Origin: Fontibacillus panacisegetis
GTDB taxonomy: Bacteria; Bacillota; Bacilli; Paenibacillales; Paenibacillaceae
Assembly (NCBI RefSeq): GCF_900102215.1
Contig: NZ_FNBG01000015.1
Location: 1 to 64,000, forward strand
Reading direction: 5' to 3'
DNA length: 64,000 bases
The stretch's first letter is position 1. Each line of letters starts with the position of its first letter. This document shows, piece after piece, positions 1 to 64,000 of the stretch. The notes under the pieces are model-generated. The model was given only the letters and a program-made list of their open reading frames with translations, was not told the DNA's origin and searched no databases. A program made the translations under genes and the position numbers.

Positions 1-2
1 AG

Positions 3-539
3 AAGCAATTGGAGAAGGTGGAGTTCGAGATTAATCAGTTACTCGAACCGCACTTACCATCCGTTGAACTTTTGATTACCATTCCCGGCATTCAGAAAGA
101 TGCGGCGGCGGTCATCTTGGCTGAACTCGGAAATGATATGTCCTATTTTGGAGGTGATCCGCAAATAGCGGCCTGGGCCGGATTAAGCCCTGGCAATAAT
201 GAGAGTGCTGGAAAGAAGAAAAGTTCGCGAATTGCCAAGGGAAATAAAAGCTTAAAGGCTGTTCTTTGCCAAGCAGCCTGGGCAGCAAGTAAATCCAAGG
301 GCACGCGACTTGCGTCTTTCTTTTACCGAATACAGAAACGACTAGGACAGAGGAAGGCAATTATAGCGACGGCTCATCTCATGCTTCGAATGATCTACCG
401 TATGCTCAAGGATAAAATACCTTACCGTGAAGTAGGTTGGGACTATCTAAAATCTTCAACACCATCTGTAGAATATTGGGTAAAAAAAATCGAGGCCCAG
501 GGATTCATTGTTAAAGTAGAATCCACCGAAGCCTCTTAA
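3..539 (+). CDS. IS110-family transposase, C-terminal part (5' end outside window)
   Basis: The reading frame is open from the window edge, so the N-terminal DEDD catalytic half lies outside. What remains is the C-terminal transposase_20-like region: LLITIPGIQKDAAAVILAELG is followed by AAWAGLSPGNNESAGKKKSS and a conserved KGNKSLKAVLCQAAWAAS block, the usual IS116/IS110/IS902 serine-containing end. The role is transposition of an IS110-type element through a DEDD/serine mechanism (family knowledge). The frame has no internal stop, so the element may be intact. It sits directly beside the IS1182 relic, forming an insertion hot spot. Confidence 0.85.
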   Translation, partial: KQLEKVEFEINQLLEPHLPSVELLITIPGIQKDAAAVILAELGNDMSYFGGDPQIAAWAGLSPGNNESAGKKKSSRIAKGNKSLKAVLCQAAWAASKSKGTRLASFFYRIQKRLGQRKAIIATAHLMLRMIYRMLKDKIPYREVGWDYLKSSTPSVEYWVKKIEAQGFIVKVESTEAS

Positions 540-728
540 AAAAATGACATTCTTTTCTTAAAGGAGGAGTGTCTTTTTGCGCTTTTTCAAGGTGTCCATT
601 TTCGTATAAAAAGGTCATAAAGTGACCTAAGAGACAGCCCTGTTTTTTTGCTCTGGATAAACAAAAAGAAACCATTCCTTGGTAAAATGGAAGTGCGACC
701 CACCATTCACAAAAGGAGAGGTTCCTTT

Positions 729-2220
729 ATGTACATTCAATATACCATGGACCAGCTTTATCTGCCAATGGATTTGGAGGACGACATTCCTCCGCATCAC
801 CTCGTTCGTGTCGTCAACGATGCGGTCAATCGTTTGGACGACAAGATTTTCGCCGCTGCCTATCCAGGTGGGGGACGTGACAGCTATCACCCCAAGATGC
901 TCACCAAAGTCATCATTTACGCCTACACACAGCGGATCTACTCCTCTCGCCAGATCGCCAAAGCGGTTCGGGAAAACGTCATGTTTATGTGGATTGCCGG
1001 TAGACAACGCCCAGACTTCCGTACCCTGAATCGCTTTCGTTCCGAGCGGATTAAAGACGTGCTGGAGACCATCTTCACAGGTGTGCTTCAATTTCTTGCT
1101 AAAGCTCGAGCATTACTTCGTCGATGGCACTAAAATTGAAGCGAACGCCAATCGGTACACGTTCGTCTGGGGCAAGGCAGTCGTGAAGCAGAAAGCTAAG
1201 TTGCAGGAAAAAGTGCAAACGTTGTTTGCCACGATCGAAGCGGCGGAGAAGCAAGAAGATCAGGAGCAGGCTGGACAAGACCTTGCTGAGCTTGGCAAAG
1301 CGTCCACACTAACCAGCGAGAAGCTGGAATCGGCCGTGCAGCAATTGGAAGCAAATCTGCAATCTCGGCCGAAAGACAAGCCACTAAAAAAGGCGGCACG
1401 TGTGCTTCATAAAGACTTGCTGCCGCGTTTGCGGAAATACGAAACCCAGCAAGAGATTCTCGGGGATCGAAACAGCTTCAGCAAGACCGATCATGACGCC
1501 ACATTCATGCGAATGAAAGAAGATCACATGCGTAATGGCCAGCTGAAGCCAGGCTACAATGTGCAGATCGGAACAGAGAACCAGTTCATTATCGGCTACA
1601 GTTTGCATCAACGTCCGACGGATACGCGCTGCCTAAAGCCGCATTTGGAGAAGGTTAAAGCCGCTCTTGGAAAACTACCGAAAACCATGATCGCTGACGC
1701 GGGGTACGGCTCCGAAGAAAATTACGCTTATTTGGAAAATGAAGAACTGGAAGCCATCGTGAAGTACAGCACGTATCATAAGGAAAAATCGAAGAAATGG
1801 CAGCAAGATATCAGTAAATTGGACAATTGGCAGTACGATGAGGTCGAAGATATATGGACATGTTCGGCTGGACGTAAGCTGGTATTTCGCTATGAAAGTA
1901 AGGAAATGACTGAAAGCGGATATGAAATAAGGAAGCGGCATTATCGAAGCGAAGGCTGCGAAGATGGTCCGTTGAAAGAAGCTTGTACGAAAGCCAAAGG
2001 AAACCGTGAAATCAGCGTGAGTCTGAAATATTTGCGTTACAAGCAACAAGCACGAGAGAAACTCAGGAGTGAGGAAGGATACGCGTTGTCGGTTCGAAGG
2101 ATGATTGAACCGGAAAGCGTGTTGGATTCCGGCGTTTTCTGCTTCGAGGCCTGCCGGAAGTCAGCCTTGAGGTCGGATGGCTTTCGCTCGCCCACAATTT
2201 GCTCAAGAAGGCGGCAATAG
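729..2220 (+). pseudogene. IS1182-family transposase, frameshifted
   Basis: The first part starts at ATG 729 after AAAGGAGAGG and reads MYIQYTMDQLYLPMDLEDD, with HHLVRVVNDAV and YPGGGRDSYHPKMLTK, the IS1182 N-terminus. Around 1085-1130 the frame changes: the continuation in another frame reads LEHYFVDGTKIEANANRYTF and runs through the DDE region (MIADAGYGSEENYAYLE) to the cysteine-rich REISVSLKYLRYKQQAREKL segment. A second lesion follows MIEPESV: a short deletion shifts the frame, so the conserved end is read out of frame and stops at 2220. The gene is inactive as it stands. Confidence 0.88.
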
Positions 2221-2232
2221 ACCGGAAGTCCA

Positions 2233-2272
2233 AAATAGCGGTGCAGGGATAGTCTCCCTTGCACCGCTATTT
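2233..2272 (+). terminator. Hairpin at the end of the IS1182 relic
   Basis: AAATAGCGGTGCA and TGCACCGCTATTT form a perfect 13-bp stem around a short loop, 13 bases after the transposase stop. It is likely the element's own terminator or anti-readthrough hairpin. Confidence 0.65.
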
Positions 2273-2367
2273 CTAGTTTTGCCACGTTTTTTAATCAGGC
2301 GAACCGTCTTTAAAGTGAGCCAACTACTTTTGGGAAAGCCCCTATTCTTTTGAAAAGAGAACAAGGA

Positions 2368-2604
2368 TCAAGGAGTATGTTGTTGTTGTTTTTCGGGTGT
2401 TGGATCGTTTATGTTTTTGACTATAACATTTTTGCTTTGCTCTACCACTGAATTTTGTGTCGAAGTATTCAATTGTAATCCAGTATAGACTATGGCAATA
2501 ACTAGAGCGCCCAAAGAAGTGTACATGATAATTTTTCGAGTTCTTGCGTTCCCATTATTCCATAGAAGAATACCAATAACAGCAATCAAGATTAAAAGCA
2601 ACAT
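2368..2604 (-). CDS. Small membrane protein next to the BlaR-like gene
   Basis: A 78-residue protein with two predicted membrane segments (about residues 1-15 and 24-44) joined by a basic NARTRK turn, with a polar tail ending in a QQQH-rich stretch. No family was recognised. It lies 17 bases downstream of the M56 gene on the same strand and is probably the last gene of the BlaI/M56 operon. A start at 2604 follows a GGAGAGA sequence. The function is unknown; a regulated membrane target or accessory of the sensor is possible. Confidence 0.55.
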   Translation of the reverse strand: MLLLILIAVIGILLWNNGNARTRKIIMYTSLGALVIAIVYTGLQLNTSTQNSVVEQSKNVIVKNINDPTPEKQQQHTP

Positions 2605-2621
2605 TGTTTAATTTCTCTCCT

Positions 2622-3698
2622 TTACGGTTGAAATTGTTTTTTTTCGTGTTGATGTTGACTCAATTCTCGTTCAATGACACCTTCACTTTTAATTGAAGTC
2701 CGAGTCGTAATTTTTGCCAGTTTCGTATCTGCTTCCACAACAGGAATGTGCTTGGAAGCCCAAACAGCAGATGCTACGCTAATTGTTCCTACAGCCATAA
2801 TAGCCAATGTTGTAATAATTATAATTCTCTTTTTAATTTTACTTACGCCTAACATTAAGTTCAGCCTTTTTTGTAATTTTTTTCCATCATCTGATAAAGA
2901 AGCACTGAATCGAACAGGAACTTTAGAGGAACTCATCATGACGCTCATAATCGTTTCGCCGTATCGCTTTCGTTCGCTATGAGTCATTTTCGTAACGACT
3001 TCTTCATCGCAGGCTAGCTCGCTCCAAATATGAATATCTTTACGGAGCATGTGAACTAAGGGGTTAAACCAATGCAAGCTCCCTACCAACAGAACAAGGG
3101 CTTTTAACCACAAATCTTTGCGTTTTAAGTGAATCAATTCATGGTGAATTATCATCGATAGGTTAGCATTTGAAGGGATTTTTGTAGGAAAGAATATTGT
3201 AGGCCTACGTAGGCCTACTAGAACAGGACTATGGACAACTGTACTATAAGCCATTTGTACATTAGAGCGGATGCCTAGCGTTTTTCTCAACATGTGTAAC
3301 TGATGAATGATCCTGTCGTTACTCGAAATAGGAGTAAGGCTCCGATATACTTTCTTAACAAAGCGTCGGTAAACATAAATTTGCCATACGGCAAACCCAA
3401 TTGCACCTATTCCCCATATTCCTAAAAGGTACATCCCCACTTCATATGGAAATGTCCACAGGGAAGCCGTATTTGGAATAACGGCAGTTCGTTCAATCTG
3501 TAACATGGATCTAATCAGCTTCCAGAGCAGGATAATGGGGACGAGGTATAAACCAATAGCCAGTTTCCCAAGCATATAACGAAATTTGGAAGGCAACCGG
3601 AAACGACAAAAGTTTAGTAATAGGGTGCTGAACATAACAATACTTCCTGAGACGGTCAATGAGACAAGAAGTTCTAAAATTACGTGCATAATTTGCAC
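2622..3698 (-). CDS. BlaR1/MecR1-like M56 family membrane metallopeptidase
   Basis: A 358-residue integral membrane protein. N-terminal membrane helices are followed by a cytosolic loop with the zinc motif HELIH (in MIIHHELIHLKRKDLW) and a downstream acidic ligand region (SELACDEEVV), typical of M56 gluzincins. In BlaR1 and MecR1 this domain is activated by a sensor and leads to loss of the BlaI repressor. After the last helix (near residue 300) only about 50 extracellular residues remain, and there is no penicillin-binding SxxK domain, so it probably does not sense beta-lactams. It directly follows the BlaI-type gene. Confidence 0.85.
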   Translation of the reverse strand: MQIMHVILELLVSLTVSGSIVMFSTLLLNFCRFRLPSKFRYMLGKLAIGLYLVPIILLWKLIRSMLQIERTAVIPNTASLWTFPYEVGMYLLGIWGIGAIGFAVWQIYVYRRFVKKVYRSLTPISSNDRIIHQLHMLRKTLGIRSNVQMAYSTVVHSPVLVGLRRPTIFFPTKIPSNANLSMIIHHELIHLKRKDLWLKALVLLVGSLHWFNPLVHMLRKDIHIWSELACDEEVVTKMTHSERKRYGETIMSVMMSSSKVPVRFSASLSDDGKKLQKRLNLMLGVSKIKKRIIIITTLAIMAVGTISVASAVWASKHIPVVEADTKLAKITTRTSIKSEGVIERELSQHQHEKKQFQP

Positions 3699-4076
3699 CT
3701 ACTTTCTCGAAAACCATTGCTTTAGTTCAGTAATATCACTGTCTGAAAGCCTTTCTCCGTCATATAGAGCGGAAATCATGTTTTTGACTGAACCTTCGTA
3801 TAGACCATTTATAATGGTTTGAGTTTCTTGAAGCCTGTAGTCTTTTTGTGAAATACAAGGGGTATAGGAATTGGTTCGACCTTGCCGGTTTGTAATGCGT
3901 AAAGCCCCTTTTTCCACCAGTCGTGACAGAAATGTTGAAATGGTTTGAGACTTCCAATGTTTTCCTCGTTCCCCGAAAATACGTAGCAGTTCGGATGAGG
4001 TTACAGGATGCTGGCATTCCCAAATTGTTTCCATCAGCTCCAATTCTGTGTCAGAAAATTTAAGTAAATGGCTCAA
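3699..4076 (-). CDS. BlaI/MecI/CopY-type winged-helix repressor
   Basis: About 125 residues. The TTG start at 4076 is preferred: AAAGAGGTG lies about 7 bases upstream, and the protein then begins at MSHLLKFSDTELELMETIWE, the usual BlaI N-terminus. The winged helix (VTSSELLRIFG, SQTISTFLSRLVEKGAL) is followed by the dimerisation tail ISALYDGERLSDSDITELKQW. It probably represses itself and the M56 and small membrane genes. It abuts the M56 gene, and a 17-bp dyad lies 47 bases upstream of the start. Confidence 0.87.
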   Translation of the reverse strand: MSHLLKFSDTELELMETIWECQHPVTSSELLRIFGERGKHWKSQTISTFLSRLVEKGALRITNRQGRTNSYTPCISQKDYRLQETQTIINGLYEGSVKNMISALYDGERLSDSDITELKQWFSRK

Positions 4077-4122
4077 TGTGTACACCTCTTTATATAGCTG
4101 TATGTGTCCCAAACGCTTTTAT

Positions 4123-4139
4123 TACTACTTATTGTAGTA
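4123..4139. promoter_or_regulatory. Candidate BlaI-type operator
   Basis: TACTAC and GTAGTA form a perfect 6-bp inverted repeat with a 5-base spacer, with a further half site TTTACTACG about 10 bases beyond. It is upstream of the BlaI gene and matches the general TACTAC/GTAGTA style of BlaI/MecI boxes. Confidence 0.6.
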
Positions 4140-4376
4140 TTTATAATTTACTACGCCATATAGTGAATGTCAAATGATTTTTTTTGGAAATGAGCAATTT
4201 ATCCAGGTGCTTGTTAGCAATAGCCTTCAGATCATTAGTGAAGAACGATTTGTTCCTAAAGAGACTAATATGCCACCTGAAGAGATTGTATAATTTTTAT
4301 TGTCGAAATGAGAATTGCTATATGAAAAATAAGATAATATCCAAACTAATCCAAAGTCGGAAACGGAGGAAATGAA

Positions 4377-4804
4377 GTGAAGAAGATGGTATTTGTATTT
4401 TCAGCTTTGTTGATTGTAACCAGTATGTTCGGAATTGCTTTTGCAGCGGACAGTGTGGATCGTAATTCCGGATAAGCTGGGAATGAAGCGACCTACCAGG
4501 AGATTCGGGAAAACTCAGTGCCGAGTAGGGGGTTAAAATTACCGCTGCTACCGATGAAAAGCTGAAGCAGCTTGGGGTGGATAATACGGCCGCTCAGCAA
4601 CGCATCCAAGTCGTAAGTGCAGCAGACTTTGAAGCAGAGCTCTGAGCGACCATTGAGCAAGATCAAATTCTTACTGCTGAAGCAGAAGAAAAGTCTAAAG
4701 CAGATGGCATAACCGAGGATGGATTTAGACCTGTAGTACAGGTGCAAGCACTATTAGCACTCGATACTGTGACAGCTACAGGAATAATTTTAGAGTATGA
4801 ATAG
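4377..4804 (+). pseudogene. Broken gene for a secreted protein
   Basis: A GTG start at 4377 with AACGGAGG upstream encodes a clear signal peptide (MKKMVFVFSALLIVTSMFG, then IAFAADS) and stops after 32 residues at TAA 4473-4475. Downstream, coding-like sequence continues in other frames (KLKQLGVDNTAAQQRIQVV; EQDQILTAEAEEKSKADG), interrupted by a TGA near 4642 and ending near 4804. At least one frameshift and two stops are needed to explain it. No family was recognised. Confidence 0.6.
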
Positions 4805-4939
4805 CGCTATCGCCTTTTCCAATTCATCCAGTATTTTCACGTAAAATTTTCTTTAGGTCGATGGGAGATACGGAATATTCACACAAAGGACAGAACGCAA
4901 TGAATTCTAGGACATTACGAAAGACAAAAGAGTAGCTGC

Positions 4940-5173
4940 ATGAACAGAGTGGACAAAATCAGATTTATGATCCTTTACGTAGAAGCGTCTGAATCAGACG
5001 GGGATATGGAGTTGAATCAGGAGGGTAATATGATCGTGCTCTACAATAGGTATGGCAAGGAAGTGGGCATGTTTTGTGGACATGAATTTGTCAGGGTACG
5101 GACGCTTGGCAAATTTGATGACGAAGATCGCGATAATTTTTATTCCTTGCTAGAAAGTGATGGTGTAGGATAA
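4940..5173 (+). CDS. Small hypothetical protein
   Basis: 77 residues, acidic, starting MNRVDKIRFMILYVEASESD. No signal peptide, membrane segment or known domain is evident. There is no strong ribosome binding site (only GAGTAG about 12 bases upstream), so the start and even the reality of the gene are uncertain. About 280 bases after it, up to the RpiR gene, hold nothing recognisable. Confidence 0.4.
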   Translation: MNRVDKIRFMILYVEASESDGDMELNQEGNMIVLYNRYGKEVGMFCGHEFVRVRTLGKFDDEDRDNFYSLLESDGVG

Positions 5174-5457
5174 TCTGCACGACAGGCTGGCGATTCGGTA
5201 AGTCGGCTTTGTCGATGGATTAACCTTGCAGCGTGACCGGCCTTGTTTGGTTTGCTACACCCAATAGCCAAGCTACATCAGAATGGCGGGGTCACTCGCG
5301 AAGTTATCGTTTCCATAGTTGAAAAAGAACAGAGGATGGCTTATGCGGTAGCTAAGGCATCATCATGCATCCTTTCAAGTCTTCCCGTTTGACGATAACT
5401 CGGTCCTCAATAGTTGAGTATGGGCCGGTTTTACCTAAATTGCGTCATCTAATTATA

Positions 5458-6237
5458 TCAGTGCCTTTGGTTTTCGTTAACATAATTTGTAAACCCTTCA
5501 TACAGTAAACTCAGCACTAAATTTAATGTACAGAATGAAGAGTTGTTTAATTGGCTGATTTTATTCAAATTGGTAACCTGATAATAGAGATTATAGTTAG
5601 CTAAATAAGCTAGATCATTCCGTGAAAAAACGGTAACTGAAATGGTTGGTACTTTCTTTACTACAATACTCTTTATCAAAGAATCAATTGATTCGATCTT
5701 TCCAGATAGGGAGGCAACGATTAATAAATCATTTGGGGTTATTAGTTGAGAGATTAATTCGAGCTCCGTTTTACTCGGTATGATGTTTAAATAAATACTA
5801 TTATTCAATAAACATCTGGAAAATTCTTTAAGCATCAAGTTTTGCCCATAACCGGTCCCATAAGCAAAAATATTTTTGGACTCTAAAAATAACTTATAAA
5901 TGTTTTCTAAACTTTTATCTTCATCAAAAAGTTTTATCGTTTCCTGCACATCTTTTAATAAAACAGAACTATTAAAATATTGATTGTTAGGTACTTTTAT
6001 TTCTTTAAGTCTGTCAGCCTCTTCTTTTAAAAAATAACGAAATTCACTATAGCCACTAAAGCCTAGTTTCTTTGTTGTTCTAATGATCGTAGAAGGCGAG
6101 ACATTACAATACTTTGCAATTTCGGTGACTGTTTTGTCCTTGCTCAACTCTATATTTTGACTAATGTAACCGATGATATGCAAATCATTATCGTTTAATT
6201 GATCATAATATTTATTAATTAATCCTTCCAAATTCAT
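5458..6237 (-). CDS. RpiR/MurR-family transcriptional regulator
   Basis: 259 residues. ATG at 6237 is chosen because GGGAGG lies about 10 bases upstream; a longer frame to 6270 lacks a site. The N-terminal HTH_6 domain reads TVTEIAKYCNVSPSTIIRTTKKLGFSGYSEF (about 35-65). It is followed by a SIS sugar-phosphate-binding domain, with IFAYGTGYGQNLMLKEFSR and a LLIVASLSGKIESI segment. RpiR proteins sense phosphosugars. It lies downstream of nagB and the PTS gene on the same strand and is the obvious regulator of that locus, with a sugar phosphate as the likely ligand. Confidence 0.87.
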   Translation of the reverse strand: MNLEGLINKYYDQLNDNDLHIIGYISQNIELSKDKTVTEIAKYCNVSPSTIIRTTKKLGFSGYSEFRYFLKEEADRLKEIKVPNNQYFNSSVLLKDVQETIKLFDEDKSLENIYKLFLESKNIFAYGTGYGQNLMLKEFSRCLLNNSIYLNIIPSKTELELISQLITPNDLLIVASLSGKIESIDSLIKSIVVKKVPTISVTVFSRNDLAYLANYNLYYQVTNLNKISQLNNSSFCTLNLVLSLLYEGFTNYVNENQRH

Positions 6238-6407
6238 TATCAAGATTACCTCCCAAAATGCTCCTAACACCTTGTAATTTAATAGGTATTTTCATTACTA
6301 TAACATGCCGATCATGATTCAACATCAATATCATGATGCACCTTAATCCATTTAAATATACTTTTAGCAGTGAAAATACATGTATTTTGTATAGTTATGC
6401 TCAAAAA

Positions 6408-6447
6408 AGCCATTAAGAGCAGCCGTACTTAGGCGGTTCAATGGCTG
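6408..6447. terminator. Hairpin between the RpiR gene and nagB
   Basis: AGCCATT and AATGGCT pair around a 25-base loop, flanked by an A-run on one side and a T-run on the other, so it could act on either strand. Confidence 0.4.
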
Positions 6448-6551
6448 TTTTTTCCCTGTGTAAATTGGAAGAAATATCATAACCGAACTTGTCCTTTTAC
6501 GCAGCACCTCCCCATATCCTCCCCTGCATTTAACACTCCGGCATTTCAAAA

Positions 6552-6593
6552 AAATAGTAGCATAAACCAACATACTGGTCTGTGCTACTATTT
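6552..6593 (-). terminator. Rho-independent terminator of nagB
   Basis: AAATAGTAGCA and TGCTACTATTT form a perfect 11-bp stem. On the minus strand it is followed by a run of seven Ts, and it begins 16 bases after the nagB stop. Terminating here would separate nagB and the PTS gene from the RpiR gene. Confidence 0.75.
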
Positions 6594-6608
6594 GGGGTAA
6601 TTGCAGTA

Positions 6609-7361
6609 CTATAGGAACGAATTATAACTTTTGTGGTCTTTTTCTAATAAGGAGGCAGCGTCTTCATCGATGATGACAATCGCATTATCACAATTTCTTA
6701 ATGCAGTAGCAGGACAATCTGGTGTGATTTCCCCTTCTAGTAGAGCTTTCACTGCCTCGGCTTTATGTTTTCCGGATGCGATCAGTAATACCTTTTCTGC
6801 TTTTAAAATTTCAGCAAATCCAAGTGTAAGCATTTCGGTTGGCGCTTCTTCTCTTGTGATTCCATACTCCTTCATTGTGCTTTGAATCGTAGATTCGTCA
6901 TGCTGCGCTAAGAACATGGTGGAATCAAAAGGAGTCCCAGGTTCATTCGCACCGATATGACCATTCGTACCTAAACCTAATAATTGAATATCTCTAGGAA
7001 ATTGGTTAAGGATTTCTTTATATCGGGCAATTTCTTTATCGGTGTCTTGAGCTTCCCCATCAATTAAGAAAATATTTTTGGGTTCCCCATTGACTAAGTT
7101 GTACAGATTTTTATACATAAATGTTCTTACTGTATAAACGGAATCTTGGGGACCCACATATTCATCCAGGTTCATAATTGTCGTATTGCTAATGTCTAAA
7201 CCATTTTGAATATCTTCAACAAATAACTTAAATATTCCTTTAGGTGTACCACCCGTAGTCATAGAGATAACAGGTTCTCCTTTTGTTTCAATCACTTTTT
7301 TAATGATGTTATATCCTTTTACTGACATATCATCATAGTTTCTCACAAAAATAGTTTTCAT
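6609..7361 (-). CDS. nagB: Glucosamine-6-phosphate deaminase (NagB family)
   Basis: 250 residues. It converts glucosamine-6-phosphate to fructose-6-phosphate and ammonia in the cytosol. Seen: the phosphate-binding loop SMTTGGTPKGIF (about 33-44), the NLDEYVG segment carrying the catalytic Asp, and LGLGTNGHIGANEPGTPFDS with the catalytic His. The Asp before GHI is Asn here, as in several Bacillota homologues. It lies about 100 bases downstream of a PTS EIICB gene on the same strand, so imported phosphosugar would feed it. No nagA is present in the window. A related isomerase specificity cannot be excluded. Confidence 0.88.
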   Translation of the reverse strand: MKTIFVRNYDDMSVKGYNIIKKVIETKGEPVISMTTGGTPKGIFKLFVEDIQNGLDISNTTIMNLDEYVGPQDSVYTVRTFMYKNLYNLVNGEPKNIFLIDGEAQDTDKEIARYKEILNQFPRDIQLLGLGTNGHIGANEPGTPFDSTMFLAQHDESTIQSTMKEYGITREEAPTEMLTLGFAEILKAEKVLLIASGKHKAEAVKALLEGEITPDCPATALRNCDNAIVIIDEDAASLLEKDHKSYNSFL

Positions 7362-7463
7362 TTGTTAGATCATTAAAGCAAAATCGCTTTAATGATCTTC
7401 CCTCCCCCTGGATGTTAGTATATTACTGGTTTCATCATGAAGAGTAATCATATTATCGAAGCT

Positions 7464-9053
7464 TTATTTTTCAACTTCCCTTTTTAAGGAATGCGCAGCT
7501 TGTTCTACTTTTTTGGGGCCATATACGACTTGAATATTACTCTTGTCAATTTTAACCATTCCCATGGAGCCTGTTGTTTTTAGTAATGATTCATCTACCA
7601 ATGAGGTATCATTCAGGACTAACCGTAATCTTGAAATACAATTATCAATCTCTACCACATTTTCTTTTCCACCTAAAGCCTTAAGAATTGTAGTTCCTAA
7701 ATCATCTTCATCTGAACCTGCAGTAACTTGTTCTTCAATTAATTCAGAGTCTGTATTTCTACCAGGTGTTTTTACGTTAAATTTCAGAATCACAAATTTA
7801 AAGACAAAGTAGTAAATTACTGCATAAGCAAGACCCACTAGAACAACCAAGTACCATCTGGTGTAAGTACCTTGTAAAATCCCAAAGATAGTTAAATCAA
7901 TCATCCCGCCTCCAGCATTCCCAACCGCAACATTCATTAATGTCATTAGGAGATATGACAAGCCCGACATAAATGCATGGAATAACCAAAGGATTGGGGA
8001 TATAAAGATAAAGGCAAATTCGATCGGTTCAGTAATACCAGTTACAAACGAAGTTGCTGCAGCTGCAAACAGCATCCCCTTAATCTTTGGTCGGTTTTCC
8101 AAAAAAGCTGTTTTATACATGGCATAACATGCGGCAGGTAATCCGAATAACATGAACGGATGGTTGCCTTGTGTTAAAAAGCGGGTTGATTCTCTTAATG
8201 TTTGAATATCCGGGTTGGGTGATGCTAGTACTGAATTAAATATTGTTAATGCTCCAGATACTGTCTCCCCATCAACAACGGCAGTACCGCCGATTGGTGT
8301 AAAACGAATCAACTGATTCAATACGTGATGCAACCCTGTTGGAATAAGCATCCGTTCTGAAAAACCATACAAAAAAGTACCAAGTGCTCCTGCTTTACCA
8401 ATCAAACTCCCCAAGCTATTAACCGCGATATTAAAATACGGCCAAACAAAGTATGCTATGATAGAAATGAATGGGATCGTCACAATAATGACAATTGGCA
8501 CAAAACGATTACCACTAAAAAAACTAAATGCTGTAGGAAGTTGTTTCGTATGATACCTATTGTGAATAAAAGCGGTCCATAATCCTACAAGTATTCCTCC
8601 AAAAATACCCATACGGTACGTGAATACACCTAATATTTGTTCATAGGCATTTGCTATTTCTGATGCTTGAATTTGAGTTTTCCCGTGTTCTACCAAATAA
8701 TCCACTGAAGTTGTGTCGGCTGTAATATTATTTAGATTTAATAAATAGCCAATCACGACATGGAAGATAATAAAAGCTATAACAACTGCAAAACCTGCAA
8801 TTTCCTTATCCTTTTTTGCCATTCCAGTCGCCACTGAAATCGCAAATAGAATAGGAAGCAAACCAAACATCGTACCAACAATCGCCCGAACGCCGCCTAC
8901 GAAATTCTGTATAGCAGCAGCGCTAGAAATAGTTTCACCGATAATTGATGGATTTTGTAAGATTGAGACAATACCTAAGAGCAACCCCGATGCTACAATG
9001 ATTGATAAAGGTCCCATTAGTGTTTTTCCAAGTTTTTGGATACTAGTTCTCAT
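7464..9053 (-). CDS. PTS sugar permease, EIIC-EIIB fusion (glucose/amino-sugar superfamily)
   Basis: 529 residues. The N-terminal part is a PTS_EIIC membrane domain with about ten helices and the conserved region MLIPTGLHHVLNQLIRFTP; ITEPIEFAFIFISPILW is the substrate-site motif of the glucose superfamily. From about residue 450 an EIIB domain follows, with the phospho-cysteine in EIDNCISRLRL. There is no EIIA domain, so a shared EIIA such as a Crr- or PtsG-type protein must act in trans. It transports and phosphorylates a sugar, probably an amino sugar or derivative given nagB downstream. Glucose, maltose and GlcNAc types cannot be separated by eye. Confidence 0.87.
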   Translation of the reverse strand: MRTSIQKLGKTLMGPLSIIVASGLLLGIVSILQNPSIIGETISSAAAIQNFVGGVRAIVGTMFGLLPILFAISVATGMAKKDKEIAGFAVVIAFIIFHVVIGYLLNLNNITADTTSVDYLVEHGKTQIQASEIANAYEQILGVFTYRMGIFGGILVGLWTAFIHNRYHTKQLPTAFSFFSGNRFVPIVIIVTIPFISIIAYFVWPYFNIAVNSLGSLIGKAGALGTFLYGFSERMLIPTGLHHVLNQLIRFTPIGGTAVVDGETVSGALTIFNSVLASPNPDIQTLRESTRFLTQGNHPFMLFGLPAACYAMYKTAFLENRPKIKGMLFAAAATSFVTGITEPIEFAFIFISPILWLFHAFMSGLSYLLMTLMNVAVGNAGGGMIDLTIFGILQGTYTRWYLVVLVGLAYAVIYYFVFKFVILKFNVKTPGRNTDSELIEEQVTAGSDEDDLGTTILKALGGKENVVEIDNCISRLRLVLNDTSLVDESLLKTTGSMGMVKIDKSNIQVVYGPKKVEQAAHSLKREVEK

Positions 9054-9085
9054 ATATTCCCCGCCTTTTACATTAGGAATAACTA

Positions 9086-9421
9086 TTGAATGAATCCATT
9101 CAAAGTGACGATAAAGATATGAACCTTACAGCAATCTTAATTTCCGATATCCCCCCCCCGATATTTGTATGTTCTCCGGAAACATACTCCTGTTAATTAC
9201 AAAATTCCCTCTAGAGATCGTTACTCATTATGAGAAAGCCGTTTCATCTCAACTTTCTGAAGTCATGGTATCACTTAAAAAATTAGCAAACAATATTTTC
9301 GTATCATTAAAATTCCTTATTCTAATTTTGAATATTCATTCACATCACGAAAAAATATTCTGAGAAATTATTTGCTGTACTTTTTTTCAAATATGAAATT
9401 TTATTCAAAATAAGAATAAAA
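9086..9421. promoter_or_regulatory. Divergent intergenic region with inverted repeats (candidate RpiR sites)
   Basis: The 465-base gap between the PTS gene and the M20 hydrolase carries two clear dyads. TTGAATG-N4-CATTCAA (9086-9103) lies 33 bases upstream of the PTS start, and TTTTATTC-N7-GAATAAAA (9399-9421) lies nearer the hydrolase gene. An eight-C run precedes position 9163. Both dyads are reasonable binding sites for the local RpiR protein or for general control; the assignment is inference. Confidence 0.45.
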
Positions 9422-9518
9422 AATCTTTATCTATAACAATTATTGTCCCCAAATTTATCTAGTGCTACGATGGGTCCTGACAAGAATTCTAATTGTATAC
9501 TTGAAAGGGACGATAAGC

Positions 9519-10775
9519 ATGAAGGTTAATCTAGACAGAGTAATTAAAGACATTGAAACATTGGCTACCTTTACTGCAACACCAGGTAATGGAGTTACCC
9601 GGTCATCATATTCTTATGAAGATAAACTAGCAAAAGAATATTTGAAAAGTGAGATGGTAAAAGCCGGGTTAAACGTATGGGAGGATGGATTCTCCACATT
9701 ATTTGGACGTAGAGAAGGGACTCACCCTGAAGCACCCGTTGTTTTGATTGGCTCTCATTATGATTCTGTGGTAAATGGCGGGGCTTTTGATGGAGTAGCG
9801 GGGACTGTAGCGGCATTAGAAATCCTCAGGGTTTTCCATGAAAATAATATTGAAAATGAATATCCGATAGAAATTATCGCGATGAATGCTGAAGAAGGAG
9901 AAACATTTGGGCCAAGTACAGGAGTTTCAAATTCCCGGGCACTTGTCGGGACATTAACAAATAAAGAGCTAGATACCGTCAAAAATCGACAAGGTCTAAC
10001 CAAAAGAGAAGCGATGAGAGAGTATGGTCTGATTCCGGATTTAGAAAGTGCAAAAAGAAAAAAAGGGACGATTAAAAATTTTATCGAACTCCATATAGAA
10101 CAAGGACCTGTTCTTGATAATGAGAAAATAGATGTAGGTTTAGTCGAATACCTTCCTGGAATAGGACGTTACAAAGTGAAATTCCATGGAAAAGTAGCAG
10201 ACTCTACTGCACCGATGGAAACGAGGAAAGATGCATTGCTTGCTGCATCAAATTTTGCCATCGCTGTTAATCAAATTATTAAGTCACTAGGACCCGGGGT
10301 TACAGGAGCAGTTGGAGAAATGGAGATTTCACCTAACTCTCACCAATTTGTGCCGGATTACGTTCAAGCGAAAGTAGAAATCAGAACATTTGATGAAAAA
10401 GTCCTTCAAAACATTAATCTATACGATCGTTTATTGGCCGAATTAAAGGCGATCCAGGAAGAGACGAACGTTGAGGCAGAATTGATTGAAATGGCGCGCA
10501 TCGGCTATCCTAATCCAACTCCGCCTAGCATCATGTTAAAAGAAAATGTAGAAATTATGGAGAATATTTGTAAAAATTTAGGATATAAATATACAATCAT
10601 AAATAATGGGACAGGCCATGATGCAATGATTATGCCAGATCTGGCTCCCACTAATTTAATATACGTACCAAGTAAAGGCGGTATATCCCATCATCCCGAT
10701 GAATGGACAGATTATGAGGATCTAAAAAAAGGGATCGATGTAATGCTGCATTTAGTATTGGAAATATGTAAATAA
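9519..10775 (+). CDS. M20-family Zn amidohydrolase (allantoate / N-carbamoyl amino acid hydrolase type)
   Basis: 418 residues. ATG 9519 has AAAGGGACG upstream; an earlier in-frame start at 9462 has no site. The AllC/HyuC di-metal ligands are visible: GSHYDSV (His), GAFDGVAGT (Asp), NAEEGETFG (Glu), ELHIEQGPVLD (His) and SHHPDEW (His). Family members hydrolyse allantoate, ureidopropionate or N-carbamoyl amino acids. The divergent position opposite a PTS permease and nagB, with no nagA nearby, suggests it may remove an N-substituent from an imported amino-sugar derivative. That is inference; a purine or carbamoyl amino acid role is the default. Confidence 0.85.
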   Translation: MKVNLDRVIKDIETLATFTATPGNGVTRSSYSYEDKLAKEYLKSEMVKAGLNVWEDGFSTLFGRREGTHPEAPVVLIGSHYDSVVNGGAFDGVAGTVAALEILRVFHENNIENEYPIEIIAMNAEEGETFGPSTGVSNSRALVGTLTNKELDTVKNRQGLTKREAMREYGLIPDLESAKRKKGTIKNFIELHIEQGPVLDNEKIDVGLVEYLPGIGRYKVKFHGKVADSTAPMETRKDALLAASNFAIAVNQIIKSLGPGVTGAVGEMEISPNSHQFVPDYVQAKVEIRTFDEKVLQNINLYDRLLAELKAIQEETNVEAELIEMARIGYPNPTPPSIMLKENVEIMENICKNLGYKYTIINNGTGHDAMIMPDLAPTNLIYVPSKGGISHHPDEWTDYEDLKKGIDVMLHLVLEICK

Positions 10776-10805
10776 TGGCATGTTGATTTACGAGTGACAT
10801 CCATT

Positions 10806-10989
10806 GTCGCAAAATACAATATTTGTAGTAGAGTTCGGCTTTGTGAAATTGCCGTAGGTAACTCTCGATCATATTCGTTGTATAGATAAGCTTACGGCGG
10901 ATTAACTCCATAGTTATAAAAGAATTCCGAGACGCCGACCATAGATGATTTTTTATTAGGACAGCTGCACAACCGCAGTTGTCCTGCAA
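10806..10989 (-). pseudogene. IS256-family transposase remnant
   Basis: On the minus strand, ELIRRKLIYTTNMIESYLRQ matches the conserved C-terminal IRRxIYTTNAIES block of IS256/mutator transposases, and the preceding WSASRNSFITM resembles the region just before it. Both ends are missing and the frame stops early. Confidence 0.65.
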
Positions 10990-11134
10990 TATGGCTTATT
11001 TTTTGTTGGTGCAACAACATCTTTTTCTCTGTGATACCACCAGAAGTAATTCGTGCTGCAAGTCCTGTTGCCTGGCTTGCTCAGAAGCCAGCACGGAGAC
11101 CGTGTCAATTGTAGACCGAATGAAAGAATAGTAA

Positions 11135-11338
11135 CTAAAACCCTGCTGTAACTGACAAAATGACGTTCATGATGGTTTGTATGACCAGCATGATAAATAA
11201 GGCTTGTTTGGATAGTTGGTTATCTGCTTTATCAAAAAGATCGCTGGCTGTATATTTGCTCATTAGCCATATGCCTGGCATGCAAAGTGCGACTAAGATC
11301 AACGCTAAAATGAAAAGATACAAAACATTGCTCCCCAT
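11135..11338 (-). pseudogene. Truncated membrane protein N-terminus (possibly CPBP-type)
   Basis: A 67-residue frame beginning MGSNVLYLFILALILVALCM with a second hydrophobic segment (QALFIMLVIQTIMNVIL), then a stop. It looks like the first two helices of a larger membrane protein; the IWLMSKYTASDLFD segment is reminiscent of CPBP-type integral membrane proteases, but this is weak. There is no downstream continuation in frame. Confidence 0.35.
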
Positions 11339-11359
11339 CAAGTAATTTCTACTATAAAA

Positions 11360-12060
11360 GTTTATTTCATACTTAATCCACAAAGCACTTTGAATGGCTT
11401 GTCTGTAAATGCGTTTCGCACGACGATATGTCCGCCCGGGTCGCATGCCTTGATCGCATTGTCGATCAAATTGACGAACAGACTTTGCAGCAAGCAGACG
11501 TTTCCCCATATCACATCCAATTCACATACCCAAATGATATTAATTTTTTTCTCTCCATCTTTCTATGCAGTGTCTGCCTGACGACTTGAAAAAAGACGTA
11601 AGCTTTTTGTGTTTTCCACACAATATGATCATGTTTAAGATTGGTTTGCTCGAGCAATTGATGAGCCATCGTCTGCAGCCGCCGACTTTCCGACATGATG
11701 TAGCAAATGCGGACAGTCTGTCATCCTCCGTGAGGGTGGCCTTCTGCAAATATTTTGCATACCAATGTATAGCAGTCATCGGTTTACGGAGTTCATGAGC
11801 GAAATTATCGATAAACTGCTGTTTTTTTTCAGCACTTTGAATTAACTCCATCATTTGACGCTGGATTTCATCCGCCATATGGTTGAAGCTTCGCGCCATT
11901 TTGGACAACTCGTCATGTCCATATACCGGCAGTCTTGTCTGATAGGGTCATCGGCGATTTCGATCCTGAGCAGGAAACGGTTGTTGTCAATTTTGACCAT
12001 GCCGATCACATCTAGACCGCGAACGACGATATCGCAAATGAGGGGCATACGTAAATCAAC
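11360..12060 (-). pseudogene. Sensor histidine kinase remnant, multiple frameshifts
   Basis: On the minus strand a HAMP-like end (SKMARSFNHMADEIQRQM) runs into the phosphoacceptor region (QFIDNFAHELRKPMTAIHWY, where HELRxP is the H box). After a frame change come helix-two sequence and, in a third frame, the ATP-binding N box (LFVNLIDNAIKACDPGGHI). N-terminal sensor fragments extend to about 12060. The catalytic domain is cut off near 11360, so the gene is dead. Confidence 0.75.
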
Positions 12061-12190
12061 TGTCCATCAAAACGTTTTTTTTACAGTGAATTGAATATCT
12101 TAAAGGTTTCCGTACAGGATAAACTATGGCAGAGGAACAGCCATCTTCCTAATACCATCCCTACACAATTGAAAAAGTTATTCTGAATTA

Positions 12191-12225
12191 TTGACAATTG
12201 ACTCTAAGTCACTTATAATTGACTC
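12191..12225 (+). promoter_or_regulatory. Consensus sigma-A promoter with direct repeats, upstream of the SDR operon
   Basis: TTGACA (12191-12196) and TATAAT (12214-12219) are separated by exactly 17 bases, a perfect consensus promoter. AATTGACTC occurs twice (12196-12204 and 12217-12225), 21 bases or two helical turns apart, overlapping the promoter. This is a plausible operator for the TetR-type protein encoded two genes downstream. Confidence 0.75.
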
Positions 12226-12260
12226 ATAATCAAATAAGAATAAATGTGGAGGTTTTATTC

Positions 12261-13079
12261 ATGAGTCAAAAAGTTGTATTAATTACAGGGGCATCTTCGG
12301 GTATCGGTAAGGAGGCGGCCATTGAGCTGAAAAACAAAGGTTTTACGGTTTATGCGGCTGCACGACGCATCGACAAAATGCAGGATCTTGCGACAAAAGG
12401 CATTCGTCCCATTTCCTTGGATGTCACCAATGACGAATCCATGATTCAGGCCGTCAATGAGATTCTTAAAAAGGAAGGAAAAATTGACATCCTGGTTAAT
12501 AACGCAGGCTATGGCTCATATGGAGCGGTCGAGGATATTCCTATGGAAGAGGCTCGGCGCCAGATGGAAGTGAATGTCTTCGGGCTGGCGAGACTGATAC
12601 AGCTTGTGGTGCCGAGCATGCGTAAAAACAAATTCGGCAAAATTGTTAATGTCTCCTCAATGGGCGGTAAGATTTGGACCAATTTTGGCGGATGGTATCA
12701 TGCAACCAAATTTGCAGTAGAAGGTCTTTCGGATTGCCTTCGACTGGAATTGGAACCGTTTGGTATTGATGTCATTGTTGTGGAGCCAGGCGGAATTAAA
12801 ACGGACTGGGGAATCATTGCCGCGGAAAATCTGAAAAAGGTATCGGCAAAAGGACCGTATGCTCAGGCTGCAAACAAAGCGGCCGAGGGAATGGTCAAAA
12901 ATTATACAGGTAATCAATTATCAAAACCGGAGTTGATTGCACGCACCATCGGCAAAGCGGTAACCGTAAAAAGACCAAAAACGCGTTATCTGGTCGGTTT
13001 TATGGCCAAACCGATGGTATTTATGAAAACAGTCTTTGGAGATCGTGCTTACGACAGAATCATCAAAAGGTTCGGCTAA
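12261..13079 (+). CDS. SDR-family oxidoreductase
   Basis: 272 residues. ATG 12261 follows GGAGG. A classical short-chain dehydrogenase: cofactor loop TGASSGIGKEA (about 9-19), VNNAGYGSYG (NNAG motif), and a catalytic YHATK (Tyr/Lys) preceded by the Ser in NVSSMGG. The ARRIDKM segment after the second strand suggests NADP(H) preference. It is first in a three-gene unit with a small unknown protein and a TetR regulator. The substrate is unknown. Confidence 0.87.
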   Translation: MSQKVVLITGASSGIGKEAAIELKNKGFTVYAAARRIDKMQDLATKGIRPISLDVTNDESMIQAVNEILKKEGKIDILVNNAGYGSYGAVEDIPMEEARRQMEVNVFGLARLIQLVVPSMRKNKFGKIVNVSSMGGKIWTNFGGWYHATKFAVEGLSDCLRLELEPFGIDVIVVEPGGIKTDWGIIAAENLKKVSAKGPYAQAANKAAEGMVKNYTGNQLSKPELIARTIGKAVTVKRPKTRYLVGFMAKPMVFMKTVFGDRAYDRIIKRFG

Positions 13080-13115
13080 GCAAACAATACAATCATTTTG
13101 AAAAGGGTGAATAAT

Positions 13116-13511
13116 ATGGCTAAGTTTGATCCTCTTCTGCCGAAAACAACCACTTACTGGAAAGTGGACGGCATTTTCTTTATCAAGCATACGAATTTTT
13201 TTGTAACCATGGAGGAAGCTTACGCCATTGGGGAATTGCTTAAGGAAGCTCATCGTGACAAGGAAACGGATGCCATCGTCATAGATAATCGTGAGGCAAA
13301 AGGAGCTTGGACACAGGAGGTTAATAAAGTATGGATCGAGGTAGCGATGGAAGTCAGCAATGAAATCCCGAAAAAAGTCGCTACGCTAACAAGTGATGTT
13401 GTTGCTGCCATGCAGATTAACCGGCTATCCCGAAGCAATGGAACAGATAAAATGTCCAAAGCGTTTTGCAGCGATTTCGACGAATCGGTTAGGGCCTTCT
13501 TGAAAGAATAA
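13116..13511 (+). CDS. Hypothetical protein, STAS/SpoIIAA-like in size and pattern
   Basis: 131 residues, with ATG 13116 preceded by AAAGGGTG. A soluble alpha/beta pattern is visible: TYWKVDGIFFIKHTNFFVT, then a helix, then TDAIVIDNREAKGAW, then KVATLTSDVVAAMQINRLS. This layout resembles the SpoIIAA-like/STAS fold found beside SDR and TetR genes, but no diagnostic motif was seen. It lies 36 bases after the SDR gene and is probably cotranscribed. The function is unknown. Confidence 0.65.
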   Translation: MAKFDPLLPKTTTYWKVDGIFFIKHTNFFVTMEEAYAIGELLKEAHRDKETDAIVIDNREAKGAWTQEVNKVWIEVAMEVSNEIPKKVATLTSDVVAAMQINRLSRSNGTDKMSKAFCSDFDESVRAFLKE

Positions 13512-13586
13512 AGAAAGGAAGGCGGTTTTATTTTTGACTCCAGATCGATTAGGTCTTAAAATAAATCGAATGGGGTGATAAATACT

Positions 13587-14264
13587 ATGGCAAAACGTGC
13601 AATGACTCCCGAAGCAAAGGCCTTAAAGGCAAAGGCTATTCTGGATAAAGCGGCTGAAATGTTTCTTTCATCAGAGTACGAAAAAATAAAGATGTCCGAT
13701 ATAGCCAAGCAGATGGGCATGTCAAACGGGATTCTGTTTGTGTACTTTAAAACAAAAGAAGCATTGTTTTTTAGCCTGCTGTGCCGGGAGTATGAGAAGC
13801 GGCTCGCACGTCTGGCGGAGATGGCAAAGGAAATACCTGTGCAGAATTTCGATGACTTCAAAAATCTCGTAATGAATGAGCTGATGGAACTCGTCGACCA
13901 TAATCCCCTTTACGTCAGGCTGGAATCTATGCGCACAGCGGTTTTCGAGAAGAATGTGGACCCGGAAACCATGCTGAACCATAAAATCAATCTGTACAAA
14001 TTGTTGTCAGAGCTAGTGGCCATCATTTGCGCTTCACACGCATTAACCCAAGAGGATGTGATGGAGATTCTCCAAGCAGAGGCTTCCATCATAACCGGCT
14101 GTAAATTATCAGCCACCTTGCCCGAGGAAGTTATTGATATCATCGAGAAAAATGGTCTGGATGGACTTCAACGTAATTTTAAGGAAGATGTTCGGAAAAC
14201 GGTGAATTGTTATCTGGACGGATATTATAAGAATCATATCGTCACTCGTAAGGATAATAGATGA
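13587..14264 (+). CDS. TetR/AcrR-family transcriptional regulator
   Basis: 225 residues. ATG 13587 is chosen, with GGGGTGAT upstream. The N-terminal HTH (about 18-60) reads ILDKAAEMFLSSEYEKIKMS followed by DIAKQMGMSNGILFVYFKTKEALFF, the standard TetR_N signature. The C-terminal ligand domain is divergent. It is the third gene after the SDR promoter and likely acts as an autoregulator of the unit. The inducer is unknown. Confidence 0.87.
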   Translation: MAKRAMTPEAKALKAKAILDKAAEMFLSSEYEKIKMSDIAKQMGMSNGILFVYFKTKEALFFSLLCREYEKRLARLAEMAKEIPVQNFDDFKNLVMNELMELVDHNPLYVRLESMRTAVFEKNVDPETMLNHKINLYKLLSELVAIICASHALTQEDVMEILQAEASIITGCKLSATLPEEVIDIIEKNGLDGLQRNFKEDVRKTVNCYLDGYYKNHIVTRKDNR

Positions 14265-14599
14265 CTGGAAAAAGAAGCCGGTGCTTGAGTTCGTGTTCCA
14301 TTTTAGAAACACTTGTTTTAATCCAAAGAAACATAAAAATAGTGCCATCTGAGCCTAATATAACTATAAGGGTTTGATATATTTCAGGGCATATTCAGAA
14401 AAAATATCAGTGTTTGACAAAAAAAGTATGACACTGGAAGATGATTTTGAGGAATATTATTAGTCAAAACGACTAAAGGGTACTTTCTGGATAACAGATG
14501 TACAACTTGTCCCGTATCGTTAGGTTCTTCCTTTATTTTGTTAAGCACTGATTTTGTTTTTTTGGCGATTCGCTCCCCGCGCCGGGTTCCCCCACAATC

Positions 14600-14825
14600 A
14601 TCCCCATCCCCCGAGTCTGCTTCGGGTAGCTTAGACATATGCGTGTAATACATATCAATATAATCGGTTCTTAAGCGTTTAAGGCTTAAGTCTTCTTTAT
14701 TCTTAAATCCTCCGCCTGGATAAGTCGGCTTGGCACCTGCTTTGGTTGCGAGAATGACTTAGGAACGGTTGCCCCGCTCGTGCATCCAATGATCTAGTAA
14801 GGTCTCACTTTTCCCACCTACACAC
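14600..14825 (-). pseudogene. Aldo/keto reductase remnant
   Basis: On the minus strand, GKSETLLDHWMHERGNRS, a stop, VILATKAGAKPTYPGGGFKN, then LKRLRTDYIDMYYTHM: these are recognisable pieces of a YdhF/IolS-type aldo/keto reductase. There is an in-frame TAA, an internal deletion between GGFKN and SLKRLR, and no remaining N- or C-terminal region. The rest of 14265-15150 shows no gene. Confidence 0.7.
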
Positions 14826-15150
14826 CCCTCATTCCATAAAGCATAATGCAATAGGACTAACTTGAATACCTGAGCTACCTAATAATGTATGATTCATGGC
14901 CCCTCCTAATAATTATTATTGCGGCTCTTTAGTAGCTACTTGGGTCTCCCAGGAGTCAGATTAGCGAATAGCTGCATATCGGCAATTGACATGCCAGTAT
15001 CCCGAAGGTGTGCTCAAAGTCAATATAGTTGAAAAAGGAGTTATAAATATTACTGCTTAAGTGGGGACATTTCTATAAAATGTAAGGACAAATGGTTTGA
15101 TAAAGAAAATATGATAGGAATAATTAAGGTATTAGGTAGGAGGTGAATGC

Positions 15151-16092
15151 ATGGGACAGGATATCATTTTGAAGGTATTAAATGTAACAAAAGAGTATAA
15201 AGGACAGACGGTACTAAATGACATATCCTTAACCATTCATCGTGGCGAAATCTTTGGTTTAATAGGTGAAAATGGTGCAGGGAAAACGACGTTAATGAAG
15301 ATTATTGCCGGGAGCAGCCGAGCGACAGAAGGTAAAATTGCTATTTTGGGAGAGAACCAGAATACTCAAAACAGCCGGAAGGAAATGGGGGTCATAATTG
15401 AACATCCGGCATGTTACGGTGATATGTCTGCTATTGATAATCTGGAAATTATTCGGTTAGCAAAAAAAATCCCGGATAAATCACTAGTACGAGAAACGTT
15501 AAAAATAGTAGGCTTGGACGATGTTCGTTCAAAAAAGGTGAATAAGTTTTCTTTGGGTATGCGACAACGTCTCGGTCTTGCAATGGCTCTGATAGGTTCA
15601 CCACAATTTTTAATACTAGACGAACCAATAAATGGTCTTGATCCGAATGGTATCATCGATATGAGAAATTTGATCAAAAAGTTGAATCAGGACAGGGGTA
15701 TAACTTTTCTAATATCCAGTCATATATTGACAGAACTACATCTGGTTGCAACCCGCTATGGCATTTTACATGAGGGCAGTTTAATTGCTCTGCATTCTGC
15801 TCAAGAAATGGAGCATCAGTGCAGACCGTCCATAAAGATCAAGCATGATGAGAATGTGGAGGATGTTGTTAGTTTTTTGCGGGACAAGGGGGTTACTCAA
15901 ATATCGTTAGAGGGCAATGACATAATAATAAGAGATACCGCAAACGTTCCAAAAGAGCTCCTATCCATGCTAGTAAAAACAAATTATCGAATTACAGAGT
16001 ATTTTTATCAACAGGAGACACTCGAAGACTATTTTGTTCGTCTAACCCGGACCAGTTTGGGGGATCAGAATGTACAAAGTAGAGCTGTATAA
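15151..16092 (+). CDS. ABC transporter ATP-binding protein (lantibiotic/bacitracin-immunity type)
   Basis: 313 residues. ATG 15151 follows AGGAGGTG. Walker A is GENGAGKT (39-46), the signature is FSLGMRQRLGLA, and Walker B is FLILDEPINGLDP. The N-terminal NVTKEYKGQTVLNDISLTI and the short C-terminal extension are typical of BcrA/SpaF-like ATPases that expel membrane-active peptides. It overlaps the following permease gene by 23 bases. No two-component system is adjacent; substrate inferred only from family. Confidence 0.87.
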   Translation: MGQDIILKVLNVTKEYKGQTVLNDISLTIHRGEIFGLIGENGAGKTTLMKIIAGSSRATEGKIAILGENQNTQNSRKEMGVIIEHPACYGDMSAIDNLEIIRLAKKIPDKSLVRETLKIVGLDDVRSKKVNKFSLGMRQRLGLAMALIGSPQFLILDEPINGLDPNGIIDMRNLIKKLNQDRGITFLISSHILTELHLVATRYGILHEGSLIALHSAQEMEHQCRPSIKIKHDENVEDVVSFLRDKGVTQISLEGNDIIIRDTANVPKELLSMLVKTNYRITEYFYQQETLEDYFVRLTRTSLGDQNVQSRAV

Positions 16093-16762
16093 AATTTCGC
16101 ATTCGCCAAATTTATTGTATCTTATGCTCGTGGTCATACCTGTTTCACTATTTTTGGGTGTGTCTATATCAGTTCAGATGAATATTAGTGAACCGGATAA
16201 CCTTCTCAATATTGCTTTTTTAAGTTCATCAGCAGTATTGATGCTTTACATTACTATATTTGCAAGCCTCTATGTAAATCGTGATTACAGTTCAAATAAT
16301 TACAGAGTGCTTATAGGATGTGGATTGAGTCGGTTTAAAATAATCACGACTAAATATGTGATTTTCTGGTTAGTTAGTTCTGTAATAATCAGCATTCATG
16401 CGGCTATAACTATGGCAATACCTATTTTTCTTAATAAGGTATCTATACACATGGAGAATATCCAAACCATTACGCTTTATTATTTGATCTATACATCGAT
16501 CATATCTGTTGTCTTTTTTTTATCAATTATTGGTAAAACATTAATAAAATCTATTATGATTAATTTGGCTTTTATTATATTGTCGAGTATAGCAGTTTCA
16601 GCATTAAGCTCAACGAATTTTACACCCGTTATTCCTTTGCAATCCTTACAAGTCATCTCAAGTATTCAGGGAGATAAACACATAGCAATTATCAGCAGCC
16701 TATTGTATATTTTATCTACCTATATTGCATCTTGTCTTGTCTTTTTTAAGCAAGAGTTATAG
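16070..16762 (+). CDS. ABC transporter permease, partner of the preceding ATPase
   Basis: 230 residues with six predicted membrane helices. It starts at ATG 16070 (MYKVELYKISHSPNLLYLML) within the end of the ATPase gene, with GGGGGATC upstream. The size and layout match ABC-2/lantibiotic-type permeases such as BcrB. Translational coupling indicates a two-gene export or immunity pump. Confidence 0.82.
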   Translation: MYKVELYKISHSPNLLYLMLVVIPVSLFLGVSISVQMNISEPDNLLNIAFLSSSAVLMLYITIFASLYVNRDYSSNNYRVLIGCGLSRFKIITTKYVIFWLVSSVIISIHAAITMAIPIFLNKVSIHMENIQTITLYYLIYTSIISVVFFLSIIGKTLIKSIMINLAFIILSSIAVSALSSTNFTPVIPLQSLQVISSIQGDKHIAIISSLLYILSTYIASCLVFFKQEL

Positions 16763-16783
16763 TTTTTGTCATCACGCTAACCA

Positions 16784-16812
16784 CCGTGGAGGTTCAAGTC
16801 CTCTCGACCGCA
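16784..16812 (+). pseudogene. tRNA-Leu 3'-end fragment
   Basis: The sequence CCGTGGAGGTTCAAGTCCTC and the following TCGACCGCA forms a T-arm (GGAGG, TTCAAGT, CCTCT) plus the 3' acceptor strand and discriminator A of a Bacillota tRNA-Leu. The anticodon and 5' half are absent and GTG replaces CCA. It is probably the scar of a tRNA-directed integration event. Confidence 0.65.
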
Positions 16813-16822
16813 GTGTTTTAAA

Positions 16823-16932
16823 GAGACTGTCCCAAAAAGTAATTTTGGAAAACCTTCAGAAACAAATTAGATGACATGTGAACAGAAACCAGGGAGCTAA
16901 GCGGCTTATTCGCGCTTAGCCCCCTGGTTTTT
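16823..16932 (+). mobile_element. IS1182-like insertion sequence scar
   Basis: GAGACTGTCCCAAAAAGT (16823-16840) is an IS1182-like terminal repeat. It is followed by a strong hairpin, AAACCAGGG(A)GCTAAGCG pairing with CGCTTAGC(CC)CCTGGTTT at 16886-16930, like the hairpin at the end of the other copy. No transposase remains between them. Confidence 0.55.
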
Positions 16933-17060
16933 GGCGTCTACCGCCTTCAGCGATTCGCAGGCGTATCTGGCCAGTCGGTCGCGTCTTTGCAGGGATCGTA
17001 GAAAGCATCGGATCTAAGGTCGAATGGTTGGGCTGAGAATATGAAAGCGTTAAAAAATAT

Positions 17061-17073
17061 TGAAACGTTTTCA
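17061..17073. promoter_or_regulatory. cre-like site (CcpA/LacI type)
   Basis: TGAAACGTTTTCA matches the catabolite-responsive element consensus WTGNAANCGNWNNCA closely. It lies just before the LacI remnant and may be that gene's original operator. Confidence 0.55.
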
Positions 17074-17125
17074 TTTTTGCGCTACCATGTGTACCATAAG
17101 AGAGTTAAGTGGGGGGGCCATTACC

Positions 17126-17305
17126 GATATGTTCGCAGCCAAATATATAGAAAGAGCGGGCAGGCGTGGAATTCGCGTTCCTGGTGATGTAAAGGTCATT
17201 GGATGCGATGGGATTCAGGAACATCCTTATTTCCATCTGATACTGTCTACGATCAGGCAACCCGTAGAGGATATGGCACATATGACGATAAGGCTGCTTT
17301 ACTAA
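17126..17305 (+). pseudogene. LacI-family regulator, C-terminal remnant
   Basis: DMFAAKYIERAGRRGIRVPG followed by DVKVIGCDGIQEHPYFHLIL and STIRQPVEDMA matches the end of the LacI/GalR effector domain (IPxDVxVIGxDxI, then TTIRQPxxxMG). The DNA-binding domain and most of the core are missing, and the frame ends about 15-20 residues early. Confidence 0.72.
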
Positions 17306-17462
17306 AAGATCGAAAGGCGAAACGTTGGATCATGAAGTTTATCGTCTTCCGGTGTTATTTAGACAAGGTGAAACTACTTGTTTATCTTCAATGAGCTAAG
17401 GAAAACATCAGTTGTGAAGTATGTTCATCAAGTTATTTATCGGAGGATTTTTTAATGTCAGT

Positions 17463-17580
17463 TGGAAACGTTTCAAAATGACATAATCTTACCGACTGCC
17501 AGTCGTTTTCAGGCGGGGTGAGACAACATGAGCTATTACTGAGAGAGAGGTTGTTTCGAGTAAAAGTGGAAACGTTTCAC
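17463..17580 (+). promoter_or_regulatory. Two LacI/CcpA-type operators upstream of the fructan locus
   Basis: TGGAAACGTTTCAA (17463-17476) and GTGGAAACGTTTCAC (17566-17580) share the perfect palindromic core GAAACGTTTC, with centres 104 bases apart. They lie 109-226 bases before the sensor-kinase gene. They suit catabolite repression by CcpA or control by the lost LacI-type protein. Confidence 0.7.
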
Positions 17581-17688
17581 TCTATTGGAGAGAGCTCCCT
17601 GAAAGTGTATGAAGATGCTTCCCACCACAAAAGCATAATGGCTGAAAGTTTGGCGGGACTGAGAAGATCAAGGTAAAGGAATGGAGCT

Positions 17689-19425
17689 ATGAGAAGCAAA
17701 GCGCATATAAACAATCTTGTTTTCGACATACTCTATAAACGTTTTCTGCTGGTAATTGCCGCAATCCTGGTGATCGCTATTGTTTTCGGCGCCGTGTTGT
17801 TCTTGCGCAGCCAGCGGTATTATTCGGAAATTATTTACAACAAACAGGTCGAACGGCTAAAGTTCGTGCATCACGATATCGAAAGTGAGATTGAAACGAT
17901 CAAGCGTATCCAGTACGGCGTCATGATTGATGAGAATGTGGACAATATACGTTATCTTTATGCATCCAGCCCTTACTTCCAGCGCTATCAAATGATTCGC
18001 TCCATGATGGATCAAATGAAATCGCTGAAGAATAGCAGCCGCCTGGTGTCTAATGCGGAAATCTACTTGAAATCCATTGGCAAAGTGATCAGTGACGACG
18101 AAATAAACGATCTGAACTCGGATACCTGGGAGGACATGCAACAGGAGTTGTTTAAAAATACGTCCACGCTGCTGACTTATCATAACCGCTTGATTGTTAT
18201 AGAAGCGATTACAAGAGGAGTGGATAGTCGGGATCTTGATTGTGTTCTGATTGTGGAGCTAGATCAACGGGCGATCGAAGAGCAACTGAAGAATGCCCAG
18301 TTGACTGACGAGGACATCATCGTACTGACCGGTGGGGAGCGGCAATTTATCGTCTCCAGCTCGCGTGAAGGGTATTCCATGACGGTCGATGGGACGGAGG
18401 CTGCACAGCGTATTATGCTTGCCGACAGGCAGTTCGATGTTATCCGGAGCGAATCTGGGGCACTTGAGACACAACTGCTGTGGTTTTACGTCGATAATAC
18501 AAATCAGGTGGTGATCGGGACCGCCCTTACAATGTTGCTGATCTTTATCGCGATCATCGCGGCCATCGTGCTGTTCGGTTTTCTGGAATCCTACCGCCGG
18601 GTGTATCATCCGCTGAAGCTCCTGCTAGAGGATGCCTTCGAGCAGGTTCGGGCAGGAAACTTCAAGTACCGGATTACCCGGGGTGAGCAATCGCATTTTG
18701 CCAAGCTGTACGACAGCTTCAACGGAATGGTCGGCCGGATCGATTTTTTGATCGAACAAGATTTAAAACAGCAGCTTCTGATCAGCCATGCCCAGTTGAA
18801 GCATTTGCAGGCTCAAATCAATCCTCATTTTATGTACAACAGCTATTATCTTCTTTATCGCATGATCAAAATGAAAGACTACGAGAACAGCGTCGCTTTC
18901 TGTGAGCATCTCGGCAAATTTTACGAGTACATTACTCGCGATGGCGAGGACGAGAAGAGGCTTCGGGAAGAGGTGGAGCATGCGCGGAACTACGCGGCCA
19001 TTCAGGGCTACCGCTTCAAACAGCGCGTTAAGATCGAAATTGCTCAGTTGCCTGATCACTGGGCGAATATTCCCGTTCCCCGACTGATTCTCCAGCCCTT
19101 GTTGGAAAACGCCTTTCAGTACGTATTTGAAAAAGTTTCTTCGGATTCGTTCAATTGCCTGAGCATCTCCTTCCGCGAACACAGAGGGGAACTGACCATC
19201 CGCGTCGAGAACAGCGGGGAGCTCGATACGGAAACGGTGCAGCATATCCGAAGTCTGGTCGAGGCGGGAAGTGAGGACGGACAGATCACGGCGTTAACGA
19301 ATATTCACAGACGGTTGCAAATTTATTTCAATGCACGGGCCGGACTATCCATTTCCAAATCATGGCTCGGCGGGCTTTGCGTTGAAATTCGTATTCCGGA
19401 TGAAGAAAGTGAGGGGATAACATGA
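17689..19425 (+). CDS. Sensor histidine kinase, YesM-like
   Basis: 578 residues. ATG 17689 follows AAGGAATGGAG. There is a membrane helix near 20-40, a large extracellular sensor to about 275, and a second helix at 276-298. A HAMP region follows, then the His_kinase domain with phosphoacceptor His380 in LQAQINPHFMYNSYY, and a HATPase_c end (LILQPLLENAFQYVF N box). YesM-type kinases sense extracellular oligosaccharides. The gene overlaps the response regulator by four bases (ATGA), and transporter genes follow, so it probably switches on import of the substrate. Confidence 0.9.
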   Translation: MRSKAHINNLVFDILYKRFLLVIAAILVIAIVFGAVLFLRSQRYYSEIIYNKQVERLKFVHHDIESEIETIKRIQYGVMIDENVDNIRYLYASSPYFQRYQMIRSMMDQMKSLKNSSRLVSNAEIYLKSIGKVISDDEINDLNSDTWEDMQQELFKNTSTLLTYHNRLIVIEAITRGVDSRDLDCVLIVELDQRAIEEQLKNAQLTDEDIIVLTGGERQFIVSSSREGYSMTVDGTEAAQRIMLADRQFDVIRSESGALETQLLWFYVDNTNQVVIGTALTMLLIFIAIIAAIVLFGFLESYRRVYHPLKLLLEDAFEQVRAGNFKYRITRGEQSHFAKLYDSFNGMVGRIDFLIEQDLKQQLLISHAQLKHLQAQINPHFMYNSYYLLYRMIKMKDYENSVAFCEHLGKFYEYITRDGEDEKRLREEVEHARNYAAIQGYRFKQRVKIEIAQLPDHWANIPVPRLILQPLLENAFQYVFEKVSSDSFNCLSISFREHRGELTIRVENSGELDTETVQHIRSLVEAGSEDGQITALTNIHRRLQIYFNARAGLSISKSWLGGLCVEIRIPDEESEGIT

Positions 19426-21062
19426 ACGATTCAGGCCGGAAGCTGTTGATCGTGGACGACGAGCCCACGATTGCGGACGGATTGCAGTTGCTGTTTTGTG
19501 AGCGGGAGGAAATGGGGCTGGAGGTGAAAGTCGCCTATTCGTCCAAAGAGGCGCTCGGCGTTTTTGCGGAGTTTGGCCCGGATGTGGTACTGCTCGACAT
19601 CCAAATCCCGGGCGTCACCGGGCTTGAATTGGCCGGGCGCATGCGCGCACAGCACCCTGCCGTCAAAATTATTTTTCTGACCGGTTATGACTATTTCGAG
19701 TATGCCTACAAGGCTATCAAGCAAGACGCCTTCGATTATATTCTGAAAACCGAGGGGGATGACAAAGTCATCGCCGCGGTTACTATGGCCCTGGATCGGA
19801 TCGCCTACGAGCAAGGTTTGCAAAGCCAATATGCGGAGGCCCAAGCACGTCTTGCCACGATGTTTCCAGTATTTCGGGATCATTTGCTGGCGGCGTTGCT
19901 TACCGAATCTTCGCCTGATGCGGACACGATGTTTAGGGCGATGGCCGAATTGGATGAATCGTTTACGCCTGCCCAGCGCGTGCTGGTTCTCCTCGGACGA
20001 AGCTGCACGGATCATTTGCTGTTGCCAGTTAAAGGGCTCGTTCAATTGACCGTGGAGCAAATCCTGCGGACACAGCTTCATCCGTCGCCCTCGCAAATTT
20101 TTAACGCAAGTTATGGGGAGGATATTCTCTGGTTTTTGGTCGGACGGGACAGCGAGCCAGGCTTGCCGGCGGTACCGGTCCCGCTTCTGGAGGATATTCA
20201 GACGATTTTAGCGGAACGGGCGGGATGCAAGCTTTCCTTTGTGCTGGCGAGAGAGCAGGTTAACTGGATGGAGATCGGCCGCGTTTACCGCTCGCTCCAA
20301 AGAACGCTGGCGATCTTTGATCTGTGCAGTCAGGAAGGAATCGCCATGGAGGGAGAACGATATTCCGGCGAGTCTTGCTTGGCGGAGGAAGAAGAGTGTG
20401 CGGATATCCTGCGTCTGCTGCCGCGAGTGGAGCTGCTTAAGACCCATCTGCAGAACGGGGATCTGAAATCGTTCCGAGGTCTTCTGGACGAGCTGTGCCG
20501 GGTTCTGTCCGAAGTTCGCGGTGGCTATCCGCTTCATGCCATGGAGCTTTATCTGGCGGCAGGAAAGGCACTGCTCGGACATTTGAACGTAACCCGATTA
20601 TATTCCGCGCTGCCGGGCGATATCGATTTGGGGCTGCTGTACACGCCTACCCGATTGCAGGGCTGGCCGGAACGGGCCGGATATCTGAAGCAGCTGGGCA
20701 GGGCGCTGTGCGAGGCGGCGGATGCGGAACGTCGATTCAACGCGGAGACGACGATTTGCCGGATCAAAGACTATATCGGCCAGCATTTGGCGTCGGATTT
20801 GTCCTTAAACGCACTTGGCCGGGCGACAGGCTTCAACCCCAGCTATCTATCGCGGATATTCAAGCGGGATGCGGGGATCGGACTTCACGACTATATCACC
20901 CGGCGCAGAATGGAGTTGGCCCAGTCGTTGTTAACCTACACGAAAATGAAAATTTATGAAATCGCGCAAAAATGCGGATACGACAACACCAACTATTTCA
21001 TCCGTATCTTCAAGTTGACGGTGGGAATGACGCCACAAGAATACAGAAACCGTCATGCTTAA
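19422..21062 (+). CDS. AraC-type response regulator, YesN-like
   Basis: 546 residues. The receiver domain (about 6-125) has the acidic pair VDDEP and phospho-acceptor Asp59 in VVLLDIQIPG. A long middle region of YesN type follows, then two AraC helix-turn-helix motifs near the C-terminus (LSLNALGRATGFNPSYLSRI and KIYEIAQKCGYDNTNYFIRI). It is coupled by ATGA overlap to its kinase. The probable target is the promoter region in front of the transporter genes at 21063-21200. Confidence 0.9.
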   Translation: MNDSGRKLLIVDDEPTIADGLQLLFCEREEMGLEVKVAYSSKEALGVFAEFGPDVVLLDIQIPGVTGLELAGRMRAQHPAVKIIFLTGYDYFEYAYKAIKQDAFDYILKTEGDDKVIAAVTMALDRIAYEQGLQSQYAEAQARLATMFPVFRDHLLAALLTESSPDADTMFRAMAELDESFTPAQRVLVLLGRSCTDHLLLPVKGLVQLTVEQILRTQLHPSPSQIFNASYGEDILWFLVGRDSEPGLPAVPVPLLEDIQTILAERAGCKLSFVLAREQVNWMEIGRVYRSLQRTLAIFDLCSQEGIAMEGERYSGESCLAEEEECADILRLLPRVELLKTHLQNGDLKSFRGLLDELCRVLSEVRGGYPLHAMELYLAAGKALLGHLNVTRLYSALPGDIDLGLLYTPTRLQGWPERAGYLKQLGRALCEAADAERRFNAETTICRIKDYIGQHLASDLSLNALGRATGFNPSYLSRIFKRDAGIGLHDYITRRRMELAQSLLTYTKMKIYEIAQKCGYDNTNYFIRIFKLTVGMTPQEYRNRHA

Positions 21063-21202
21063 CTAGGGCAGGCACGAGAATACCCGAAAACAAGTAAAGG
21101 AATGGAGATAAAAGTCCAAAGATTAGCATGGGAAATAGAGTGGAAAAGCCGGATAATGAAATTGCGATCGCAAAGTAAACGCTTTAAAAGGGGGAGATTA
21201 GA

Positions 21203-22120
21203 ATCGCAACATCCGGCAAATCAAAGAAAAAGTGGTTTCTCAAGGAGCTTCCGTTCCATGTCATGCTTTTGCCGGGGGTCATCCTGACGATCATTTTCCG
21301 TTATGTTCCCATCGCGGGATTGTCCATCGCATTTATGGATTATCAGCCTGTGTTCGGTTTTTTTGATCAGAGATGGGTAGGCTGGGACAATTTTGAGTAC
21401 GTTTTCAATTTGCCTGGATTTTTCAATGTGCTGTGGAACACCTTGTTTATTGCCGTGATGAAAATCATCGGCAATCTGGCCGTGCCGGTTATGTTCGCCC
21501 TGCTGCTTAACGAAGTGCGCAACCGCTTGTTTAAGCAGTCGATACAGACCATGCTGTATTTGCCGCACTTTTTGTCATGGGTGGCGCTGGCCGGAGTGCT
21601 CGTCGATATTTTGTCCCCTTCGTCGGGAATCATCAACAACACGCTTGCCGCGTTAGGGATAAAGCCGATCTTTTTTCTCGGCGACCCAGAAACCTTCCCG
21701 TACACGCTCGTCCTCACCGATGTTTGGAAAGAATTCGGCTGGGGAACGATCATTTACCTGGCGTCGATCACAACGATTGACCCGACTCAATACGAGGCCG
21801 CCATTATCGACGGAGCGGGCAGATGGAAGCAGACGCTTCATGTCACTTTGCCGGCGCTGGCGCCCGTCATTTTACTATTGATGGTGCTCGGTATCGGCAA
21901 CGTGCTACAAGCCGGGTTTGACCAGGTTTACAACTTGTACAGTCCGCAGGTCTACAGAACCGGCGACATCATCGATACGCTGGTTTACCGCATCGGGATC
22001 GTGGATGTGCAGTTTGGCCCCGCCACCGCTGTCGGCTTCTTCAAATCGGCCGTATCATTCGTCCTGATTGTCATCGGGTATAAGATGGCCAATAAATGGG
22101 CGGGGTACAAGGTTTTCTAG
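21203..22120 (+). CDS. ABC sugar permease, LplB-like
   Basis: 305 residues if translation starts at ATC 21203. That codon sits 6 bases after GGGGGAG and gives the usual basic N-terminus (ATSGKSKKKWFLKELPFHVM) before the first helix; the first ATG, at 21263, would delete it and has no ribosome binding site. Six membrane segments and the EAA loop (YEAAIIDGAGRWKQTLHVTL) mark a binding-protein-dependent sugar permease. It works with the next permease and lipoprotein; an MsmX-type ATPase must be encoded elsewhere. A TAAACGCTTTA dyad (about 21177) overlapping its leader resembles a cre box. Confidence 0.85.
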   Translation: MATSGKSKKKWFLKELPFHVMLLPGVILTIIFRYVPIAGLSIAFMDYQPVFGFFDQRWVGWDNFEYVFNLPGFFNVLWNTLFIAVMKIIGNLAVPVMFALLLNEVRNRLFKQSIQTMLYLPHFLSWVALAGVLVDILSPSSGIINNTLAALGIKPIFFLGDPETFPYTLVLTDVWKEFGWGTIIYLASITTIDPTQYEAAIIDGAGRWKQTLHVTLPALAPVILLLMVLGIGNVLQAGFDQVYNLYSPQVYRTGDIIDTLVYRIGIVDVQFGPATAVGFFKSAVSFVLIVIGYKMANKWAGYKVF

Positions 22121-22146
22121 CCGATTTTATGAAAGGGAGCCTCGTT

Positions 22147-23034
22147 ATGGAAAATTACGCATCCAGAAAAGTGTTTGTCGTGTTTAACGTGTTGCTTTTA
22201 TCGTTTATAGCCTTTTTATGCCTGCTGCCGATCCTGAATTTGATTGCGGTTTCATTCAGCACCCGCTCGGTCGTGGAGGCCAATCAGGTGGGGCTATGGC
22301 CCAAAGGCTTCAACACCAGCTCGTTCCAATATATTTTTGCCAATCCGCAATTTTTTAAATCGCTGTGGAATACGGTAGAACGGACCTTCCTGGGCTGGGT
22401 TGTCGAACTGGGGTTAACAATCCTGATCGCCTATCCATTGTCCAAATCCCAAAAGGTCTTTCGTCTAAGAGGCGTCTACGTCTGGTTTTTCATGGTGACG
22501 ATGGTGTTCAACGGCGGACTGATCCCCACGTATCTCGTAGTCAATGAGCTGGACCTGGTCAATTCCGTCTGGTCGCTGATTTTGCCGGAGGCAGTGGTGA
22601 TGTTCAATGTACTTCTGATGTTGAATTTCTTCCGTACGATTCCCGGCGAGTTGGAGGAGGCAGCCCTGATCGATGGAGCGGGGTGGCTGGTTACAATGGT
22701 CAGGGTCTATTTGCCGCTTAGTCTGCCTTCGTTGGCAACGATCACGCTGTTCATTCTTGTTCGACACTGGAACAGTTGGTTTGATGGGCTGATTTTCATG
22801 AACTTGCCGGACCGCTATCCACTGATGACCTATTTGCAAACGATGGTGCTAAACCTGGATTTGTCTCAGCTTTCGTCAACGGCGCTCGCGAACAATCCGC
22901 AGCTTTTGGAAATTACCGGAAGGTCGCTCAGATCGGCCATGATACTGGCCTGTACGCTACCTATTTTGCTGGTCTATCCGTTTTTGCAGAGATTTTTCGT
23001 CAAGGGAATGCTTCTCGGGAGCGTCAAAGGCTAG
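22147..23034 (+). CDS. ABC sugar permease, YtcP/LplC-like
   Basis: 295 residues. ATG 22147 follows GAAAGGGAG. Six membrane helices and the EAA motif (LEEAALIDGAGWLVTMVRVYL) identify a CUT1-type inner-membrane permease. It pairs with the LplB-like permease 26 bases upstream, and the binding protein follows. Its C-terminus (FFVKGMLLGSVKG) is the standard end of this family. Confidence 0.9.
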   Translation: MENYASRKVFVVFNVLLLSFIAFLCLLPILNLIAVSFSTRSVVEANQVGLWPKGFNTSSFQYIFANPQFFKSLWNTVERTFLGWVVELGLTILIAYPLSKSQKVFRLRGVYVWFFMVTMVFNGGLIPTYLVVNELDLVNSVWSLILPEAVVMFNVLLMLNFFRTIPGELEEAALIDGAGWLVTMVRVYLPLSLPSLATITLFILVRHWNSWFDGLIFMNLPDRYPLMTYLQTMVLNLDLSQLSSTALANNPQLLEITGRSLRSAMILACTLPILLVYPFLQRFFVKGMLLGSVKG

Positions 23035-23086
23035 AAAAAGTCTGTATTCGGGTCATGACAGGAATTAATAAGAGGGGGAGAGAGAT

Positions 23087-24799
23087 TTGAAACAACGGAA
23101 TACGATCGTGATGAAAGGATCTCTTATTGTACTACTTGCGCTGGCGATGACTGCCTTATCGGCTTGCGGTGGCGCGGCGAAACCGGAGCAGACCGGCAGC
23201 GGAGCCATTTCTGCTCCAGAAAACGACGGCCCGCTAGTGAAGTACGAACCGGCCATCGAACTGTCGTCGATGAAGAATCTCTACGGGGATGAGCGTTACC
23301 TTCCCGGCGATGATCTGAACAACAATGTTTGGACCCTGGCGTACGAGAAAGAACTCGGCATCAAAATTAATTATAAATGGGCGGTGGCCGGCGAAGGTTT
23401 TCAGCAAAAGGTGACCATGGCGGTTGCCTCCGATGATCTGCCTGATATTATGACGCTTCCGGCGAAAGATTACTTCACACTTGCCAAAGCTGGAAAATTG
23501 GCCGATCTCACACCATATTTCGACAAATACGCCTCGGACACCTTGAAATCGACGGTAAACGCGGACGGTGGAAAACAGATGAAAACTGCTTACGTAGACG
23601 GAAAACTCTACGGGATTCCGCAGACGGGCGGCTTCGACGCGACGGCGGATATGATCTGGATTCGCCAGGATTGGCTAGAGAAGCTGAACCTTTCCGTGCC
23701 CAAGACGCTGGATGACGTAGTGAAGATTGCCAAAGCGTTCAGGAATGAAGACCCTGACGGTAACGGCGTCAAAGATACGTTCGGCATCGGTTTTCAGAAG
23801 GATTTGGTTAGTTCGACCGCCAGCTTCGAGGGCTTTTTTGCCGCTTATCATGCCTATGGAAAAGCTTGGATACGCGGAGAGGATGGAACGATTTCGTACG
23901 GGGCTATTAAGCCGGGGATGAAGGACGCACTGGCGAAGTTGAGAGAAATGTTCGCCGATGATCTGATAGACGTAGAGTTCGGCGTCAAGGATTGGAAGAA
24001 GGCGGGCGAAGATATCGCTGCGGGCAAAGTTGGCTTATTTTACGGAAGAGAAGGATTGCCCTGGATGAGCGCCAAGGACGCCATTGTTAACAATCCGCAG
24101 GCTGAATGGATTTGCCTGCCGATCGTCTCGGCCGACGGCCAGCCGGCCAAACCGGCCACCACGGTAACTATGGAGCGCTATTTTGCCGTCCGTGCTGATG
24201 TTGCGCATCCGGAAGCGTTGCTGAAAATCATCAACCTGTTCCAGGACAAAATCAACAATCCGCAAACGACGATGGAAACTCTGAATACATTCGGCGTGGA
24301 TCCGGAGAGCGGTATCAACTTCGCTGCGTACGCCTTTGGCGGCCTCGATCCGTCCGAGGACAAACCGAATAAATACTTCAAACAAATCAACGACGTGCTG
24401 CAGGATAAAGAGAAGCTGGAAAATATCCATCCGGAAGCAATCCGTTACTACAACACGATCAAGAACTATATGGACAACGGGATGGATAAAGGAGCTGATC
24501 CTCTAGGCTGGAATTATTACAAATTTTTAGGTCCCGAAAGCTCCTGGAAGGTGATCGGGTACTACCGTGACAACGATCTGCTTGAACGGTCAGCCTGGTT
24601 CGGACTGCCGACGGCAACGATGAGCCAGAAGGGCGCCACACTGGATAAACTGCAGGAGGAGACGTTCATTAAGATCATTACGGGCAGCGCTCCGGTCTCC
24701 GAATTCGACGCGTTTGTGGAAAACTGGAAGAAGCTTGGCGGAGATCAAATCACCAAAGAAGTCAATGAATGGTACAACGCCACTTTTGAAACGAAATAA
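23087..24799 (+). CDS. Sugar-binding lipoprotein (LplA-like, family 1 SBP)
   Basis: 570 residues. TTG 23087 is chosen because GAGGGGGAGAGAG precedes it. A lipoprotein signal ends in the lipobox LSAC (Cys about 27). The long SBP has the YGIPQTGGFDATADMIWIRQDWLEKL segment region typical of YesO/LplA-like proteins for oligosaccharides, plus an EF-like DPDGNGVKDTFG calcium loop (about 222-233). It is anchored outside the membrane and delivers substrate to the two permeases. Confidence 0.9.
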   Translation: MKQRNTIVMKGSLIVLLALAMTALSACGGAAKPEQTGSGAISAPENDGPLVKYEPAIELSSMKNLYGDERYLPGDDLNNNVWTLAYEKELGIKINYKWAVAGEGFQQKVTMAVASDDLPDIMTLPAKDYFTLAKAGKLADLTPYFDKYASDTLKSTVNADGGKQMKTAYVDGKLYGIPQTGGFDATADMIWIRQDWLEKLNLSVPKTLDDVVKIAKAFRNEDPDGNGVKDTFGIGFQKDLVSSTASFEGFFAAYHAYGKAWIRGEDGTISYGAIKPGMKDALAKLREMFADDLIDVEFGVKDWKKAGEDIAAGKVGLFYGREGLPWMSAKDAIVNNPQAEWICLPIVSADGQPAKPATTVTMERYFAVRADVAHPEALLKIINLFQDKINNPQTTMETLNTFGVDPESGINFAAYAFGGLDPSEDKPNKYFKQINDVLQDKEKLENIHPEAIRYYNTIKNYMDNGMDKGADPLGWNYYKFLGPESSWKVIGYYRDNDLLERSAWFGLPTATMSQKGATLDKLQEETFIKIITGSAPVSEFDAFVENWKKLGGDQITKEVNEWYNATFETK

Positions 24800-24814
24800 G
24801 AGGGGACAGATCAG

Positions 24815-26236
24815 ATGAAGCAGGGAAGCAGACACCGATTTTATATGCATGAGGCAGAGCGGAGGGACATGCCGGGACCGGATACTTGCGGTGATTTTAT
24901 GCCGTTCTTTCATCAGGGAGTATATCACTTGTTTTACTTGCATAAATACTGCGTGTATGAAGTCACTACTGCAGATTTCGTCCATTACGGAGAGCCGCGG
25001 CTGGCGATCCCGAACGGCAGCCCGGAGGATCAGGACTGGCATATCGGCACGGGGAGCGTCGTCGAACGCGAGGGCGTGTTCCATTTCTACTATACCGGCT
25101 TTAACGAGAGCAACCGGGACAGCGCGGGCAAGCATGAACAGGTGTTAATGCGGGCCGTCAGCACCGATCTCGTCCATTGGGAGAAGGACGACTCGTTTCG
25201 CGTAACACCGGACACGGTGCATTACGGCGGCCTGCATTGGAGAGACCCCCAGGTGTTCTGGAACGACCGGGAGCTGGAATATTGGATGGCGGTGACGGCG
25301 ACTGAGAAGGACGGAGATCATAACCGCGGGGGCTGCACCCATATTATGAAGTCATCCGATTTGCAAAGCTGGCGTCCTGGTATGGCGATTTACGCTCCGG
25401 GAACTTTTGCCACCCATGAATGCCACGATATTTTCCAAATGGGCGAATGGTGGTACATGATCTTCTCCAATTATACGCGCTGGTGGGAAACGCGTTACCG
25501 GATGGCCAAAAACCCGGCGGGGCCGTGGATCACGCCGGCAGTTGACGATATGTTTGACGGCCGGGCCTTTTATGCCGCGAAAACGGTCTCTAACGGCACA
25601 AACCGCTACCTTGTCGGCTGGCAGGCCATCCGCCCCGGGATGGACGACAAGAAGCCATACCAGTGGGGAGGAAGCGCCTTGGTGCACGAACTGTTACAGC
25701 GTCCGGATGGGACGCTCGGCGTAAAACCGGTACAGGCTTTGGCTGAATCTTATCGCAAAGCGCTGCCCCAAGCTCCGGCCGCTCACCGCGGGACATGGAC
25801 GTTTCATCACGGTGTGCGCGGCAGTGAGCTTTACGGCTTCGGTTGGGCTGAAATCGGAAGCATGAGCGAAGCGTGTCTGGTTAAGGCGAAGCTTCGTTGG
25901 GTGCCGGGAACCCTCGCTTGCGGGCTCATGCTACATACCGATGGGGCGCGGCTGGAGAAATGGTGTCAGGTTCGACTGGAGCCCGCGCGGAACAGAGTGG
26001 TCTTCGACCGTTCCAACAAATTTGACGGGGATCAGATGTTTATCGAAGAACGATATGTTTCGCTGGCGGGTGCGTATGAGGCCGAAGTCAAGGTGTTCGT
26101 AAACGGCAATGCAATCATTATTTATGTCAACGACATAGCGCTGGCCACGCGATCCTATGATTACGAGCCGGGCGGCTGCGGACTTTTTATCGAGCATGGG
26201 GAAGCGGAGTTTTTGGAGCTTAGTATCTTGGAATAG
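24815..26236 (+). CDS. GH32-like glycoside hydrolase (fructan-active), cytoplasmic
   Basis: 473 residues without a signal peptide. The five-bladed propeller motifs of GH32 are present: RDP at 143-145 (HWRDPQVFW) and the acid/base EC at 202-203 (HECHDIF). The nucleophile region is divergent: instead of WMNDPNG it reads GPDTCGDFMPF, with Asp27 the likely nucleophile. A C-terminal beta-sandwich follows. GH32 enzymes split sucrose, inulin or levan; as the last gene of the ABC operon it probably degrades the imported oligofructoside inside the cell. A GH43/68-clan relative remains possible. Confidence 0.8.
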   Translation: MKQGSRHRFYMHEAERRDMPGPDTCGDFMPFFHQGVYHLFYLHKYCVYEVTTADFVHYGEPRLAIPNGSPEDQDWHIGTGSVVEREGVFHFYYTGFNESNRDSAGKHEQVLMRAVSTDLVHWEKDDSFRVTPDTVHYGGLHWRDPQVFWNDRELEYWMAVTATEKDGDHNRGGCTHIMKSSDLQSWRPGMAIYAPGTFATHECHDIFQMGEWWYMIFSNYTRWWETRYRMAKNPAGPWITPAVDDMFDGRAFYAAKTVSNGTNRYLVGWQAIRPGMDDKKPYQWGGSALVHELLQRPDGTLGVKPVQALAESYRKALPQAPAAHRGTWTFHHGVRGSELYGFGWAEIGSMSEACLVKAKLRWVPGTLACGLMLHTDGARLEKWCQVRLEPARNRVVFDRSNKFDGDQMFIEERYVSLAGAYEAEVKVFVNGNAIIIYVNDIALATRSYDYEPGGCGLFIEHGEAEFLELSILE

Positions 26237-26250
26237 ATGATCGCCAAATA

Positions 26251-26280
26251 AGCGCGCGGGAGAATTTTCTCCCGCGCGCT
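26251..26280 (+). terminator. Terminator of the fructan operon
   Basis: AGCGCGCGGGAG and CTCCCGCGCGCT make a perfect 12-bp GC-rich stem with a 6-base loop, 14 bases after the GH32 stop. The trailing T-tract is weak. Confidence 0.78.
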
Positions 26281-26369
26281 TTCGGTAATTTCTCTTTTCA
26301 CATTTTGCGTGCCCTGAAGCAGTATGGTGAACAATTATGAGTGCTTGAACAGAAGAGTGGCTCGGCGGT

Positions 26370-26790
26370 TTAACCGGCTGCGGCTCCGTTAGCGAATTGG
26401 CTATTGTACAAGTCAGCATAGAAGATGTCTCCCGCAAGCAGCTCTTCATGGGTCCTTTTTCAATAATCGTCCCGTTTTTCATCACAAGAATGATGTTTGC
26501 CGATTTGATGGTGGACAGTCGATGGGCGATCACAAAGCTGGTCTTTCCTTTCATGATCTGAGCCATTGCTTTTTGTACCTCCACTTCCGTTCTGGTGTCA
26601 ACGCTGGAGATCATCGTATCGTAGCCATGCTCCAGTGCGGATAAAATGATCGCATTTTGCCGCTTTAGCAGCTTGTATTATCTCATCGCGGGTAGCATCC
26701 ATTTTTCCATAGGCAATATTTTGGGCAATCGTGCCTACCGACAATGGCTACCATTTCATTGGGTCTTACCGTCAAGCTGACATCCTGCAT
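26370..26790 (-). pseudogene. ABC exporter (MdlB/LmrA type) C-terminal remnant
   Basis: On the minus strand, [20 protein letters not shown] and TSFVIAHRLSTIKSANIILV are the D-loop and H-loop of an MsbA-type exporter, ending LLAGDIFYADLYNSQFANGA after a frame change. Upstream fragments ([26 protein letters not shown]) are in other frames. The DEA box and Walker A are gone. A longer frame reading into the GH32 gene is an artefact. Confidence 0.72.
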
Positions 26791-26951
26791 TAATATGGCA
26801 TCGGATTGTCACGCGAGTCATTAAAGCTCTCGTTAATTTGGATGCCGTGGCAGATCACCGGCGGGATTTCTGCAAGCTGTTCATTATAAATCATCTATGC
26901 TATAATACTACGGCGAACATATGATCTCATTAAATGATTGGAGTCAGAGCC

Positions 26952-27266
26952 ATGGACATTAATGAATTTCAACAATGGGTCAAGCAATATTACGACGAAA
27001 GAAATTGGTCCGGTCTGGATATTTTTATCCGCATCGGTTTTCTCGCTGAAGAGACCGGAGAAGTAGCCAGAGCTATACGTGCTCTTGAAATCGGCAGAGA
27101 TCGGCCGGATGAGGCAGCAGGAACATATGAAGAGAATAAAAAAAATTTAACGGAAGAATTAGGGGATGTTCTGGGCAATTTAATTGTTATAGCAAATAAG
27201 TATGATATATCGTTAACCGAAGTTTTTGAAGCGCATCAGAGCAAATTGGCGGGCAGATATTCTTAA
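26952..27266 (+). CDS. MazG-like nucleotide pyrophosphohydrolase
   Basis: 104 residues, with ATG 26952 preceded by TTGGAGTC. An all-alpha MazG fold: helix 1 with LAEETGEVARAIRALE (the ExxE metal motif) and helix 3 with LTEELGDVLGNLIVIANKYD (the ExxD motif). It would hydrolyse non-canonical or excess NTPs. It is 22 bases upstream of a LOG-type gene, suggesting a small nucleotide-clean-up operon. Confidence 0.85.
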   Translation: MDINEFQQWVKQYYDERNWSGLDIFIRIGFLAEETGEVARAIRALEIGRDRPDEAAGTYEENKKNLTEELGDVLGNLIVIANKYDISLTEVFEAHQSKLAGRYS

Positions 27267-27288
27267 ACTTAAGGAGAGTATAGAAGAC

Positions 27289-27870
27289 ATGAACAGTATT
27301 GCAGTATTTTGCGGATCAAGTGAAGGGGCATCAGAGGTTTATAAGGAAAATGCCATGATGCTGGGAAGAGAGCTGGCGGAAAGAAACATTACCCTTATTT
27401 ATGGGGGAGCAAGCGTTGGTTTGATGGGGGCGGTTGCAGATGCTGTACTAGATGCCGGAGGCAAAGCGATCGGTGTGATTCCGCATTTTTTGGACAGCAG
27501 AGAAATTGCCCACAAAAATTTGACGGAGCTTATTGTTGTCGAATCTATGCATGAGCGAAAATCCCAAATGGCTGATCTTTCGGACGGCTTTCTTGCTCTT
27601 CCCGGAGGTCCCGGGACGATGGAGGAGTATTTCGAAATCTTCACTTGGGCACAGCTCGGTCTGCATTCGAAGCCCTGCGGCTTGTTGAACATTAATCACT
27701 ATTACGATCCGCTTATTACCTTGTTTGATCGAATGTTAGGGGAACAGTTCATGCAGGAGAAATACCGCTCTATGATCGTTACTGACACTACTCCGCAAGG
27801 AATTCTGGAGCAGTTCTCCCATTACAAGTCTCCATCTGTCAAAACATATCTTACGGAAGAAAGAGTTTAA
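27289..27870 (+). CDS. LOG-family nucleoside 5'-monophosphate phosphoribohydrolase (TIGR00730)
   Basis: 193 residues. ATG 27289 follows AAGGAGAG; a longer frame from 27226 overlaps the MazG-like gene and lacks a site. The signature PGGPGTMEE (in FLALPGGPGTMEEYFE) and the N-terminal VFCGSSEG and YGGASVGLMG nucleotide-binding loops are diagnostic. Family members release the base from AMP- or cytokinin-type nucleotides. With the MazG-like neighbour it points to nucleotide salvage or sanitising. Confidence 0.88.
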   Translation: MNSIAVFCGSSEGASEVYKENAMMLGRELAERNITLIYGGASVGLMGAVADAVLDAGGKAIGVIPHFLDSREIAHKNLTELIVVESMHERKSQMADLSDGFLALPGGPGTMEEYFEIFTWAQLGLHSKPCGLLNINHYYDPLITLFDRMLGEQFMQEKYRSMIVTDTTPQGILEQFSHYKSPSVKTYLTEERV

Positions 27871-27880
27871 CGGAATGAGG

Positions 27881-27957
27881 GACGAAGAGTTTTATCGCGG
27901 GATCATCTTCCCAATATCAGCTTTCTGTTTATGGGGTTGCGATAAAATCTCTTCGTC
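27881..27957. terminator. Long bidirectional hairpin between convergent genes
   Basis: GACGAAGAGTTTTATCGC pairs with GCGATAAAATCTCTTCGTC (one bulge) around a 40-base loop. It sits between the LOG gene and the convergent M56 gene and can serve both. Confidence 0.7.
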
Positions 27958-27967
27958 TCCTTAATAA

Positions 27968-29686
27968 TTAGTCTACGATATCAATTCCAGTCAGCTTTCC
28001 TTCTCCGTCAGCAGTATAGTCACGTACTGTCTGAACATTGATTTCTCCTTTATCATCAGGGTTATAGATTTGGCGAATAGAGCCCTGGAATTTTCCGCTA
28101 TCCATAGCCTCTCCATTTGACGATATGATGTCAAGAAACTCCCGAACGAGCTTTCCATTATAATAAAAGTAGTCTTTCTTCTTATCATAGGTTAAGCCAA
28201 ACGGCTCGTAAACGGCGTACATTTTTGCGAGCTCATCCGGTGTCATCGTATCCTCCGAGCTAGATGCAGTCGAAGCGCTTCCTTGAAACAATTCCTGTGT
28301 AGAGGCAGTGTCATCGCCCGTGTAGGATTCATCGTCGGATACAGCATAAGCCTGAGACGGACTTTTAAGCGCATCGATATCCCTCGCGTCAAACTCCGCC
28401 TGACTGTAAGCCTCTACTCCTATCAGTTTGCCGCCGGAGTCAACAGTGCTATCGGATTGGGGCAATTTTGATTTATTCCGTACACCATGCACGTCTATCG
28501 TACCTTTTTCATTCAAATAGTCGATTCCTGTGCTGCTGCTTTCTCCAATCGGGTAGAAGTCTTCAAAATACCTGACCAATTCTCCTTTGTAAAATAACTG
28601 ATCCGTACTTGCAGTGTAAGTAAGTCCGTATGGCTCATAAACAGCAAACATTTTGGCCCTGTTCTCCGGCGTTTCCGTGTAAACGGCTTCCTCAGCGTAA
28701 GTAGCCTCCGGTTTATGATCAGCCCCGGAAGCTGCGTTCGTAGCGAAAACAGTCACAGTGCCAACAACCAGTGCAGAGGCAAGGACTACTCCCAGAATTG
28801 ACGTTCTCTTCATTTTCATGATTGCCACAATCCTTTCTTCAATCGCGTTTTTACTGAAATGGTTAATTAGAGGGGCGAAGCCATTGTTCTTTTCCGCCAG
28901 TCCGATGAGGGTCAGGGCGTATGAGGATTTCAGCGTTTCTCCGAATGATCGAACTACTGTTTCGTCACAGGACAATTCAATGTCACGGTTATACAAAATG
29001 TACATGACCCACACAAGGGGGTTAAACCAATGTACACACAGAGCAGCGACAAGCAGGAGCTTTGTCAGTGTGTCAAAACGGCGAATATGCACAAACTCGT
29101 GCATCAGGATGTATCCCAGTCTTGTTTCATCTGCCCAGTCGATTGTCTTGGGAAGCAGTACCACAGGACGAAAAATTCCATAGGTCAAAGGGGTGGATAT
29201 CCTGTCAGACTGCCGGATTTCTACCTTTCGCCATGTTGGATGCCCCGACTTCCAGGCCTGTACAAATTCGTTGTTCACGGGCAGCGCGGTTTTGTACTCT
29301 CTGCGGCAGCGCAGATGGGTGATCAGGAAAAACATAGCGCTGGCAATCATACCGACTAACCAGATCATAAGAAAAGGGGAGACGCTGGAGGTAGCTGCTT
29401 CCACCAACGGGCTGCTATACGTACCAGCTGCTATGTCAATCGTATGATTTACATTGGTCTCAGTCATCTGAACGTCTGTAGCTGAATATTTGCTTTTCAG
29501 CATATTTGCCGCCTCAAAAATACTGAATGACGACGGAATGGAGACAGGGATGAGCAGGCGGCACAGTGCTACAGCCCACAGTGCAAGCAATGTCTTCTTT
29601 GGCAGCCGATGCAATGCAAGCGAACGGATGATGAGAATGACTAAAATAAGAATGGCCGCCGACAGGCTCATATTTAATAGGGTCAA
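27968..29686 (-). CDS. M56-family (BlaR1-like) metallopeptidase with duplicated C-terminal domain
   Basis: 572 residues. TTG 29686 is chosen because AGAAGG lies 8 bases upstream; GTG 29695 would place the site too close. Membrane helices surround the zinc motif HEFVH (YILMHEFVHIRRFDTL) and the SCDETVV acidic region. After the last helix (about residue 310) there is no penicillin-binding domain. Instead two copies of an unknown 90-100 residue unit appear, beginning MFAVYEPYGLTYTASTDQLF and MYAVYEPFGLTYDKKKDYFY. The sensed signal is unknown. It is paired with the BlaI gene upstream. Confidence 0.85.
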   Translation of the reverse strand: MTLLNMSLSAAILILVILIIRSLALHRLPKKTLLALWAVALCRLLIPVSIPSSFSIFEAANMLKSKYSATDVQMTETNVNHTIDIAAGTYSSPLVEAATSSVSPFLMIWLVGMIASAMFFLITHLRCRREYKTALPVNNEFVQAWKSGHPTWRKVEIRQSDRISTPLTYGIFRPVVLLPKTIDWADETRLGYILMHEFVHIRRFDTLTKLLLVAALCVHWFNPLVWVMYILYNRDIELSCDETVVRSFGETLKSSYALTLIGLAEKNNGFAPLINHFSKNAIEERIVAIMKMKRTSILGVVLASALVVGTVTVFATNAASGADHKPEATYAEEAVYTETPENRAKMFAVYEPYGLTYTASTDQLFYKGELVRYFEDFYPIGESSSTGIDYLNEKGTIDVHGVRNKSKLPQSDSTVDSGGKLIGVEAYSQAEFDARDIDALKSPSQAYAVSDDESYTGDDTASTQELFQGSASTASSSEDTMTPDELAKMYAVYEPFGLTYDKKKDYFYYNGKLVREFLDIISSNGEAMDSGKFQGSIRQIYNPDDKGEINVQTVRDYTADGEGKLTGIDIVD

Positions 29687-29766
29687 TACCAACACCTTCT
29701 TTCAAAGCGTCTCACGCTTAGTAGCTGAAGCAATGGAGACCGGAACTATTCGACAGCAATTTCTCC

Positions 29767-30126
29767 TTATTTCAGCTTGCTGACAAGCTCTTTCAGCCTG
29801 TTGATCTCGTCCGGCGATAAATTGCTCCTTCCTAAAATGGATGCCACAAGCTGATCGGCTGCGCCATCGTACATTTTATTGATTAGCTCTGTAGTTTCCA
29901 ATTCTCTTGCCTGATCAATGGACACCAGCGGATGGCAGACAAAGTTTGGTTCAAGCCGTTGAATAGCTCCCTTGTCAATGCATCTCTTGATCAGTGTGTA
30001 GGTAGTGGTTTTGCTCCAGCCGACCTGCTCCTTTAAGATTTCTGCCACCTGTTTGGCGGTAATATCACCATTCTTCCACAGGACATCCATAATTTTGAGC
30101 TCTGAATCAAACAATTTAATTTCCAT
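29767..30126 (-). CDS. BlaI/MecI-type repressor
   Basis: 119 residues. ATG 30126 has AAAAGGAGTG upstream. The winged helix reads DSELKIMDVLWKNGDITAKQ, VAEILKEQVGWSKTTTYTLIKRCIDKGAI; the C-terminal LVASILGRSNLSPDEINRLKELV is the cleavage/dimer region. It is 80 bases upstream of the M56 gene and is expected to repress both. Confidence 0.88.
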   Translation of the reverse strand: MEIKLFDSELKIMDVLWKNGDITAKQVAEILKEQVGWSKTTTYTLIKRCIDKGAIQRLEPNFVCHPLVSIDQARELETTELINKMYDGAADQLVASILGRSNLSPDEINRLKELVSKLK

Positions 30127-30151
30127 GATGACACTCCTTTTACGTATCCAA

Positions 30152-30196
30152 TCTACTGCAGTAGAACGTGCACACACTTATTCTATTCCAGTAGAA
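30152..30196. promoter_or_regulatory. Tandem operators for the second BlaI-type repressor
   Basis: TCTACTGCAGTAGA (30152-30165) is a perfect 14-bp palindrome. TTCTATTCCAGTAGAA (30181-30196) is a close second copy 31 bases away centre to centre. Both lie 26-71 bases upstream of the BlaI start and resemble the TACT/AGTA style of BlaI boxes. Confidence 0.7.
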
Positions 30197-30254
30197 CGAT
30201 ATTGTCAATCTCAGGAAATCTATTCAACCCTGTGTCTCATTATCATTTTCCATG

Positions 30255-30328
30255 TTGACAAAAATAAAAGGCTGGATTAGAATCTACTTAACTTAAACGT
30301 ATAAGTGGTATACATTAAACGATTAAGT
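30255..30328 (+). promoter_or_regulatory. Sigma-A promoter and two LacI-type operators of the esterase operon
   Basis: TTGACA (30255-30260) and TAGAAT (30278-30283) are 17 bases apart. Just downstream are ACTTAAACGTATAAGT (30291-30306) and, inverted, ACTTAATCGTTTAATG (30313-30328). These are pseudo-palindromes with the central CG typical of LacI-family sites, 22 bases centre to centre. The LacI-type protein encoded as the last gene of the operon is the natural ligand. Confidence 0.7.
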
Positions 30329-30360
30329 ATAATATTTTTTTTATTGGAGGCTGATTTCTA

Positions 30361-31710
30361 ATGGGAGTGGAGATCGTCACACTTTCTAATGTGTATTCGA
30401 AGCATTTGGACAATTCACGTGATGTTTTCGTCTATTTACCCCCTTCTTATCATGAAGCGGAGATGCGCCGGTATCCGGTGCTTTATGCGCATGACGGACA
30501 GCACATGTTCGCGTCCGACGGGAAGGGTTCCTCGTGGGAGATGCATCGGACGGCGGATCGGTTAAGCAGGGAAGGCTGGATGAAAGAAGTGATTATCGTA
30601 GCCATCTCGTCGATTTCGGATCAACGGGTGTCAGAATATTTCCACGATAATTCGGGAGTCAGTGAAGCGTTCCACGCTACCTGCAAGGGGGAGCTGTACG
30701 AACGGTTTCTCATCGAGGAACTGAAGCCGATGATCGATGGCATGTATCGCACATTGGCGGATAGGGAGCATACCGCATTGATCGGTTCGTCGGCGGGCGG
30801 GCTTGTCTCATACCATATCGCGTTTCGCAGACCGGACGTATTCGGTCAGGTTGCGATTCTGTCGCCTTTTTTCGTGCATGCTGTTGTGAACGAGCAAGGA
30901 GACGGTACAAGCAAGCATGAACCGGTGAGCGAAACTAAAATTTATCGCTCTTACCGTGTCAAGCCGTCTGTGCGGGTTTGGATCGATATCGGCGGAGCGG
31001 AGGGCATCATCATGCCCCGTCACGTACGTGCACTTGTCGACGAACTGATCGAGGCGGGCTTTAAGCCAGGTGAAGATCTGATGTTTATGCTTGACGAGGA
31101 GGCCGGCCATTCCCAGGAGGATTGGGCGAGACGGCTGCATAGCCCGCTGCTGTATCTGTTCGGCGAGATCGGCCGCCCCAGCAGCCTGCGGCTAACAGGG
31201 AGAAGGCAAGTTGGCCTGCAGGGGCTGCGGGTTCAGTTATATCCAAAGGTTACGTACGACACAGGCTTCGAAATGAATTTGCTGGCTGCTGAATATACGG
31301 TGGACCGACCGGAAGTGCTGACGGTTGGATCAGATGGCTTGATCGTTCCGCTGACCGAAGGGGAGGCGGAGGTGACGGTCACGTATGACGGTGTAGCCGG
31401 ATCGGCTCGCTTCGAGGTCGTCCCGGAATTGTCGGATAATGTGTCGGTTGAAATCAGTGTAACCGTCCCGCCGACCACCCCCGCTGATGCCCGGATACAT
31501 GCGGGCTTCGAAATTCCGAAAGTAGGGAACGGCTTTTACAAGGGCAGCTTTGTGCTGCCAAGGGATCTGGTGTTCGATGTGAAAGTATCACGGGGCTTCG
31601 GCTTTCATGAGAAAAGGGAAACAAGCAGGCGGTTCAACACCTCCGAGCCGGTCAGCCTTCATTTCATCGTAGAGGAGTGGGAGGATGATTCATCCGAAAC
31701 CGCAGGCTGA
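30361..31710 (+). CDS. Alpha/beta-hydrolase esterase (PF00756-like) with C-terminal beta-sandwich domains
   Basis: 449 residues, no signal peptide, ATG 30361 after TTGGAGG. The N-terminal half is an enterochelin-esterase/esterase-D fold: VFVYLPPSY, YPVLYAHDGQHMF, and the nucleophile elbow GSSAGG (in ALIGSSAGGLVSYH), with a catalytic His in AGHSQEDWARRL. From about residue 285 a BIG2-like stretch (PEVLTVGSDGLIVPLTEGEA) and then a CBM20/48-like pattern (VEISVTVPPTTPADARIHAG) follow. It is first of seven genes with a sugar importer, so it likely removes acyl groups from an imported or exported glycoside. The substrate is unknown. Confidence 0.82.
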   Translation: MGVEIVTLSNVYSKHLDNSRDVFVYLPPSYHEAEMRRYPVLYAHDGQHMFASDGKGSSWEMHRTADRLSREGWMKEVIIVAISSISDQRVSEYFHDNSGVSEAFHATCKGELYERFLIEELKPMIDGMYRTLADREHTALIGSSAGGLVSYHIAFRRPDVFGQVAILSPFFVHAVVNEQGDGTSKHEPVSETKIYRSYRVKPSVRVWIDIGGAEGIIMPRHVRALVDELIEAGFKPGEDLMFMLDEEAGHSQEDWARRLHSPLLYLFGEIGRPSSLRLTGRRQVGLQGLRVQLYPKVTYDTGFEMNLLAAEYTVDRPEVLTVGSDGLIVPLTEGEAEVTVTYDGVAGSARFEVVPELSDNVSVEISVTVPPTTPADARIHAGFEIPKVGNGFYKGSFVLPRDLVFDVKVSRGFGFHEKRETSRRFNTSEPVSLHFIVEEWEDDSSETAG

Positions 31711-33046
31711 GCGATTGCTGAGGATTCCCGCCTTCGCCTCCGCGGCGCTGGGGAATGAGCGGGGCATTCATATTTACTTGCCCCCCGGGTACGACAAGGA
31801 GCCAGACAGGCATTATCCAGTGCTATACATGCACGACGGTCAGGGAATCTTCGATCCGAATCCGTTCTCCAACAGCTCCTGGCAAGTTCACCGGACGGCC
31901 GACCGTTTGATCTCGGAAGGGCTGATGGCGCCTATACTTATCGTGGGCATCGACAACAACGGCGAGGATCGGTTGAACGAATACGCCTTCGCTGTCGGGG
32001 GAGGAACCTGTATCCCCGGCGCTCCGGACATTGTTTGCAAGGGGGAGGCATACGAGAGATTTCTGATCGAGGAACTTAAGCCCTATATCGATCGGTCATT
32101 CCGCACCTTGCCGGACCGGGAGCATACGGCGCTGATGGGCTCGTCGATGGGCGGTCTCGCCACTTATCACCTTGGTTTCCGAAATCCGCATATTTTCTCG
32201 AAGCTGGGCATTCTGTCGCCTTATTTCATTCGCTTGGACCCGAACACACTTGAGGAAACCCGGTTCTATAATCGATATGCCAGAACCGCAGATTTGAAGC
32301 TGTGGATCGACATCGGAGAGATTGAAGCGAACATTCTCGTCCGCCATGTAAGAGGATTTGTTGAGGAACTGGTGGAGCAAGGCTATACTCCTGGCGACAA
32401 TCTGATGTTTTACGAGGTGCCGGGAGCAGCACATACGGAGCAGGATTGGGCAGTACGGGTGCATTTGCCGCTGCTGTACTTCTTCGGCTATCCGGGTAAA
32501 GCAGTTGCCGCCGAGCTTTACGGAAGCGCCGAATTCGGGCTGACAGGCATGACGGGTTGGCTTAACGCGGTCATCGCGTATGACACCGGCTTTCGAATGA
32601 CGGATCTGAACGGTACGTTTGAGGCGGACGATCCTTCGATACTGACCGTAGGAAGAGACGGCGTCGTCAAGCCATTCCGTGAAGGAATGACGCGCATTGT
32701 TTATAGCGGACAGGACGTGCGTGCGCAGACAGAGGCAACGGTGATTGGGCATTTGTCCGAGCATGTGAAAGTGTCGGTCCGCATTGAGGTTCCTCCGGAT
32801 ACACCGGCCAATGCAGCTCTCCTGATCGGGAAATTAGTTGTTCCGCGTACATCCGACCAGTTGTTCTGCGGTGAATTCCTGCTTCCGAGGGATATGACGG
32901 TCCGCTGCAAAATCGTGACCGATCTTGGGATACACGAAGCAGGGCCGAACGGAGAGGATATTCCGTACCGGATCATCCACTGGAGTAAGGAACGGAATCC
33001 TGTATACCGTGTGGAGACTTGGGAGAGACGGAACGGAGCGATATGA
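31685..33046 (+). CDS. Paralogous alpha/beta-hydrolase esterase
   Basis: 453 residues. ATG 31685 follows GAGTGGGAGG and lies inside the end of the first esterase (26-base overlap). The architecture is the same: IHIYLPPGYDKEPDRHYPVL, YMHDGQGIFD, nucleophile elbow GSSMGG, AAHTEQDWAVRVH, BIG2-like SILTVGRDGVVKPFREGMTR, and a terminal VRIEVPPDTPANAALLIGKL domain. The two esterases share many identical motifs (KGEAYERFLIEELKP versus KGELYERFLIEELKP), so they arose by tandem duplication and probably have related but distinct substrates. Confidence 0.82.
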   Translation: MIHPKPQAERLLRIPAFASAALGNERGIHIYLPPGYDKEPDRHYPVLYMHDGQGIFDPNPFSNSSWQVHRTADRLISEGLMAPILIVGIDNNGEDRLNEYAFAVGGGTCIPGAPDIVCKGEAYERFLIEELKPYIDRSFRTLPDREHTALMGSSMGGLATYHLGFRNPHIFSKLGILSPYFIRLDPNTLEETRFYNRYARTADLKLWIDIGEIEANILVRHVRGFVEELVEQGYTPGDNLMFYEVPGAAHTEQDWAVRVHLPLLYFFGYPGKAVAAELYGSAEFGLTGMTGWLNAVIAYDTGFRMTDLNGTFEADDPSILTVGRDGVVKPFREGMTRIVYSGQDVRAQTEATVIGHLSEHVKVSVRIEVPPDTPANAALLIGKLVVPRTSDQLFCGEFLLPRDMTVRCKIVTDLGIHEAGPNGEDIPYRIIHWSKERNPVYRVETWERRNGAI

Positions 33047-34272
33047 AAAGGAAAGCAGTCTTCCCCTACATTGCGGGCCAAGCGTTCGCCGTCATTGGCG
33101 TTTGGATGCATCTGACGATGCTGTCTACGCTGGCGCTGCGTCTGACGGAATCGGCCTTATGGCTGGGGGTTACGTTGGCTGCCTACAGCCTGCCGACACT
33201 GCTCTTTTCCTGGTTCGTTGGTGCTCTGCTGAACAGATGGCGCGTGAAGACGATGCTGCTATGGATACAGGCGCTTCAGGCGGTCATTATGATGGCATAT
33301 GCGGTGTTTCTGGCTCTGGATCGAATGGCGCCAGGCCCGCTCATGACACTGGCGCTACTATCAGGAATCCTCTACACCGTCGATCTCCCCGGAAGGCAGT
33401 TGATGCTGACCCGGCTGTTCGGGAATGAACGGGTAATGCAGGCGATTGCGCTAAACTCCGTTGCATTCAATGGCGCCAGAATTGTTGGTCCGCTGCTTGC
33501 AGGTCTGTTCCTCGTGTCGCCGGATCTGTCATGGGGATTCGCCGTCAACGGATTGTTATTCACCGCTGCGTTCGGTTGTCTGCTGCTGGTGGAGTCGCCT
33601 GCGGAGAGCGACGGGACGCAGGCGGGGGCCGGGCCAGAGCCGGAAACAGCAGCCCGGCTTCAGCCCCGGATATGGAAGGTGCTGCTGCTTGTTTTCGTAT
33701 CCGGGCTGCTGCTCATGAACTACAATACACTTCTGCCGATGTTCGCTGCTGAGCAAGGGGACTCCGGCAGCGGCTACAGTCGACTGCTTGCCTCCATGGG
33801 GGCGGGCTCTCTGGCGGCAGCCGTGATGATCACGTTTCGAAGCAGCTGGTTTCGGCATAATTTTCTCATTCCGTTATTTCCCGCGCTCATCGCCGTCGCC
33901 TACGCTGTACTGCCCTCATTGCCGCGGGGGCTGCCGACCCTTTTGCTGCTTGCGATATACGGATTTTTCCTGACGGGCTTTATCACTATGTCGAACGCAG
34001 CAGTGCTGCGCGAAGGCTCGAAGAGAGACAGGGCCAAATTAGCAAGCGTTTTCAACATGCTGTTAAACGGGTTTGTTCCACTTGGGAATATGCTGACTGG
34101 CATTTTCCTTCACTATTTGGGCGTGTCCGGCAGCTTCTATTTGATCAGCGGCAGCACACTTCTATTTTTGGTGGTATGGCTGGCGTACAGCAGACTGAAG
34201 GGAGGTGGAGACGTTCACGTTCGTTACCGACAATCGCCTGAAGCCCGACCCCATCACACACGAGAGAGGTAG
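33043..34272 (+). CDS. MFS transporter (EntS/MFS_3-like)
   Basis: 409 residues with about 12 predicted helices. ATG 33043 overlaps the preceding stop (ATGA), with a GGAACGGAG site. ARIVGPLLAGLF (near 146-157) and the cytoplasmic loop after helix 6 match the MFS_3/EntS group, which exports small molecules such as siderophores. Within an operon of esterases and a sugar importer, it may export a by-product or the product of the esterases; direction and substrate are inferred. Confidence 0.82.
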   Translation: MKRKAVFPYIAGQAFAVIGVWMHLTMLSTLALRLTESALWLGVTLAAYSLPTLLFSWFVGALLNRWRVKTMLLWIQALQAVIMMAYAVFLALDRMAPGPLMTLALLSGILYTVDLPGRQLMLTRLFGNERVMQAIALNSVAFNGARIVGPLLAGLFLVSPDLSWGFAVNGLLFTAAFGCLLLVESPAESDGTQAGAGPEPETAARLQPRIWKVLLLVFVSGLLLMNYNTLLPMFAAEQGDSGSGYSRLLASMGAGSLAAAVMITFRSSWFRHNFLIPLFPALIAVAYAVLPSLPRGLPTLLLLAIYGFFLTGFITMSNAAVLREGSKRDRAKLASVFNMLLNGFVPLGNMLTGIFLHYLGVSGSFYLISGSTLLFLVVWLAYSRLKGGGDVHVRYRQSPEARPHHTRER

Positions 34273-34277
34273 AGATC

Positions 34278-35564
34278 ATGAAAAAAATGATGAGTCTTGT
34301 TGTTGCACTCGCAGCACTACTCGCTATTGTTGCCTGCAGCAACGATAAAACGGAGCCCGCCGGTACTGCTATCCAGACGGAAAACAGCACTGACAGCGAG
34401 GTATTACAGGAGCCTGGAGCCGAGCTGCTGGTATGGGCGAGCAAAGAAGAGCTTCCGTTTATAAATGAGATTTCTAAACAGTTTACTGAAAAATACGGTG
34501 TTCCGGTCATGATCCAGGAAGTCGGAGCCAGCGATACGCTGGGCAAGCTGACTACGGACGGTCCGGCCCAGATTGGGGCCGATCTGGTTACGTTTACGCA
34601 CGATCAACTAGGCAAAGCGGTCTCCGCGGGACTGGTGCTGCCCAACGACGCTTGGCAGGAGGATACGAGAAAAACGAATAAGGACAACGTTATCCAAGCC
34701 GTCACGTACGGTAATATCATGTACGGCTATCCGCTTTCCCTGGAATCCAACGTCTTGTTCTACAACAAGCAGCTCGTGCCGGAGCCGCCTGCCTCCTTTG
34801 AGGAAGTGGTGGAATTCGCCAAAGGGTTCAACGATCCTGGAAAGTCACAGTTTGCGTTAATGTGGGAAATCGAAAACTTTTATTTCAACTATATGTTCAT
34901 CGCATCCGATGGTGGATATGTATTCGGCAACAACGGGGTCAACTTCAATGACATTGGCCTTAACAACGAAGGAGCGGTAAAAGGTGTCGCGTACTACGGC
35001 ACACTGAAAGACAAACTGCTGCCAATGCGTACTGGCGACGTGACTTACGACGTCAAGAAGGGTCTGTTTCTGGGCGGCCAGCTTGCGATGAATATTGACG
35101 GTCCCTGGCTTATCCACGAATTGAGAGAGCAGAAAGACCGATTCGGCGCCGCTCCGCTTCCATCAATTAACGGGAAGCCCGCCGTCTCTTTCTTTGGGGT
35201 GAAATCGTTGTATGTCAATGCGTACACGAAATATCCGAACGCGGCTAAGCTTTTTGCCCATTTCGCGTCTGATAAGGAAGCGCAGCTGCTCAACTTCCAA
35301 TTGACCGGTGCGGCGCCTTCCCATTCGGAACTGATGACGGACCCGAATGTGCAGAAGGATGAATTCGTTAGCGCCATTACGAAGCAGTTCGAGCATTCCC
35401 AACCGATGCCGTCTATTCAACAGATGAGTTCCGTCTGGATTCCGATTGCCGCCGCGATGGCGGATGTCTGGAACAACGGCACGGACGCGAAGACCGCGCT
35501 GGACCATGCCGTAGGCCAGATCAAGGATTCGATATCCGGCGGTTCTTCCGGAGGCGGGCTGTAA
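34278..35564 (+). CDS. Maltodextrin-type sugar-binding lipoprotein
   Basis: 428 residues, ATG 34278 after GAGAGAGGTAGAG. A lipoprotein signal has lipobox IVAC (Cys 20). ELLVWASKEELPFINEISKQ, a YGYPLSLESNVLFYNKQLV segment and the MNIDGPWLI stretch resemble MalE/GanO-type binding proteins of CUT1 importers. Permeases of MalF and MalG type follow. The ligand is probably an oligosaccharide, perhaps acylated given the esterases. Confidence 0.88.
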   Translation: MKKMMSLVVALAALLAIVACSNDKTEPAGTAIQTENSTDSEVLQEPGAELLVWASKEELPFINEISKQFTEKYGVPVMIQEVGASDTLGKLTTDGPAQIGADLVTFTHDQLGKAVSAGLVLPNDAWQEDTRKTNKDNVIQAVTYGNIMYGYPLSLESNVLFYNKQLVPEPPASFEEVVEFAKGFNDPGKSQFALMWEIENFYFNYMFIASDGGYVFGNNGVNFNDIGLNNEGAVKGVAYYGTLKDKLLPMRTGDVTYDVKKGLFLGGQLAMNIDGPWLIHELREQKDRFGAAPLPSINGKPAVSFFGVKSLYVNAYTKYPNAAKLFAHFASDKEAQLLNFQLTGAAPSHSELMTDPNVQKDEFVSAITKQFEHSQPMPSIQQMSSVWIPIAAAMADVWNNGTDAKTALDHAVGQIKDSISGGSSGGGL

Positions 35565-35658
35565 TCCACGGCCGCTCTGCACCAGGGGAGGGAGCGCTGC
35601 CCCCCGGCATCCAGCGGGTGAAGCGTTCCCTAATTGACAAAGAAAGGAATTGTGGGTC

Positions 35659-36972
35659 ATGAAACGTTATACGCAAACCGCCTCTCTACTCTCGCTGCTC
35701 TGTATGGGATTGGGCCAATTATACAACCGGCAATTCAAGAAAGGGATAGTGTTCCTCGCGGCTCATGCCGCCGGGTTGCTCTACGCCATCCGATATGTGC
35801 CGGGAGCGCTCAAAGGGCTGGTTACGCTAGGGGAAGAGAGCTCCCGCATAGAGCTGGTTGGAAAAATATATCGGCACATCCCCGGAGACCATTCCATCTA
35901 CCTGATGATCGAAGGGCTGATCGTTCTGCTGCTGGCTGCCGTCTACGTCTTCATCTATTGGCTGAACGTCAAAGATGCGCAGCATGTGGAGCGGATGAGA
36001 GCGTCCGGTCTGGTTCCCCGCACTTTCCGTCAGGATGTCCGCGCGCTGCTGGATCATAAATTCGCTTACTTGATGCTCATCCTTCCGGGGATCGGAATTT
36101 TGGTTTTTACGGTTATGCCAATCATATTCATGATATTGCTGGCCTTTACGAACTATTCCGCTCCAGATCATATTCCGCCGGCCAAGCTGGTGGATTGGGC
36201 AGGCTTCCAGTCGTTCGTCGATCTTCTTCAACTCAAAACGTGGAGCAATACGTTCTACGGCATCCTCGGCTGGACGATCGTATGGGCAGTTCTGTCCACG
36301 GTTACAACGTATTTTGGCGGCATCTTCGTCGCGTTGCTGATTCAAAAACGGGGCATCCGGCTGAAAACAGTGTGGCGAACTATTCTGATTCTGCCCTATG
36401 CGATTCCGCAAATTATTTCTCTGCTCGTTATGCGAAATTTATTCAATGGTCAATTCGGTCCAGTCAACCAGTACTTGTCCTACTTTGGCCTGGGCAAGCT
36501 GCCGTGGCTGACCGATCCGCTGTGGGCGAAAGCGACGGTCATCACCGTGAACATGTGGATCGGCATGCCGCTGACGATGGTTCTGATGATTGGCGTGCTG
36601 TCGACGATTCCGAAGGAATTGTATGAGGCGGCCGAAGTGGACGGGGCGTCACGAATGAGGCAGTTCCGGTTCATCACGCTGCCGATGATTCTGTTCTCCA
36701 CCGCACCGATTCTGATCATTCAGTTCGCAGGCAATTTCAACAACTTTAACGTCATCTACCTGATGACGAACGGTAATCCAGTCCAGCCGGACTATCAATA
36801 TGCGGGCAGCACAGATTTGCTGGTCACCTGGCTGTACAAGCTGACGCTGGAGACCAACAATTTTAACACGGCTTCAGCGATCGGAATCATAATATTCATC
36901 ATCGTCGCCGGCTTGTCTGTCGGCAGCTATCGCCGATCCAGATCTTTCAGAGAGGAGGACATGATTCAATGA
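35659..36972 (+). CDS. MalF-type ABC sugar permease
   Basis: 437 residues. ATG 35659 follows AAAGGAATTG. The N-terminus has the Gram-positive MalF extension (LCMGLGQLYNRQFKKGIVFL) before the core. The EAA loop is ELYEAAEVDGASRMRQFRFI, and a long P2-type loop precedes it. It overlaps malG by four bases. It forms the channel with the MalG-like protein; an ATPase (MsmX-type) is not encoded here. Confidence 0.88.
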   Translation: MKRYTQTASLLSLLCMGLGQLYNRQFKKGIVFLAAHAAGLLYAIRYVPGALKGLVTLGEESSRIELVGKIYRHIPGDHSIYLMIEGLIVLLLAAVYVFIYWLNVKDAQHVERMRASGLVPRTFRQDVRALLDHKFAYLMLILPGIGILVFTVMPIIFMILLAFTNYSAPDHIPPAKLVDWAGFQSFVDLLQLKTWSNTFYGILGWTIVWAVLSTVTTYFGGIFVALLIQKRGIRLKTVWRTILILPYAIPQIISLLVMRNLFNGQFGPVNQYLSYFGLGKLPWLTDPLWAKATVITVNMWIGMPLTMVLMIGVLSTIPKELYEAAEVDGASRMRQFRFITLPMILFSTAPILIIQFAGNFNNFNVIYLMTNGNPVQPDYQYAGSTDLLVTWLYKLTLETNNFNTASAIGIIIFIIVAGLSVGSYRRSRSFREEDMIQ

Positions 36973-37817
36973 ACGGTGGCTACAAGAGCAAGAGAAGCTG
37001 GACGAACGTTATTTGCTACGCCATTCTCGTCATTCTGTCGATCGGTACGCTGTACCCCGTCCTGTGGGTCGTACTGTCTTCATTTCGCGAGGGCAGCTCG
37101 CTGTACAGCCCTACCCCGTTGCCGAAGGCGAGCACGCTGGCGCATTACCGCGAGCTGTTCGATTCCCGGTCGCTACTCTTTACGAGATGGTACTGGAATA
37201 CGTTGAAAATATCAGTCGTCAGCATGATTCTCGGGACCTTCCTGACGACGCTAGTGGCGTACGTCTTTTCGCGGTTTCGCTTCTATGGCAGGCGCGCGTC
37301 CATGTCAGTGCTGTTGTCGCTCAGCATGTTTCCCGGCTTCATGAGCATGATTGCCATTTATATTTTGCTGCTCCAGTTGAAGCTATTGGACACGCATCTT
37401 GCCCTTATTCTCGTCTACTCCGCAGGGGCTCCGATCTTCGGTACGTTTGTGTCCAAAGGCTTTCTGGACACAATTCCGCGGAGCATTGACGAATCGGCCC
37501 GCATCGACGGCGCTAGCCATTTTCGGGTGTTCGTGTCGATCAATTTGCCGCTGGCACGACCGATGCTGACGTATTTAGCGTTAACGAATTTCGTCGGCGC
37601 GTGGGTCGATTTCATCTTCGCGAGACTGATTCTGCGCTCCAAGGAGCAATGGACAGTGGCGGTCGGCTTGTGGGATATGGTATCATCCTACCAGAGCAGT
37701 AATTTTACACTGTTTTCGGCAGGTGCAGTGCTCGTGGCAATTCCGATTACGGTGCTGTTTCTCTATTTGCAGCGTTATATGGTCGGGGGATTGACGGCGG
37801 GAGCTTCCAAGGGTTAA
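36969..37817 (+). CDS. MalG-type ABC sugar permease
   Basis: 282 residues, six helices, ATG 36969 overlapping the malF-type stop. The EAA loop is SIDESARIDGASHFRVFVSI and the C-terminus is QRYMVGGLTAGASKG, the standard MalG end. It works with the preceding permease and binding protein to import a sugar. Confidence 0.9.
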   Translation: MNGGYKSKRSWTNVICYAILVILSIGTLYPVLWVVLSSFREGSSLYSPTPLPKASTLAHYRELFDSRSLLFTRWYWNTLKISVVSMILGTFLTTLVAYVFSRFRFYGRRASMSVLLSLSMFPGFMSMIAIYILLLQLKLLDTHLALILVYSAGAPIFGTFVSKGFLDTIPRSIDESARIDGASHFRVFVSINLPLARPMLTYLALTNFVGAWVDFIFARLILRSKEQWTVAVGLWDMVSSYQSSNFTLFSAGAVLVAIPITVLFLYLQRYMVGGLTAGASKG

Positions 37818-37853
37818 TCCGGTCGAGAGCAGCGAATTTATGAGGTGTTGGAT

Positions 37854-38819
37854 GTGAAAAAAGTGACGATGAAGGACATCGCCCGCGAAGCGAATGTTTC
37901 GGTGGCGACGGTCAGCTATATTTTGAACAAAGTGGATAACCAGAAAATAACGGACGAGACGCGCTGCCGGGTGCTGGACACCGCCAAAAAGCTGAATTAT
38001 ATTCCGAGCCTGACGGCACGTTCTCTCGTCAAGGGGAAGTCCGGTATGTTGGCGCTGCTATTCAACCGCAGCGAACGGGACGGAATCTGGAAGAAGCTGT
38101 ATTACGGCATGCTGGCCGAACGAACGGAAGCGCTCTGCGAGCAGGCGGGCTACCACCTGCTAGTCCTTGGCATGGACGCAGAGCGGCCAAGTCCCGACAT
38201 CGTGCAGCAGCGGGAAGTGGACGGGGTGCTGCTGGCTGACGTGAAGAAGGAAGCATTTCGGGACATTTCCATCCACTTCAACATCGGAGTGCCGATCGTG
38301 CTATTGGACAGCTATATCGACGATCCGCTGTTTCACAAGGTCGTGATCGATTACCGACAGGCGTTCGCGTTATGGAAGGAACGGTCGGTCGGCAGAGACG
38401 GACGGCGCTTCCTTGTGCTGGACACATTCACAAACGAGAGTATGATGAAGGCAATCGTCGACGCTGCACAGCTCGACCCGGAATCGGTCTTCGTGCTAAC
38501 GGCCGACAACGCGGATCGCTTGCCCGACTTTCTGGCGCGGCATCAAGGGGAGAGCGGCGCAGTACTGAACGAGTTTGTCGGCGTGTTCGTGGCTAACGCC
38601 TCGCGAGGGCTGGAGCTTGAGCTGACTGTCTTGTGTACGAGCGGCTGTCCGGAGCTGCTACCTCCGGATGTTCGCACGTTGAGAACGGAAAAGAACCGGG
38701 GACAACTCGATGTTGCATTTCAGATTATGCGGTTTTATATTGAATCGAAGGATAAGAATCCCGAATATTTGAGAACGGGAACGGGATACGGCCAGTACGT
38801 TTCCATTCCGCTGCAGTGA
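37854..38819 (+). CDS. LacI-family repressor of the esterase/importer operon
   Basis: 321 residues. GTG 37854 is chosen (GAGG eight bases upstream); GTG 37845 would overlap the site. The N-terminus MKKVTMKDIAREANVSVATV and SYILNKV is the LacI HTH and hinge region. The effector domain follows but is shorter and more divergent than usual (VFVLTADNADRLPDFLARHQ), so the inducer is hard to guess. It is the last gene of the operon, and two LacI-type operators lie at the operon's promoter. Confidence 0.87.
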   Translation: MKKVTMKDIAREANVSVATVSYILNKVDNQKITDETRCRVLDTAKKLNYIPSLTARSLVKGKSGMLALLFNRSERDGIWKKLYYGMLAERTEALCEQAGYHLLVLGMDAERPSPDIVQQREVDGVLLADVKKEAFRDISIHFNIGVPIVLLDSYIDDPLFHKVVIDYRQAFALWKERSVGRDGRRFLVLDTFTNESMMKAIVDAAQLDPESVFVLTADNADRLPDFLARHQGESGAVLNEFVGVFVANASRGLELELTVLCTSGCPELLPPDVRTLRTEKNRGQLDVAFQIMRFYIESKDKNPEYLRTGTGYGQYVSIPLQ

Positions 38820-38848
38820 ACCGATCATGAATCAGGGGAAAAGGTATG

Positions 38849-38895
38849 AAGCTCGTGAATCGCTTTTGCAGTGATTTGCGAGCCCTTTTCTTTTT
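38849..38895 (+). terminator. Terminator of the esterase/importer operon
   Basis: GCTCGTGAATCGC and GTGATTTGCGAGC pair imperfectly (outer GCTCG/CGAGC, inner AATC/GATT), followed by CCCTTTTCTTTTTT. It starts about 30 bases after the LacI stop. Confidence 0.65.
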
Positions 38896-38951
38896 TGGAT
38901 CTGTTAAATCTTGGGGTTACTCTTATTATTTGTTAAAACAATTTCACAAAA

Positions 38952-39437
38952 TTACTCCCAAATTTCATCTAATTTATCCGAATAGAAATCAATTGCTTTT
39001 TTATAACTCATAATATTTGTGTCTTTTGTCGTTTCTATAAGACATTTTAGTAACAACTCCATTGCTTTACTATGTTCGTTCAAATTATACAATGTCATTG
39101 AATAAAACGTTTGAATTGCTCTGTTATTTGGAAATTTTTCAATCCCCTTTTGAAATATCAGTTTTGACTTTTCATATTCTCCTAATGTTCTATATGTACT
39201 TCCTAATCCTATTAGTGCTCCTTCTAACTCCTCTGAAAACAACCCTAATTGGATTGCGTTTTCGTAAAACATTACTGCTTTCGCTTCTTCTCCTAATAAG
39301 TCGAAGCTCCAGGCACATTGATAGTTAATGGATGCATTATCAGGGAACTTCTGTACCAACTTTATAAGTATTTCGTTAGATTTTTTGTAATTTCCGTTCC
39401 TTCGTAAATCAATCGCTTCATCTAACTCTTTTTCCAT
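38952..39437 (-). CDS. Tetratricopeptide repeat protein
   Basis: 161 residues. ATG 39437 is preferred (GGAGG eight bases upstream). Three to four TPR units are visible: NGNYKKSNEILIKLVQKFPD, EEAKAVMFYENAIQLGLFSE, GEYEKSKLIFQKGIEKFPNN and NEHSKAMELLLKCL. It is cytosolic, probably a scaffold or adaptor. It stands alone, with no partner evident in the neighbourhood. Confidence 0.82.
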   Translation of the reverse strand: MEKELDEAIDLRRNGNYKKSNEILIKLVQKFPDNASINYQCAWSFDLLGEEAKAVMFYENAIQLGLFSEELEGALIGLGSTYRTLGEYEKSKLIFQKGIEKFPNNRAIQTFYSMTLYNLNEHSKAMELLLKCLIETTKDTNIMSYKKAIDFYSDKLDEIWE

Positions 39438-39672
39438 CACTTTTACCTCCAAGTTTTACCGGTTGGCCACGAGAACACAAATCTGTTCCTATGATGATTA
39501 TATCAGGAATTCGGCACGTATCTAAGATCAACATTTACCTGTAACAGAGCCTTCTTTTTAAGCTGCAGAAATACTAAAAAAAGAAACCCTACATCAAAGA
39601 CGAGGGCTTCCCGGTAATCAGTGTATCACTAGGATACTTCTGTACATCTCTCGTATGAGCGTCGCAATTATA

Positions 39673-40128
39673 CTATGCAACCTTTTTAACAAGCTGAATG
39701 TCGACGAGGAGCTGGCCGATGCTGGTTTCAAGCGTGAGCATCTTATCAGATTGGTTCCGACCGGAGCAGGTATCGGCAATCTCAATTGAAGGAGGCTGGA
39801 TATCGCATTGTACCTGGTGCTCGAACAGACCGGTCATTGCATTGCCGCTGATGATGTTGACGACCTCGGAGATGGCGGAGGCGACGAAATCATCCAGCTC
39901 GTTCATTTCCATTCCGGAGAGGATGCGGACGATCTCCAGAGTCATGCTTTCAGGAAAGCAGTAATCAATTTTGCCCTCTAAATCGCCGACGATGCCAATG
40001 CTGACGTTGACGGCTTTATTTTTCAGCTCTGACAGCTGCTCCGGCGTCGTTTCCTGAATGTCCAGATCAAGCATCAGCCGAAACACCTCCTGGGTTGCTT
40101 TAAAAAAAGGATGGGAAAAGTCCGTCAT
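39673..40128 (-). CDS. CheX-like chemotaxis phosphatase
   Basis: 151 residues. The CheC/CheX/FliY-type active helix ExxN is seen in ISEVVNIISGN (about 87-97), with a preceding ILSGMEMNELDDFVASA stretch. CheX dephosphorylates CheY-P. The gene overlaps the bacteriohemerythrin gene by four bases and would be co-translated with it, linking oxygen or redox sensing to motility or another CheY-like pathway. No receiver or flagellar gene is nearby. Confidence 0.82.
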   Translation of the reverse strand: MTDFSHPFFKATQEVFRLMLDLDIQETTPEQLSELKNKAVNVSIGIVGDLEGKIDYCFPESMTLEIVRILSGMEMNELDDFVASAISEVVNIISGNAMTGLFEHQVQCDIQPPSIEIADTCSGRNQSDKMLTLETSIGQLLVDIQLVKKVA

Positions 40129-40544
40129 GCTTCCACCTCCAGCCGATGGATATAGTCGGCAATCTTTTGATCGGTGGCAGCCACATGGTTGATCAGCCAG
40201 GCGACCAGCTTGCCTGCGAATTTTTGCACGAGAGGTTCCTCATAGCCCTGTTCCTCGAACAATTTCACGAATTCCTGAACCTCGGCGGTGAATTCAGCGT
40301 GAATCTCGCAATGCCGATTACAATCGGGGTAACCTACCTTTCTCTGATAGCACTCTTCGTCGTGAAAATGCTTCACCACGTATTCCTTCATAAATTCCAG
40401 CGTCTCTTTCACCTTCTCGACCTTAAGCTCCCATGGTTCTTTGGAGCGAAGCACGATCAAAAAGCTCTCCACCCGCTCAAACAATTCCATGTGCTGCTTG
40501 TCGATCAAATCCACGCCGAGCGTATACTTGTCCTTCCACATCAT
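40125..40544 (-). CDS. Bacteriohemerythrin
   Basis: 139 residues in a four-helix bundle. Di-iron ligands are seen in order: LIDKQHMELF (His), HFHDEECY with downstream NRHCEIHAEF (His/Glu), and WLINHVAATDQKIADYI (His, Asp). It binds O2 in the cytosol. GGTGTCC near 40550 may serve as a weak site. It is followed directly by the CheX-like gene, a recurrent pairing in Bacillota, consistent with oxygen-dependent taxis or redox signalling. Confidence 0.87.
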   Translation of the reverse strand: MMWKDKYTLGVDLIDKQHMELFERVESFLIVLRSKEPWELKVEKVKETLEFMKEYVVKHFHDEECYQRKVGYPDCNRHCEIHAEFTAEVQEFVKLFEEQGYEEPLVQKFAGKLVAWLINHVAATDQKIADYIHRLEVEA

Positions 40545-40736
40545 CAGTAGGTGTCCTCCTTGGTATTTTATGTAAATCTAAAAAGGGCAATCCTCATTAT
40601 ACGACACATACCGACAAAGTAACTATGAAATTTGTTGCGGTCAATTCGGGTAATCATTTCAGGATAATAATTCACTCTAACTAACGCTCAATTGGCAGAG
40701 GACTGTCAGACATGCGTTAAGCCAGCATCGTTAAAA

Positions 40737-40782
40737 TTCCCAAAACGGGACGATTCTCACGTTTAAATTCCCATTTTGGGAA
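40737..40782 (+). promoter_or_regulatory. Upstream activator sites for AcoR
   Basis: TTCCCATTTTGGGAA (40768-40782) is a near-perfect palindrome with TTCCCA/TGGGAA arms. TTCCCAAAACGGGA (40737-40750) is a second copy 31 bases away. They lie 86-131 bases before the -24 element, the classical place for a sigma-54 enhancer-binding protein. Confidence 0.75.
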
Positions 40783-40865
40783 TTTTTCAATGTCCTGATT
40801 AATTGTTGAGGCCCTCAAGTTCCTGCAGCTGTCGTAAAAATAAGTTTTCCGTACGCTGAACAAAG

Positions 40866-40883
40866 TTGGCACGGATTTTGCTT
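40866..40883 (+). promoter_or_regulatory. Sigma-54 (-24/-12) promoter of acoABCL
   Basis: TTGGCACGGATTTTGCTT matches the consensus TTGGCACGNNNNTTGCW exactly (GG at 40868-40869, GC at 40880-40881). It lies 150 bases upstream of acoA, and rpoN and acoR are encoded downstream of the operon. Confidence 0.9.
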
Positions 40884-41033
40884 GTTATAAGGGTGAGCGC
40901 TTGTTTGTAGGGGAAAAGCGGATCAGGGGGAAGGAGTGATGGGTGTCAAGCCTGACAGAGCATACCTGATTTAGCAAACCCGATACGACCAAGCGGGATA
41001 AATCCAAACGAAAGCGACCGGGAGGGGATTGTT

Positions 41034-42035
41034 TTGAGTGGGAAGGCTTTGAGTATTCCAAAAGAGCTTGTTCTAGAGATGTATAAAAAAATGCAGCGTA
41101 TCCGCAAGTTTGAAGAAACGGCGGCGACGTTTTTTGCCGAAGGCAAGATCCCTGGGTTTGTGCATTTGTATATCGGCGAGGAAGCAGTAGCCGTAGGCGC
41201 CTGCGCGAATTTAAGGGACGATGACTTTATAACTAGTACGCACCGCGGTCACGGTCATATCGTGGCCAAAGGCGGTAATTTGAAGCTGATGATGGCGGAG
41301 CTGTTCGGTAAAGAGAGCGGATACTGTAAGGGCAAAGGCGGCTCGATGCATATTGCGGATGCGGAACTCGGTATTCTTGGAGCGAACGGCATCGTCGGGG
41401 CTGGTCACAATATCGCGGTTGGTGCAGGCTGGAGCGCGCAATACAGAGGGACGGATCAGGTTAGCGTCTGCTTTTTTGGTGACGCTTCCACAAATATCAG
41501 TTCATTTCATGAAGCGATGAATTTGGCCAGCGTATGGAAGCTGCCGGTTATATTCGTCTGTGAGAACAATTTGTACGGCATCTCGGTCAGCCAGGAAAGA
41601 CATCAGGCGATCAAGGACATCTCCCTGCGAGCGGCGGGCTACGGCATTCCTTCATTAACCGCGGACGGTAATGACGTGTTTGCAGTATATGAGCATGTGA
41701 ATACGGCGATCGAACGGGCGAGAGCCGGCGGGGGACCGAGCTTGCTGGAATTTAAAACCTACCGGCACCGCGGCCATTTTGAAGGGGACACGGCAGCATA
41801 CAGACCGGAGGAAGAGGTCGAGGAATGGCTCAAGAAAGACCCCATTCCGAGACTGGAGCGGTACATGCTGGATAAAAAAATAGCCGATGAGAAGCGAATA
41901 AGCGAAATATGCTCGGAAGTGGAAGCTGAAATTCGTGAGGCGCTTGATTTTGCATCCGGCAGTCAGGTTCCGGAGATTGGAACATCGGTTCTGAATATAT
42001 ACTCGGATTTGGTTGAGGAGGCGCGCGTACGATGA
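41034..42035 (+). CDS. acoA: Acetoin dehydrogenase E1 alpha subunit
   Basis: 333 residues. TTG 41034 follows GGGAGGGG. It is the TPP-dependent E1 alpha subunit; with AcoB it cleaves acetoin to acetaldehyde and hydroxyethyl-TPP. The TPP/Mg motif begins FFGDASTN and ends VFVCENN. Neighbouring SVSQERHQAIKDISLRAAGY matches the AcoA phosphorylation-loop region. It is the first gene of a four-gene operon and overlaps acoB by four bases. Pyruvate dehydrogenase E1 is an alternative family, but the sigma-54 context and AcoR favour acetoin. Confidence 0.9.
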   Translation: MSGKALSIPKELVLEMYKKMQRIRKFEETAATFFAEGKIPGFVHLYIGEEAVAVGACANLRDDDFITSTHRGHGHIVAKGGNLKLMMAELFGKESGYCKGKGGSMHIADAELGILGANGIVGAGHNIAVGAGWSAQYRGTDQVSVCFFGDASTNISSFHEAMNLASVWKLPVIFVCENNLYGISVSQERHQAIKDISLRAAGYGIPSLTADGNDVFAVYEHVNTAIERARAGGGPSLLEFKTYRHRGHFEGDTAAYRPEEEVEEWLKKDPIPRLERYMLDKKIADEKRISEICSEVEAEIREALDFASGSQVPEIGTSVLNIYSDLVEEARVR

Positions 42036-43012
42036 GAAAAATGACTTATGGCGAAGGAATCCGTGAGGCACTCCGCATTAAGATGCAGGAAGATCCAAAC
42101 GTCGTGCTTCTGGGGGAAGATGTGGGGCCTTACGGTGGTACCTTTGGCGTGACTAAAGGACTGTGGGAGGAATTCGGCGAGCAGCGGGTTCGCGACACCC
42201 CGATATCAGAAGGCATTATTGTCGGCGCATCGGTCGGGGCAGCTGCAACTGGGCTGCGACCTGTCCCTGAGCTTATGTTTATGGATTTTTTGACGTTCGG
42301 GATGGACGGTCTGGTCAATCAGGCGGCCAAGATGAGATATATGTTTGGCGGCAAAATCTCTGTTCCGATGGTTCTGCGTCTGCCGACAGGGGGCGGAATG
42401 AACGCGGGCGCACAGCATTCCCAATCGCTTGAAGCCTGGGTAACTCATATTCCCGGCCTGAAGGTGGTGTTTCCATCCAATGCGGAGGATGCCTGGGGCT
42501 TGATGCTGACGGCTATTGAGGACGATAACCCGGTTTGCTATCTGGAGAGCAAGGCGCTGTATTCGCGCAAGAGTGAAGTGCCGGATCATGTTGCTCCGAT
42601 TCCGTTCGGTCTGGCAAAAGTTAAACGGGAAGGCAGCGATGTCTCGATCATCACCTACGGTAAGCAGGTTCACGATGCGTTGACGGCTGCGGAACAGCTT
42701 GCGCAGGAGGGAATCGAGGCCGAGGTGATCGACTTGAGATCGCTGTATCCACTCGATAAGGAAGCCATCCGTGCTACCGTCGCCAAGACGCACCGTGCGG
42801 TCGTCGTTACGGAAGAGGTGAAGCGTGGCGGCTACGGCGGGGAGCTTTCCGCTATGATTTCAGAGGAACTATTCGATGAGCTTGATGCTCCTGTGGTAAG
42901 GATAGGCGCGCTGAACACGCCTGTTCCTTACGCTACTAATCTGGAAGCGGCGGTGCTCCCGAATGTTGCAGATATCGTCAATGGGATCAAGGGCATGGGC
43001 TTGAAAAAATAA
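42032..43012 (+). CDS. acoB: Acetoin dehydrogenase E1 beta subunit
   Basis: 326 residues, ATG 42032 overlapping acoA. The transketolase-type Pyr and C-terminal domains are complete: VVLLGEDVGPYGGTFGVTKG, LPTGGGMNAGAQHSQSLEAW and EVIDLRSLYPLDKEAIRATV. With AcoA it forms the E1 heterotetramer of the acetoin complex. Confidence 0.9.
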   Translation: MRKMTYGEGIREALRIKMQEDPNVVLLGEDVGPYGGTFGVTKGLWEEFGEQRVRDTPISEGIIVGASVGAAATGLRPVPELMFMDFLTFGMDGLVNQAAKMRYMFGGKISVPMVLRLPTGGGMNAGAQHSQSLEAWVTHIPGLKVVFPSNAEDAWGLMLTAIEDDNPVCYLESKALYSRKSEVPDHVAPIPFGLAKVKREGSDVSIITYGKQVHDALTAAEQLAQEGIEAEVIDLRSLYPLDKEAIRATVAKTHRAVVVTEEVKRGGYGGELSAMISEELFDELDAPVVRIGALNTPVPYATNLEAAVLPNVADIVNGIKGMGLKK

Positions 43013-43053
43013 GGTTCATTTAATAGAACAGCTCAAACATGGAGGTACGTAAA

Positions 43054-44385
43054 ATGGCCGAATTTATCGTGATGCCCAAGCTGGGGCTGACCATGACAGA
43101 AGGAACTATATCCAATTGGCGGAAAGCCGAGGGAGAGCACATTGAGCAAGGGGACATTCTGTTCGATGTGGAGACCGACAAATTGTCCAATGAAATAGAG
43201 GCCAAAGTAAGCGGAATGCTCAGAAAAATCCTCGTTCAGGAAGGTGAAATCGAGGTGTTTCGTCCGGTAGCGATCATCGGCTCGCAGGATGAGGATATCA
43301 GCGCTTTGCTGTCCGGCGAAGGCGGTAATGTTCAGGGCGGAACCGACGAGGAGGTCCTTCCTGAAGCGACAGAGCCTGCTGACACGCCTGTCATCTCGGA
43401 CGAAGCTGGGAAAGTGGATGGCCGAATCATAGCATCGCCTCTCGCCAAAAAAACAGCCGGTCATTTAGCAGTCGATTTGGCGCTAGTCCAAGGAACAGGC
43501 CCGGGAGGACGGATTATAGAGGCGGATGTACAGCAAGCAGCAGATACAAAGGGGGATAAGAAAACGAAGGCGTCACCAACCGCCGTGAAGACTGCCGCTG
43601 CTTTGGGCGTGGATATCTCCGGCATCCAAAAAGACGGGAGAATTATGAAGACGGATGTGCAGTCGTATTATGCAAACGCTCATCCGGCTGAAGTTGCTAA
43701 CGGCACGGCCGATGAGGCGCGCAGGGTGCCGATGAACGCGATGAGGAAAGTGATCGCGAGACGGATGCTGGAAAGCCAGCGGATTTCGCCGACGGTGACC
43801 TACAATATGAAGGTGGATACGACGAATTTGGCGCTGCTGCGGGAGCAATTGAAAGATATTTATAAAGTAACCTACACCGATCTGCTAGTAAAAATCGCAG
43901 CGAAGGTGCTGATTGAATATCCATTGTTAAACTGCTCCATAGAGAACGACGAATTAGTGTTGAGAAATTATGTCAACATCGGAGTTGCTGTCGGGCTGGA
44001 TGAAGGTTTAGTCGTTCCGGTTGTCAGGCATGCCGACCGCAAAGGGCTGCGCGAAGTGTCGGAGGAAGTGCAGGAGCTGGTTGCCAAAGCGAGAAATAAC
44101 GGGCTTGCCCCGAGCGATATGTCGGGAGGCACATTCACGATTACCAACCTGGGAATGTACGGGATGGAATCATTCACTCCGATCATCAATCAGCCGGAAG
44201 TTGCGATATTGGGCGTAAATGCAATTATCGAGACGCCGGTAGCAGCAAACGGCCAAGTGACCGTGAAGCCGCTGATGAATTTGAGCCTCACTGCTGATCA
44301 TAGAGCGGTGGATGGCGCTGTAGCAGCCGCTTTTATGCAAAAGTTGAAAAAGTACATTGAAAAACCTGCGCTTCTTCTACTATAA
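43054..44385 (+). CDS. acoC: Acetoin dehydrogenase E2 (dihydrolipoamide acetyltransferase)
   Basis: 443 residues. ATG 43054 follows GGAGGTACG. Order: lipoyl domain (lipoylated Lys in VETDKLSNEIEA), two successive E3/E1-binding domains (IIASPLAKKTAGHLAVDLAL near 130 and KASPTAVKTAAALGVDISGI near 175), then the catalytic domain with the HRAVDGA motif. It transfers the acetyl group to CoA. Tandem peripheral-binding domains are less usual than one. The gene is 41 bases after acoB. Confidence 0.9.
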   Translation: MAEFIVMPKLGLTMTEGTISNWRKAEGEHIEQGDILFDVETDKLSNEIEAKVSGMLRKILVQEGEIEVFRPVAIIGSQDEDISALLSGEGGNVQGGTDEEVLPEATEPADTPVISDEAGKVDGRIIASPLAKKTAGHLAVDLALVQGTGPGGRIIEADVQQAADTKGDKKTKASPTAVKTAAALGVDISGIQKDGRIMKTDVQSYYANAHPAEVANGTADEARRVPMNAMRKVIARRMLESQRISPTVTYNMKVDTTNLALLREQLKDIYKVTYTDLLVKIAAKVLIEYPLLNCSIENDELVLRNYVNIGVAVGLDEGLVVPVVRHADRKGLREVSEEVQELVAKARNNGLAPSDMSGGTFTITNLGMYGMESFTPIINQPEVAILGVNAIIETPVAANGQVTVKPLMNLSLTADHRAVDGAVAAAFMQKLKKYIEKPALLLL

Positions 44386-44398
44386 GGGGGTAGAAAAT

Positions 44399-45790
44399 AT
44401 GAAAATTGTAGTATTAGGCGGAGGACCCGGCGGATACGTGGCGGCGATCCGGGCGGCGCAGCTTGGGGCGGATGTGACGCTGATCGAGCGAAAGGCGCTC
44501 GGAGGAACCTGTCTGAATGTCGGCTGTATTCCGACTAAAGTGCTGCTTCATACATCGGAGCTATACGCGCAGCTCAAGCAGGATGGCCAAGAGCTCGGGC
44601 TGGAGGCTGCGGATATTTCGTTCAATTGGCCGCAGCTGCAAAAGAGAAAGGATAAAATTATCAAACTGAACGCCGGGGGAATCGACGCCCTTCTGAAGAA
44701 AAACAAAATCGCCAAAGTGATGGGCAGCGGCACCTTTATTGGTGAACATGAGCTGAAGGTGACTGCGGCGGATGGAAGCAGGCAAACGGTGAATTTTGAC
44801 TATGCTATTATCGCCTCCGGCTCCGAGCCGGCGCGAGTTCCGATTCCCGGTGCGGATCTGGATGGGGTGATATCCAGCGATGAAGCGCTGGCGCTGCCCG
44901 AGGTGCCGGAGAGCCTGTGCATCATCGGCGGTGGGGTGATCGGTTGCGAATTCGCCAGCGTGTACAGCAGTCTCGGCTGCCGAGTGACGATCGTCGAAAT
45001 GCTGCCTGAACTGATCACGACCATGGATCAGGATACGGTAGGCTGTCTGATGAAGCAGTTTGCCAAAGAGGGTATACAAATCCTTACGAGTACGCAAGTG
45101 GAGAGAATTGAACGCACAGAGAGCGGATTGAAAGTAAGCACGACATCGTCGGGTGTTAGCCGGATGATCGAGGCCGATAAGGTGCTGATCGCGACGGGAA
45201 GAAGGCCGGTTACCGACGGATTGGGGCTGGAGTGCATCGGAGTAAATGCTGACAGACACGGAATCAAGGTTAATTCGCGTATGCAGACGAGCGCCAGCCA
45301 CATTTATGCGATCGGCGATTGCACAGGCGGTATTATGCTGGCGCATGTCGCCTCAGCCGAGGGAATGATTGCTGCGGAAGCGATCTTGGCTGAATCTTCT
45401 TCAGACATCGACTTTCGGACGATACCGTCTTGTGTTTATACGAGGCCGGAGCTTGCTTCGGTAGGGATGACGGAGAGGCTGGCGAGGGAGAAGGGATTTG
45501 AAGTGAGAACAGGAGTGTTTCCTCTTCAAGTCAACGCGAAATCAATGATTATGGGCGAGACGAACGGGCTGGTCAAGTTTGTCGTCGACGCCAGAACGGA
45601 TGAAATCCTCGGCCTTCATATCGCCGGACCCAGAGCAACGGATCTTATTGCGGAAGGAGCGCTGGCCATTCGACTTGAAGCGACCCTGGATGAAATCGCG
45701 ACGACCATCCATGCCCATCCCACAGTGGCCGAGTCGCTTCTCGAAGCAGCTCACGCGGCTCATCATCGGGCAATTCACCTGCACGGATAG
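44399..45790 (+). CDS. acoL: Dihydrolipoamide dehydrogenase (E3) of the acetoin complex
   Basis: 463 residues. ATG 44399 follows GGGGGTAG. FAD loop GGGPGGYVAA, redox disulphide GGTCLNVGCIPTK, NAD loop IIGGGVIGCEFASVY, and the C-terminal His-Glu pair (HAHPTVAESLLEA). It reoxidises the lipoyl groups of AcoC with NAD+. It is the last gene of the operon and a perfect terminator follows. Confidence 0.92.
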   Translation: MKIVVLGGGPGGYVAAIRAAQLGADVTLIERKALGGTCLNVGCIPTKVLLHTSELYAQLKQDGQELGLEAADISFNWPQLQKRKDKIIKLNAGGIDALLKKNKIAKVMGSGTFIGEHELKVTAADGSRQTVNFDYAIIASGSEPARVPIPGADLDGVISSDEALALPEVPESLCIIGGGVIGCEFASVYSSLGCRVTIVEMLPELITTMDQDTVGCLMKQFAKEGIQILTSTQVERIERTESGLKVSTTSSGVSRMIEADKVLIATGRRPVTDGLGLECIGVNADRHGIKVNSRMQTSASHIYAIGDCTGGIMLAHVASAEGMIAAEAILAESSSDIDFRTIPSCVYTRPELASVGMTERLAREKGFEVRTGVFPLQVNAKSMIMGETNGLVKFVVDARTDEILGLHIAGPRATDLIAEGALAIRLEATLDEIATTIHAHPTVAESLLEAAHAAHHRAIHLHG

Positions 45791-45833
45791 AGAACGATGG
45801 AAGCCGGTTCGCCGGCAGCTTCATTAATTCAGC

Positions 45834-45875
45834 CTGAATAAGATGAATGTTTCATATTTTGTTCATCTTATTCAG
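45834..45875 (+). terminator. Terminator of acoABCL
   Basis: CTGAATAAGATGAA and TTCATCTTATTCAG form a perfect 14-bp stem with a 14-base loop, then TCTTTTTAT. It begins about 44 bases after acoL. Confidence 0.85.
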
Positions 45876-45957
45876 TCTTTTTATTGGTGCAGCCGATTTA
45901 TAATTAAAGCAACAAAATGTAAGCGTATTCATAATTTCATGACAATCAGGTGAGCGT

Positions 45958-47259
45958 ATGAAAACCTCTATGGAAATGAAGCAGGCTGCGTCACTTGCCC
46001 CGCAAATGAGACTGTCGGTGCAAATATTGCGGATGGGCACACAGGAGCTGGAGGAATATATCTTGGGGCTGGTGGCCGATAATCCGCTAATCGAAGTGAC
46101 CACATTCGCGGATCGGCTTAACCGCAGGGATAAGGTCAATCCCGGTATGTCTTTTCCAGACGAAGGGAGGCTGACTGCTCCCGAGGAAGAAAGCCTTCAT
46201 GATTATTTGATCGGGCAATTGAATCTGCTGTCTCTCCCCAATGGGGAATACAAGATAGCACGTTACTTGATCGGCAGCCTGGATGGCAACGGATACCTTG
46301 AGGTATCCCCGCAAGAGGCGGCGGAAGCATTGGGAGTGGATTTGGTCATTGTGCTAAGTGCGCTGCGCATCGTGCAATCCCTAGAACCCGCTGGCATCGG
46401 TGCGGCCGATTTACGGGAGTGTCTCCTGCTGCAGCTGGAGCATACGGGTCAAATGACACCTTTACTTAAAGAGATAATACAACGTTACCTCGACCTAATC
46501 AGTAAAAAACGGTTTGACTCGATTTCCAAGCATTTAGGAGTTTCCGAGTGCGTGATTCTTGAGGCATACCAGACGATCCGCTCGTTAAATCCCCGTCCGG
46601 GCAGTAGGTTTGGCAGCGGGCAAAAAAACGTATACATTGTGCCTGACGTCTTGGTCACCGCTGCGAATGACGGGTTTGACATCAAGCTGAATGACGTCGT
46701 TTGTCCTGAAGTGGCGATTTCGTCTTCATATTTGCATTTGCTGGAAGGAAATATCGATGAGAATATCCAGCGATACATGAATCGGCAGCAGGATCAGGCC
46801 AGATGGATCATGAGCTGCATCGCAGCGCGCCGCCGCACCCTGTTTCGCACAACAGCGGCGATTGTGGAATGGCAGAGCGCTTTTTTCGAGAAAGGTCCGA
46901 AATATTTGGTGCCGATGGTGCTGAAAGATATTGCCGATCGGTTGGGCTTGCACGAATCAACTGTAAGCCGGGCTACGAGACATAAATATGTCCACTGTGA
47001 TTGGGGGACGTACGAGCTGAAGCGATTTTTTGCACCCGCGTTGAATCCGAACACATGCCCCGGGATGTCAGGGAATGATGCGAAGCGGATGATTCGTGAT
47101 ATTGTTGATCGTGAAAATAAAAGCAAAACGAGAAGTGACCGGGAAATCGCTGAATTGCTGCAACGACAGGGTGTCTTCATCTCACGCAGAACCGTTGCCA
47201 AATACCGGGAGTCCATGAATATAGCTAGCGCTGCGGACCGCAGGCAGCGCGCGATCTGA
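45958..47259 (+). CDS. rpoN: RNA polymerase sigma-54 factor
   Basis: 433 residues. The N-terminal glutamine/leucine activator region (MKTSMEMKQAASLAPQMRLS) and a core-binding part with PAGIGAADLRECLLLQLEHT are present. It ends with the HTH and RpoN box (SRRTVAKYRESM). Known as SigL in Bacillus. It directs -24/-12 promoters such as the one in front of acoA. Placement between the aco operon and acoR makes a self-contained regulatory unit. GTGAGCG just upstream is only a weak ribosome binding site. Confidence 0.9.
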   Translation: MKTSMEMKQAASLAPQMRLSVQILRMGTQELEEYILGLVADNPLIEVTTFADRLNRRDKVNPGMSFPDEGRLTAPEEESLHDYLIGQLNLLSLPNGEYKIARYLIGSLDGNGYLEVSPQEAAEALGVDLVIVLSALRIVQSLEPAGIGAADLRECLLLQLEHTGQMTPLLKEIIQRYLDLISKKRFDSISKHLGVSECVILEAYQTIRSLNPRPGSRFGSGQKNVYIVPDVLVTAANDGFDIKLNDVVCPEVAISSSYLHLLEGNIDENIQRYMNRQQDQARWIMSCIAARRRTLFRTTAAIVEWQSAFFEKGPKYLVPMVLKDIADRLGLHESTVSRATRHKYVHCDWGTYELKRFFAPALNPNTCPGMSGNDAKRMIRDIVDRENKSKTRSDREIAELLQRQGVFISRRTVAKYRESMNIASAADRRQRAI

Positions 47260-47291
47260 AAAAAAGCCAGAGCCAGGGGAGTGAATGTCGC

Positions 47292-49229
47292 TTGCTGATC
47301 AGCTATGAAAAATCCATTCGAAATTGGGAGCAGTTCACGAAATACGGTACTCTAACAGCGGATACAAGGACGGAGATTGCCGAATCATGGATTCGCTGCC
47401 GTGAAGCCGGTGTCGATCCCCTGCATGGCCGAGGGGAGCAGGTCTCATCTGAAGAGCTCTTCGTTCGCCTGAGCGAACGGAAGCAACTAATCGCCGTGGC
47501 CCGGCCTGTAATGGACAGTGTGTTTCAAATAATAAAAAGCACAGTCTACGGCATTGTATTAACCGATCAGGACGGCGTTATTTTGGAAACGGTGCATAAT
47601 GAGGACATAGAGCCGGAATGCGCGAAGGTTAATTTTTTTCAAGGGGCACGGTGGGATGAACGAAGCGTGGGCACGAACGCGGTCGGAACGGCGCTGGCGA
47701 CAGGCCGGCCCATTCAGGTGCTCGGGGGAGAGCATTACTGTACATCCCATCATCCGTGGACTTGCTCGGCGGCGCCGATCCGCGACAGCAGGGGCAGCAT
47801 TATAGGCTGCCTCGATTTATCGGGCAAAGCGGAGGATGTTCACACTCATACGTTCGGGATTGTGGTCTCCGCCGTCATCAGTATCCAGGAGCAGCTTAAT
47901 GTCATGGAAACGCACGGTCTGATGGACACAGTGTTCAATTCGATGATGGATGGACTTCTTTTGATCGATACGGATTACCGCATTGAAAGAATAAATAGCC
48001 GATTGACCTCAATATTCAGATTGGATGCGGATGAAATATACCGGTTGAACGTGCGGGAAATGCTGGATGCCGGGGAGATCGAGGAAGCGGTTTTTAGCCG
48101 CAAGCAGCATCTGAACTATCCGGACTGCACCATCAAGGCCGGAGAGCACAGAATTGATTGCATGGTCGATATTTTTCCTTATGAATTCAACAACCGGGTT
48201 CTGGGTGCCGCAATCCTGATCAGGGAAGCGGGGCAGGTACGCAAAGCAGTCCATCAAATTGCCGGGTTTAAAGCCAATTACAGCTTTGGAGATATTGTAA
48301 CGCGCCATCCGGTAATGCTGGAAACGATTGCCTTTGCTCAAAAAATCGCCAAAACGGACTGTACCGTCCTGATTGAAGGTGAGAGCGGAACCGGTAAGGA
48401 ACTGTTCGCACAATCGATTCATCAGGCTAGCAGTCGCGCAAACGGTCCGTTTATCGCGATCAATTGCGCTGCATTGCCCAAGGATCTGGTAGAGAGCGAG
48501 CTGTTCGGGTATGAGAAGGGCTCTTTTACGGGTGCGCTGCGCGAAGGGAGTCCGGGAAAATTTGAACTTGCAGATGGAGGGACTCTCTTTTTGGACGAGA
48601 TTGGTGAGCTGTCCTTGGAAATACAGGCCAAGCTGCTGCGGGTATTGGACAATCACAAGGTCAGAAGAATCGGGGGACGGCATGAACGAACCCTGGATGT
48701 CAGGGTCATCGCCGCGACGAACAGGGATCTGCAGGAGGAGGTTGCACTGCATTCCTACCGGAGCGATTTATATTATCGCTTGAATGTGATTAATATACAG
48801 CTTCTGCCCTTACGGGAACGTAAGGAGGATATTGCAGAGCTGGCCAAATCGTTTTTGTACGCATGCAACCGGGAAAGTACCGGACTGCCGAAGAAGCTTA
48901 GCTCTTCCTTCCTGGAGGCGCTGCAGGAGCAAGAATGGAAAGGAAACGCGCGTGAGCTGCAAAATATCGTCAAGCGTGCCTTTTATGTAAGCGAATCGGA
49001 AATTATCGACGAATCTCATTTACCGTATGGCATGAGGGCAAGCCGGGGTGAAGGCGGTGCGGCGGCCAGACGGCACGGAATGACAAGCTTCCGCGATATG
49101 GAAAGGGAGGGCATTAAGCAGGCGCTGCAAGCATGTGACGGAAATGCAGTATTGGCGGCAAAGCTTCTGAACATCGGCAAATCCACCATTTACAGAAAGA
49201 TCGACGAATACGGGATCAGACGTAAGTAA
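47292..49229 (+). CDS. acoR: AcoR-like sigma-54-dependent activator
   Basis: 645 residues. TTG 47292 gives [15 protein letters not shown], with GGGGAG upstream. Order: N-terminal GAF-type acetoin sensor (about 60-200), a PAS-like segment (about 205-310), AAA+ domain with Walker A GESGTGKE and Walker [13 protein letters not shown], and a Fis-type HTH ([20 protein letters not shown]). The sigma-54 contact loop is GSFTGA rather than GAFTGA. It would bind the TTCCCA-TGGGAA sites upstream of acoA in response to acetoin. The gene follows rpoN by 32 bases. Confidence 0.9.
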
Positions 49230-49232
49230 CCC

Positions 49233-49278
49233 AACAAGCGAGTCTCCAGGTTATGCTTTGGAACTCGCTTGTTTTTTG
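49233..49278 (+). terminator. Terminator after acoR
   Basis: AACAAGCGAGT and ACTCGCTTGTT form a perfect 11-bp stem followed by six Ts, four bases after the acoR stop. Confidence 0.85.
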
Positions 49279-49457
49279 GCTTTTCGGTTTTTGCAGTTAC
49301 TGTGTCCGGATCAGGAAAGCGAGTCCTGAGTGGCGGCTTGCTTTAGATTTGCAGGCTCACTGAATCTTTTATAGGATCTCGATTTTCTTGCTGAATAAAC
49401 TATATCCGTAAATATATTGTATAATGATTCAAACTATTAAAGGAGATTTAAATAAGG

Positions 49458-50579
49458 ATGTTTATTCTGATTGCAATTGTAATAGTGCTGCTATATTCGC
49501 TTCTCGTCTTTTATATTGGATGGAGCAGTTGGAAATGGATGAAGCCGCTGGTATCAGCAAGGTTCAAATGGTTCTATATTGTCGCTCTCTTGTTTATGTC
49601 CAGCTCTTTTATTTGGAGCCGTTTTGTGAGTGCTCCGTTTTTTAGTGCCGTGGGTTGGTTTTGGCTCGCCTTTTTTTCAATTTCGCTGCTTATTGTACCC
49701 GTAGTTCATTTGGCACTGTGGCTGATCGGGCTAACAAGTCTGCCCTACCATCGTATTCAAAAATGGACGGGTGCCGTAGCTCTTATAGCGATTGTTACGC
49801 TTATTTTCTATGGTTCGTTTAATGCCTACAACCCAATTGTGCGTAAATATGTAGTAAATATTGACAAACCGGCGGGTAATCTGAAGGAACTGAATATTGT
49901 CATGGCTTCAGATATGCATTTCGGCTTACTTTCCGGCCGTAAGCATGCTGAGCGCATGGTGGAGATCATCAATGAATTGAAACCCGATTTGGTGCTGTAT
50001 CCGGGCGACATCATTGACGATGATTTGGATGCGTACTTGAATAAAGGAATCGACAAAATTATTTCTAATGTGAAGTCTACCTATGGCGTTTATGCCTCGT
50101 TAGGTAATCACGATAAGTACCAAGGAAATATGGAGCAACTGATCGCGGCTCTTGAACGAAGCAATATGGATGTATTGTATGATGAGAGTGTTGTCGTCAA
50201 TGATGAATTGATCATTGTCGGTCGTAAGGATAAGACGGAACAAGACAGGTCTTCCTTGGCGGAACTGATGACTGGAATATCCACTGACCAGCCGATTATA
50301 CTGCTGGATCATCAGCCTTATGAATTTGACAAGGCTGTGCAGAACGGTGTTGATTTGATGCTGTCAGGCCACACGCATCGCGGTCAAATTGCCCCGGCTC
50401 ATCTGATCACACAAGCGATGTATGAGAATGATTGGGGGCTGCTGCAGAAGGATTCTTTCTATTCGATTGTTTCATCCGGCTACGGCTTTTGGGGCCCTCC
50501 AATCAGAATCGGCAGCCGTTCTGAAATTGTGCAGATCACTGTGCGATTTACCGGGGCGACACACTCCATTGAGCTGTGA
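49458..50579 (+). CDS. Membrane-bound metallophosphoesterase
   Basis: 373 residues, ATG 49458 preceded by AAGG with an AAAGGAG element further upstream. Four predicted helices at the N-terminus are followed by a calcineurin-like domain outside the membrane: SDMHFG (DxH), YPGDIIDDDL (GD), SLGNHD (GNHD) and LSGHTHRGQ (GHTH). This is the YkuE/YpbG type. The substrate is unknown; lipid or nucleotide phosphoesters are likely for the family. It appears to be monocistronic. Confidence 0.87.
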   Translation: MFILIAIVIVLLYSLLVFYIGWSSWKWMKPLVSARFKWFYIVALLFMSSSFIWSRFVSAPFFSAVGWFWLAFFSISLLIVPVVHLALWLIGLTSLPYHRIQKWTGAVALIAIVTLIFYGSFNAYNPIVRKYVVNIDKPAGNLKELNIVMASDMHFGLLSGRKHAERMVEIINELKPDLVLYPGDIIDDDLDAYLNKGIDKIISNVKSTYGVYASLGNHDKYQGNMEQLIAALERSNMDVLYDESVVVNDELIIVGRKDKTEQDRSSLAELMTGISTDQPIILLDHQPYEFDKAVQNGVDLMLSGHTHRGQIAPAHLITQAMYENDWGLLQKDSFYSIVSSGYGFWGPPIRIGSRSEIVQITVRFTGATHSIEL

Positions 50580-50607
50580 GCTACCTGAGCAAAAAGGGGG
50601 ATTCCAC

Positions 50608-51116
50608 ATGGAAAATTACGTGTTGAATAATGGTGTTTTCATGCCGAAGGTTGGCCTTGGCGTCTATAAAATTAAAAATGAATTGATCTTTATTTGATTC
50701 ATTGGCCTGCAGCTAACTATCTCTACAGCTGGGAGGTATTGGAGGGCTTTTATAATGAAGGAAAAATCAGAGCCATTAGCGTGGCCAATTTTGAGCAGCA
50801 GCATCTGGAAAAGGTAATGGAACAGGGATCAATCCTCCATGAATACCTGGTTAAGCACAACATACAGCATGTAGCTTGGGGGCCCTTCGGACATGGCAAC
50901 AAGCAGTTGTTGAATCATCCTGTACTGACAGAAATTGCGGAAGGGAACGGTAAAAGTACAGCGCAAGTCATGCTCAGGTGGTGTATTCAGCGCAACATCG
51001 CAGTTATTCCAAAATCCATAAATCCCGCAAGACTGAAAAGCAATATGGAACTTTTTGATTTTGGCTTATCAGAAGAGGAAATGAACAGAATATCCGCATT
51101 GGATCAAAACAAATAA
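50608..51116 (+). pseudogene. Aldo/keto reductase, internally deleted
   Basis: AAAAGGGGGATTCCAC precedes ATG 50608, and the N-terminus MENYVLNNGVFMPKVGLGVY is intact. The next 60 or so residues, including the catalytic Tyr and Lys, are missing and the frame shifts: the continuation reads DLYLIHWPAANYLYSWEVLE from about 50680. A second gap of about 20 residues occurs after HLEKVMEQ. The end (AWGPFGHGNKQLLNHPVLTE, RNIAVIPKSINPARLKSNME) is normal. The gene is inactive. Confidence 0.85.
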
Positions 51117-51368
51117 GGATTTGTCAATCCAAAACAACAAGCTTTTTCTATGGATAACTCGCAGGATTCGATAACACGCACTCTACATAGAAAATACGAG
51201 TGTTATGCCTTGCCATCAATTTAATAGCTTGCTTTGTGATATGACGGTAGTTGGGAGTGGTAAGAAACCTCTGACTGCCGTCTTTTCTAAGTTTTGTTGA
51301 TATAGTGTTGTTATACTTTGGGATTCATGATCATGCCTTCGAACAGAAGGCGCTGGAGAGTATCCAAT

Positions 51369-51464
51369 GTGAACAAATTATCGATTGGCCAAATGGCCAA
51401 GCTGAACAATATTTCCGAGCAGACGCTGCGGTATTACGACAAGGTGAGGCTGGTGTTTGGTTAG
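51369..51464 (+). pseudogene. MerR-family regulator, N-terminal fragment
   Basis: GTG 51369 begins MNKLSIGQMAKLNNISEQTL and RYYDKVRLV, the MerR DNA-binding helix-turn-helix and wing start, and then hits a stop after 31 codons. The matching C-terminal half appears 1.3 kb downstream (52731). Confidence 0.75.
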
Positions 51465-51647
51465 GACCAAAACGTTTGAATTGTCATTGAATGATAACGT
51501 TGATATTATCCAAGGCAGAGTAGTTTTCTCATCTGCTCTTAGTGTTTGATGTTGTGTAAGCGTTGAAAATTTATATTAAGCGAATTAAGGAATAAAATAT
51601 ATCCTCTCTCTTTTCCGCAAGTAAAATCAAGCAATGCAATTTCCCTT

Positions 51648-51668
51648 ACTCTATAGTAACTATAGAGT
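51648..51668. promoter_or_regulatory. Perfect 21-bp MerR-type palindrome
   Basis: ACTCTATAGT, a single A, then ACTATAGAGT: a perfect dyad. The CTATAGTNACTATAG core is typical of operators of MerR proteins that control aldo/keto reductases. It lies 24 bases upstream of the AraC-type gene start. The expected 19-base-spaced -35/-10 pair is poor. Confidence 0.65.
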
Positions 51669-51692
51669 GGTTGAAACGAGGTGAACAGATGA

Positions 51693-52664
51693 ATGTATGA
51701 GTGGCACAAGCAAATCCAGATAATCGTTGATGAAATTGACGAGTGTATTAAAAATCGTAACGGTGAAGTAATAACGCTACGATTTCTTTCTCGCAAGTTA
51801 GGTTATTCCGAATTTCATACTACAAGAAAATTCAAGGAAATATCGGGTATGCAATTTAGGGATTATCTGCGGCATAGAAAATTAGCCTTTGCACTAAAAG
51901 AGGTTCGGGATAGTGAAAAAAGCCTTTTAGATATTGCTTTTGATTATGGTTTTTCATCACATGAAGCTTTTACCAGAGCTTTCAAGGGAACATATGGTAT
52001 AACTCCAAGTGAATACCGAAAAAAGCCCAAGCCTGTCGTTCTTCGTACAAAAATAAACCCTTTTGACCGCTACTTTTTAGGATTAGGAGAGATTGGAATG
52101 ATGAAATCCACAGATGATGTTAAAATTTATTTTGTAACCATTCCCGCACACAAATTTTTGCACATTAAAAACTATGAAAGTAATGGGTATTGGGATTTTT
52201 GGCAGAAGCAAAGTCTTATTCCGGGACAGGACTATGAAACAATTTGCGGGTTACTCGATAGTATCAAGGGCAAATTAGATGATGATGGTGGGAGCGAACC
52301 TAACTGCGGAAGTGGTCAGATTATGGCGTACATTAACGACCCGGATGGCAGGCTCTGCGACTGGGGTATTCCGCGTACAGAGTGTTGGGGCGTACGACTT
52401 CCTTTTGATTATAAAGGGGAAGTGCCACCGCAAATGTTTATGGTTGATGTTCCCGAAGCCGAGTATATTGTTTTTGAACATGGCCCATTCGATTATGAGC
52501 AGGAAAATCGTAGTGTGGAGGAAAAGATTGAAAAGGCAATGGCAACTTTTGATTTCTCAAGCACTGGCTACTGCTTTGATACTTCCCCCGGTAGAATAAT
52601 TTACTTTTATTATAATCCAGAACGGGTTTTTAAGTATATCAGACCAGTTATGATAACATCCTGA
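51693..52664 (+). CDS. AraC-family regulator with GyrI-like effector domain
   Basis: 323 residues, ATG 51693 with CGAGGTG upstream. Two AraC HTH motifs (ITLRFLSRKLGYSEFHTTRK and SLLDIAFDYGFSSHEAFTRA) are followed by YGITPSEYRK. Residues 130-323 form a GyrI-like/Bacterial_transcr_activ_effector-binding domain (VPEAEYIVFEHGPFDYEQEN). Such proteins respond to small drugs or metabolites. The gene lies between the two halves of a broken MerR gene and just after a MerR-type palindrome. Confidence 0.85.
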   Translation: MYEWHKQIQIIVDEIDECIKNRNGEVITLRFLSRKLGYSEFHTTRKFKEISGMQFRDYLRHRKLAFALKEVRDSEKSLLDIAFDYGFSSHEAFTRAFKGTYGITPSEYRKKPKPVVLRTKINPFDRYFLGLGEIGMMKSTDDVKIYFVTIPAHKFLHIKNYESNGYWDFWQKQSLIPGQDYETICGLLDSIKGKLDDDGGSEPNCGSGQIMAYINDPDGRLCDWGIPRTECWGVRLPFDYKGEVPPQMFMVDVPEAEYIVFEHGPFDYEQENRSVEEKIEKAMATFDFSSTGYCFDTSPGRIIYFYYNPERVFKYIRPVMITS

Positions 52665-52730
52665 CACCGCTCCTTCACAGATAATGACTTCCAAGCCAGT
52701 CAAAACAGATTAAGCAGGTAAGCAAAAGGT

Positions 52731-53109
52731 TGCGGCTATCAAAAAAAATTTGGAGCAGCGTGATCCCTCCTTAATGAAAAGTGTACTCAAGCAAAGAAGC
52801 GCGCAAATTGACGTGCAGATTAGCGATCTTCAATATCAGAAAAGGGCGATCGAGCGCAACCTGCAAAACTTCCAGCGCTATCAAACCTCCCCGCCCGGTC
52901 CGAATGACGGCGATATGTGCGACTGGAAAATCATCGGTGAGCCTGACACGACCTTCTTTGTGAAAAAACCCGCAACCGTCGAGCATACCTGCGCCACTGT
53001 CGTCAACCGCATTCCGAATGTAATCAATGCTCCAGCAGGCTTTTACACGATTGAAAAAATGGATACTGTCGAGTACTTGTCCTATCCTATGCAGATGTAT
53101 TTGAAATAG
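52731..53109 (+). pseudogene. MerR-family regulator, C-terminal fragment
   Basis: The frame reads [20 protein letters not shown] and [20 protein letters not shown], then [17 protein letters not shown]: the antiparallel coiled coil of a MerR protein followed by an effector-like tail with CDWKII and [12 protein letters not shown]. It lacks the DNA-binding domain. A 119-residue frame starts at 52750, so a truncated product could still be made. It is the natural continuation of the fragment at 51369. Confidence 0.65.
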
Positions 53110-53182
53110 GCTGATCAGCTTAACAATGAATCGCTCCTGAATTGTCTTTGCGACATTTGGGAGCTTTTTTGCATGGCTGAAG

Positions 53183-53533
53183 TTAATCTGAAGCTTGCGG
53201 TGCTTTGAGAAGGTCTATATTTTGTTCTCCCCAACATACAATTGACTCTATGATAGGTACCAGCCTTTCTCCGGATTCAGTAAGTGAATACTCCACTTTA
53301 GGGGGGATTTCCGGGTATTGCCTTCTATTAACGATTCCGTATTCAGTGAGCTCTTTTAAACAATTTGTCAGCATGGTTCCCGTGATGCCGTTTAAGTTTC
53401 TTTTTAATTCGTTGTACCGAATGCTTTTATTTTTACACAGGATTGCAAGAATGGGTAAATTCCACTTTCCTCCAATCACATGAAAGGCAAAGGTTGCCGG
53501 ACACAGATTTTCTAAATCAGCAGCATAGTTCAT
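53183..53533 (-). CDS. HxlR-family transcriptional regulator
   Basis: 116 residues. ATG 53533 follows AAGGAGGAAA. MarR-like winged helix of HxlR type: CPATFAFHVIGGKWNLPILA (the conserved Cys and GGKW motif), IRYNELKRNLNGITGTML and RRQYPEIPPKVEYSLTESGE. The single N-terminal cysteine may make it redox- or electrophile-responsive, as in HypR/YodB (family knowledge). It is divergent from the DsbA-like gene, its probable target. Confidence 0.88.
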   Translation of the reverse strand: MNYAADLENLCPATFAFHVIGGKWNLPILAILCKNKSIRYNELKRNLNGITGTMLTNCLKELTEYGIVNRRQYPEIPPKVEYSLTESGERLVPIIESIVCWGEQNIDLLKAPQASD

Positions 53534-53581
53534 TGAGTTTCCTCCTTACAGTATATTTTTTATACCAAGTCAAAAAAATGA

Positions 53582-53613
53582 TAGTACTTGTTATTATAAT
53601 TGCTTGTACTATA
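53582..53613. promoter_or_regulatory. Long inverted repeat in the HxlR/DsbA-like intergenic region
   Basis: ATAGTAC and GTACTAT are separated by 18 bases; a second dyad GTATA-N5-TATAC lies at 53552-53566. HxlR-family dimers bind spaced GTAC-type repeats, so these are candidate operators. Confidence 0.5.
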
Positions 53614-53676
53614 ATCGTCTACACAAGGCGTTTTAAGACGATTTGTATTTTTGAGACCGAAGGGCAGGGACAATCC

Positions 53677-54606
53677 TTGAATAATGAAAATATGTTTTGC
53701 GATCTGGAGACAGGAGTTTGTGGAGTTAACGGTGAAGATGAGCTGGAAGTTATCGATTTAACCCGATCAAATAGAAAGATTACACTTTACTATGTTACAG
53801 ATCCTATTTGCTCGCATTGTTGGGCATTGGAACCCGTTTTGAACCGTTTTATCAAGCAATATGCTTCATATTTTAAGCTTCAGATTGTAATGGGGGGATT
53901 GCTGCCAGGCTGGCATGGTTTCGCTGACAAATCCAATGGTATCCAGAAGCCGTCTGATGTGGCGCAGCATTGGCAGGAGGTAGGGGAGCATTCCCGCATG
54001 CCCATCGATGGAACGCTGTGGCATGATCATCCCATTCTTTCTTCATACCCTCCGTCACGGGTATTTAAGGTTATTCAAGAAAAACATGAGGGCAAGGAAA
54101 ATGAATTTTTACGGCGTGCTAGAGAAGCTGTTTTTGTATTCAACAGGAATATAGGGGAGGATGAGGTGCTTATTGATCTTGTCCATCAAATGGGGCTAGA
54201 CGGAGAAAAAATAGTTGCAGAGTCTGGTCTGGAATCCGCGCAGAATCGGTTGGAGCAGGATTTTGAATTATCCAGTAGCCTTGGCGTTAAAGGCTTTCCA
54301 ACTGTCATTATGGTTAATGAGGAGAACAAAGGGGTTAAAATTGTGGGAGCCCAGCCGCTCCAGACCTATGTAGAAGGATTGAAGCAAATTTTGCCAGAGC
54401 GGGTCAATCCGGACGATGTTCCAAACTTACTCGAATGGCTTGAAGAGGGACATCCTCTATTCTCAAAGGAAATTGAAATGATGTATGACCTCGAGCAAAA
54501 TGAAGTGCTGGCCTTTGTTCAGTCCGAGCTGCCTCAGGATTCATATCGTATTTATCATATTCTGGGAGAAATGTATATCGAGTCTGTAAAAAAAGAGAGG
54601 GGATGA
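53677..54606 (+). CDS. DsbA-family / SpxH-like thioredoxin-fold protein
   Basis: 309 residues from TTG 53677 (AGGGCAGGGA upstream). An upstream in-frame extension to 53443 overlaps the HxlR gene and is not credible. The N-terminal MFCDLETGVCG is typical. The active site is DPICSHCWALEP (CxxC type, CSHC), then helical insertion with GIQKPSDVAQHW and a cis-Pro loop GVKGFPTVIMVNEENKG. FrnE/YjbH-SpxH relatives act as cytosolic disulphide enzymes or as adaptor of ClpXP for Spx. The divergent HxlR gene suggests induction by thiol stress. Confidence 0.82.
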   Translation: MNNENMFCDLETGVCGVNGEDELEVIDLTRSNRKITLYYVTDPICSHCWALEPVLNRFIKQYASYFKLQIVMGGLLPGWHGFADKSNGIQKPSDVAQHWQEVGEHSRMPIDGTLWHDHPILSSYPPSRVFKVIQEKHEGKENEFLRRAREAVFVFNRNIGEDEVLIDLVHQMGLDGEKIVAESGLESAQNRLEQDFELSSSLGVKGFPTVIMVNEENKGVKIVGAQPLQTYVEGLKQILPERVNPDDVPNLLEWLEEGHPLFSKEIEMMYDLEQNEVLAFVQSELPQDSYRIYHILGEMYIESVKKERG

Positions 54607-54717
54607 ACAGCATATTATTATCAGGCTCGATACTCGGCGATGAGCTTGTTTCACTTAATAAAGATGTACAGGCAGTGATTTGAAGGTAAAAACAAAGCTG
54701 ATTCGAAATATATATGG

Positions 54718-55068
54718 GTGTTGGAAAAGATTATAACGAAGCTAATTATTGCTGATGTAGATATATTTTATAAGGATCAAGATATCGTGGTAAGGTTTTA
54801 TGATGGTTCAAGAGAGCCAAAGGAAGAGGAAATTGTTAATTTGGTTGTTGTAGATCCTGGTTTTGGATATTTATATCTCAAGTTCAAGGGTGATGCGGCA
54901 TTGCTCAGTGGCTATTTGAATGAAATCATTTTTAGCTCGGATGAGATGGTTGACGCCGCGATTCAATATATTGAGGATTTAGCCCCGCAATCCAAAAATT
55001 TATATATGCCTTATCATATTTCACGAGTCAGAGAAACCAGTTGTGTTGAGTATAATGGGGAGTATTGA
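54718..55068 (+). CDS. Hypothetical protein
   Basis: 116 residues. The start is uncertain: GTG 54718 or TTG 54721, and no ribosome binding site is convincing, so it may be a 5'-truncated gene. The sequence mixes beta-strand-like stretches (VVRFYDGSREPKEEEIVNLV) with VDPGFGYLYLKFKGDAAL, is acidic and has no signal. The size and character resemble small immunity-type proteins, but no family was recognised. Confidence 0.45.
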   Translation: MLEKIITKLIIADVDIFYKDQDIVVRFYDGSREPKEEEIVNLVVVDPGFGYLYLKFKGDAALLSGYLNEIIFSSDEMVDAAIQYIEDLAPQSKNLYMPYHISRVRETSCVEYNGEY

Positions 55069-55116
55069 GGAAGAAAAGTTCAACTGTAGAATAAGAAAAA
55101 ACAAGTTAGTGTGTGA

Positions 55117-55160
55117 AAAAGGCAGAGTATACACCTATTTTGGAGTATACTCTGCCTTTT
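55117..55160. terminator. Bidirectional terminator
   Basis: AAAAGGCAGAGTATAC and GTATACTCTGCCTTTT form a perfect 16-bp stem with a 12-base loop, between the hypothetical gene and the convergent XRE gene. Confidence 0.85.
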
Positions 55161-55173
55161 GAGTTTTTTAAGA

Positions 55174-55395
55174 TTACTTTCCGTCGTGACGCTTGGATAT
55201 ATTCGTCTGACCAAGAATATAGTCAATACTAACGCCGTAATATTCGGATAATTTAATTAACACAGAGCTCGGCACATCCAAATTCCCATTTTCGTATCTG
55301 GAATATGTTGCTTGAGAGATATTTAGATAATGTGCCAGTTGTTGTTGATTCAAATCTCTGTCCTCACGCAAACCGCGTATTCTTTTGTACATCAT
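55174..55395 (-). CDS. XRE-family repressor, copy 1
   Basis: 73 residues, all one HTH_3 domain: RIRGLREDRDLNQQQLAHYL, NISQATYSRYENGNLDVPSS and VLIKLSEYYGVSIDYILGQT. It is nearly identical to the next gene upstream. ATG 55395 or 55392 can be used; GGGTGATTC is the only site. It is expected to bind the dyads directly upstream (55419-55464). Confidence 0.88.
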   Translation of the reverse strand: MMYKRIRGLREDRDLNQQQLAHYLNISQATYSRYENGNLDVPSSVLIKLSEYYGVSIDYILGQTNISKRHDGK

Positions 55396-55418
55396 GAATC
55401 ACCCAAGCTCAGTTTAAG

Positions 55419-55464
55419 ATATGCGGAAACTGCATATCGGATTTTATGCGGTTTTCGCATAAAA
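55419..55464. promoter_or_regulatory. Paired operators upstream of XRE copy 1
   Basis: ATATGCGGAAACTGCATAT (55419-55437) and TTTTATGCG-N5-CGCATAAAA (55442-55464, perfect 9-bp arms) share the half site ATGCG. They lie 24-69 bases upstream of the gene and are repeated almost exactly before copy 2. Confidence 0.75.
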
Positions 55465-55511
55465 TCTATTTGTATAAAGCTTTTGAATTTTTCAGGACTC
55501 TAATTTCAAGA

Positions 55512-55730
55512 TTATTTTCCGTTGGATCGCTTGGAGTTATTCGTCTGACCAAGAATGTAGTCGATGCTAACGTCGTAAAATTCGGATAATTTTATCAATA
55601 CAGTACTTGGTACATCCAAGTTCCCGCTCTCGTATCGGGAATAGGTTGCTTGAGAGATGTTCAGATGATCCGCCAGTTGTTGTTGCGTCAGGTCCCTGTC
55701 TTCACGCAAATCGCGTATCCTCTTGTACAT
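55512..55730 (-). CDS. XRE-family repressor, copy 2
   Basis: 72 residues: RIRDLREDRDLTQQQLADHL, NISQATYSRYESGNLDVPST and VLIKLSEFYDVSIDYILGQT. It differs from copy 1 at about a dozen positions. It lies in the same orientation, 338 bases away, and carries its own pair of operators. The recognition helix (SQATYSRYE) is the same, so both proteins should bind the same sites and cross-regulate. Confidence 0.88.
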   Translation of the reverse strand: MYKRIRDLREDRDLTQQQLADHLNISQATYSRYESGNLDVPSTVLIKLSEFYDVSIDYILGQTNNSKRSNGK

Positions 55731-55756
55731 AGTGTATCACCCAAACTAAGTTTAAA

Positions 55757-55802
55757 ATATGCGAAAAATGCATATTGAGTTTTATGCAGTTTTCGCATAA
55801 AA
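55757..55802. promoter_or_regulatory. Paired operators upstream of XRE copy 2
   Basis: ATATGCGAAAAATGCATAT (55757-55775) and TTTTATGCA-N5-CGCATAAAA (55780-55802) repeat the pair found before copy 1, with identical spacing (second begins 23 bases after the first). The 76 bases beyond lead to the divergent gene at 55879, so the sites may repress both. Confidence 0.75.
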
Positions 55803-55878
55803 TATATTTATATGGAAAGTACTGGATGGTTTTGGATTCAATGATGTTGTTGATCTATTTCTACAAGGGGGAATTAGA

Positions 55879-56166
55879 ATGAAAAGTATTTTGGATGAGC
55901 TATACAGAGCCAACCTTAAACCTGAAGAACGAATGGTTCCGACGGACCCCGATTATCGTCCGCTGAATAGAAAAATTTCTGAATTAAAGGAAGAAGTGAA
56001 GAAAAGATTGTCCGAAAGCGATTTTGAAGTTCTTGAGCAAATCTTTGACTTGACTGGTGAATCCCATTCCATGCTTACAAACACTGCTTTTGTACAGGGG
56101 TTTAGGATGGGGGCTTTAGTGATGGTAGAGGTTTTTTGTGGGGAGGTGAAGAGTTTTAAGGAGTGA
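55879..56166 (+). CDS. DUF6809-like hypothetical protein
   Basis: 95 residues, ATG 55879 after AAGGGGGAAT. MKSILDELYRANLKPEERMV, a coiled-coil-like middle (KISELKEEVKKRLSESDFEV) and the end NTAFVQGFRMGALVMVEVF are typical of the DUF6809 family, which is often found beside small XRE genes. The family name is from memory and not certain. It is divergent from XRE copy 2 and shares its operator region. Confidence 0.75.
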   Translation: MKSILDELYRANLKPEERMVPTDPDYRPLNRKISELKEEVKKRLSESDFEVLEQIFDLTGESHSMLTNTAFVQGFRMGALVMVEVFCGEVKSFKE

Positions 56167-56247
56167 GATTGATGGGATAAGATAGGGTTTGGAGACTGGT
56201 TTGAATTTTAATATGGAATCATTAAGGAGATAGTGTTTCAATACTTT

Positions 56248-56276
56248 CGCTTTTATATAAGCGGGGGTTTTTTTAT
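56248..56276 (+). terminator. Terminator downstream of the DUF6809-like gene
   Basis: CGCTT and AAGCG form a short stem with a 6-base loop, followed by GGGG and a run of seven Ts, about 80 bases after the stop. The stem is weak. Confidence 0.5.
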
Positions 56277-56391
56277 TTTCGAGCATAAAATTAATTATTC
56301 GTCATATTCTTCCATTTTTATAGTAGAATAAGATGTAGTACATTTAGACTATTTCTATAGAAAAATTGTTCGTATATACAGCAGGATTTTG

Positions 56392-56425
56392 TTGTTTCAC
56401 GTACTTCGTGAATATGACGTTATAG
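56392..56425 (+). repeat. attC-like right end and cassette-type core, left boundary of module 1
   Basis: A small hairpin TTCACG-N5-CGTGAA is followed by TATGACGTTATAG; the core GTTATAG is at 56419-56425. Its last bases are complementary to TATAAC at 57201-57206, the first bases of the structured element that ends module 1. The 5' half of a full attC is not seen here. Confidence 0.4.
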
Positions 56426-56530
56426 GAAATCGACGAAATAATAAAAAATACTATGAGAATACTGAACTATAAGTATGATAAAATCAAGATAGGAAAAAGA
56501 ATTGGGAAGAATTTGTAGGAGGTAGAACGA

Positions 56531-56788
56531 ATGAAATGGCAAGAAGTTAGAGAACTGTTCCCTGATCAATTTGTTCTGGTTTCCATACTTAATTATCATG
56601 AGGAGGGCAACAAAAAAATAGTAGATGAAGTTGCTCCGATTCGTACTATATCAGAACAAGATGCTAATAAAGAATTTTTTCAAGCAGAGCCTGGGAGTTT
56701 GGTGTACCATACTTCAAATCAAGATTTTGTGATCCATCTTCGTCGGGACCCATTAATGAGAGTGAGACGTAGTAGTAATGAAAATTAA
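56531..56788 (+). CDS. Hypothetical protein, partner of the retropepsin-like gene
   Basis: 85 residues, ATG 56531 after a strong GTAGGAGGTAG. Sequence MKWQEVRELFPDQFVLVSIL and NYHEEGNKKIVDEVAPIRTI, with a late YHTSNQDFVIHLRRDPLMRV. No domain was recognised by name, but genes of this size and start regularly precede small retropepsin-like proteases. It overlaps the protease gene by 11 bases, so translation is coupled. It may be a substrate or adaptor; the function is unknown. Confidence 0.72.
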   Translation: MKWQEVRELFPDQFVLVSILNYHEEGNKKIVDEVAPIRTISEQDANKEFFQAEPGSLVYHTSNQDFVIHLRRDPLMRVRRSSNEN

Positions 56789-57149
56789 CTATGATGGACA
56801 ATTAATTACGACGTCGCTTACTGTTACATTCAGAGAAAGAGTATTGAGAATAGATGATGTGATTATAGATACAGGGTCCTCACATACTATAATTAGTCCT
56901 GATATTTTGGAGGAAATCGGTGTGACCTACGAAATAGGGGATTCTATATATGAAGCATACGGGATTGGCGGAAGCGTTCCTTTCTACACAAAAATTATGG
57001 ACAGGATTGAAATAGGTACAAGAAGCATTGAAAATATAGAAATAGATGTTGGTATACTGCCAAAGGACCATAAAGGGTTACTTGGATTGGATATTCTTAA
57101 ACAACAAAACTTTATTATTGACTTGAAAACATTAGAACTACGTACTTAA
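56778..57149 (+). CDS. Retropepsin-like aspartic protease
   Basis: 123 residues, soluble. The catalytic DTGSS (in VIIDTGSSHTIIS, about 34-38) and a second strand VPFYTKIMDRIEIGTRSIEN lead to the conserved GLLGLDILKQ turn (the hydrophobic-GLD motif). This is a single-lobe aspartic protease that works as a dimer, like retroviral or Ddi1-type enzymes. It is coupled to the 85-residue gene upstream. Both sit between attC-like elements (56419 and 57200). Confidence 0.82.
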   Translation: MKINYDGQLITTSLTVTFRERVLRIDDVIIDTGSSHTIISPDILEEIGVTYEIGDSIYEAYGIGGSVPFYTKIMDRIEIGTRSIENIEIDVGILPKDHKGLLGLDILKQQNFIIDLKTLELRT

Positions 57150-57199
57150 CAAATGGATTGAATGAAATTAATAAGTGGAATCGGAAAGTCGCCGACATC

Positions 57200-57348
57200 A
57201 TATAACAATACATCTAGGCTGCGGGGCATTCGCCCCTTGGTTGTCAGGTGTGAAAGCATAGAAGAAAGAATATTCAGACAACACACGGCCCGACCTAAGA
57301 TAAGAGTTATCTAAGGTCGGGTCGCGTCGTAAATGCGCAACGTTAGCT
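57200..57348 (+). repeat. attC-like structured element between modules 1 and 2
   Basis: Starts ATATAAC (57200-57206) and ends GCGCAACGTTAGCT with core GTTAGCT (57342-57348). Inside are GGGGC-ATTC-GCCCC, a TTGTC/GACAA pair, and CCCGACCTAAGATAA pairing with TTATCTAAGGTCGGG (one mismatch). The outer RYYYAAC/GTTRRRY-like ends and imperfect internal stems are the features of attC sites, but classical L boxes were not resolved by eye. Confidence 0.45.
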
Positions 57349-57520
57349 AAAACCAACCAAAAACATAAAAAAACCATAGATCAACATTTGACCCATGGAT
57401 TCGTATGTCATTTTTTTTCAAGACCTTATTCAACATCATAACAAATCAGTAATTATAAGTCTATATTTTTTTTGAGGGTTAATTTACCATATTGTTATAA
57501 GACGAATGGAGATGGTAAAA

Positions 57521-58303
57521 ATGCTCAAGGAAATATTTGTTGATCGTGCAATGACTTATGAATATCCCCCTGATGGGGCGACAATACCGATTATAGACCC
57601 GTATGATGGATGTACAATTGGATGTCCTTACTGTTTCCAATTAGACGATGAGACTTGGAATACTAACTTGTATGTTAAACTTAATATTTCAGATGTTTTG
57701 CAAAAAGAACTTATTCAATGGAATAAAGAAGATATTGTGTACTTGGGTAGTAAGTGTGATCCTTATATGGAGATAGAACGGAAATACCAATTAACAAGAA
57801 AATGTTTACTTGAATTAAGTAAGTTAAATTTGAAATGTATGGTTACAACTAAAGCCGGGTCAAAACTTATTTTTAGAGATATTGATGTAATAAAACCTAT
57901 GGGGAATAAATTTACTTTACTTTTAGGATTATCTAATCTACAACAGTTGAGTAAGATCGATGATTATACTCTTATGAGTAATATACAGACAGCAAATCAG
58001 TTACACCGAATGGGAATTACTGTATGGGTATTTATTACTCCGATTTTACCTGGTATTACAGATGTAGATTTAATGATTAACGCTATAGATCAGGACATTC
58101 CTGTATCTTTAGATAAGGTTAGATTAAAACGAAACACTAGACCAGCACTAACGTTGGAACGTTTCATCGACAATCATTACCCTCATTTAGCTAAGACTTA
58201 CAAAGACATAATATATAATAATACGGATATTTACTATGAAGATATGAAAGAAAAGTGGGGTAAAACTGAGAGAGTAAAGTTTGTATTCGAGTCGAGTAAT
58301 TAA
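57521..58303 (+). CDS. Radical SAM protein, spore photoproduct lyase-like family
   Basis: 260 residues. ATG 57521 is chosen because GGAGATGG sits just upstream; ATG 57506 has no site. The 4Fe-4S motif is CTIGCPYC (CxxxCxxC) within IIDPYDGCTIGCPYCFQ. The start DRAMTYEYPPDG, IVYLGSKCDPYMEIERKYQL and TRKCLLELSKLNLKCMVTTK segments match the SPL/Rv2578c-type radical SAM group. The role is unknown; such proteins modify DNA, RNA or peptides. It is the only gene of module 2, between attC-like elements, and is richer in A/T than its flanks. Confidence 0.83.
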   Translation: MLKEIFVDRAMTYEYPPDGATIPIIDPYDGCTIGCPYCFQLDDETWNTNLYVKLNISDVLQKELIQWNKEDIVYLGSKCDPYMEIERKYQLTRKCLLELSKLNLKCMVTTKAGSKLIFRDIDVIKPMGNKFTLLLGLSNLQQLSKIDDYTLMSNIQTANQLHRMGITVWVFITPILPGITDVDLMINAIDQDIPVSLDKVRLKRNTRPALTLERFIDNHYPHLAKTYKDIIYNNTDIYYEDMKEKWGKTERVKFVFESSN

Positions 58304-58338
58304 TAATTATGATAGTATTTCGAGAAGCAGTTGACTTC

Positions 58339-58454
58339 AGCTAACATCACATTCACGCAGCGGAAGAAACATATTCACTACGAGCCTAAGTCTGTCGACC
58401 CGTTCGCGTTGCTCACTTAAGCCTCTCGGGTTCGTAGATACACTAACGTTAGAT
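58339..58454 (+). repeat. attC-like structured element ending module 2
   Basis: Starts AGCTAAC (58339-58345), which is perfectly complementary over 7 bases to the core GTTAGCT at 57342-57348 where the module begins. It ends CACTAACGTTAGAT with core GTTAGAT (58448-58454), a perfect GTTRRRY. Inside, CTACGA pairs with TCGTAG, and CCTAAGT with ACTTAAG. Confidence 0.45.
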
Positions 58455-58604
58455 GAAATGACCTGAAGTGTTTGCAGAGAGAGGAGTACTCAATGAAATC
58501 CCCAATTCAATGGCTAGGAGTACGAATATGAAATCTATAATACATACGGTCAAGATTATAAAAATCCAGACATTCAAGCGCATAAAGCAGACCGTCATTC
58601 CTTG

Positions 58605-58889
58605 TCAAAGAAGGTATGATGGACACCCGGAAAGCAATGCTTCCTCCAATTGCAGCGCCTCTTCATGCCTTTTCCGGCAGCAATCGAAAAACAGATTATG
58701 GCAGACCCGTAAAAGTCAATATTTTATGTTAGGCATATCCTTATCCAGTGCCAGCATTGCCGTATAGAACGTGTCGCGGATCAGGTCTTCGGCCATATGA
58801 TAATTCCTGCAAAGGGAATAGGCGTAAAGATAGACCTGTTTGGAATACAGACGGTATACTTCGTCCAAAGCATCTTTCTTAACGCACAT
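58605..58889 (-). pseudogene. ECF sigma factor, truncated and with an in-frame stop
   Basis: On the minus strand ATG 58889 begins MCVKKDALDEVYRLYSKQVY, then YAYSLCRNYHMAEDLIRDTF and YTAMLALDKDMPNIKY (sigma region 2), and meets TGA at 58716 where a Trp codon is usual. Reading on in the same frame gives LLRVCHNLFFDCCRKRHEEA and LQLEEALLSGCPS before a stop at 58605. Region 4 is absent. An SPL-type membrane helix frame follows up to the attC-like end. Confidence 0.7.
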
Positions 58890-59022
58890 CCCCTATCTTG
58901 CCCATTCACCCTAAAAAAGCAGATTCGCCAGAAAGGTTACAGGCCATTTAATTAGCTGAAGCTAATTAAATGGCATTACGTCTTTTGCGCCAATAAAAAG
59001 CTGCAGCGGCTCAAACTTGATT

Positions 59023-61359
59023 TCATGAAAAATATATGGCCACTTCTTGGTCATCGTAAAACTGGATACTGATTGTATGACTATTTTTTTGATAACGACC
59101 GCCCAATTTAGTATGTTCATACAAATCTCGGATTGTCTGCCAGCCATCATCCTCCAATGTCTTAAGATACTGTTCGATCTGCTCTCTACTGACATCCTGA
59201 TAAAAAGCGGTGCAATACCCATTCTCATCATCCGTTGCCATCCATACCATATTATCGAAATCCGGACGGGGAGCACCTTCGGTATACTTGTTTTCAAGCC
59301 ATGAATCCGTGGACAGAGTCTCAATGGCTTTCACCAATTCAGAATAAAGTTCCGGCGAAAGCACACTGTACCGCCCATCCGTACCGGACTGTAAAACGGC
59401 TGTGCCGTCTTCCCGCAAATAGGCGTAATAATCGTGGGTTTCAAGCGATTCCGGGAATATCTGACGGATGAGATAGCATTCTTCCAGCGTCATGACATCA
59501 ACACCCTCCCATACGGCAGACTTTACCATGTAATCGTTAATAATAGCCAATGCAAGCTGTTGGTTTACGAGAAAGTAACCGTCCAAAATCTCACCGTTTT
59601 TTCCAAGCTTGGCAATGTTGTATTGGGCAAAGGCGCTTTCAGTTCCGAAAAGATCAAGCAACTCCTGCAGTTTTTCCGGGCTTTCCGCGTACTCCCGCAC
59701 ATCACGGCCAGCTATTTCATCAGCCCATGTGCGGTCATAATGAAAAGCTGGTTCATCTTGCTCGGAGTCTTTCATCGTTACATAAAAATCCTGTAAATTA
59801 TCAACCAATGCAAAGAGAAGCAAGGCATTCAAATGAAGCGTACTTCCCTCATAGGATGCCGTATCGTCGCCCTGAAGAACCCACTCTATGCTGCGTTCAT
59901 TGTCGGCAGTGCGCAAGGCGAAGTGGTCATGCCACAGTCCTTCCGAAAGGGGTAACAGGCCAAGCAGCGTACCTACTGAGGAATTGTCTCCTACATAAAG
60001 GGTCCGGGCATCCCACAGCTCTTGCGCATTTATAGATTGATCGGCTCTGCCTTTCGGGGCGTAAACCTTGGCAATGGTAGCACTCGTTATACGATTTGTC
60101 CTGTAAATCCCGGCATAAGGCTCCTCCAAATAATATTTTTTATCATCGTTGTACAGATAGAACCTGCGAGCATCTGTGCTTTCAATATCAATCTGAAAAT
60201 AATTATCCCGGTTCGGTGCATCATTTACGGATTGACGCAAAGTCTTGTCAGTGTCCGATAAGGCACTCAGTACGGCTTCCAAATCCGATTTTTGAGAGAT
60301 ATGGACTGTACCGAGACTTTCCCCCTCGTTTATTTGCTCAATCGTGATGCTGGTCACTGCACTGCTATCGGGCAGCACAACAGGAACATTCCTTGCAGCA
60401 CCTCCAAAGGTAAACGCAACCGCCGCCACAGCAACGACCACAACGATAGTCAATGTTATCATCAGCGTTTTCGGCTGTTTGGCAATGCGCTTGATACGTT
60501 CTGTCATTTCTCCCTTGCTGCCGGTCATGGTAGTGGCACAGCAGAATAAATCAGAGGGCTTAGATGGTGAGGTCATCAGTTCAATCAACGTTCTGCCGTA
60601 CTCCATACGGTTCTCAGGCCCGATCCTGCGGAGTGTTCTCTCATCACAGGCCAGCTCGCTATCCCTACGGGATAATACAACCGCAATCCACACCAGCGGA
60701 TTGAACCAGTGTACGCACAGGCAGAGAATACGGACAAAAGACCAGATGTGATCCTTCTGGCGGTAATGTGTCAGTTCGTGGGCAACCACATATTCTATTC
60801 GTTTTTCGTCAGAAAGGCTTTCCGGCGTGACATAAACGGCAGGCTTTCTGATTCCGTACAGACAGGGGGAAGGCAGTCCGTCTGCCACATAAACAGGCAA
60901 TGGATACTGTGGAAATTCTATTCGCTTTCTGATTCGCCTGAGATTTCGACTTAGACGGATGTTGGAAGCGGCAAAGAGCACTCCGCTGAGAATCAAACCG
61001 CTAAGCCAGACGAATCGTGCTATTGCTTCTCCATTGACTGTGTTTGCTGTACCGGCTGAGCTGTCTGATATTTCATGACCGCTTTGAAGTATCGGGGAAT
61101 TATTGGACGGCAGCACGGTATTTCTGGAATTCACAGAATCGACAGGCTGCTTAACTGCCGAATAATCGCTCTGAATATTCGGTATGGCGTTCATTACACT
61201 GACAGGGCTTTCAAACAGGGAAAACGGCAGCAAAAGCCGAACAGCGACAAGTGCCCACAGAGCATATTGCAGCCGCGAGGAAATTCTGCCCCGGAGCAGA
61301 TACCGAAGCGCGATGATAATTAAAATCAACACAGAGGAGGTAATGATGGTTTCTATCAT
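59023..61359 (-). CDS. M56-family (BlaR1-like) metallopeptidase with large C-terminal domain
   Basis: 778 residues. ATG 61359 overlaps the BlaI stop by four bases (GAGGTG upstream). The membrane part contains the zinc motif HELTH (in VVAHELTHYRQKDHIWS) and SELACDERTLRRIG. The cytosolic linker is about 285-300, then a last helix and a long extracellular region from about 325. That region has no PBP SxxK/KTG motifs; it contains NAQELWDARTLYVGDNSSVG, resembling DUF4825-type domains, and later unknown segments. It is likely a sensor of a non-beta-lactam signal. Confidence 0.85.
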   Translation of the reverse strand: MIETIITSSVLILIIIALRYLLRGRISSRLQYALWALVAVRLLLPFSLFESPVSVMNAIPNIQSDYSAVKQPVDSVNSRNTVLPSNNSPILQSGHEISDSSAGTANTVNGEAIARFVWLSGLILSGVLFAASNIRLSRNLRRIRKRIEFPQYPLPVYVADGLPSPCLYGIRKPAVYVTPESLSDEKRIEYVVAHELTHYRQKDHIWSFVRILCLCVHWFNPLVWIAVVLSRRDSELACDERTLRRIGPENRMEYGRTLIELMTSPSKPSDLFCCATTMTGSKGEMTERIKRIAKQPKTLMITLTIVVVVAVAAVAFTFGGAARNVPVVLPDSSAVTSITIEQINEGESLGTVHISQKSDLEAVLSALSDTDKTLRQSVNDAPNRDNYFQIDIESTDARRFYLYNDDKKYYLEEPYAGIYRTNRITSATIAKVYAPKGRADQSINAQELWDARTLYVGDNSSVGTLLGLLPLSEGLWHDHFALRTADNERSIEWVLQGDDTASYEGSTLHLNALLLFALVDNLQDFYVTMKDSEQDEPAFHYDRTWADEIAGRDVREYAESPEKLQELLDLFGTESAFAQYNIAKLGKNGEILDGYFLVNQQLALAIINDYMVKSAVWEGVDVMTLEECYLIRQIFPESLETHDYYAYLREDGTAVLQSGTDGRYSVLSPELYSELVKAIETLSTDSWLENKYTEGAPRPDFDNMVWMATDDENGYCTAFYQDVSREQIEQYLKTLEDDGWQTIRDLYEHTKLGGRYQKNSHTISIQFYDDQEVAIYFS

Positions 61360-61739
61360 TTTTGCACCTCTGCTTCCTGTAATATGGCATAAAGCTCGTT
61401 AATTTCCGCTTTGGTAAGCTGTTTTTTGCGCACCAGCGTGCTCATCATCAGGCTGGCGGAGCCTTCAAAGGCACGGTCCAATAAGGAGCGTGTTTCGGCT
61501 ATAGCGACATCATCCCGCGCAACATTGGGATAATAGTGTTTTGCCCGGCCTACCACCTCATACCGAAGGATGCCCTTTTCCGTCATACGTTCCAGCATGG
61601 TTTGCACCGTGCTGCGGCTCCAGCCGGGGTTTTCTTTTAACTCATGGCATAGCTGTACATAGGTAAGGGGAGCACCCTCCCAGAGCTTCTCCATGATGTG
61701 CCACTCGCTTTTGATAAGCGTATTATTATCGTTTGCCAT
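61356..61739 (-). CDS. BlaI/MecI-type repressor
   Basis: 127 residues. ATG 61739 follows AAAGGAGAAT. LIKSEWHIMEKLWEGAPLTY, VQLCHELKENPGWSRSTVQT and MLERMTEKGILRYE form the winged helix; the C-terminal LLDRAFEGSASLMMSTLVRK region carries the cleavage segment. It is translationally coupled to the M56 gene. Two GACNGTTGTC boxes lie upstream. Confidence 0.88.
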   Translation of the reverse strand: MANDNNTLIKSEWHIMEKLWEGAPLTYVQLCHELKENPGWSRSTVQTMLERMTEKGILRYEVVGRAKHYYPNVARDDVAIAETRSLLDRAFEGSASLMMSTLVRKKQLTKAEINELYAILQEAEVQK

Positions 61740-61757
61740 TGGCATTCTCCTTTGCAT

Positions 61758-61807
61758 GACCGTTGTCGTTCAATTTAAACAACGTACCACGATGCACGAC
61801 TGTTGTC
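61758..61807. promoter_or_regulatory. Tandem operators for the third BlaI-type repressor
   Basis: GACCGTTGTC (61758-61767) and GACTGTTGTC (61798-61807) are spaced by 40 bases. The pattern GACNGTTGTC, with its complement GACAACNGTC, is the GAC/GTC style of BlaI boxes and differs from those at the other two BlaI genes in this window. Confidence 0.6.
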
Positions 61808-61915
61808 AAGCAAATCGAAAGCTACAGGCTTGGCAGTAAGGTTTACTGTTCCTGATCTGATACCATCAATCCGTTTGGAAAAAGTTGAGGCAGGCTACCG
61901 CCAACTCTCATTGGA

Positions 61916-61979
61916 AAAAGAGCCCAAACCTTGGCAGTGTTAATGGCGCGAACCCAACACGAACCAAGGAGGCTCTTTT
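61916..61979 (+). promoter_or_regulatory. Hairpin that buries a Shine-Dalgarno sequence
   Basis: AAAAGAGCC (61916-61924) pairs perfectly with GGCTCTTTT (61971-61979), CCTTGG (61929-61934) with CCAAGG (61964-61969), and TGTT (61938-61941) with AACA (61956-61959). The ribosome binding site AAGGAGG (61966-61972) of the following ORF lies in the stem, so translation should be off unless the hairpin is opened. Confidence 0.6.
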
Positions 61980-62183
61980 ATGGCATGTATACAAGAATCA
62001 GAAGCTGCGAGACAAAAGTTTGTAGTAAACGATCTGGCTCACCATTGGGATCATCCCGATGACGAGGTAATTTTTCCAAAAAAATCTATCATCTCGAATT
62101 GTCCTAAGTTCAAATATAGAGGAACAAAACGTTTGTTTTTTGTCAGCTACAGGAATGGATCTCTAGTTTACCAAATATATTAA
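61980..62183 (+). CDS. Small hypothetical protein behind a hairpin
   Basis: 67 residues: MACIQESEAARQKFVVNDLA, then HHWDHPDDEVIFPKKS and a basic RGTKRLFFVSYRNGSLVYQI. No domain is recognised. An excellent AAGGAGG lies seven bases upstream but is enclosed in a stem. IS elements often hide their transposase start in this way, so it may be a residual N-terminus of a transposase, or a small regulated protein. Start and function are uncertain. Confidence 0.45.
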   Translation: MACIQESEAARQKFVVNDLAHHWDHPDDEVIFPKKSIISNCPKFKYRGTKRLFFVSYRNGSLVYQIY

Positions 62184-62197
62184 GAGCTTGTTTTTCC

Positions 62198-62830
62198 CTA
62201 CCGTTCCTGCATAAATCCGAAATAAGACTTGTCTGACTCAAGCAATTCAAGTGTCAGGCGGGTGATTACAGGATCGAACTGGATGGCGCTGTTCCGCCAT
62301 AGCTCCTGTCTGACATGTTCCAATGTCAAACTTTTACGGTATGGACGCACGCACATCATGGCGTCAAAGGCATCGGCCACAGAGCAGATGCGAGCCAATA
62401 AAGGAATATCCTGCTCCTTCAATCCATGGGGATAACCTTGCCCATCCCAACGCTCGTGATGGTGAAGAATCACTTCGATGACCGATTCATCAAACTCGGA
62501 TATGCTATGTAAAAGGTCGGCGCCTACCTGCGGATGGAGTTTGATGATTCTCCATTGGTGCGGGGTAAGGGGCGCAGCCTGTTCCAGCACATCCAAAGGC
62601 AGCATGATTTTACCCAGATCGTGAAGAAAACAGCCGCGCAGCAAGTTTTCTTTTTCACATGCCTTCAGATTCATTTCGGTAGCTATACGTTCTGCCAGCA
62701 TAGCTACGCGTATACTATGCTGATAGACTTCAGGACGTTTTTCGCGCATAAAGTCGATCAACTGAATCAGTGATGTTGAATCTTGCTGTATCATTGCATG
62801 AGTATCCATAAATTTATGCAAGGAGCTCAT
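62198..62830 (-). CDS. HD-GYP domain protein (c-di-GMP phosphodiesterase type)
   Basis: 210 residues, ATG 62830 after AAAAAGGAGAG. The HD-GYP motifs are complete: HSIRVAMLAERIA, FLHDLGKIMLP (HD), HPQVGADLLH, HHHERWDGQGYP (GYP) and ADAFDAMM. The protein is only the catalytic domain plus a short N-terminus, with no receiver or GAF domain. The expected activity is hydrolysis of c-di-GMP. It appears to be monocistronic. Confidence 0.88.
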   Translation of the reverse strand: MSSLHKFMDTHAMIQQDSTSLIQLIDFMREKRPEVYQHSIRVAMLAERIATEMNLKACEKENLLRGCFLHDLGKIMLPLDVLEQAAPLTPHQWRIIKLHPQVGADLLHSISEFDESVIEVILHHHERWDGQGYPHGLKEQDIPLLARICSVADAFDAMMCVRPYRKSLTLEHVRQELWRNSAIQFDPVITRLTLELLESDKSYFGFMQER

Positions 62831-63115
62831 GGTGTTCTCTCCTTTTTTTGTGACATACTAGAAAACAGAAGCCATTTCAGTTAAGGTGTTGACCTTGGCG
62901 AAAAGCCCTCCTTTCCTTATAAGACATAACCTCCGGCAGCCCTGTGAATGTCTTTTCTCTTGCGGCTGGTCTAAGGGCCAGTCAACAAAGGTCACGTCAG
63001 GTCGTATAATGATAATTATCCGACAAAAGACATAGGTAAAAATATAGAAAAAAAGATAGGATTTCGGAGTGTTTAATCAAATTATAGGCCAAATTGCACG
63101 CTTTTGCATAGTGTA
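62831..63115. other. Intergenic stretch with a Fur-like dyad
   Basis: 285 bases without a gene. TAATGATAATTATC (around 63008-63021) includes the perfect dyad GATAATTATC and resembles half of a Fur/PerR box. No promoter or terminator of consensus quality was seen, and neither neighbour is an obvious Fur target. Confidence 0.3.
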
Positions 63116-64000
63116 TTAGTAAATAATTTCCTTTAAGCAGTCCTGTACATAATCCGGAGCTGCTTTTTTCATTTGCTCTACAGTATGCAAATATCGCTGA
63201 GTCGTGTTGATATGCGCGTGTCCTAACGTTTCCTGCACTTGCTGAAGTGAAGCTCCTCCCAGCAAGGCCAAAGTTGCATTGGTATGCCGCAGCCAGTGGG
63301 GCGTTAGCTTTTTCGTAATCCCACTTCTTTCTCCGGCTTTACGTATTATGCGTTCAATTTGTCTAGTAGAAATAGGAAACAGTCTAAGCGTACCAGGCGG
63401 TTCCATACCCCCGGAAAGACTCCTCGCATATTCGGCAAATATTTCCCATAAATGCTGGGGGACCTTTACTTCTCTCGTTCTTCCTCCTTTTGTATAATGA
63501 AGCGTCAGCCAAACACTCGATTCCAACGGATCTGTGTGGAAGTCTTTCCAGTATATAGAGTTCAATTCAGACACTCGCAAACCAAGCAATACTAACGACA
63601 GCCCCATCAAATAATTCCTTTGACTCTGCTGCTGCAGATCCTTAATCAACAACCCTACTTCCTTTTTGGTTAAAAAATTCCGATGGCTAGTCACCTGAAT
63701 CACCGGCAAGCGTACACTCGATGTGGGGTTCCTTTCAAAAAAGCCTACGTTGCTGTCACTCCCCCACTTATACAACGATTTCAGCGGGGCAATGAAAGCG
63801 GCGATGCTGGCCGGCGACAATGCGCGCTTGGAAGTGAATTTCTCCCGCTGCTGAAGGTACATTTTAAAGGCCTCAATCTCTCTCCATGTTACCGAATCAA
63901 GCTTCTTGAACTCGATAAACTCCCGAAAGCAATGAATAGCCCTCAAGTAGCTTCTCCTCGTATTATCTGCTGTACAACAGGTGCTTACAAACATGTTCAC
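63116..64000 (-). CDS. Tyrosine recombinase (XerC/D-like), 5' end probably beyond window
   Basis: At least 294 residues; the frame reaches the last base of the window, so the start is not certain. N-terminal SAM-like core-binding domain (NTRRSYLRAIHCFREFIEFK), then the catalytic domain with Arg in LRVSELNSIYW, Lys in HYTKGGRTREV, HxxR in LTPHWLRHTNATLALLGG, and LGHAHINTTQRYLH with the nucleophile Tyr. It has no IntI-specific insertion that can be recognised. It could be a phage/ICE integrase or a Xer-like enzyme. It sits 4.7 kb from the attC-like elements. Confidence 0.85.
   Translation of the reverse strand: MNMFVSTCCTADNTRRSYLRAIHCFREFIEFKKLDSVTWREIEAFKMYLQQREKFTSKRALSPASIAAFIAPLKSLYKWGSDSNVGFFERNPTSSVRLPVIQVTSHRNFLTKKEVGLLIKDLQQQSQRNYLMGLSLVLLGLRVSELNSIYWKDFHTDPLESSVWLTLHYTKGGRTREVKVPQHLWEIFAEYARSLSGGMEPPGTLRLFPISTRQIERIIRKAGERSGITKKLTPHWLRHTNATLALLGGASLQQVQETLGHAHINTTQRYLHTVEQMKKAAPDYVQDCLKEIIY

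Follow-up and report, generated by a model that had tools for sequence, protein, structure and literature searches.

A two-cassette array in Fontibacillus panacisegetis as the probable satellite of a chromosomal integron-like platform with an I2-less recombinase

In sedentary chromosomal integrons of the Vibrio type, small cassettes are separated by attC sites with the order R''-L''-L'-R' and a G/TT core, and an attI-type site lies beside the recombinase gene. The first bases of an integron cassette and the left end of its own attC belong together. The Bacillota system described here shares this site order, core, cassette size, and attI-type site, but its recombinase lacks the I2 domain and often carries an extra N-terminal domain, and its recombinase gene is co-oriented with the cassettes whereas the Vibrio-type gene is divergent. 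In this last respect it resembles the integrons of Treponema, in which the recombinase gene is transcribed towards attI, in cassette direction; the Treponema integrases themselves grouped with the IntI of Blastopirellula and others, according to the excerpted text of a 2013 survey (PMC3607928). IntI is recognized by its extra domain, both in papers and by IntegronFinder, as excerpts of two sources state (PMC9668308; PMC2426708). By the IntI criterion, only one complete integron and a few CALINs were counted in Firmicutes in the excerpt of a 2022 survey (PMC9024848). Among the titles listed from the open-licence PMC literature, no description of this recombinase or of Paenibacillus cassette arrays was found.

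The window, by which we mean the whole stretch of 64,000 nucleotides analyzed here (contig NZ_FNBG01000015.1, positions 1 to 64,000), contains two gene cassettes on its plus strand. Three ACGTTA cores, with the core G at 56419 (GTTATAG), 57342 (GTTAGCT), and 58448 (GTTAGAT), delimit these modules exactly where the sequence-only reading had placed them, and its proposal that they form a cassette array of the integron type in Bacillota is supported by the results that follow. Cassette 1 (56420-57342) runs from the TT of its own core to the G of the next and contains two overlapping genes, while cassette 2 (57343-58448) contains one, all oriented with the structured element at their 3' end. The first gene of cassette 1 (56531-56788) encodes 85 amino acids, matched PDC-M08A in PADLOC (E 1.6e-20), and returned no match in a Pfam search; the second (56778-57149) encodes a 123-residue retropepsin-like aspartyl protease matching PDC-M08B (E 7.3e-39). 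A whole two-gene candidate phage-defence system, PDC-M08 (A and B), is hence carried within one cassette at 56531-57149. The gene of cassette 2 (57506-58303) encodes a radical SAM protein weakly similar to rSAM mobile pair protein B, scoring 29.1 bits on Pfam Radical_SAM (cut-off 29.5) and 81 bits on TIGR04470 (cut-off 410).

The attC-type site of cassette 1 (element 1, 57200-57348) comprises R'' at 57200-57206, L'' at 57212-57218, L' at 57328-57334, and R' at 57342-57348, and that of cassette 2 (element 2, 58339-58454) comprises R'' at 58339-58345, L'' at 58351-58357, L' at 58433-58439, and R' at 58448-58454. The L boxes, which had been left unresolved from the letters alone, were visible in the alignment for both elements, with imperfect pairing in both window copies (by eye, five of seven positions in element 1 and six of seven in element 2, a G-T included). 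The complementarity noted earlier between each module and its own element also held: in cassette 2, the first seven bases, GTTAGCT, and the R'' of its element, AGCTAAC, are exact reverse complements of each other, and the R'' of element 1, ATATAAC, is complementary to the start of cassette 1 with one mismatch in seven. Extended to nine bases, the match was 8/9 in both window cassettes (hand count). To the left, positions 56395-56425 correspond, judging from the sequence and the right ends of full sites, to the right half of an attC-like site (TTTCACG / CGTGAAT, spacer, core ACGTTATAG), probably left over from an upstream cassette since lost or from a secondary site. To the right, the beginning of a further cassette is found at 58448-58467 (GTTAGATGAAAT...); no further attC model match occurred in the window at E up to 0.1, and this start is probably likewise a remnant. 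With two attC sites and no integrase of the system nearby, the region 57200-58454 fits the definition of a CALIN (at least two attC sites, no such integrase), the difference being that the home arrays described below adjoin a recombinase.

Several other features surround the array. At 55166-55803, two adjacent small helix-turn-helix genes lie within a direct repeat (300 bases, 83% identity); a DUF6809 gene comes next, and parts of this block recur in the genomes of four relatives (G015, G012, G016, and G007). A 57-residue ORF matching sigma-70 region 2 (58716-58889), seemingly a gene fragment, lies beside the right-hand cassette remnant. A tyrosine recombinase gene of another, very divergent kind occupies 63116-64000 (a 322-residue open frame in the genome); it was rejected as the enzyme of the system, falling on a very long branch outside the group in the tree, and the attC site model returned no match on its contig from 60 to 79 kb (L047). 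An Rfam scan of the window returned no match.

Searched as plain DNA, elements 1 and 2 had 20 and 16 matches in the genome, their own copies included, with best non-self E values of 5e-21 and 2e-19. Matches outside the window all lay on the minus strand of a few contigs, mainly within one stretch of about 40 kb, and the right ends of the sites share ATACAAGAACGTTAT. With a covariance model built from 31 sites, this genome yielded 63 sites at E up to 0.01, and 36 of the 40 genomes of the genus proved to carry sites (the best 73 candidates scored per genome in both cases). Within the family, presumably Paenibacillaceae, attC-type sites were found in 147 of 197 genomes and in 16 of 19 genera with the best 10 to 14 candidates scored per genome. 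Copies of the structured elements are accordingly present in the same genome and in related ones, as the sequence-only reading required. Both window elements were matched by the model, element 1 at 106.8 bits and element 2 at 60.4 bits, each copy itself being among the training sites.

The sites have the architecture R''/R' (AAC/GTT), spacer, L''/L', and a variable inner part, that is, the paired R and L boxes and AAC/GTT core of integron attC, and L''/L' covary as pairs (ATTCACG/CGTGAAT or ATCTACG/CGTAGAT). Across the 31-site alignment, 90.6% of cells were paired and the covariation score was reached in 0 of 500 shuffles; across 129 sites from 14 relatives' loci, in an alignment fitted to the model, the figure was 90.8%, with two-sided changes in 13 of 17 pairs. 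When the bottom strand was folded alone in its integrated form, element 1 was more stable than shuffles (z -4.7) and element 2 was no better than shuffles (z +1.2), and the structural claim therefore rests on the many copies and not on these two. In the circular form, using its R' box, seven sites were folded: two of this genome, one each of Halanaerobacter, Brucepastera, Arundinibacter, and Runella, and window element 1. Six of the seven gave an R stem, an asymmetric spacer, an L stem, and a terminal part, and window element 1 formed the R stem only. In integron attC, extrahelical bases direct the choice of strand; bulges were present in single circular-form folds of chosen sites. The expectation that the bottom strand would fold as attC thus held for both stems in six of seven chosen sites, and within the window it held for the R stem of element 1 and failed for element 2 in its integrated form.

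The cassette interpretation was assessed from the complementarity between cassette starts and site ends. Among the 24 scorable cassettes of this genome (neighbor pairs among 41 right ends), the nine-base start was the perfect reverse complement of the left end of the cassette's own attC in 14, matching at 8.17 positions on average, whereas the same 9-mers compared with the next core gave 0/24 perfect matches and a mean of 6.75. Shuffles yielded at most six perfect matches, and the summed score was reached by none of 10,000. In 13 relatives' loci, the own-end match was perfect in 64 of 93 pairs (drawn from 118 of 129 matches) as against 7 of 93 for the next core, with a shuffle maximum of 14 in 5,000 shuffles. 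Cassette starts are complementary to their own R'', the arrangement that a circular intermediate entails. Cassette 1 was also found in three other species (G019, G005, and G011) at 87 to 90% DNA identity with unrelated neighbors each time, the homology beginning at the GTTA of one core and ending at the ACGTTA of the next; in G019 and G005, it is located in an array behind the recombinase. Partial matches occurred in G010, G034, G035, and G037 among others (best seven matches per genome scored). The anticipated presence of a module between different neighbors with borders at the core was therefore observed, between species and not between strains, and the cassette borders lie at the G/TT of the core. 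Array cassettes had a median of 595 nt between sites, and in 36 of 39 the longest ORF ran in the direction of the array (52 of 60 matches used). ORFs of the array cassettes in this genome (L038-L045) include those for GNAT, NUDIX, GrpB, ParE-toxin, and an AadA_C-domain protein, a content familiar from integron arrays. In G019 (L123), three 98-nt sites at an even spacing of 287 nt directly follow the recombinase and are possibly tandem gene-less mini-cassettes.

The absence of an IntI from the window, reported earlier, extended to the whole genome, where none exceeded the cut-off of 265 bits (the highest-scoring pieces, both from one gene, reached 94 and 87 bits). The suggested search for an IntI-like recombinase led to this gene (contig 41:354467-355183), the most IntI-like of the genome; it is related to IntI but of a different kind, heads the main array, and is transcribed in the same direction. 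This home copy is truncated within the SAM-like domain, matching only positions 122-366 of the 370-position family model, and by reading of the alignment is about 60 residues shorter than its nearest relatives, G002 and G005. The recombinase gene was found in 18 of 40 genus genomes, the present one included, and at 1e-60 in 75 of the 197 genomes of the family. Internal stops are frequent among these, and many copies either are truncated or carry stops. Loci were fetched for 16 of the 17 gene-bearing relatives (G027 left out), and 13 of these have at least four sites, all downstream of the recombinase and co-oriented with it; of the remainder, L117 and L131 stop close to the gene and contain no site, and a single site lies at the edge of L130. 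In the 12 loci with the stop located, the first attC site starts 305 to 898 nt after the recombinase stop. An attI-type core matching the left end of the first attC in eight or nine of nine bases was present in 11 of 14 loci, own included, and no convincing attI-type site was found in the other three. The attI-type site lies 27 to 164 nt after the recombinase stop in 10 of 13 relatives' loci and 413 nt after it in this genome, and occurs in two conserved settings, one ending gacgtgcagagataaggga. By position, these would represent the attI site that an integron has beside its recombinase gene.

Across the 197 family genomes, attC sites were present in all 75 with the recombinase compared to 72 of 122 without it (Fisher p 3e-13, indicative only since the genomes are related). 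In the genus scan, 17 of 18 recombinase-bearing genomes had attC, as did 19 of 22 without the gene; the one bearer without a site, G027, is 85% complete and in 450 contigs. Given the 72 attC-bearing family genomes with no recombinase match at 1e-60, either arrays persist without it or another enzyme acts on them.

By the tests that define IntI, the recombinase falls outside it. The spacing between the KDR and HxLRH motifs was 62 to 71 residues in all 76 members measured out of 80 loci and 64 to 72 in the 109 measured of 120 spirochaete-type proteins, while it was 101 to 108 in 60 of 78 measured viral-contig homologs. These homologs with long spacing presumably include IntI1. Among the matches listed from viral contigs, all 80 relatives align from residue 60 or later. 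The approximately 41-residue IntI-specific (I2) domain is absent, and three members scored 197 to 207 bits, in two pieces, on the IntI profile TIGR02249 (cut-off 265), compared to 522 and 490 bits for two Vibrio IntI used as positive controls. No canonical IntI exceeded the cut-off in any of the 197 family genomes (ten best candidates per genome scored), in a scan whose threshold left 14 control genomes silent and whose profile detects IntI in Vibrio and in one MAG. Canonical IntI was likewise absent from nine of ten checked genomes of array-bearing loci, the tenth, a MAG, having one on another contig. Since the defining domain tested for is absent, this is not an IntI integron. Searches requiring the IntI domain would be expected to miss the home recombinase. 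The Treponema primitia protein P0122 is also of the I2-less kind; the 2013 survey, in its excerpted text, placed no integron in this species (PMC3607928).

In the phylogeny, IntI formed one clade (95/99), and the new family together with some short viral recombinases lay around it without resolved order, a topology that allows IntI to have arisen within the new family; the N-terminal parts of the new family were trimmed off for this alignment. The XerD and XerC-like genes of this genome branched on long branches outside IntI and the new family (89/92), the point of difference from Xer recombinases, with which the catalytic fold is shared and whose archaeal structures VIA-align ranks first. The best Foldseek match of the structure model was integron integrase 2a3v. 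The closest curated profile is NCBIfam NF040815, 'site-specific tyrosine recombinase/integron integrase' (XerA-like), on which members scored 202 to 219 bits (cut-off 220) and by which some Halanaerobiales members are named at NCBI. It is a naming model whose cut-off a XerD also passes (228 bits), and it claims no cassette array. The home enzyme is a tyrosine recombinase related to IntI but lacking the I2 domain.

In many full-length members, roughly the first 80 residues bear the pattern IxGRRWxPxxKxWxIP, of which the two tryptophans are kept in at least 90% of 37 aligned members. Pfam HARP (PF07443) gave weak matches in 16 of these 37 at E up to 1 (best 4e-5), and member L079 scored 14.4 bits against a cut-off of 25. 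The SMARCAL1 HARP structure 4o66 was matched over positions 9-48 at E 0.06, which is noise level, a cytochrome P450 reaching a comparable 0.085. The N-terminus of the full structure model has the order strand-strand-helix-strand-strand-helix with good confidence; when predicted by itself, the domain was modeled poorly (pLDDT 45). Most matches in a structure search cover residues 83-345, and those reaching the N-terminus are lambda integrase (1z1b, 1z1g), so that an arm-binding domain of the lambda type is no less a candidate than HARP. A W-x6-9-W motif before the SAM-like domain was present in 11 of 18 genus proteins (hand count, a spurious match in L069 left out) and in 34 of the 39 scorable among 78 other proteins. 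G002 and G005, the closest relatives of the home gene, lack it, and it was not found in Brucepastera; all of these bear arrays, and either the motif is not required everywhere or those copies are degenerate. HARP binds forked DNA. We speculate that the possibly HARP-like N-terminal domain of many members, a candidate for reading folded DNA, might read folded attC.

Relatives of the recombinase occur in Bacillota, Spirochaetota, Bacteroidota, Nitrospinae, Nitrospirae, Thermotogae, archaea, and others (best 80 of 584, named genomes). Behind the gene, the attC site model was strong in Paenibacillus, Saccharibacillus, and Cohnella and weak elsewhere. A model-free test, counting chains of exact nine-base start/end pairs, was applied to 51 loci with at least 1.5 kb downstream, with upstream flanks and shuffles as controls, as the pattern is its own reverse complement. 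Outside the family, downstream chains of at least four were found in 5 of 40 loci, each exceeding the 500 shuffles of its own locus (Halanaerobacter 4, Brucepastera 5, Arundinibacter 6, a Runella MAG 5, and a marine MAG 5), and chains of at least three in 11 of 40 loci compared to 0 of 33 upstream flanks. Among 500 shuffles, chains of three arose in L174 (two), L202 (one), and L187 (one), and chains of four in L169 (three; observed six). No such chain was found in the other 29 loci (1.5 to 8 kb searched downstream), which indicates that genes of this family do not necessarily sit at the head of an array. In Bacteroidota, Spirochaetota, and Halanaerobiales, relatives of the recombinase thus precede cassette chains.

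We conclude that the window very probably holds a satellite CALIN of two cassettes, whose home is a chromosomal integron-like platform with an I2-less recombinase. Such a platform would comprise, in order, the recombinase gene, an attI-type site, and a co-oriented cassette array. The recombinase would bind the hairpin of the single-stranded attC bottom strand, cut at the core, and excise cassettes as circles, which could then be inserted at attI or at other attC sites; position, co-occurrence, and kinship all point to this function. As the home gene is truncated, the arrays in this genome may be static unless another enzyme acts. Truncation also speaks for an ordinary CALIN, one whose cassettes came from a canonical IntI integron, in another genome or since lost, and whose neighboring recombinase is a bystander. 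That the gene is broken in several relatives too, that 72 family genomes have sites without it, and that a few CALINs were reported in Firmicutes genera in the survey excerpt (PMC9024848) all accord with such an origin. Nevertheless, no IntI exceeds the cut-off in the family genomes or in nine of the ten array-bearing genomes checked, and the recombinase precedes the arrays in 13 loci, with the attI-type site starting after its stop; we consider a bystander role improbable.

Xer genes are, to our knowledge, near-universal, whereas the arrays go with a dedicated gene (75/75) and the attI-type site adjoins that gene. This argues against the sites being moved by the housekeeping XerC/XerD, which appears very unlikely even though the genome encodes XerD (351 bits, cut-off 329.6) together with a XerC-like gene that falls short of its own cut-off, and phage CTXphi is said to use host XerCD in a related reaction (excerpt of PMC4792948). 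Least credible are immobile, dispersed hairpin repeats or terminators between genes. The elements are indeed intergenic, structured, and at gene 3' ends, and element 2 folds no better than shuffles; but a terminator leaves unexplained both the nine-base own-end match (14/24 and 64/93 vs. 0/24 and 7/93 for the next core) and the same module elsewhere with core borders, by which this account is already contradicted.

The I2-less platform, as we interpret it, would work like an integron and yet fails the IntI test. Compared to the 2022 survey, it is marked by attC-type sites in 147 of the 197 genomes scanned from a single Bacillota family and by an array-head recombinase without I2. An excerpt of one paper poses a chicken-and-egg paradox, namely how selection could have favored I2 in advance of attC, or attC in advance of I2 (PMC4792948). 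An I2-less family beside attC arrays, near IntI in the tree, renders this paradox directly testable and bears on the co-evolution of IntI and attC. On a broader reading, to which we give about an even chance, there is a second widespread integron lineage in Bacillota, Bacteroidota, and Spirochaetota, with recombinase homologs also in archaea and other phyla, in which I2-less recombinases handle folded attC, many via a HARP-like N-terminal domain, and from which IntI arose by gaining I2. Its likelihood is lowered by those members that bear arrays but lack the N-terminal motif; if true, it would resolve the question of whether attC or its recognition domain came first. The system also opens a pool of cassette genes, including the two-gene phage-defence candidate in the window.
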